Shown here in pieces: positions 1 to 23,461 of a stretch of DNA of 23,461 bases; the first letter of the stretch is position 1, and each line of letters starts with the position of its first letter. This stretch comes from a virus, in the IMG/VR virus record IMGVR_UViG_3300025769_000866, positions 1 through 23,461 of that record, one strand, 5' to 3'. A model generated the notes under the pieces. That model had not been told where the DNA came from. It saw only the letters and a program-made list of their open reading frames with translations, and ran no database searches. The translations under genes were made by a program, and so were the position numbers.

Positions 1-2
1 TG

Positions 3-44
3 GGCTCTAAAGCTTGTTATTTGATTCCAGAAAATGCTTCTTAG
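3..44 (+). CDS. C-terminal end of an upstream gene (partial)
   Basis: One + strand frame is open from the window edge to a TAG at 42-44 and encodes a 13-residue tail ending PENAS. The stop sits inside the ribosome binding site of the next gene (TAGGAG), a coupling style typical of this window. The other two + frames stop earlier, at 8-10 and 22-24. The fragment is too short to recognise, and assigning it as the real upstream reading frame rests only on the tight junction. Confidence 0.4.
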   Translation, partial: GSKACYLIPENAS

Positions 45-56
45 GAGTAGTAACAG

Positions 57-380
57 ATGGCAGATGTATTTATTAAAGGTGGAATAGTACAGGCTAACTT
101 AGTAGCAGGAGGTCCTGCTGCTTATGATAATGTAGACGCAGCAGGGGCTAATTCACTTTCTTCTACTAGTAACGCGGTTAATGAAAGTTCAAACGCTGCT
201 ATTATCTCTGATAACACAGTTTTTGTTACTGGAGTAGTTGTAATTAATGATATAGATGAGTCATATATATCATCAAATGCAGACTTAGCAGTAGTGGTTT
301 CTCACGGACCTACTGTTGTTTCAAGTGGAGCCTCTGAGAGTAATGCTGCTTCTACCCCTAGCCAGGTATGGATTGGCTAA
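57..380 (+). CDS. Small hypothetical protein upstream of fibre genes
   Basis: This 107-residue protein starts at ATG 57 behind a good AGGAG site (43-47, nine-base spacer). I do not recognise the family. It is rich in Ala, Val, Ser and Asn, has no cysteine, and shows alternating hydrophobic stretches (for example FVTGVVVIND near residues 56-65) that suggest beta strands. There is no signal peptide or membrane helix. The composition resembles the neighbouring fibre proteins, and its place just before three fibre-like genes suggests a virion or fibre-associated component. That role is inference from context. A promoter follows the gene, so it probably belongs to the upstream transcript. Confidence 0.65.
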   Translation: MADVFIKGGIVQANLVAGGPAAYDNVDAAGANSLSSTSNAVNESSNAAIISDNTVFVTGVVVINDIDESYISSNADLAVVVSHGPTVVSSGASESNAASTPSQVWIG

Positions 381-404
381 TAATACACCTTAAATTTATA
401 ATAT

Positions 405-433
405 TTGCCAAATAAGTTTTATTAGAGTATAAT
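405..433 (+). promoter_or_regulatory. Sigma70-like promoter for the fibre genes
   Basis: A TTGCCA -35 box (405-410) and a perfect TATAAT -10 box (428-433) are separated by exactly 17 bases. An A/T-rich tract lies upstream, from about 389, and could act as an UP element. Initiation would fall near 440, giving a leader of about 20 bases before the TTG start at 461. The same -35 box and spacing recur at 15789-15817. Confidence 0.7.
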
Positions 434-460
434 GAAAAAAATAGTACAGGAGAATGATAA

Positions 461-1453
461 TTGAGCATAACTAAAATTAGTACAGGAATTATTGGCACTA
501 CTGGTGCTTCAGATGGTGACGTGCTTACATTTGTAAGTGCGAATGGTTCTGTTGAATTTAAAGCAGCCACTGGAGGTTCAGGTAGTGCTGATTTAGTTGA
601 GTCAAATTTAAGCTCTTATGCTTCTTACGCTAACTCAACCTTTGCTCTTGATACAAGTCTCAATACTGTACAAGATAACGTAGCTACCAACGCTTCATCT
701 ATCACAGCGTTAAACGCTGAAGTAGATCAACTAGGAAGCTATGCTAACACTACTTTTGCTCTTGATACAAGTCTCAATACTGTACAAGATAACGTAGCTA
801 CCAACGCTTCATCTATCACAGCGTTAAACGCTGAAGTAGATCAACTAGGAAGCTATGCTAACACTACTTTTGCTCTTGATACAAGTCTCAATACTGTACA
901 AGATAACGTAGCTACCAACGCTTCATCTATCACAGCGTTAGATACTGAACTAGCTACCTTTGCTTCTTACGCTAATTCTACCTTTGCTTTAGACACAGAT
1001 CTAAATATAGTATCTTCTAACGTAGATTCGGTAATTTCTGGATTGACAGGAGCAAATAATTCTGTTAATCTAGTACTTAGTAATTTAGATAGTTTTGCTT
1101 CTTATGCTAACTCAACATTTGCTAGCGGTAGTATTAATGACGTCCAAAATAACTTAGACTCTTATGCAACTTATGCAAATGCTAACTTCTTAACTACTGC
1201 TGCAGCTAATGTAGGAAATGATAATTATGCTATCGATGCTAGTACTAATACCTTTACTTTAGCACAGTCGGTGTCTAACGTAAATAATATACTTTTAATG
1301 ATAAACGGATTGATTCAATCTCCAGATACTTATACAGTTAATGACACTACACTAACTGTTTCTAATGTAGCACCACTACCTGCAGGAATTAACGTTGATG
1401 TTAGATATCTACAGTTTGTATTCCCTGGAACTATAGATGGCGGAGGCGTCTAA
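461..1453 (+). CDS. Fibre-like repeat protein 1
   Basis: This 330-residue protein starts at TTG 461, behind AGGAGA at 448-453. The rare start is supported because the 17 residues up to GAS then align without gaps to the starts of the next two paralogues. Domains in order: a short conserved head with motif GASDGD (about 15-20); a run of 38-residue repeats containing VQDNVATNASSITAL (about 55-200), two of them identical at DNA level; and a C-terminal beta module (about 250-325) with motifs NTFTLAQSVS, GLIQSP and VRYLQF. No catalytic motif is visible. Repetitive Asn/Thr/Ser-rich proteins beside phage structural genes are usually trimeric tail fibres or fibre accessories, and this is the likely role. 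The exact position on the virion cannot be told. Confidence 0.75.
   Translation: MSITKISTGIIGTTGASDGDVLTFVSANGSVEFKAATGGSGSADLVESNLSSYASYANSTFALDTSLNTVQDNVATNASSITALNAEVDQLGSYANTTFALDTSLNTVQDNVATNASSITALNAEVDQLGSYANTTFALDTSLNTVQDNVATNASSITALDTELATFASYANSTFALDTDLNIVSSNVDSVISGLTGANNSVNLVLSNLDSFASYANSTFASGSINDVQNNLDSYATYANANFLTTAAANVGNDNYAIDASTNTFTLAQSVSNVNNILLMINGLIQSPDTYTVNDTTLTVSNVAPLPAGINVDVRYLQFVFPGTIDGGGV
641..939 (+). repeat. 114-bp tandem repeats in fibre gene 1
   Basis: Two full copies (641-754, 755-868) and a third partial copy (869-939) follow each other with a 114-base period and read as identical. Each encodes 38 residues in frame. Near-perfect DNA identity, rather than only protein similarity, points to recent expansion or gene conversion. 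Diverged units of the same protein motif occur in the following two genes. Confidence 0.9.
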
Positions 1454-1455
1454 TA

Positions 1456-2484
1456 ATGGCAATAGATAAACTAAATCCAAAACTTATAGAAACTATTGGA
1501 GCTTCTGATGGTGATGCTTTAGTATATGTTTCTGCCAATGGGCACTTAGAGTTTGGGTCTGTTGCAGTAGATACTAGTGCGTTATCAGCGTCAATTGACA
1601 CTGTACAAGACAACGTAGCAACTAACGCATCTTCTATTACAGCATTAAACTCTGAAGTAGATCAACTAGGAAGTTATGCTAATTCAACTTTTGCATCTAC
1701 TACTTACGTAGACTCAGAAGTAGCAGGTCTGGTAGACAGCGCTCCCGCAACTCTTGATACTCTTAACGAGTTAGCAGCGGCTTTAGGTAATGATGCTAAT
1801 CTCTCAGTTACACTTACTAACCAGATTAACTCTATATCAAGTAATACCGATGCTGTTAACGCAGAACTAGATGCTTTTGGTTCTTATGCTAATACAACGT
1901 TTGCTACAGATAATAATCTCAACACGGTACAAGATAATGTAGCAACTAACGCGTCTTCTATTACAGCGCTAAACGCTGAAGTAGACCAATTAGGAAGTTA
2001 CGCTAACAGCACTTTTGCTACAGATACTAATCTCAACACGGTACAAGACAATGTAGCTACCAACGCATCTTCTATAACAGCTAATAAAAGTATTTCAGAT
2101 ACTTTCGGTACTTATGCTAATTCAACTTTCGCTAGTGGAAATGTAAACGCTGTTCAAAGTAATGTGACTGCTGTTGGAAATGAGTTAGGTGCTTTTGGTA
2201 CTTATGCAAATGCTAATTTTTTAACTACTGCTGCTGCTAACGTAGCTAGTGATAACTATGCTATTGATGCTAGTACTAATACCTTTACTTTAGCACAGTC
2301 AGTGTCTAACGTAAATAATATATTCGTAATTTTAGATGGATTAATTCAATCTCCTGATACATATACAGTTAGTGATACTACTCTAACTATTTCTAATGTA
2401 GCACCGCTGCCATTAGGAATTAATGTAGACGTTAGGTACTTACAATTCGTTTTCCCAGGAACTATAGATGGTGGGGGCGTCTAA
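1456..2484 (+). CDS. Fibre-like repeat protein 2
   Basis: This 342-residue paralogue of the preceding gene begins two bases after its stop. Its ribosome binding site GGAGG (1442-1446) lies inside the previous coding end. It has the same order of parts: a conserved head (MAIDKLNPKL, then GASDGDALVYVSANG), 38-residue repeats, and the C-terminal beta module (NTFTLAQSVS, GLIQSPDTY, DVRYLQF). Around residues 80-115 there is a different segment, DSAPATLDTLNELAAALG, which is a motif commonly seen in phage tail fibres; this supports the fibre assignment. The gene is probably co-transcribed and translationally coupled with its neighbours. Confidence 0.78.
   Translation: MAIDKLNPKLIETIGASDGDALVYVSANGHLEFGSVAVDTSALSASIDTVQDNVATNASSITALNSEVDQLGSYANSTFASTTYVDSEVAGLVDSAPATLDTLNELAAALGNDANLSVTLTNQINSISSNTDAVNAELDAFGSYANTTFATDNNLNTVQDNVATNASSITALNAEVDQLGSYANSTFATDTNLNTVQDNVATNASSITANKSISDTFGTYANSTFASGNVNAVQSNVTAVGNELGAFGTYANANFLTTAAANVASDNYAIDASTNTFTLAQSVSNVNNIFVILDGLIQSPDTYTVSDTTLTISNVAPLPLGINVDVRYLQFVFPGTIDGGGV
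1900..2080 (+). repeat. 114-bp period repeats in fibre gene 2
   Basis: Two repeat units beginning at 1900 and 2014 are 114 bases apart and encode the same VQDNVATNASSIT motif as gene 1, with scattered synonymous changes. A more diverged unit lies near 1595-1690. The period matches gene 1 exactly, but the DNA is less uniform. Confidence 0.8.
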
Positions 2485-2486
2485 TA

Positions 2487-3563
2487 ATGGCAATAGATAA
2501 ACTAAACCCAAAATTATTAAAAACTGACGGAGCATCAGACGGAGATGCTTTAGTATATGTTTCTGCAAACTCTCAAATAGAGTTTGGGTCTGTTGCAGTC
2601 GATACTAGTTCGTTATCAGCGTCAATTGATACCGTACAAGACAATGTAGCTACCAACGCTACTACTATTACAACTAATAAAAGTATTTCAGATCAGTTTG
2701 GTAGCTATGCTAATTCAACCTTTGCTACTGATACTAATCTCAATGTAGTACAAGATAACGTAGCTACTAACGCTACCACTATCACTACTAATAAAAGTAT
2801 TTTAGATACTTTCGGTTCTTACGCTAATACAACCTTTGCTACTGATACTAATCTCAATGTAGTACAAGATAACGTAGCTACTAACGCTACCACTATCACT
2901 ACTAATAAAAGTATTTTAGATACTTTCGGTACATATGCAAACGCAACTTTTAGTACGGGTAGTGGAGGAGTAAAAGTTGAAAATGCTGCTGGAGTTATTG
3001 ATGGAGCAATTGCTAATATTGTCTTTGGATCAGGATTAGCTGCAGTACCTACAGGAAGTGCTAATACATTAACAGTTAGTGCTACAAGTGTTACATATGC
3101 TTATTCTTATTCTTCTCAAGTTATAGTCGCTTCAGGATCAGCTAATACTTTTACAATGTCTAGAAGTGTGTCTAATGCAACAAATATGTTTGTAGCAATT
3201 GATGGATTATTACAAACACCTGAAGATGATTATTTTGTTAGTGGTTCTACACTGACTATAGCAAACGTTTCTCCTATAGTTGCAAACACAGAAATTGAAG
3301 CTCGTTATGTTTTAACATCAACTTCTACCTCTAATCTTATAAACGATGTATATACTGCTTCAGGGTCTGCTAATACCTTTACTCTAACTCAAACTCCTGT
3401 TTCTAGTAGTTCTATAATGGTAGTAGTTGGAGGAATTCTTCAGTCTCCTGGTGCTCCTGCCAACAACTACTCAGTTTCAAGTACCACACTTACTCTTAAT
3501 AATACCGCACCTATTGCTAACAATACTGTGGTCTCTGTACGTCACCTACCGGCTGTTGGATAA
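2487..3563 (+). CDS. Fibre-like repeat protein 3 with duplicated C-terminal module
   Basis: This 358-residue third paralogue starts two bases after the previous stop, with G-rich Shine-Dalgarno sequence in the end of gene 2. The head (MAIDKLNPKLLKTDGASDGD) is nearly the same as in gene 2. Repeats of 38 residues with NVATNATTITTNKSI follow. The C-terminal half differs: after a junction segment (about 150-205) it carries two copies of the beta module, one with NTFTMSRSVS and GLLQTP, the other with NTFTLTQ and GILQSP, each ending in an ARYVL or VRHL strand. The likely role is a tail fibre or fibre adaptor. The gene ends the fibre transcript, and no clear terminator follows. Confidence 0.78.
   Translation: MAIDKLNPKLLKTDGASDGDALVYVSANSQIEFGSVAVDTSSLSASIDTVQDNVATNATTITTNKSISDQFGSYANSTFATDTNLNVVQDNVATNATTITTNKSILDTFGSYANTTFATDTNLNVVQDNVATNATTITTNKSILDTFGTYANATFSTGSGGVKVENAAGVIDGAIANIVFGSGLAAVPTGSANTLTVSATSVTYAYSYSSQVIVASGSANTFTMSRSVSNATNMFVAIDGLLQTPEDDYFVSGSTLTIANVSPIVANTEIEARYVLTSTSTSNLINDVYTASGSANTFTLTQTPVSSSSIMVVVGGILQSPGAPANNYSVSSTTLTLNNTAPIANNTVVSVRHLPAVG
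2721..2930 (+). repeat. 114-bp tandem repeats in fibre gene 3
   Basis: A unit beginning at 2721 is repeated from 2835 with almost no base changes up to about 2930. The encoded motif is NVATNATTITTNKSI, which differs from the gene 1 and 2 version, so the homogenisation seems to have taken place within this gene. Confidence 0.85.
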
Positions 3564-3576
3564 ATTATAATTCTTC

Positions 3577-3605
3577 TTGACTCCTTAAAAAATTTAGTAT
3601 ATAAT
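3577..3605 (+). promoter_or_regulatory. Strong sigma70-like promoter for the oxygenase cassette
   Basis: TTGACT (3577-3582), a 17-base spacer and a perfect TATAAT (3600-3605) lie in the 83-base gap between the fibre genes and the first oxygenase. Initiation near 3612 gives a leader of about 35 bases containing the purine-rich ribosome binding site GAGGGAG just before ATG 3647. It is the closest match to the bacterial consensus in the window. Confidence 0.75.
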
Positions 3606-3646
3606 TACTTATATATCATAAATAGAAGAGGGAGAAAAAACTAATT

Positions 3647-4417
3647 ATGAATTCAATACCAGAAATGTTTAATAATCAAAAATATATTGTATTTAACGAA
3701 GTAATCAGTCATGAGATGGCAAGTCTTATGACTGATTATTTATTTGTCAAAAGAGATGCAGGACTATTAGTACCTCCTGTATCTTTAGGAGGGGATGATT
3801 CACAATGTCCTTTGTCTTGGTCAATTTATGGAGATCCTTTATTTGATACCCTACTAGCAAGACTTGCCCCTCAATTAAGCAATCTAATAGGAGTAAACCT
3901 TATTCCAGCTTATACTTATTCTAGAATTTATCAAACAGGCGAAGAGCTAAAGTATCACAAAGATAGGCCTTCATGTGAAATTTCAGGTACTTTAACTCTT
4001 GGAAGAAAACAAGGAGAACCGATTTGGCCTATATATGTAGGTAAAGATGAAAATGATAAAGTAGGTAAACAGATTGATCTTGATATAGGAGAAATGTTAT
4101 TATATAGGGGTTGTGATATTCCTCATTGGAGACCTGTTTATAAAGGAGAGTGGCAAACTCAAGTATTTGTACATTATGTAGACGCGGATGGTCCGTATGC
4201 AGAAGAGTGTAAATTTGATGGTAGACCTACGTTAGGCATCTCAAAAACTCAACAAGCTGCTACTAATCAGCAGCAAAATCAAAACTTTCAACAGGTTAAC
4301 CATACTCAGCAAAAATTACAAAAACCTTGGTTAAAAACTCAAGAAGAATCTATGATAAGTTCTAGACCTTCAGGTCGTCCTCTTCCTCAAAACTTTGAAT
4401 TTAAGGTAGGTGAATAA
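3647..4417 (+). CDS. 2OG-Fe(II) oxygenase 1
   Basis: This 256-residue protein has the Fe(II)-binding triad of the 2-oxoglutarate-dependent dioxygenase fold. H104 and D106 form the HxD motif (LKYHKDRP), and H160 is the distal histidine in GCDIPHWRPV. A strand after it, VFVHYV (173-178), fits the double-stranded beta helix. Such enzymes hydroxylate a protein, nucleic acid or small molecule using O2 and 2-oxoglutarate. The substrate here is unknown. The C-terminal tail (about 200-232) is Gln-rich and looks disordered. The gene is first behind its own promoter, and its stop overlaps the next start by one base (TAATG), so the three oxygenases are probably made together. Confidence 0.82.
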   Translation: MNSIPEMFNNQKYIVFNEVISHEMASLMTDYLFVKRDAGLLVPPVSLGGDDSQCPLSWSIYGDPLFDTLLARLAPQLSNLIGVNLIPAYTYSRIYQTGEELKYHKDRPSCEISGTLTLGRKQGEPIWPIYVGKDENDKVGKQIDLDIGEMLLYRGCDIPHWRPVYKGEWQTQVFVHYVDADGPYAEECKFDGRPTLGISKTQQAATNQQQNQNFQQVNHTQQKLQKPWLKTQEESMISSRPSGRPLPQNFEFKVGE

Positions 4418-5031
4418 TGGCAAAATTTATGGCTCCAAGACAAAAACCTAGAACTCCGGGTTTTGTTGCTCATACAGCAGAACACTCAAAAAGAGAATTA
4501 TACTTTACACCTGACGAATGTGATTGGGTAATTAATTACGGTAATCAAGAGTATCCTCAATTTGCTTCAGTCGGAGAAAATGGAGGTGAAATTCGTAGAG
4601 AAATTCGTGATGTATATGTAAGAAATATATTCTTAAACGAAAAAACTAATGGTCTATTTGAAAAAATGATGTTTATCGCTGATGTTACAAATCAACATCA
4701 TTTTGATTTTGAAATAGCAGGAATCATGCACGGACTTCAATTACTTGAGTATACTAGTAATGAAACTAAACAACATTATGGGTGGCACATAGATGTAGGA
4801 GGCGGGAGTTCTTATGGTAGAAAAATTTCTATGATTGTACAACTTTCTGATCCCGCAGACTATGACGGAGGAGAGCTTCAGGTAGATGAAGGATCAGAAG
4901 TTGTAATGCCAAAAGAAAGAGGAAGTGTAATTTTATTTCCAAGCTATATGCGACATAGAGTAACTCCTGTTACTAGAGGCACACGCTGGTCTTTAGTTAT
5001 TTGGGTGCAAGGGTATACACACTTTAGATAA
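4417..5031 (+). CDS. 2OG-Fe(II) oxygenase 2, prolyl-4-hydroxylase/PKHD-like
   Basis: This 204-residue protein has a textbook facial triad. H124 and D126 lie in YGWHIDVG, H180 lies in FPSYMRHRVTPV, and R190 in GTRWSLVIWV would bind the 2-oxoglutarate carboxylate. The segment DYDGGELQV (148-156) is typical of the PKHD/PiuC-like hydroxylases. Start and stop both overlap neighbouring oxygenase genes by one base. The enzyme should be cytosolic, with no signal or membrane segment. Substrate is not evident. Phage relatives have been proposed to act on proteins or nucleotides, so a modification of virion, host or DNA is possible, without sequence evidence for a choice. Confidence 0.88.
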   Translation: MAKFMAPRQKPRTPGFVAHTAEHSKRELYFTPDECDWVINYGNQEYPQFASVGENGGEIRREIRDVYVRNIFLNEKTNGLFEKMMFIADVTNQHHFDFEIAGIMHGLQLLEYTSNETKQHYGWHIDVGGGSSYGRKISMIVQLSDPADYDGGELQVDEGSEVVMPKERGSVILFPSYMRHRVTPVTRGTRWSLVIWVQGYTHFR

Positions 5032-5597
5032 TGAATCATTTAGATTTTAAAGAAGAAATTTTATCTGTTCCAGTATGGGGGTTTAATATACCTGATAGTA
5101 GCTCTTTTAATGAAGAGCTACTTAATTTTGTTTACTGGTTACGAGATAGCACAGAAGGAAAAAATAGATCTAATTTTCTAGGTTGGCAAAGTCATGATTA
5201 TATTTATCAAGATTATGGAGATTTTTTGAAACCATTAATCCAACCTCTTTTAGATATGAGTAATAATATTGTGAAAGATTTTAGTGAAAGAATTAATAAA
5301 GAAGTTTTTATTGAATCTATGTGGGCAAATATTAATTCTCAATACTCTTATAATGCTCATCATGTACATAGCGGTACTTTAAGCGGTGTATATTGGGTAT
5401 CCACACCAGAAAATTCTGGAAAATTAGTTTTAGTAAATCCCGCAGGTAGATCAGAGACCAGCCGGATTAGAATAAAAAATTATGGTTTGACACCTGAATC
5501 AGGTTCATGTATACTATTTCCATCATGGTTAGAACACTATGTTGAACCAAATAAAAATACTCAAGACAGAGTATCGATCAGTTTTAATATAGAATGA
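5031..5597 (+). CDS. 2OG-Fe(II) oxygenase 3, TIGR02466-like
   Basis: This 188-residue protein belongs, by pattern, to the putative 2OG-Fe(II) oxygenase family with an HxH rather than HxD metal motif. NAHHVHSGTLSGVYWV places H111 and H113 in the metal position. FPSWLEHYVEP gives the distal H169, and R180 in DRVSISFN is the likely 2-oxoglutarate contact. The sequence is unlike the two upstream oxygenases, so this is a third family and not a tandem copy. It is translationally coupled to the second oxygenase by a TAATG overlap. Substrate unknown. Confidence 0.82.
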   Translation: MNHLDFKEEILSVPVWGFNIPDSSSFNEELLNFVYWLRDSTEGKNRSNFLGWQSHDYIYQDYGDFLKPLIQPLLDMSNNIVKDFSERINKEVFIESMWANINSQYSYNAHHVHSGTLSGVYWVSTPENSGKLVLVNPAGRSETSRIRIKNYGLTPESGSCILFPSWLEHYVEPNKNTQDRVSISFNIE

Positions 5598-5606
5598 GGG
5601 GAAAAT

Positions 5607-6506
5607 ATGTCTGATTTAACGACAACAAACAAAGAAAATAAAGATTTAGTAGATGTTGCTGAACAAGCAAAGGGTAAATCTATTGCCGAAGTTTTTCAAA
5701 CTTCTAATTTAGCAGAGGTTAAAAGTTTTGGAGGATTAACTTTAGCTGAAAACGCTAAAAAAGTAGATTTAGCTATTTCTAATGTAGCAGAAACAGAAAG
5801 AATTTGGAATAGGTCTCATTCTCAATGGACTTGGAGGCATATTAATTTAAGTTATGCTGCTCCTATGAAAAATATTAGACAAATTAGTGCTGAAATGACA
5901 AGAAAAAGAGAAGCATTAGAAGAGGCTAAGTGGAACTATATGAAGAATGAGATTAAATTAAAACAAAAAGAAGATAGACTAGCCAAAGAGAAAGACTCTT
6001 TAAAAGCACAATTACTTGAGATAGATATAGCTCAGTTAAAAAGTGGAATGGCTAATGGAATGAAATATGTTGAAGGAGCAATGAAAGATGTATTGACTCT
6101 TTCTAACCTTTACGATGACTTAAAGGAAAAATATAGCGATTATAATGAAGAAGATTTTGAAAAAGAAGAAGCAAGGTCTCATTTAAAGAGAAGTTTAGTA
6201 CAGTGTTTAAGAGATGTTAGGCAAAGTGGTAGAATCACTAAAGGAGAACAAGAATATTTAGAACAGATAGGTGTTAATCCTGGAAAAATTACTTTAGATA
6301 TGCTTGCCTTTTTAGACTATGAACAAAAAATAGATGATTATACTGTAAGACCTATGTATGAATTTTTAGAAGATATGTGTGTAAAACTTCTTGATCAATT
6401 AAAAGTAGATGATGTCCGTATGCAGCTTCAAGGACTACGAAATCATCATGACGATGATGCTATATTTCTCCCTAAACAGTCTGAAAAGAACTCAGAGGAG
6501 AATTAA
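5607..6506 (+). CDS. Unknown alpha-helical protein upstream of terminase
   Basis: This 299-residue protein starts at ATG 5607 with GAGGGGA just upstream. I do not recognise the family. The N-terminal 50 residues look flexible. Residues about 90-145 are highly charged and probably form a coiled coil, including KREALEEAKWNYMKNEIKLK. Further helices follow (about 170-205), and the acidic C-terminus includes HHDDDAIF. There is no membrane segment or enzyme motif. Its position before TerL, with no obvious small terminase elsewhere in the window, makes a DNA-recognition or packaging role conceivable, but no helix-turn-helix is clear. Confidence 0.75.
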   Translation: MSDLTTTNKENKDLVDVAEQAKGKSIAEVFQTSNLAEVKSFGGLTLAENAKKVDLAISNVAETERIWNRSHSQWTWRHINLSYAAPMKNIRQISAEMTRKREALEEAKWNYMKNEIKLKQKEDRLAKEKDSLKAQLLEIDIAQLKSGMANGMKYVEGAMKDVLTLSNLYDDLKEKYSDYNEEDFEKEEARSHLKRSLVQCLRDVRQSGRITKGEQEYLEQIGVNPGKITLDMLAFLDYEQKIDDYTVRPMYEFLEDMCVKLLDQLKVDDVRMQLQGLRNHHDDDAIFLPKQSEKNSEEN

Positions 6507-6508
6507 CA

Positions 6509-6856
6509 ATGATTGTAGAATATAAATTAGAAAAAGTAAGAGCCCGTTCTGATGCAAAGAAAACCCCAATTTGGATTGATAACGGTGGGCATTGGTATAA
6601 TTCAATTAATAATTCTTACGTTGGTTATATTAGAGACGACGTAGAATATTATATACCTTCTACTTTGAAAACACTTACTAGAGATTCGTTTATCTCTCGC
6701 ATGCAAGCTATTCATGCTAGTCATCCCCTATATAAGACACCCCCACTTGCAGACGACAGTAGCCCGGATGTAGAGGCAGAACTTGTTGCTTACACAGATG
6801 AAGAGCTTGTAACAGCGATGGGTTCTTGGTGGGATACATTTACTGCCAGTCAATAA
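6509..6856 (+). CDS. Hypothetical protein, 115 residues
   Basis: The gene starts two bases after the preceding stop and is led by GGAG within that gene's end. The protein is soluble and aromatic-rich, with WIDNGGHWYNSINNSYVGYI (22-41) near the N-terminus and an acidic C-terminal third ending in GSWWDTFTASQ. I do not recognise the family. It lies in the same transcript as the unknown helical protein and the terminase. A small-terminase role is only one possibility, given the position; nothing in the sequence demonstrates it. Confidence 0.68.
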   Translation: MIVEYKLEKVRARSDAKKTPIWIDNGGHWYNSINNSYVGYIRDDVEYYIPSTLKTLTRDSFISRMQAIHASHPLYKTPPLADDSSPDVEAELVAYTDEELVTAMGSWWDTFTASQ

Positions 6857-6897
6857 TTAACAATTAGATAAAACTTGAGGGGGAGTTTTTGGAGAAA

Positions 6898-7200
6898 ATG
6901 ATGGGTACTGAGAGAGAACTCGATCAAATTCATAAAGATATTGAAACTCTTCACGAAAGAACTCAACTTACTAAGTCTGAGTTTGCTACTCATGAAGCCG
7001 TTTGTGCTGCAAGATATGAAAAAATAATGGAAAATTTTGAAAGACTTCAAGAACAGATACAATATACTTTTGAAGAAGTTCAAGATTTAAAAAAACTTGC
7101 GACACAAGGTAAAACAAGCCTTAAAACTTTAGTGTTTATAGGAGTTTTTATTGCAGGATTACTTAGTTTTATTTATACTACAATTAGTGTTTTTAAATGA
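6898..7200 (+). CDS. Coiled-coil protein with C-terminal membrane anchor
   Basis: This is a roughly 100-residue protein. A TTG at 6889 could start it, but GGGGGAG (6879-6885) is only three bases away from that codon. ATG 6898 or 6901 is better placed behind GGAG (6891-6894). The first 75 residues are charged heptad-like helix (ELDQIHKDIETLHERTQL and FERLQEQIQYTFEEVQDL). A single hydrophobic segment near the C-terminus (LKTLVFIGVFIAGLLSFIYT) is followed by a short basic end. The layout of a soluble coiled coil plus C-terminal helix is similar to XhlA-type haemolysin/holin-accessory proteins. A lysis or membrane role is inferred from that layout alone. The stop overlaps the TerL start by four bases (ATGA). 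Confidence 0.7.
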   Translation: MMGTERELDQIHKDIETLHERTQLTKSEFATHEAVCAARYEKIMENFERLQEQIQYTFEEVQDLKKLATQGKTSLKTLVFIGVFIAGLLSFIYTTISVFK

Positions 7201-8471
7201 ACGATAAAGATAAATTTTTTAAAATAAACTTAGAAAAACTATTACAAAAAATACCTATGGTTAATCAACTTGATCTTAAGTTGAATGAAAGCCAGTGGGG
7301 TATGGTAGATGGTCTTGAAAGTAACCGTTTTTGGGTACATATATCTGCTAGACGTACTGGTAAATCTTATGCAGCAGCTATTTTAGCTTTTGCTAAATTA
7401 CTAGAGCCAGGAACTCAAGTTATGGTTGTTGCTCCAAATTTCTCTTTATCTTCGATTATTTGGGATTATACTACTCAAATAATTAGAGACTTATCTTTAG
7501 AGACTGAACGTTTTAATCAAAAAGATAAAGTAATTAGGCTTGTTAATGGTAGCACTTTTAGACTATTATCTGCAAATAATAGAGATAGTTTAATTGGTAG
7601 AGCTGCTAACTTGTTAATTGTAGACGAAGCAGCGATTATACCTAACGAAGAATATTTTACTAGAGATTTACGTCCTGCTTTATCAACCTTTCCTGACTCA
7701 CGTTGTTTATGGATTTCTACTCCAAGAGGTAAGGGAAATTATTTATATGAATATTATTTAAGAGGCCAAGATCCTGAGTTTGAAACTTGGGGTAGTGCAA
7801 GATTCACTTGGAGAGCTAACCCTTTATTAAATCAAATTGATATAGATGAAGCTCGTAAAAGTATGAGTAAAAATCTATTTGGACAAGAATATGAATGTGA
7901 CTGGATAACTCTTGAAGGTAAAGTATATAATATTGACGAAAATAAACATCTACGACAAATAGAAGAAGTTATTCCTGGAGACTACAGATATGAATTTATT
8001 GGTGGTTTAGATATTGGATATAGAGATGAGACCGCTTTTGTAGTTCTTGCAAAGGATTCTGAAGGCAAGTTTTATGTAGTTGATGAATATGTAGCAAAAG
8101 AGGGAACTACTTCTACTCATGCTATACACATAAAAGAAATTGCAGATAAATGGGATGTAGATGCTATTTACATTGATTCTGCAGCGCAACAAACCAAAGC
8201 AGATTTAGCATATGATTATGATATATATTGTGAAAATGCTCAAAAAAGTGTTAATGATGGAATTTTGTCTATAGCAAATTTAGTAGATCATGATAGTCTT
8301 ATTTTTGATATAGATAATGCTAGGCACTCTTTTGATTCCATGGCAGCATATAGGTGGAATGAGAAAACAGAAAAGCAAAAACCTATTCATGATTGGACCT
8401 CTCACTGTTGTGATGCTATAAGGTATGCAATCTATTCCGATCTTAGGGGTCAAGTTAGTATTTATGCTTAA
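7197..8471 (+). CDS. terL: Terminase large subunit
   Basis: This 424-residue protein is the ATP-driven DNA packaging motor and headful or site-specific nuclease. The ATPase half shows a Walker A-like SARRTGKS (50-57), Walker B LLIVDEAA (139-146), and the coupling motif WISTPRGKG (172-180). The RNase H-like nuclease half shows the expected acidic residues: D272 in GGLDIGYRDETA, D327 in AIYIDSAA, and D406 in SHCCDAIRY. Length is normal for the family. Upstream it overlaps the membrane-anchored coiled-coil gene by ATGA. Downstream its last codons overlap an HNH nuclease gene. No recognisable small terminase lies next to it. Confidence 0.97.
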   Translation: MNDKDKFFKINLEKLLQKIPMVNQLDLKLNESQWGMVDGLESNRFWVHISARRTGKSYAAAILAFAKLLEPGTQVMVVAPNFSLSSIIWDYTTQIIRDLSLETERFNQKDKVIRLVNGSTFRLLSANNRDSLIGRAANLLIVDEAAIIPNEEYFTRDLRPALSTFPDSRCLWISTPRGKGNYLYEYYLRGQDPEFETWGSARFTWRANPLLNQIDIDEARKSMSKNLFGQEYECDWITLEGKVYNIDENKHLRQIEEVIPGDYRYEFIGGLDIGYRDETAFVVLAKDSEGKFYVVDEYVAKEGTTSTHAIHIKEIADKWDVDAIYIDSAAQQTKADLAYDYDIYCENAQKSVNDGILSIANLVDHDSLIFDIDNARHSFDSMAAYRWNEKTEKQKPIHDWTSHCCDAIRYAIYSDLRGQVSIYA

Positions 8472-8838
8472 AAGAATACCTATTAAATATATAAGAGATT
8501 ACATAAAAAAAGAGTATAAATATGATACTTGTTGTTACATATGCGGATCTAAAGATAAATTAGAACTACATCATGTATATTCTATTTCTGAACTGTTTCA
8601 ACGCTGGTGTAAAGAAAATAAAATTGACAAAATAGAAGATGTAGCGTACATTAAAGAAATAAGAATTAAATTTAAAGAAGATTATGATGAATATCTAAGC
8701 AGCAAAAATCTGTTTACTTTATGTAATTTTCATCATGCTTTATTACACAATTTATACGGTCAAGTTTACCCTATTTCTTTTGACAAAAAAATAATTAACT
8801 GGATAAATATTCAAAAAGAGAAACATAATGGCAATTAG
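8464..8838 (+). CDS. HNH endonuclease next to terminase
   Basis: I take ATG 8464, eight bases before the TerL stop, as the start. An in-frame ATG at 8425 lies deeper inside TerL and would only add residues that mirror its conserved end. The product is 124 residues with HNH features: C24 and C27 (CCYICGSK), the ELHHVYS pair H36-H37, N82 and LCNFHHALLH with C87 and H90. This fits a zinc-stabilised beta-beta-alpha metal nuclease. HNH proteins beside TerL in HK97-type phages (HK97 gp74 is the model) are needed for specific cutting of DNA during packaging. The 11-base overlap with the portal gene argues that it is an integral head gene and not a homing invader. Confidence 0.85.
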   Translation: MLKRIPIKYIRDYIKKEYKYDTCCYICGSKDKLELHHVYSISELFQRWCKENKIDKIEDVAYIKEIRIKFKEDYDEYLSSKNLFTLCNFHHALLHNLYGQVYPISFDKKIINWINIQKEKHNGN

Positions 8839-10063
8839 AGAATGGTTAGTAGAAAAATTAAACCCTGCGCAGTCTTATATAGCTTCTAGAGATCCATACA
8901 ATCTTCCAGAGAATATTGTAGAATTTGAATCTGCCTATAGAGAGATAGAAATTGTTCATAGGTCGGTAGAGGTTATTATTAATGCGGCTGTTAGTGTTCC
9001 TTTACTTGTAGAGGGTGGTGCAGCTAAAAAAATTCATAAAATTATGAACGCCAAACCTAATCCTTTTGAGGATAGAACACGTTTATTTAGAAGGGCAATT
9101 TTAGATTTTTATCTTGACGGTAATGCATTTTTCTATTATGATAAAGAGAACGGTGGATTATATTTACTCCCTGCTAACGATGTTGAAGTAGTTGCAGATT
9201 CAAAAACATTTGTAAGTCATTATAATTTTCTAATTCATAATACTAATACTTCTGCTTATTTTGGTTTTGGACAAAGCCAATCTTCTAAACAAGAAAAAAT
9301 AACTTTTACCCCTGATGAGATTATTCATGTAAAAGCAGATAATGAAGATAGTATTTTTAGAGGAGTTAGTAGACTAAAAAATCTAGAAAGACTATTTGAA
9401 CTCTATTATCAAATGACCGAGTTTCAGAGATTATTTTTTAAGAATAATGCTGTTCCAGGGTTAGTTTTACAAACAGACAGTGTATTAAGCCCAAAAGTAA
9501 AAGAAAGATTATTAGAAGCTTGGAGATCAAATTATTCTTCTTTATTTAAAGGTGCTAGGAACCCTGCAATTTTAGATGGCGGATTAAAGATAGATAAGTT
9601 TTCTAATATTAATTTTAATGAATTAGATTTTGAAAACTCGATTGAAAGAATTCAACAAGATATTGCTAAATCAATTGGTGTACCTTACGTACTATTAAAA
9701 AGTGGTAATAATGCTAATATTCATGCAAATGAAGTTATGTTTTATAACCTTACAGTATTACCTCTTTTAAATATGTTTTGTAGTGCTTTTTCCCATTATT
9801 TCAATGGGGGTGTTTTAATTAAACCTGATAAAACATCTATACCTGCTTTACAACCAGATAATAAAACTCAAGCGGTGTATTTTTCTACATTAGTCAATAC
9901 TGGTATTATAACAGTTAATGAGGCTAGAGAAGGTCTTGGGTTTAGTTTCTTAGAGGGTGAAGAGAATGATCAAATACGAATACCTCAAAACATAACTGGA
10001 AGTGCTGTTAACCCAGCAATAGGAGGAAGACCTGAGTCTTCTGATTCCGGTACAAGCGAGTAA
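8828..10063 (+). CDS. Portal protein (HK97 family)
   Basis: This 411-residue protein is the dodecameric ring at the DNA entry vertex. It aligns in pattern to the HK97-type portals: an N-terminal AIREWLVEKLNP, DFYLDGNAFFYYDKENG (about 92-108), a hinge region with DEIIHVKADNEDSIFRGVS, a clip/stem region NNAVPGLVLQTD, and the conserved IGVPYVLLKSGNNANI followed by a helix-rich C-terminus. The last 30 residues are low complexity (Gly/Ser/Pro). It overlaps the HNH gene by 11 bases and lies 12 bases before the protease-capsid gene, the normal terminase-portal-protease-capsid order. Confidence 0.95.
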   Translation: MAIREWLVEKLNPAQSYIASRDPYNLPENIVEFESAYREIEIVHRSVEVIINAAVSVPLLVEGGAAKKIHKIMNAKPNPFEDRTRLFRRAILDFYLDGNAFFYYDKENGGLYLLPANDVEVVADSKTFVSHYNFLIHNTNTSAYFGFGQSQSSKQEKITFTPDEIIHVKADNEDSIFRGVSRLKNLERLFELYYQMTEFQRLFFKNNAVPGLVLQTDSVLSPKVKERLLEAWRSNYSSLFKGARNPAILDGGLKIDKFSNINFNELDFENSIERIQQDIAKSIGVPYVLLKSGNNANIHANEVMFYNLTVLPLLNMFCSAFSHYFNGGVLIKPDKTSIPALQPDNKTQAVYFSTLVNTGIITVNEAREGLGFSFLEGEENDQIRIPQNITGSAVNPAIGGRPESSDSGTSE

Positions 10064-10075
10064 AAGGAATAAAAA

Positions 10076-12826
10076 ATGGAAAAAACATTTTATCTGAACA
10101 GTGCTTTTGAAACTAAAAGAATTAAAAACTCTAATGGTTTAAAAATTGCTGGCTATGCTAATACTACGGATAAAGACAGGGTCGGAGACGTAGTAACTGC
10201 TCAAGCATGGGCAAAAGGCGTTGCAAATTATAGAAAAAACCCTGTTTTATTATATCAACATAAACATGATCAACCTATTGGAAAAGTAGATAAGGTCACT
10301 GTTGATAAAAAAGGAATTTATGTAGATGCTATGGTCAGTGATGCTGCTGAAAAATTACACGGAGTACAAACTTTAATTAAAGATGGTGCTTTAAAAAGTT
10401 TTTCAGTAGGTTTTCGCGTTAAAGACGGTAAGTATGATGCAAATAACGATTCTATGACTATTACAGAAGTAGAGTTGTTAGAAATTAGCGTGGTTAGTGT
10501 ACCTGCTAATCAAAACTCACTATTTAGTGTTAGAAAAAGCTTTGAAGGTGATTCTGAGTATGAAGAATTTGTAAAAAGCTTTAAAAACGGAGAAAGCGAG
10601 GAAGAAATGGACACAGAAGATAATACTATTGAAGAAAAGTCTGAAGCCATTTCCGAAACAGACATTGTTGAATCTGTAGAAACTGCAGAAGCGATTGAAG
10701 TTGAAGAAAAAGCTACAAATGATTCTTCAAATGAAGATCTCTCTGAAGAAATTACAGTAGAACTAGCAGAAGAAACTAAAGATATTTTGGAAGAAACATC
10801 TTTAGAGCTTTCTGAAGAAGAATTAGAAGAAATTAATCCTATGGATCCAATTCCTTTTGTAAATCTTTTATCTGCTGAAACCTCTTCATTGAGTACTGAT
10901 ACCTTTATAAAATACGAAGGAAAAAGATTTAAAATTACTAAGATTGCTACTGCCGAATCTCCAAATTTTAAATTTTTAGAGGTTGACGTAAATGGAAAAA
11001 CAGTGGATAATATAGATACAGTTCCGGCAGAGGAAATGGCTGTAGTAAATACTTGGGATATCGGTACAAAATATGATATTCATGTAATTAATACTAATAC
11101 ACCAAGATTATCCGATTCTGTAAGAGAAGAAATTAAAGAAGCATATAAAAATACAAATAATGCAACTGAACAATATTTATTCTCTTTAAAAGACGAAGAA
11201 TCTATTACTAACAGTTTAGACTTACAAGAGAAATTAAACAAACTTTTAAATCTAAAAGCAAACGGTGAAGATTGGTCAGATTCTGATTATGTCTTTGCAA
11301 ACTACTTAAATAATATTATTCAAGAATTGAATAAGATGAACCCAAATGATCATAGAGATCTAGCCCTAAAATTACATGGGCAAATGATTGTCGAAACAAA
11401 GGAGAAAGACGATATGGCTACTCAAACTGCAGGCGATGTACTAACTATTGATACTGGTGCAGCCGAAAATAATCAAGCAGAAGCTAAAGCCGCCACTATA
11501 GAGGTACAAGAGCCTAGAGTGGCCGAATTAGTTCAAAAGACTGGTGAAGCTATCATGGAACAAGCAGACGTTCGTGATAGACAAGAACTTGTTGAAGAAA
11601 AATCAGCATATACACCTCGTGAAAACGAAGCTGTTGCTGAACTTAAAGCTCAAATGGAGAAGTACAGAGACGAAATTGCTGCTCTTCAAAATAGCAAAAT
11701 GGTGTGGCAAGAGTCACAGCGTAAAGAAAACCCATATTCTGCTAAAGAAATGGCTAACGCTGTTATGCTTGGATACGCTCTTAACAGACGTGATGTAATG
11801 GACACTAGACTTGGTAATAAAATGAAAGCTGTTGTTTCATCTGGTGAGAACTTTATTTCTAACTTCTCAACTAACATCTATGAAGAAATGCAGCAGCAAT
11901 TAGTTGTTGCTCCAATGTTCAACCGTGTACAAGTTGATGCAAAAACTTTCCGTATCCCAGTCGCTGACGAAGATGACGGTTTCTCAAGTAGTAATGATGG
12001 TGTAGCTCAATTTGAGTCTGGAACATATGCTACCGGTATTGGTGATAGCAGCAACGTTCCTGATTCATATCAGAACGTGATTAAATCAATTGATTTAACA
12101 CCACATAAGTTTATGACTTCAACCCATCTTGCTAAGGATGAAGAAGAAGATACAATTCTTCCTCTTATTGATTTCTTACGTGCTTCGACAACTCGTCGTA
12201 TTGCCCGTGCTATCGATAAATCAATCCTTCGTGGTACTGGTGCTAGCTCAGGCTTTACTGCTAACGCTGCCGCAATTACAGCAGGTACTGGTTTTGCTTC
12301 TGTAATTACTGGTATTACTAAGCTTGCTAATGCTGCTGCGTTACAACAACAGACTGGTTCTGCAACTGCTAAAGCTGCTCCTGCTGAAATCGCAGATGCA
12401 CGTGCAACTCTTGGTAAGTATGGTCTTCAGTTAGGTGATCAATTAGTATATATCACTGGTGTTGAAGGTTATAACTCACTTGTAGCTGAGTCAGACTTCC
12501 GTACTGTAGATAAGTTCGGCCCTAATGCCACTTATTTAACAGGTGCTCTTGGAGCTATTTATGGAATTCCAGTTGTTATCTCTGAATTTATGGATAACGT
12601 AGGAACTTCATGGAACACTCTTGGAACTCTTGTTTACAAGCCGGGATTTGTTATCGGTGAGAGACGTGGAATGGAAATCGAAAGTGAGTACGAACCACGC
12701 CAGCAGGTAACTGCAATGTATATGTCAACACGCTTTGACTTTAAAGCCTTGACTACTGCAGGAACTGCTTCAAGCCCAACTTTGAGCTCATCTTACTCAT
12801 TCGCTTGTAATATCGCAGCTGGCTAA
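10076..12826 (+). CDS. Prohead protease-major capsid protein fusion
   Basis: A single 916-residue frame covers genes that are separate in HK97. Residues 1-155 are an HK97-type (U35/S78) prohead protease: YQHKHDQPIGK gives the catalytic His (H64 most likely), KSFSVGF the Ser (S110), and ELLEISVVSVPANQNS the E136 region. Residues about 160-255 are very acidic, like a scaffold. Residues about 260-345 look like a small beta domain of unknown kind, followed by helices to 445. Residues 447-916 are the major capsid protein: a helical delta-like segment (to about 555), then the HK97 fold with FRIPVADEDD and ending in the P-domain strands. A strong ribosome binding site and in-frame ATG at 11414 could make a separate 470-residue capsid precursor. 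Fusion of protease and capsid is known in some other phages. Confidence 0.9.
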   Translation: MEKTFYLNSAFETKRIKNSNGLKIAGYANTTDKDRVGDVVTAQAWAKGVANYRKNPVLLYQHKHDQPIGKVDKVTVDKKGIYVDAMVSDAAEKLHGVQTLIKDGALKSFSVGFRVKDGKYDANNDSMTITEVELLEISVVSVPANQNSLFSVRKSFEGDSEYEEFVKSFKNGESEEEMDTEDNTIEEKSEAISETDIVESVETAEAIEVEEKATNDSSNEDLSEEITVELAEETKDILEETSLELSEEELEEINPMDPIPFVNLLSAETSSLSTDTFIKYEGKRFKITKIATAESPNFKFLEVDVNGKTVDNIDTVPAEEMAVVNTWDIGTKYDIHVINTNTPRLSDSVREEIKEAYKNTNNATEQYLFSLKDEESITNSLDLQEKLNKLLNLKANGEDWSDSDYVFANYLNNIIQELNKMNPNDHRDLALKLHGQMIVETKEKDDMATQTAGDVLTIDTGAAENNQAEAKAATIEVQEPRVAELVQKTGEAIMEQADVRDRQELVEEKSAYTPRENEAVAELKAQMEKYRDEIAALQNSKMVWQESQRKENPYSAKEMANAVMLGYALNRRDVMDTRLGNKMKAVVSSGENFISNFSTNIYEEMQQQLVVAPMFNRVQVDAKTFRIPVADEDDGFSSSNDGVAQFESGTYATGIGDSSNVPDSYQNVIKSIDLTPHKFMTSTHLAKDEEEDTILPLIDFLRASTTRRIARAIDKSILRGTGASSGFTANAAAITAGTGFASVITGITKLANAAALQQQTGSATAKAAPAEIADARATLGKYGLQLGDQLVYITGVEGYNSLVAESDFRTVDKFGPNATYLTGALGAIYGIPVVISEFMDNVGTSWNTLGTLVYKPGFVIGERRGMEIESEYEPRQQVTAMYMSTRFDFKALTTAGTASSPTLSSSYSFACNIAAG
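11398..11416 (+). promoter_or_regulatory. Internal ribosome binding site and start for capsid protein
   Basis: AAAGGAG (11398-11404) precedes an in-frame ATG (11414-11416) with a nine-base spacer. It is as good as any gene start in the window. The protein then opens with MATQTAGDV, a normal capsid-type N-terminus, and from here to the gene end gives 470 residues, a usual length for an HK97 capsid with its delta domain. It resembles the nested C/Nu3 start of phage lambda. Use of this start is inferred. Confidence 0.6.
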
Positions 12827-12868
12827 TTTTAAAACTAGTCATATAGCGTAAAAAAGCGTTAATGCAAC

Positions 12869-12900
12869 AGGGCAGGTGTATACAACGCCTGCCCTATTTT
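12869..12900 (+). terminator. Rho-independent terminator after capsid gene
   Basis: An 11-base-pair hairpin (arms 12869-12879 and 12885-12895, one G-T wobble, five-base loop) contains a GC-rich core GGGCAGG/CCTGCCC and is followed by ATTTT. In an AT-rich genome this GC-rich stem is conspicuous. The T run is short, so termination may be partial, which would let a fraction of transcripts continue into the neck genes. Confidence 0.75.
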
Positions 12901-12919
12901 ACTAAAAGGAGAATTTATA

Positions 12920-13144
12920 ATGGCAAAAAGAGATCCTATAGAGAGATTACTTTCCATCGATGACTATCAAGAATTTTTACTTAAATTAAAATCTTATAGT
13001 GTAGATAATGAAGAAATGAAAAAAAAGTGGAAAGAAAAAAGAAAACCTGTACCTTCTACAACTAATAGATCAATGCAGTCAGTGTTTTCCACAAAAAAAG
13101 TAGTGACAGAGACATCAGTATCAAATACTCTTGATGAGGAGTAG
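12920..13144 (+). CDS. Small basic hypothetical protein
   Basis: This 74-residue protein starts at ATG 12920 behind AAAGGAG and ends three bases before the adaptor gene. The N-terminal half looks helical (RLLSIDDYQEFLLKLKSY), then comes a Lys/Arg-rich stretch MKKKWKEKRKP, then a Ser/Thr tail. No known family is recognised. Its place between capsid and head-tail adaptor suggests a small head or neck component. It has no cysteine and no membrane segment. Confidence 0.68.
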   Translation: MAKRDPIERLLSIDDYQEFLLKLKSYSVDNEEMKKKWKEKRKPVPSTTNRSMQSVFSTKKVVTETSVSNTLDEE

Positions 13145-13147
13145 AAC

Positions 13148-14464
13148 ATGGCACAACCTGTAACAGTTCCTTATGTATCTTTAGGCGAAGTTAAAGAATA
13201 TCTACAGATAAATAGTAATACTTATGATACTAGAATAAGTAATCTAATTTCTTATGCTTGTTCAGTGGTAGAAAGTTATGTAGGTAGAGAAATTAAAAAC
13301 AACGTTTATACAGAGGTTTTTAATGGAGGAGCTTCTCAGGTATTTGTTTCTAGATTGCCTTTAAACGGCGTAAAGACAATTACTGAATATGACGGAAGTA
13401 CTCATAAAACACTAATAGGCCCTAGTTCTGATGGATCTTTTGTAAGCGGGGACTTTGATACTTCAACTATTACTTCTACAGCTACCTTAAAAACAAGAAG
13501 AAAAAAATTTGGAGAAAGTTCTGTCTATTTTGATGGATCAGCTTTTGTATCATCAAATGATCCAGAAACCAGTAATCCTAAATTTGATTTTCAAACTGAT
13601 GATTTTACTATTGAAGGATGGTTTAGGTTTGAAGACCTTTCTAGTACTAAAGCAATGGTATCTAGAGGAGATGCTAACACTAAAATAGAATTAGGTTATA
13701 GTCCTTATCTAGGAGTTAACTTCAGAGCTTTAAATTCAGATACTGAAATAGCTAATGTTCATCATTTTACTAGCACCTCGTCTACTTCAAGTTATTATTT
13801 ACCTAAAGCTAATTCATTTAATCATTATGCAGTAAGTAGGAAAGATAACGATATACGCATGTTTATTGATGGTACTTTAGTCAATACTCAGACTACTTCA
13901 AACTCTCTTCCTACTATATCTGTAAGTACTCCTCTGTATTTAGGTAAAACCGGAGTAACAGGTAGTGAAAACTATTTTAAAGGATATTTAGATGAATTTA
14001 GAATTACTATAGATTCAAAATATGATAAATCATTTTCTGTTCCTACTACTCCTAACGCAACAGATGAAAATACAGTATTACTTTTACATTTTAATGGAAA
14101 AAATAACGATAGTACGTTGAAAGACGATTCTAGAACTACTCCAGAATATATTTGGAATTCAGAAACTGGAGGAATTAGAAGATACACAGCTGGAGTACAG
14201 GGTATAACAAATATTTCTGTTATTCCCGAAACCATCTTTAGAAATTATCCTAGAGGGATAAAAGTTACTTATGATGCTGGATTTAGTATTATACCTCGTG
14301 ATATTAAAGTAGCTACATTAGATTATATTAAGATATTACATAAGCAAACACAAGAAAACGCTGGATTCTCTTTACAAGGAGAAAGTGGTAAATCACACGG
14401 ATTAAGTGCTAACTTTCCTCCACATATTCGTAGGGTTCTTGAAATGTATCGTGTGGTAATGTAG
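13148..14464 (+). CDS. Head-tail adaptor with inserted LamG-like domain
   Basis: The 438 residues read as two halves of a gp6-like connector split by a lectin-like domain. Residues 1-80 (YVSLGEVKEYLQINSN, SYACSVVESYVGREI, VFVSRLPLNGVKTI) match the start of HK97 gp6-type adaptors. Residues about 118-318 look like a concanavalin/LamG jelly roll: SSVYFDGSAF, DFTIEGWFRF (152-161), HYAVSRKDNDIRMFIDG (226-242), YLDEFRI (280-286) and LLLHFNG (311-317). Residues about 340-438 resume the adaptor with VTYDAGF, PRDIKVATLDYIKI and PPHIRRVLEMYR. The adaptor should form a ring under the portal, with the LamG domains projecting outward. LamG domains commonly bind glycans. Length is about four times a plain gp6 protein. 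Confidence 0.83.
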   Translation: MAQPVTVPYVSLGEVKEYLQINSNTYDTRISNLISYACSVVESYVGREIKNNVYTEVFNGGASQVFVSRLPLNGVKTITEYDGSTHKTLIGPSSDGSFVSGDFDTSTITSTATLKTRRKKFGESSVYFDGSAFVSSNDPETSNPKFDFQTDDFTIEGWFRFEDLSSTKAMVSRGDANTKIELGYSPYLGVNFRALNSDTEIANVHHFTSTSSTSSYYLPKANSFNHYAVSRKDNDIRMFIDGTLVNTQTTSNSLPTISVSTPLYLGKTGVTGSENYFKGYLDEFRITIDSKYDKSFSVPTTPNATDENTVLLLHFNGKNNDSTLKDDSRTTPEYIWNSETGGIRRYTAGVQGITNISVIPETIFRNYPRGIKVTYDAGFSIIPRDIKVATLDYIKILHKQTQENAGFSLQGESGKSHGLSANFPPHIRRVLEMYRVVM

Positions 14465-15777
14465 TGACTGTAGTAGCTTATAAAATTTCTGTAACAGACC
14501 CTGAACTAATAAATAATTATACAGGTCTTTTACAATCTGTAGGTAAAATAACAGCAGGTAAAGGCACAAGAAGAAGTGAAAAATATTGGGGAGATGCTAT
14601 TGAGCAAAGTTTAGCTAAATATTATGGAGGTCGAGTATCTCAACAAGCTGAAAAGAACGTAGCCGCTGTACCAGACTTAGAAATAACTAGTGATCGAGTA
14701 GCAAAAGCCTTAGCTAGATCTTTTGGGGCTGATATAGAAGATGTTTTAACTCCAGAAGTTAAAGCAAAAAGAGGTGGATCTCCAGGATCTACAATAGGTC
14801 AAAGAGCTTATTCTGCTTTTGGCAGCGGTTATCTAGACCAACTTAAATTGTTAGCTACACAATCACAAGAAGAAGGTTTATTAAAAACAGATAAAGACTT
14901 TGGAAAAAAGGGTAAAGAAACTTTTGACGTTAATAATCCTGAAGAAGTTTTAAAAGCAGTCAGAGCTAAAATAGGTGGTAGAGGTTTTTTCGATTTAATT
15001 GCAAAATACGATCCAGATTTACACAAAGCCTTTTATAACAAAGCTAAAAATCTTTTGATATCGAAAGCAAATATAGTAGGCAACAAAGTTACTTCTGTTG
15101 ATGTAATTAATATTTATTTTCCTTTTTCTAACTTTAGATCTCCCCCTTTTACTACGGAATTAAAAGGAAAAGGTAAATCTGCAGGAATTCAGTATAACTT
15201 AGGTGATGCTTTTGAAAAAGATTTATATAGGCAATTAGGAGAAACAGGCCCTCCTATTATAGCTAAATCTGCTGATGAGTTTACAAAAATTTTAGATTCA
15301 ATTAGTGGAAAAAAGAAAATAACCTCAAAAGAATTTGCAGGAGCGCCTCCCTTAGATTACGAAATATTATATGGCGTACCTACTGGAGGTTCTATACCGA
15401 GAGTAACTGGTAAAGTAAAAACAGGCAAATATGTAAGTCAAGAAAGAGAAGATAAAGAAACTACTACTAAGTTAATATCTTCTGCGCAGTTTACAAGTAT
15501 ACTTCAGGATAGGATTGAAAATAAAATGCCAAAGCTTGGCCCCGCAAACCCTACTGAAGGATTAAAATATAGAACAGGACGTTTTGTAAATTCTTTACAG
15601 TTTACAATAGATTATAAAAAACAACTAGTAAGTTACTTTGCCAAACCCCCTGTATCAGAATATTTTGATAAATTTCATAGACGGCCATATGCAGTAGGAC
15701 AAAGATTAATAAGACCTACTATAAGAAAAACTGTTCAAGAATTATTTGGAAGACAGTTTAGAATAATTAAGACTTAA
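14464..15777 (+). CDS. Large neck/tail-completion protein (HK97 gp10-like C-terminus)
   Basis: The gene starts at GTG 14464, sharing one base with the preceding stop. No other start codon fits before an upstream in-frame stop at 14440, so start by translational coupling is likely. The product is 437 residues. I do not recognise residues 1-360. They are mixed helix and strand with many Lys and Gly. The last 72 residues (GLKYRTGRFVNSL; HRRPYAVGQRLIRPTIRKTV) resemble the TGRL/S and C-terminal motifs of HK97 gp10-like neck proteins. The position between adaptor and tail terminator agrees. Confidence in the gene is high; confidence in the role is moderate. Confidence 0.75.
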   Translation: MTVVAYKISVTDPELINNYTGLLQSVGKITAGKGTRRSEKYWGDAIEQSLAKYYGGRVSQQAEKNVAAVPDLEITSDRVAKALARSFGADIEDVLTPEVKAKRGGSPGSTIGQRAYSAFGSGYLDQLKLLATQSQEEGLLKTDKDFGKKGKETFDVNNPEEVLKAVRAKIGGRGFFDLIAKYDPDLHKAFYNKAKNLLISKANIVGNKVTSVDVINIYFPFSNFRSPPFTTELKGKGKSAGIQYNLGDAFEKDLYRQLGETGPPIIAKSADEFTKILDSISGKKKITSKEFAGAPPLDYEILYGVPTGGSIPRVTGKVKTGKYVSQEREDKETTTKLISSAQFTSILQDRIENKMPKLGPANPTEGLKYRTGRFVNSLQFTIDYKKQLVSYFAKPPVSEYFDKFHRRPYAVGQRLIRPTIRKTVQELFGRQFRIIKT

Positions 15778-15788
15778 AAATTTTTAAT

Positions 15789-15817
15789 TTGCCAGCACAA
15801 GTTTAAGGTGTTATACT
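15789..15817 (+). promoter_or_regulatory. Sigma70-like promoter upstream of tail genes
   Basis: TTGCCA (15789-15794) and TATACT (15812-15817) are 17 bases apart, with an A/T tract AAAAATTTTTAA just upstream that could serve as an UP element. Initiation is expected near 15824, essentially at the ATG (15822) of the next gene. The promoter could therefore make a leaderless or 5'-trimmed message for that gene and mainly serve the tail tube gene downstream. The -35 box and upstream tract resemble the promoter at 405-433. Confidence 0.6.
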
Positions 15818-15821
15818 AATA

Positions 15822-16274
15822 ATGTCGAATCAAAGAAGAAACATAATAAACCATATTCTTACAAATTTAAAACTTATAGATGGGTCTATTTCTTCATTAA
15901 ACTCTAATTATACTTTTCAAAACAATATATTTAGCAATGTTTTTAGAAAAATAAAATTTTTAGACGAAGTAAATGACTTTCCATCAATATTTTTTCAAGT
16001 CGGAGAAGAAGTTAGGGTATACAATACTTCAGGTAATACCACAGGTTTAATACCACTAACTCTTAGAATTTATGTCAATGATGAAGAATCGTCTGGTAGT
16101 TTAGATAGTTTGATTCAAGACATAGAACACATAATATACAACTTAGATACTGGAGTTTACAGTATCCGTGATATAATTATTTCTAGTATAGATACTGATG
16201 AAGGATTAGTAAAACCTTACGGAATATCAGAAATAGAAATTATAATTGATTATGAATTAGATATAGAAAACTAA
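15822..16274 (+). CDS. Tail terminator/completion protein
   Basis: This 150-residue protein has the pattern of gpU/tail terminator proteins: N-terminal helix, DFPSIFFQVGEEVRVY (about 52-67), a LTLRIYVNDEE strand, a helix around SLIQDIEHIIYNLD, and terminal strands ending in IDYELDIEN. These proteins cap the tail tube when it reaches tape measure length and form the joint to the head. The gene sits just before the tail tube gene, as is common. The best Shine-Dalgarno is AAGGTG (15805-15810), 11 bases before the ATG, and it lies within a promoter spacer. Confidence 0.8.
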   Translation: MSNQRRNIINHILTNLKLIDGSISSLNSNYTFQNNIFSNVFRKIKFLDEVNDFPSIFFQVGEEVRVYNTSGNTTGLIPLTLRIYVNDEESSGSLDSLIQDIEHIIYNLDTGVYSIRDIIISSIDTDEGLVKPYGISEIEIIIDYELDIEN

Positions 16275-16284
16275 GGAGTTAAAA

Positions 16285-17589
16285 ATGGCAGGTACTCAGC
16301 TAAACCTACAAAGAAATACTAAAGTCTTCTACTCTGTAGAAGATCTAACTCTAAGTGCTACCGCAGCTACTGACCTTACCCCTCAAAATACTTGGAGAAT
16401 TGAGGTTCTAGCTGGATATGCACTTTCTGCTGATTCTGCGGTACAAGATATCACTTCATTAGAAAGTGGATTAGACCCAGATAGAAGCGTTCAACGCTTT
16501 AACACAGCAAGAAACCCCGTGGAATGGAATTTCCAAACATATTTACGCCCTACAGGAGCAGAAGTAAACGATGGCTCACAAGGAACTGGTCTTGCAGAAA
16601 CAGGCAATAGTAAGCCTGTTGCTGATTGGTATCTCTGGCAAGCTCTTGTAAGTAATACTAAGCCAGCATCTTCTAATGGTGGAGAGCAGTCTATTTGGCA
16701 TTATGATACAACTACTAGTTCTGCTAAACTAGCATCTGCTAATACAGCAGGTTCTGCTAATACTCACTCAAGTAGATCCAACTTCGCTATTGCACAAGAA
16801 AATCATATGTATTTTAAACTTGATAACCTTGTATATCAAGTTAAAAATGCTATTGTTAATACTGGTGAAATTGATGCTTCTGTTGATGGAATTGCTACTA
16901 CTACTTGGAGCGGTTTTGGTACAGAGATGGTAGAACTTACAGGCGATGCAAGAGCTAAAGCTATTGCAGTATTTGGTGGTGTTGGTAACGATGGAACTAC
17001 TGTTACTCCTAATGCTAGTATTAGCATGGACGCAGAAGCATCACATCATCCTTACGCTACTATGAACGTAGAGGGCAGTACTTACACAGTTGACTTTATT
17101 AAAAACCGCTTAAGTGCTATTTCTATTAGTCATCAAGGAAGTGCAGTAGAAGGAGCAAATATTTATTCGTTCCCAGTAACAGGGCTATCTTTCAGCTACT
17201 CAAACGATGTTACATATTTAACACCTGAAGAACTAGCAGCATTGAATACTCCAATTGGACAGTTTACCGGATCTAGAACAATTACCGGTTCATTTACTGC
17301 ATATTTAAGATCTGCCTCTGAGACCTCTGTTAGAGCTAACTCAGCACAGTTCTTGAATAAAGTTGTTAACGATTCTCGTGTGTCACACGCATCTACCAGT
17401 TCTGCTAATATTCAAATTGGTGGTAGTACAGCTCCATATTTACATATTAATATGCCAGCTGTTCAATTTAATTTCCCAGTTCACCAAATTGATGATGTTC
17501 TTGGAATGTCAGTCGATTTTCTTGCACAAGAAAAACAAAGAGGTGGTGGAGACGAGATTCAATTCTTTGTAAAGAGTGACAATAATTAA
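16285..17589 (+). CDS. Major tail tube protein
   Basis: This 434-residue protein has a good AAGGAG start signal next to the previous stop. Features of phage tail tube proteins are seen: an N-terminal strand, WRIEVLAGYALSADSAVQDITSLESG (33 onward), a second strand block with NPVEWNFQTYLRP, a C-terminal repeat of tube-fold strands (SRTITGSFTAYLRS; VHQIDDVLGMSVDFLAQ) and a polar end. The central part (about 150-290) is probably an additional domain or long insertion. It is about 1.7 times the length of lambda gpV. It should polymerise as stacked rings around the tape measure. A large hairpin terminator follows, consistent with a very abundant product. Some phages also show a tail-sheath gene here, but none is present, so a siphovirus morphology is favoured. 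Confidence 0.85.
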   Translation: MAGTQLNLQRNTKVFYSVEDLTLSATAATDLTPQNTWRIEVLAGYALSADSAVQDITSLESGLDPDRSVQRFNTARNPVEWNFQTYLRPTGAEVNDGSQGTGLAETGNSKPVADWYLWQALVSNTKPASSNGGEQSIWHYDTTTSSAKLASANTAGSANTHSSRSNFAIAQENHMYFKLDNLVYQVKNAIVNTGEIDASVDGIATTTWSGFGTEMVELTGDARAKAIAVFGGVGNDGTTVTPNASISMDAEASHHPYATMNVEGSTYTVDFIKNRLSAISISHQGSAVEGANIYSFPVTGLSFSYSNDVTYLTPEELAALNTPIGQFTGSRTITGSFTAYLRSASETSVRANSAQFLNKVVNDSRVSHASTSSANIQIGGSTAPYLHINMPAVQFNFPVHQIDDVLGMSVDFLAQEKQRGGGDEIQFFVKSDNN

Positions 17590-17702
17590 TATATGATATT
17601 ATCTGAGGGGGTAATAAATTTCAGGTGGGTGTTCATCATCAGCAAAAGCAAGCTTCCCCCTCAGCTTAGCCTAAGCTAATATATGATGAACACCCTTTTT
17701 TT
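17587..17702 (+). ncRNA. Structured intergenic RNA with interleaved inverted repeats
   Basis: The 134-base gap between the tail tube and chaperone genes holds three perfect inverted repeats. Stem A pairs 17603-17611 (CTGAGGGGG) with 17656-17664. Stem B pairs 17627-17639 with 17683-17695, 13 base pairs. Stem C pairs 17663-17668 with 17672-17677 (AGCTTA/TAAGCT). The order A-B-A'-B' is that of a pseudoknot, and A and B do not share bases. An 11-base direct repeat TAATATATGAT occurs at 17587-17597 and 17677-17687, the first copy including the tail tube stop. No open frame of note is present. A regulatory RNA or conditional terminator is inferred. Confidence 0.55.
17627..17702 (+). terminator. Rho-independent terminator after tail tube gene
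   Basis: A perfect 13-base-pair stem (GGGTGTTCATCAT with its complement at 17683-17695) is followed directly by seven Ts (17696-17702). The loop is unusually long, 43 bases, and contains a small hairpin (17663-17677) that would bring the arms together. This is the strongest terminator signature in the window. Confidence 0.8.
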
Positions 17703-17723
17703 ATAACCTAACTAGGGGGAAAA

Positions 17724-18155
17724 ATGAGTAAAATTCAAAATTTAATTGCAACTGAAACAATTTCAGAAGTAGAATATCCAGATATTGAAGGTTTTTTTAT
17801 TAAGATTGCTTATCTAAATAGAGAAGACTTAGTTAAAATTAGAAATGCAAGTTTAAAATACGCTTTTAATAAACGCACTCGCCAAAGAGAAGAAGAAATC
17901 GATAACGATAAATTCTTAGAAGCGTATACAAAAAAAGCTATTAGAGGTTGGAAAGGTTTAAAAATGAAAGATCTTCCTAACTTATTGCCAGTTGATTTAT
18001 CTAATTCTAAATTAGATGAAACAATTCCTTATTCAGAAGAAGAAGCTTTATTCTTAATTAAAAACTCTTCACTTTTTGATCAGTTTGTTACTGATTGTAT
18101 GAGTGATTTAGAAACTTTTTCTACTAAGAAGAAAGAGACTGCGGAAAAAAACTAA
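17724..18155 (+). CDS. Tail assembly chaperone, short form (gpG-like)
   Basis: This 143-residue protein starts at ATG 17724 behind AGGGGG (17714-17719). It fits the tail assembly chaperone group: an N-terminal beta region (EVEYPDIEGFFIKIAYLNRED), the conserved AIRGWKGLKMKDL (about 73-85), a helical second half, and a charged end KKKETAEKN. In lambda, gpG and gpGT coat the tape measure and recruit tail tube subunits; they are absent from the finished virion. Its last codons form a slippery A_AAA_AAC immediately before the TAA, and the -1 frame stays open into the next reading frame. Confidence 0.88.
   Translation: MSKIQNLIATETISEVEYPDIEGFFIKIAYLNREDLVKIRNASLKYAFNKRTRQREEEIDNDKFLEAYTKKAIRGWKGLKMKDLPNLLPVDLSNSKLDETIPYSEEEALFLIKNSSLFDQFVTDCMSDLETFSTKKKETAEKN
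18146..18152 (+). promoter_or_regulatory. Programmed -1 ribosomal frameshift site
   Basis: The heptamer A AAA AAC lies in the correct phase of the chaperone frame, directly before its TAA at 18153-18155. It is one of the most efficient known -1 slippery sequences. After slipping, translation continues at CTA (18152) with no stop until 18512-18514. A stem 18162-18169 with 18180-18187 (eight pairs, two of them G-T) begins nine bases after the heptamer, the usual spacing for a stimulatory hairpin. A further seven-pair helix joins 18152-18158 with 18189-18195. Confidence 0.9.
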
Positions 18156-18514
18156 TACACTACCTTCAAACTAGTTTTGTTGGGGGTGGTATTAGTAAAG
18201 AAGTATACTGGCAAATGGCTGATCAAATGGGTTGGACTGACTTTGATGATGAGCCTTTAGACCCTAGCGATTTGTCAATATCTGCTCAACAAGCCTTAAT
18301 TCTTATGAATATCTTGCCAGATAAAGTTGAGGGAATGAGTGGTGTTTGGCTTGGAAAAGAGTATGCAGGTTTAACAGATATAATGAATATATATCAGATG
18401 ATAGATTGGAAAGATACTTTTGAAATGCTACAAATCTGTATTCAGGAATATGGTAAACATTACGAACAACAACGTAAACAAGCAGAAGCTAGAGCTAAAA
18501 GTAAAACGAGGTAG
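18152..18514 (+). CDS. T extension of the tail assembly chaperone (GT frameshift product)
   Basis: These 120 codons are reached by -1 frameshifting from the upstream chaperone and give a 263-residue GT protein. The junction reads EKN or EKK then LIHYLQTSFVGGG, then EVYWQMADQMGWTDFDD. An ATG at 18215 starts a 99-codon frame, but it has no ribosome binding site, and the coding signal extends in the same frame upstream to the slippery site. So it is not an independent gene. The T part (LSISAQQALILMNILPDKVEG, MIDWKDTFEMLQICIQEYG, basic tail) is helical and should bind the tape measure, as in lambda GT. It ends 11 bases before the tape measure start. Confidence 0.88.
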   Translation, partial: LIHYLQTSFVGGGISKEVYWQMADQMGWTDFDDEPLDPSDLSISAQQALILMNILPDKVEGMSGVWLGKEYAGLTDIMNIYQMIDWKDTFEMLQICIQEYGKHYEQQRKQAEARAKSKTR

Positions 18515-18525
18515 GGATGTAACAA

Positions 18526-21500
18526 ATGGCAGCTAAAATACAAAAAGTTACTATAAAAGCACAAGCACAAGGTTTTAAAAAAGCTGCTGGCCAGGTTAAA
18601 ACTCTAGGTGATGCACAGTCTAAAACTATTAGGGCTCAACAAAATCTAGGTAAAGCATCTGCTTCTTCAGGAAGACAATTTGCTGCCCAATCTCAAGGTT
18701 TAGGTGGTTTAGTGTCTGCTTATGCTGGTGCTGCTGCAACAGTTTTCGCACTTCAACAAGCTTTTTCAGCCCTATCTGCGGCTGCTCAATTTGATCAAAT
18801 TATTCAAGGTACTAACACTTTAGCAGCTGCTGTAGGTGCTAATGGTACAGAAATTCTTAATAGTGTTAGAGAAATTACTAAAGGACAATTAACATTAATT
18901 GAGGCTTCTAGATCTGTAAACATCGCTTTATCAGCGGGATTCAATCAAACACAAATTGAAGGATTAACACAGGTTTCTCTTAAAGCATCAAGAGCTTTAG
19001 GAAGAAATTTAACTGATGCTCTTACCCGATTAACTAGAGGTACTGCGAAACTAGAACCAGAACTTTTGGACGAACTTGGTATTTTTACTAGAATAGAACC
19101 AGCCGTAGAAGCTTATGCGGTATCTTTAGGCAAATCCGCCGCTTCCCTTACATCATTTGAAAGAAGACAGGCTTTTGTAAACGCGGCTATCGAAGAAGGT
19201 CAGCGTAAATTTGGAGCTATTAATACGGTAACTCCTACTACTGCAGAATCATTTGAAGCTTTTTCTGCTTCTTTTATAGATCTAGGTTATAATATAGGCA
19301 GCGTGTTAACTAAATATTTAGCTCCACTAGCAGAATTTTTTACGGACAATCTATTAGCCAAAGTTACTTTATTCGCTGTTGTAGGAGTAAAAGTTTTTGG
19401 TGTCGCATTAAGAGAACTTGGCAGTTTCGGTACAAAAACTTTTGCTGGCATGTCTGCTTACATAGATACAGGTATTAATAAGATTAATGCCTGGACTACA
19501 AGTACTAAAAAAGCTACCGCTTCTCTAAAAAATCTTCAAAAAGGATTAGACCCTAAAAGTTTTGAATTGTCTAGACTTACTAAAGACGGTAAAGCAGATA
19601 TTTCAGGTCTAGTACAAAAAGGCAGAGAAGGTAACTTAGATATAGCAGGAGTTAATAGATTAGAAAAAGCTTTGCTAAGAGAACAAGCTGCTGTTAAAAA
19701 AACAATTAAAGATTTAGAAAAACGCATAGCAACAGCTAAAGCGGCTGGTAGAAGTACTAAAACATTAGAAGGCCAATTAAAATCAAGAACAGCTTCTGAA
19801 ATACAATTAGCCGCAGCTATTCAAAGAACAAACGTGGTTTTAAAAAGACAAGGTATTATTGCAAGAACCACTGCTAAAAGTTTATTATTTGTAGAAAAAA
19901 GTATAAAAGGTATCGGTAAAGCTTTAGGTGTTATAGGAAAAATAGTTAATTTTGTTGTTCTATTCGGTACTGCTATAGCAGCTGTAGTGTCAGTACTTTC
20001 TGATTGGTTAGGAATAACTGAAAAGCTAAACAGAATTTTTACTACCTTTGGTAGATATTTAAAAGTGGTAAACGGTGGGTCGAAAGAAGCAGCAGAAGGT
20101 ATAACAGCTATTACAAACAGCGCAATACAAGCACAAAAAGAATTAAAAAACTTTCCTGGTTTAGAAATAGAAGTAGACATAGGGTTTGGGCCATTTGAAA
20201 AAACAATTAAAGAACAAATTAAAGCAGAAGATATACAAAAAACCATTCAATCTAGTGTTTCTACTGCTATAGAATCAGGAGCAAACAACACCGAAACTGC
20301 AAAAATAGCAAAAGACGCTATTGAGTCACTTCTTGGAAAAAGTGCAGACGATTTTAGTGAAGCAGAAAGAAAACTTGGTTCGGCGATCCAACGAGCAGTT
20401 ATAAACGCGGTTAAATCAGCTGAAGGAGCGGGAGTAGAGCAAATAGGAGCTCTAGCAAATTCTTTAGGTATTGCAGGTCAAGAAATTACTAACAAATTTC
20501 AAACTGAGCTTATCAAAGGTATAAGCGGAGGTAGCGACAAATTTAAATTAGCTATAAAAAATGAATTAGCACCGGCTTTTACTGACGGAATTGCAGAGAC
20601 TCTTCAAAAAGGTTTTAAATTTGAAACAGATGCCAGTGGAAGTAAACAATTACAAGAAACACTTGTTTCTGTGACTAAACTAGCTGGAGATTTTCAAAAA
20701 GGATTAACTAACGCGGAAGATTCTGCAAGACAACTATCAGGTATATTAACAAGAATTAAAGATCTTGAGTCTTTAGGTAATTTAAATAAAGAAAACCAAG
20801 AGGCATTGAAGATTCTTAAACAAGCAGCAGAAATATTAAAAATTCAGACTGAACAAACTAGTGTGCTTGTTACAGAAAGAAAAAAGATAGTACAAATATT
20901 TGGTGCCGAAATAAAAGCTTATGAATCTTTGCTTGGTTATGCTAATAAAGAAGGTAAGTTTGCTGCAACGGCTGAAGAAAGAAGATTAAATCAGGTTAGG
21001 TATTTAAAAGAAACAGTAGCAAACGCACAACTTGAATTAGACATCGCTAAAGAATACGGTGATGAAAGTCAAAGAACCAAAGACTTAGAAGTATTGCTGT
21101 TAACTACAAGAAAAGCTTTAGTTGGTGCAGCTGAGAAAAACTTCCAAGCACAGAAAAAAATTACAGATGAACTTAAAAAACAAACCAATCAATTAACAAA
21201 ACAAGCTAGAGAGCTTAATGATAAAACATTTATTACTTTAAATAAACAGGCACAAGAACTATTAAAATCTAATTATGATCTCAGAAATCAATCATTGACT
21301 GTTCAAATTAAACAAGTTCAACAAAGTAGACAATTAGCCTCAGCTTTAAATGAAGTTAATAGAACAGCTAGAGATTTTGAGTTAACACTTCAAGAAGCTT
21401 TGAGTGGTACTCCTTTAGGAGCATTATTAAGTTCTTCACAAAAAAGAGAATTAAAAATTGAACTTGAAACAAGAGCTTTTGAAGACTCTTTAGCTGATTT

Positions 21501-23241
21501 AATAGCTGAATTTAATTCTTTTGCAAAATCTACAGCTCTTCAGGCAAAAATATTAGATAATAAAATTAAAGTAGAGATACAGACTCAAAGATTACAAAAA
21601 GTAGCTTTTGAGAAACAAGCAGATGTTGCTCAAAAAACAGCAGAAGCACAGATAGCCTCGTCAAGATTACAAAGAGAAAGTTTTGAAAGAAGAGCTAATT
21701 TCATTATACAAGAGGGAGAGCTTTATAAAGAACATGTTAAAGGTATCGCTGAGGCTTTAGCCCAATCTAGATTTCAGGAAGCATTTGCTAAAGTAGACCC
21801 AAAAACAAGCCCAACGCAGCTAGGTAAGACTTTAGGATTACAGGACTTTAAAGCTGACAGTCTTGAGGAAGTCAGAAAAGAATTTGTAAGAATTCAAACT
21901 GGGGGAATAGCTGCTTTAAATGATTTAAGCGGTGCACAACGTATAAGCAATGATCTTCAAAAAGATTATCAGGTTGCTATTACTAAATATGAAAAAGCTG
22001 TCAGGGCAAGTGCTAATGCTACAAATAATGCTGCTCAAGCACAAATTAATGCAAACAAAGGGCAAGCAAGAACAAATGCTTTAGAAGAAGAAAGAGCTGC
22101 TCTATTAAAAAGTGTTGAAATAAAATATAAGGAAACTGAAGCGGCTATACAAAATCTTACAGTAGGTTTTAGTGTTTTTCTTGCTCAAATAGAAGCAAGT
22201 AATAGTATGTTAGCTGCTGTAGTTTCTACATTTGTTCAATCATTTGAAACTAATTTGCAAGGGTCTTTAGAATCTTTATTTGAATCAATTGCTAAAGGTA
22301 CTCTAACTTTAAAAGGTTTCAGAGATGGCTTTAATCAATTTCTATACAATATATTAGCGGATATTCAAAAGAGCATTATTCAAGAAGGTCTTGTAACTCC
22401 TATTACTGATTATCTTAAAGAAAGTATTACCAAGCTTCCTGGATTATCAGGGTTTGCAGATAAAGCTAAAGATCAGTTGGAAGCCCAACAACGTAAAGTT
22501 CTAGAAGATCTTAATATGACCTTAAAACAACTAAACCAAACACTTTCTGGCGGAATTAGTGCTGCATCAGGAACTAACACAGGTAGATCAGCTGACGCTT
22601 CTGCTAGATTAACCGGCGGAGCATCGAGTGCTGTCACTGATCCTATTGCTTTAAGACAAGGAGCATATGTTGGGTCTGATAAAGGATTTGATGTAAATGC
22701 TGAAAAGAAAAAGACAGCCGATTTATTACAAGGTACACAAGAGCAAACTACTGGATTTTTAGATAAAATATCTGGAGCTACAATAGCAACATTTGGAACT
22801 GTTTTAGCTGCAACAGGTGATTTTAAAACTGCAATGATAGCTACTTTTGTACAAATGTTCCTTGAAATTGCGGTTCAAAAAGCTATAGCTTCATTTGGTG
22901 CCAATATTGGTGGAAAAGTTCCTTTAAATAATACAATTCAGCAGTTTGCTGCTGGAGGCTCTGTTGCTAGAAGAGATAGAGTGCCTGCTTTACTAGAACC
23001 TGGAGAGTTTGTTATAAGAAAACCAGCTGCAAAAGCAATTGGAGGTTCTGCTTTGAACCAGCTTAATGCAACAGGTAAAATGAATTCTGGTAATAACGTA
23101 GTTGTAAATGTTCAAAATAATGGTACACCTCAACAAGTAGAAACCACTAAAGTAAGAAATGATACAGGTCAAATGATTATTGATTTGGTTGTTAAAGATA
23201 TTCAGAATAATGGTAGAGTAAGAAAGGCAATGCGAGGTTAA
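18526..23241 (+). CDS. Tape measure protein
   Basis: The 1571-residue protein is the longest in the window and sets tail length, predicted at about 235 nm by the 0.15 nm per residue rule. It is Ala/Gln/Lys-rich and mostly helical. Hydrophobic stretches lie at about 61-90 (SAYAGAAATVFALQQAF), 278-295 and 466-492 (the best membrane-like helix). A long coiled-coil section runs from about 560 to 1180. Near the C-terminus, residues about 1240-1330 resemble the conserved lambda gpH-like end (FVQSFETNLQGSLESLFESI), and AAGGSVARRDRVPALLEPGEFVIRK (LEPGEFV at about 1490-1496) is the motif shared by many tape measure proteins. The start ATG follows AGGG in the end of the T frame. Confidence 0.95.
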   Translation: MAAKIQKVTIKAQAQGFKKAAGQVKTLGDAQSKTIRAQQNLGKASASSGRQFAAQSQGLGGLVSAYAGAAATVFALQQAFSALSAAAQFDQIIQGTNTLAAAVGANGTEILNSVREITKGQLTLIEASRSVNIALSAGFNQTQIEGLTQVSLKASRALGRNLTDALTRLTRGTAKLEPELLDELGIFTRIEPAVEAYAVSLGKSAASLTSFERRQAFVNAAIEEGQRKFGAINTVTPTTAESFEAFSASFIDLGYNIGSVLTKYLAPLAEFFTDNLLAKVTLFAVVGVKVFGVALRELGSFGTKTFAGMSAYIDTGINKINAWTTSTKKATASLKNLQKGLDPKSFELSRLTKDGKADISGLVQKGREGNLDIAGVNRLEKALLREQAAVKKTIKDLEKRIATAKAAGRSTKTLEGQLKSRTASEIQLAAAIQRTNVVLKRQGIIARTTAKSLLFVEKSIKGIGKALGVIGKIVNFVVLFGTAIAAVVSVLSDWLGITEKLNRIFTTFGRYLKVVNGGSKEAAEGITAITNSAIQAQKELKNFPGLEIEVDIGFGPFEKTIKEQIKAEDIQKTIQSSVSTAIESGANNTETAKIAKDAIESLLGKSADDFSEAERKLGSAIQRAVINAVKSAEGAGVEQIGALANSLGIAGQEITNKFQTELIKGISGGSDKFKLAIKNELAPAFTDGIAETLQKGFKFETDASGSKQLQETLVSVTKLAGDFQKGLTNAEDSARQLSGILTRIKDLESLGNLNKENQEALKILKQAAEILKIQTEQTSVLVTERKKIVQIFGAEIKAYESLLGYANKEGKFAATAEERRLNQVRYLKETVANAQLELDIAKEYGDESQRTKDLEVLLLTTRKALVGAAEKNFQAQKKITDELKKQTNQLTKQARELNDKTFITLNKQAQELLKSNYDLRNQSLTVQIKQVQQSRQLASALNEVNRTARDFELTLQEALSGTPLGALLSSSQKRELKIELETRAFEDSLADLIAEFNSFAKSTALQAKILDNKIKVEIQTQRLQKVAFEKQADVAQKTAEAQIASSRLQRESFERRANFIIQEGELYKEHVKGIAEALAQSRFQEAFAKVDPKTSPTQLGKTLGLQDFKADSLEEVRKEFVRIQTGGIAALNDLSGAQRISNDLQKDYQVAITKYEKAVRASANATNNAAQAQINANKGQARTNALEEERAALLKSVEIKYKETEAAIQNLTVGFSVFLAQIEASNSMLAAVVSTFVQSFETNLQGSLESLFESIAKGTLTLKGFRDGFNQFLYNILADIQKSIIQEGLVTPITDYLKESITKLPGLSGFADKAKDQLEAQQRKVLEDLNMTLKQLNQTLSGGISAASGTNTGRSADASARLTGGASSAVTDPIALRQGAYVGSDKGFDVNAEKKKTADLLQGTQEQTTGFLDKISGATIATFGTVLAATGDFKTAMIATFVQMFLEIAVQKAIASFGANIGGKVPLNNTIQQFAAGGSVARRDRVPALLEPGEFVIRKPAAKAIGGSALNQLNATGKMNSGNNVVVNVQNNGTPQQVETTKVRNDTGQMIIDLVVKDIQNNGRVRKAMRG

Positions 23242-23243
23242 TT

Positions 23244-23461
23244 ATGGCAATAGCAAGATATCCTAATGACGCAAATTTTAATCCTATATTAATCCCTGCT
23301 CTTTCTAGAATTAATTATACGGCTACTGGTTCTCAAACTAGTTTTAATCTATCTGAGCCAGCAGAAAAAGTAGGAGAAGTTATTGCCCTTGTAAACGGTG
23401 TTGTTCAATCTACCGATGTTTATACTTTAAGTAATGTAAATTCTTTAAATGCAAGTTTAAA
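23244..23461 (+). CDS. Distal tail/fibre-type protein, 5' part
   Basis: The frame opens at ATG 23244, two bases after the tape measure stop, with GAGG (23234-23237) six bases upstream. It stays open to the window end (72 codons). The start MAIARYPNDANFNP is followed by a module that matches the C-terminal beta domain of the three upstream fibre genes: SQTSFNLSEPAEKVGEVIALVNGVVQS, then YTL. The gene is likely a distal tail, baseplate or fibre component whose N-terminus uses that shared domain. It is incomplete here, so further domains cannot be judged. Confidence 0.75.
   Translation, partial: MAIARYPNDANFNPILIPALSRINYTATGSQTSFNLSEPAEKVGEVIALVNGVVQSTDVYTLSNVNSLNASL

What the first reader, a model, noticed from the sequence alone, without database searches (positions are those of the whole stretch)
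3564..5597. Promoter-led cassette of three different 2OG-Fe(II) oxygenases
Seen in sequence: three oxygenases with intact metal triads (HxD-H, HxD-H and HxH-H), from three different families, joined by one-base TAATG overlaps and preceded by the window's best promoter. Established knowledge: single 2OG oxygenases are common in marine phages, with mostly unknown substrates. A coupled set of three suggests successive or cooperative modifications. Their place beside Asn/Thr-rich fibres and upstream of packaging genes makes fibre residues or phage DNA bases reasonable candidates. This is inference only.
Basis: partly seen in the sequence, partly recalled or inferred. Interest (0 to 1): 0.6.

Follow-up and report, generated by a model that had tools for sequence, protein, structure and literature searches.

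The report
Phage tail-fibre oxygenase gene cassette
A marine virus of bacteria carries three adjacent genes for iron-dependent oxygen-inserting enzymes right beside its tail-fibre genes; the same set recurs in many unrelated marine phages, probably to add chemical groups to virion proteins, and one of the three families has been mislabelled in databases and papers as the haem enzyme ferrochelatase.

Summary
In detail: three intact ORFs (3647-4417, 4417-5031, 5031-5597) coupled by one-base TAATG overlaps, behind a conserved sigma-70-like promoter, between fibre and packaging genes. oxB is PF13640, oxC is PF13759/TIGR02466. oxA has no Pfam family and hits PHROG 2954, 'ferrochelatase'. That label is wrong: its AlphaFold model matches prolyl-4-hydroxylases, 0 of 51 relatives match the Pfam ferrochelatase family, and PHROG 2954 rings in none of eight control bacteria with a true ferrochelatase. 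The published 'ferrochelatase + 2OG-oxygenase' partnership of pelagiphages is therefore a multi-oxygenase cassette like this one.
The cassette is not local: 75 of 78 non-redundant oxA loci have another 2OG oxygenase within 3 kb, 73 an oxB (15 fused to oxA), 49 both partners. Many lie among fibre, neck or other structural genes, in several phage types. An unknown helical protein (gD, 5607-6506) and often a sulfotransferase accompany them. Some cellular oxA homologues sit in lasso-peptide or NHLP-leader clusters, a few with an oxB-like oxygenase and a sulfotransferase. Best reading: late-expressed peptide hydroxylases decorating virion, probably fibre, proteins (about 0.5). DNA bases are a weaker rival. 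No substrate is shown.

The parts
3577..3605 (+). sigma-70-like promoter TTGACT-17-TATAAT in the 83-base gap before oxA
   Evidence: 11/12, tied with two other sites; hexamers and spacing conserved in L008, L009, L011, L012, L015
3647..4417 (+). oxA: double-stranded beta-helix 2OG-Fe(II) oxygenase-like protein (PHROG 2954, mislabelled 'ferrochelatase')
4244..4414 (+). C-terminal tail of oxA: Gln/Asn-rich linker ending in a conserved KPW...PLPxxFEFKVGE segment in close relatives; absent from many other oxA proteins; possible docking peptide
   Evidence: alignment; lower pLDDT
4417..5031 (+). oxB: PF13640 prolyl-4-hydroxylase/PKHD-like 2OG oxygenase (HxD...H, Arg at H+10)
5031..5597 (+). oxC: PF13759/TIGR02466 2OG oxygenase (HxH...H, Arg at H+11)
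   Evidence: 86.6 bits, cut-off 62.5
5607..6506 (+). gD: helical protein of unknown function (PHROG 1409), module partner
   Evidence: 14 of 17 well-flanked gD loci have an oxygenase within 5 kb; presence matches the trio in the TerL clade; AlphaFold model has no significant PDB match
6509..6856 (+). gE: small protein of unknown function, present and absent together with gD
461..3563 (+). three tandem fibre-like genes (461-1453, 1456-2484, 2487-3563), candidate substrates; repeats contain almost no Lys or Pro

Best explanation
The cassette is a late-expressed set of peptide side-chain oxygenases acting on proteins of the phage's own virion, most likely the fibres encoded just upstream. One promoter drives translationally coupled oxA, oxB and oxC (inferred from sequence). 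oxA and oxB probably work as a pair on one polypeptide (they are fused in many phages); oxC modifies another residue. In related phages a sulfotransferase would then act on the new hydroxyl groups. gD would be an assembly or scaffolding partner. Shown: gene structure, folds or families, metal motifs, purifying selection, conserved co-occurrence, fibre-locus position. Inferred: activity, substrate, late timing, order of steps, role of gD. As the fibre repeats hold almost no Pro or Lys, repeat-region targets would have to be Asn, Asp, Thr or similar; Pro targets could lie only in the C-terminal domains or in other virion proteins.
For: 75/78 non-redundant oxA loci have another 2OG oxygenase within 3 kb, 73 an oxB, 49 both oxB and oxC, 15 A-B fusions. 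Flanks are repeatedly fibre-like or virion structural genes: a family matching PHROG 3287 (virion structural protein) is the next gene in 37 loci, a fibre-like repeat family lies within four genes in 38 (that family is itself labelled 'unknown function'); in T4-like loci gD and A-B fusions sit among fibre genes and head-tail connector genes. gD, gE and the trio are present or absent together in 30 TerL-clade loci (10 with all, 20 without gD/gE). The oxA model matches prolyl-4-hydroxylases, best the P. putida enzyme solved with EF-Tu, a protein substrate, E 4e-10; the oxB profile matches PKHD hydroxylases and prolyl 4-hydroxylases. Cellular oxA homologues lie in peptide-maturation clusters: lasso B2/PqqD/cyclase (L276), lasso-type cyclase + HprK-related kinase + sulfotransferase + oxB-like oxygenase (L284, L286), NHLP leader (L272). 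Sulfotransferase-like genes in 41 of 162 oxA loci (redundant set, not pruned) and in 0 of 45 TerL relatives without the trio.
Against: No substrate or activity is shown. Related phages with similar Asn-rich or collagen-like fibre repeats lack any cassette on their contigs (L041, L049). A 173-kb relative has several more PF13759 oxygenases outside fibre loci, one beside what look like recombination nuclease genes. oxA lacks the usual 2OG-binding Arg. Three of 17 well-flanked gD loci have no oxygenase nearby. Fibre adjacency was not tested against a genome-wide null. Most cellular oxA loci were not in peptide clusters within 6 kb, and some sit beside PKS or thioesterase genes, so small molecules are possible.
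Confidence: 0.5

Rival explanations
1. The oxygenases modify sugars, lipids or a small metabolite (surface glycans or a natural-product-like molecule) rather than protein.
For: A PF13759-like gene of the 173-kb relative sits in a sugar-nucleotide/glycosyltransferase-like cluster; glycosyltransferases neighbour some cassettes; a few cellular oxA homologues sit beside a PKS or a thioesterase.
Against: The cassette itself has no sugar genes beside it in the window or close relatives; folds are nearest to protein hydroxylases.
Confidence: 0.15
2. They act on phage DNA bases (hydroxylation, possibly followed by further groups).
For: ParB-like genes lie within or next to 7 oxA cassettes; one PF13759-like gene of the relative sits between recombination-type genes; 2OG oxygenases modify bases in other phages (own knowledge).
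Against: None of the three matches TET/JBP in a Pfam scan, relatives have no PF12851 hit (where no control rang); structural-gene location; base-hypermodification genes form a separate partner set in HTVC023P-type phages (PMC9599517).
Confidence: 0.12
3. Host-directed metabolic genes: consumption of 2-oxoglutarate to reset nitrogen metabolism, or iron/haem metabolism as published for the 'ferrochelatase' pair.
For: Literature proposals in or cited by PMC9602691, PMC9599517 and PMC13184970.
Against: The ferrochelatase half is refuted; three divergent enzymes with separately conserved active sites, coupled and fused, are not needed merely to consume 2OG (inference).
Confidence: 0.1
4. They hydroxylate a host protein (e.g. 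a translation factor or ribosomal protein, as P. putida P4H does with EF-Tu).
For: Nearest structural match of oxA is that enzyme.
Against: Fold similarity at 14% identity does not predict substrate; position is in the virion structural region.
Confidence: 0.1

Closest known systems
Co-located 2OG-Fe(II) oxygenases with 'ferrochelatase' partners in HTVC023P-type pelagiphages (Wittmers et al. 2022, PMC9599517)
   Same: The same oxA family (HTVC023P 'putative ferrochelatase' aligns with oxA) beside further 2OG oxygenases
   Different: Here oxA is recognised as an oxygenase itself; this phage has a T5-like terminase, order A-B-C, and the partner gene gD
Prolyl 4-hydroxylases / PHD2 (PDB 4iw3, 4j25, PHD2 entries)
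   Same: Predicted double-stranded beta-helix fold and HxD...H metal site of oxA; sequence-profile match for oxB
   Different: About 14% identity in the oxA structural match; oxA has no conserved Arg/Lys at distal His +9 to +12; target unknown
TIGR02466/PF13759 family (solved: 2rg4, 3bvc, uncharacterised)
   Same: oxC passes the NCBIfam cut-off (86.6 against 62.5 bits) and its profile matches 3bvc/2rg4
   Different: The solved members are labelled uncharacterised, so no substrate can be transferred
CanE, 2OG lasso-peptide Asp beta-hydroxylase (review PMC8498205)
   Same: 2OG enzyme acting on a ribosomal peptide; cellular oxA relatives occur in lasso-type clusters
   Different: Homology between CanE and oxA was not tested; no lasso genes are in the phage window
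PBCV-1 viral prolyl 4-hydroxylase (Eriksson 1999, cited in PMC9301287)
   Same: Precedent for a virus-encoded hydroxylase acting on viral protein sequences
   Different: Eukaryotic algal virus, single enzyme, Pro targets; the fibre repeats here lack Pro

Membership tests
2OG-Fe(II) oxygenase superfamily (oxA) | Double-stranded beta-helix fold | tested here: met
   AlphaFold model pLDDT 85.6; the 50 listed PDB matches are oxygenases of this fold
2OG-Fe(II) oxygenase superfamily (oxA) | HxD...H metal triad | tested here: met
   H104, D106, H160 invariant in 51 sequences
2OG-Fe(II) oxygenase superfamily (oxA) | Basic residue that binds the 2OG C5-carboxylate (commonly about 9-12 after the distal His) | tested here: inconclusive
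   No conserved Arg/Lys at the common position; consensus HWREPFxGNxCGQVFLHYN. Some superfamily members place it elsewhere (own knowledge), so 2OG use stays open
2OG-Fe(II) oxygenase superfamily (oxA) | 2OG-dependent hydroxylation activity | not testable with these tools
   needs enzymology
Ferrochelatase (label of PHROG 2954 on oxA) | Sequence match to Pfam ferrochelatase PF00762 | tested here: not met
   0 of 51 oxA proteins; 0 of 6 phage records while 8 of 14 control genomes ring; PHROG 2954 rings in no control
PF13640 / P4H-PKHD type oxygenase (oxB) | Profile match above curated cut-off | tested here: met
   65.1 bits, cut-off 27
TIGR02466 / PF13759 (oxC) | Profile match above curated cut-off | tested here: met
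   86.6 against 62.5 bits; 68.6 against 27 bits
TET/JBP DNA-base oxygenase | Match to PF12851 | tested here: not met
   no hit for oxA, oxB or oxC at E <= 0.1; related genomes also none, though no control rang
Marine-phage multi-oxygenase cassette (oxA + oxB, often oxC) | oxA with an oxB-type neighbour or fusion | tested here: met
   window trio; 73 of 78 loci elsewhere

The most novel reading that the evidence does not exclude
Marine phages carry a RiPP-like virion-maturation module: paired 2OG peptide oxygenases (oxA-oxB, often oxC) plus gD and, in many phages, a sulfotransferase, installing hydroxyl and sulfate groups on fibre proteins to tune receptor binding or resist proteases, related to tailoring enzymes of bacterial lasso and NHLP-leader peptide clusters.
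Probability: 0.3. Interest if true: 0.85.

Novelty: new variant of a known kind. Interest (0 to 1): 0.6.

Why it matters
2OG oxygenases are common, unexplained genes of marine phages and are usually read as auxiliary metabolism. The data point instead to a recurrent, multi-enzyme module embedded in virion structural loci, and give a directly testable target. They also show that the phage 'ferrochelatase' family, used in published claims of pelagiphage haem/iron auxiliary metabolism and of seasonal gene enrichment, is another oxygenase family.

Tried and rejected
L018 looked like transfer of fibres plus oxA into a T4-like phage, but it is 99.3% identical to L011 up to a break inside a conserved oxA motif: probable assembly chimera or very recent recombination, not used. 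Consensus promoter counts are not above shuffles, so only conservation is used. The gD structure search gave no PDB match below E 0.3. The link of gD with a 225-230-aa protein beside podovirus-like cassettes is only coiled-coil level (hhalign probability 63%) and is left open. tblastn of gD and gE found nothing in the phage collection. Sequence-profile search of oxA against PDB found nothing meaningful, so its fold rests on the model. A held-library search joining phage, sulfotransferase, tail fiber, oxygenase and marine found no paper.

Full report
Observation. The three ORFs, their one-base overlaps and their metal motifs are as described. oxB belongs to PF13640 and oxC to PF13759/TIGR02466; oxA matches no Pfam or NCBIfam model. 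The upstream gap carries TTGACT-17-TATAAT; the scan alone is uninformative, but both hexamers and the spacing survive in relatives that differ at many other positions. oxA has its own ribosome-binding-like GGGAG; oxB and oxC start inside the preceding stop, so translational coupling is likely (inference). All three genes are under purifying selection. The window is a 23-kb virus record, probably a fragment; its large terminase is about 41% identical to those of phages such as Erwinia phage KEY and many Vibrio phages, which I take to be T5-like (own knowledge).

oxA is not a ferrochelatase. PHROG 2954 calls it 'ferrochelatase', and cultured pelagiphage homologues carry that name. The AlphaFold model of oxA (mean pLDDT 85.6) matches prolyl-4-hydroxylases and PHD2, best E 4e-10. 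None of 51 relatives matches Pfam ferrochelatase. In four cultured pelagiphages and two relatives of this phage the Pfam ferrochelatase profile finds nothing, while it rings in 8 of 14 control genomes; PHROG 2954 does the reverse. PHROG 3531, also 'ferrochelatase', is matched by oxA in its first half and oxB in its second, i.e. it looks like the A-B fusion. Papers that use this label are PMC9599517 (co-located 2OG oxygenases and ferrochelatases) and PMC11561400 (seasonal enrichment of phrog61 and phrog2954). A caveat: oxA has an invariant HxD...H but no conserved Arg/Lys at distal His +9 to +12, so 2OG as co-substrate is inferred.

The cassette recurs. Together with the loci from other searches, reduced at 90% identity, there are 78 oxA loci: 75 have another oxygenase within 3 kb, 73 an oxB, 49 oxB and oxC, and 15 an A-B fusion. 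The sample is biased to relatives most similar to the query. Orders differ: A-B-C here; C'-B-C-A in a large podovirus-like group; A-B fusions in loci that include T4-like ones. Pelagiphages HTVC008M, HTVC023P, HTVC033P and Mosig carry runs of oxygenase genes in the same place: five in a row in HTVC008M, three in HTVC023P.

Neighbours. In close relatives the order fibre-A-B-C-gD-gE-gF-TerL is fixed. Among 30 distinct TerL-clade loci with enough upstream sequence, 10 have oxygenases of this type and all 10 have gD and gE; 16 have none of them; 4 have a different oxygenase in the same stretch (PF13640 in L033) and neither gD nor gE. These loci are phylogenetically related, so the counts are not independent. 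Selecting by gD instead, 14 of 17 well-flanked loci have an oxygenase within 5 kb, often among fibre and head-tail connector genes. Around oxA cassettes, a virion structural family (PHROG 3287) is the next gene in 37 loci and a fibre-like repeat family lies within four genes in 38. Sulfotransferases (PF13469) neighbour many cassettes; a tryptophan-halogenase-like gene, an FkbM methyltransferase, a collagen-like protein and glycosyltransferases occur near a few.

Cellular relatives. The genome scan found 44 oxA relatives; several look like phage contigs in bins, as they carry the whole cassette. Of the cellular ones, L276 lies with a lasso B2 protein, PqqD-family chaperone and cyclase; L284 and L286 lie with a lasso-type cyclase, an HprK-related kinase, a sulfotransferase and an oxB-like oxygenase; L283 with a cyclase and an oxB-like gene; L272 follows an NHLP leader-like peptide. 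Others show no such cluster within 6 kb, and L275 and L280 sit beside a PKS and a thioesterase. This is suggestive, not a test, of peptide substrates.

Mechanism. The best-supported reading is hydroxylation of the phage's own virion proteins, fibres first; late expression is inferred from the position among structural genes. Against a simple version: fibre repeats hold almost no Lys or Pro, similar repeats occur in phages without the cassette on their contigs, and the 173-kb relative has more oxygenases elsewhere. Glycans or metabolites, DNA bases, host metabolism and host proteins remain rivals, with the weights given in the rival list.

Novelty. Co-located phage 2OG oxygenases are known. New here, as far as the held library shows, are the reclassification of oxA, the A-B fusion and co-occurrence counts, the gD partner, the fibre-locus setting across phage types, and the overlap with peptide-tailoring clusters. 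The library holds only open-licence papers, so earlier reports cannot be excluded.

Noticed in passing
L163:6408-15132 (173-kb relative, record IMGVR_UViG_3300021958_000023; not in the window): Four radical-SAM-like genes (best NCBIfam matches are peptide maturases PapB and DynA, well below cut-offs) with a TIGR02466-like oxygenase and a 200-aa protein ending VDTCHASCHSNCHGSRGRR: looks like a phage-borne radical-SAM protein-modification cluster.
   Followed up: partly
L033:3213-3800 and the same slot in L043, L045, L064, L070: Phages with a related terminase carry a different 2OG oxygenase (PF13640 confirmed for L033 and L043) between fibre and gF/TerL, without gD or gE.
   Followed up: partly
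PHROG 274 and 2297 ('DNA endonuclease V'), e.g. L139:11344-11844: oxB and oxC score against PHROG 274 and oxB against 2297, and L139's member has HxD and a distal His, so this label may also hide 2OG oxygenases.
   Followed up: no
L018:8108-8761: Chimeric oxA: 99.3% identical to L011 up to a conserved motif, then a different oxA, inside a T4-like contig; assembly chimera or recent recombination.
   Followed up: yes
L049:2489-9100, L186:3-2948, L091:1759-2592: Collagen-like Gly-X-Y proteins with little Pro by eye; L186 and L091 lie near oxygenase fusions, L049 has no oxygenase of these families on its contig.
   Followed up: no
window:8425-8838: HNH-like ORF between TerL and portal, overlapping the TerL end, conserved in most TerL relatives.
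   Followed up: no
window:12869-12895: Strong terminator-like hairpin (11 pairs) just downstream of the 916-aa ORF at 10076-12826.
   Followed up: no
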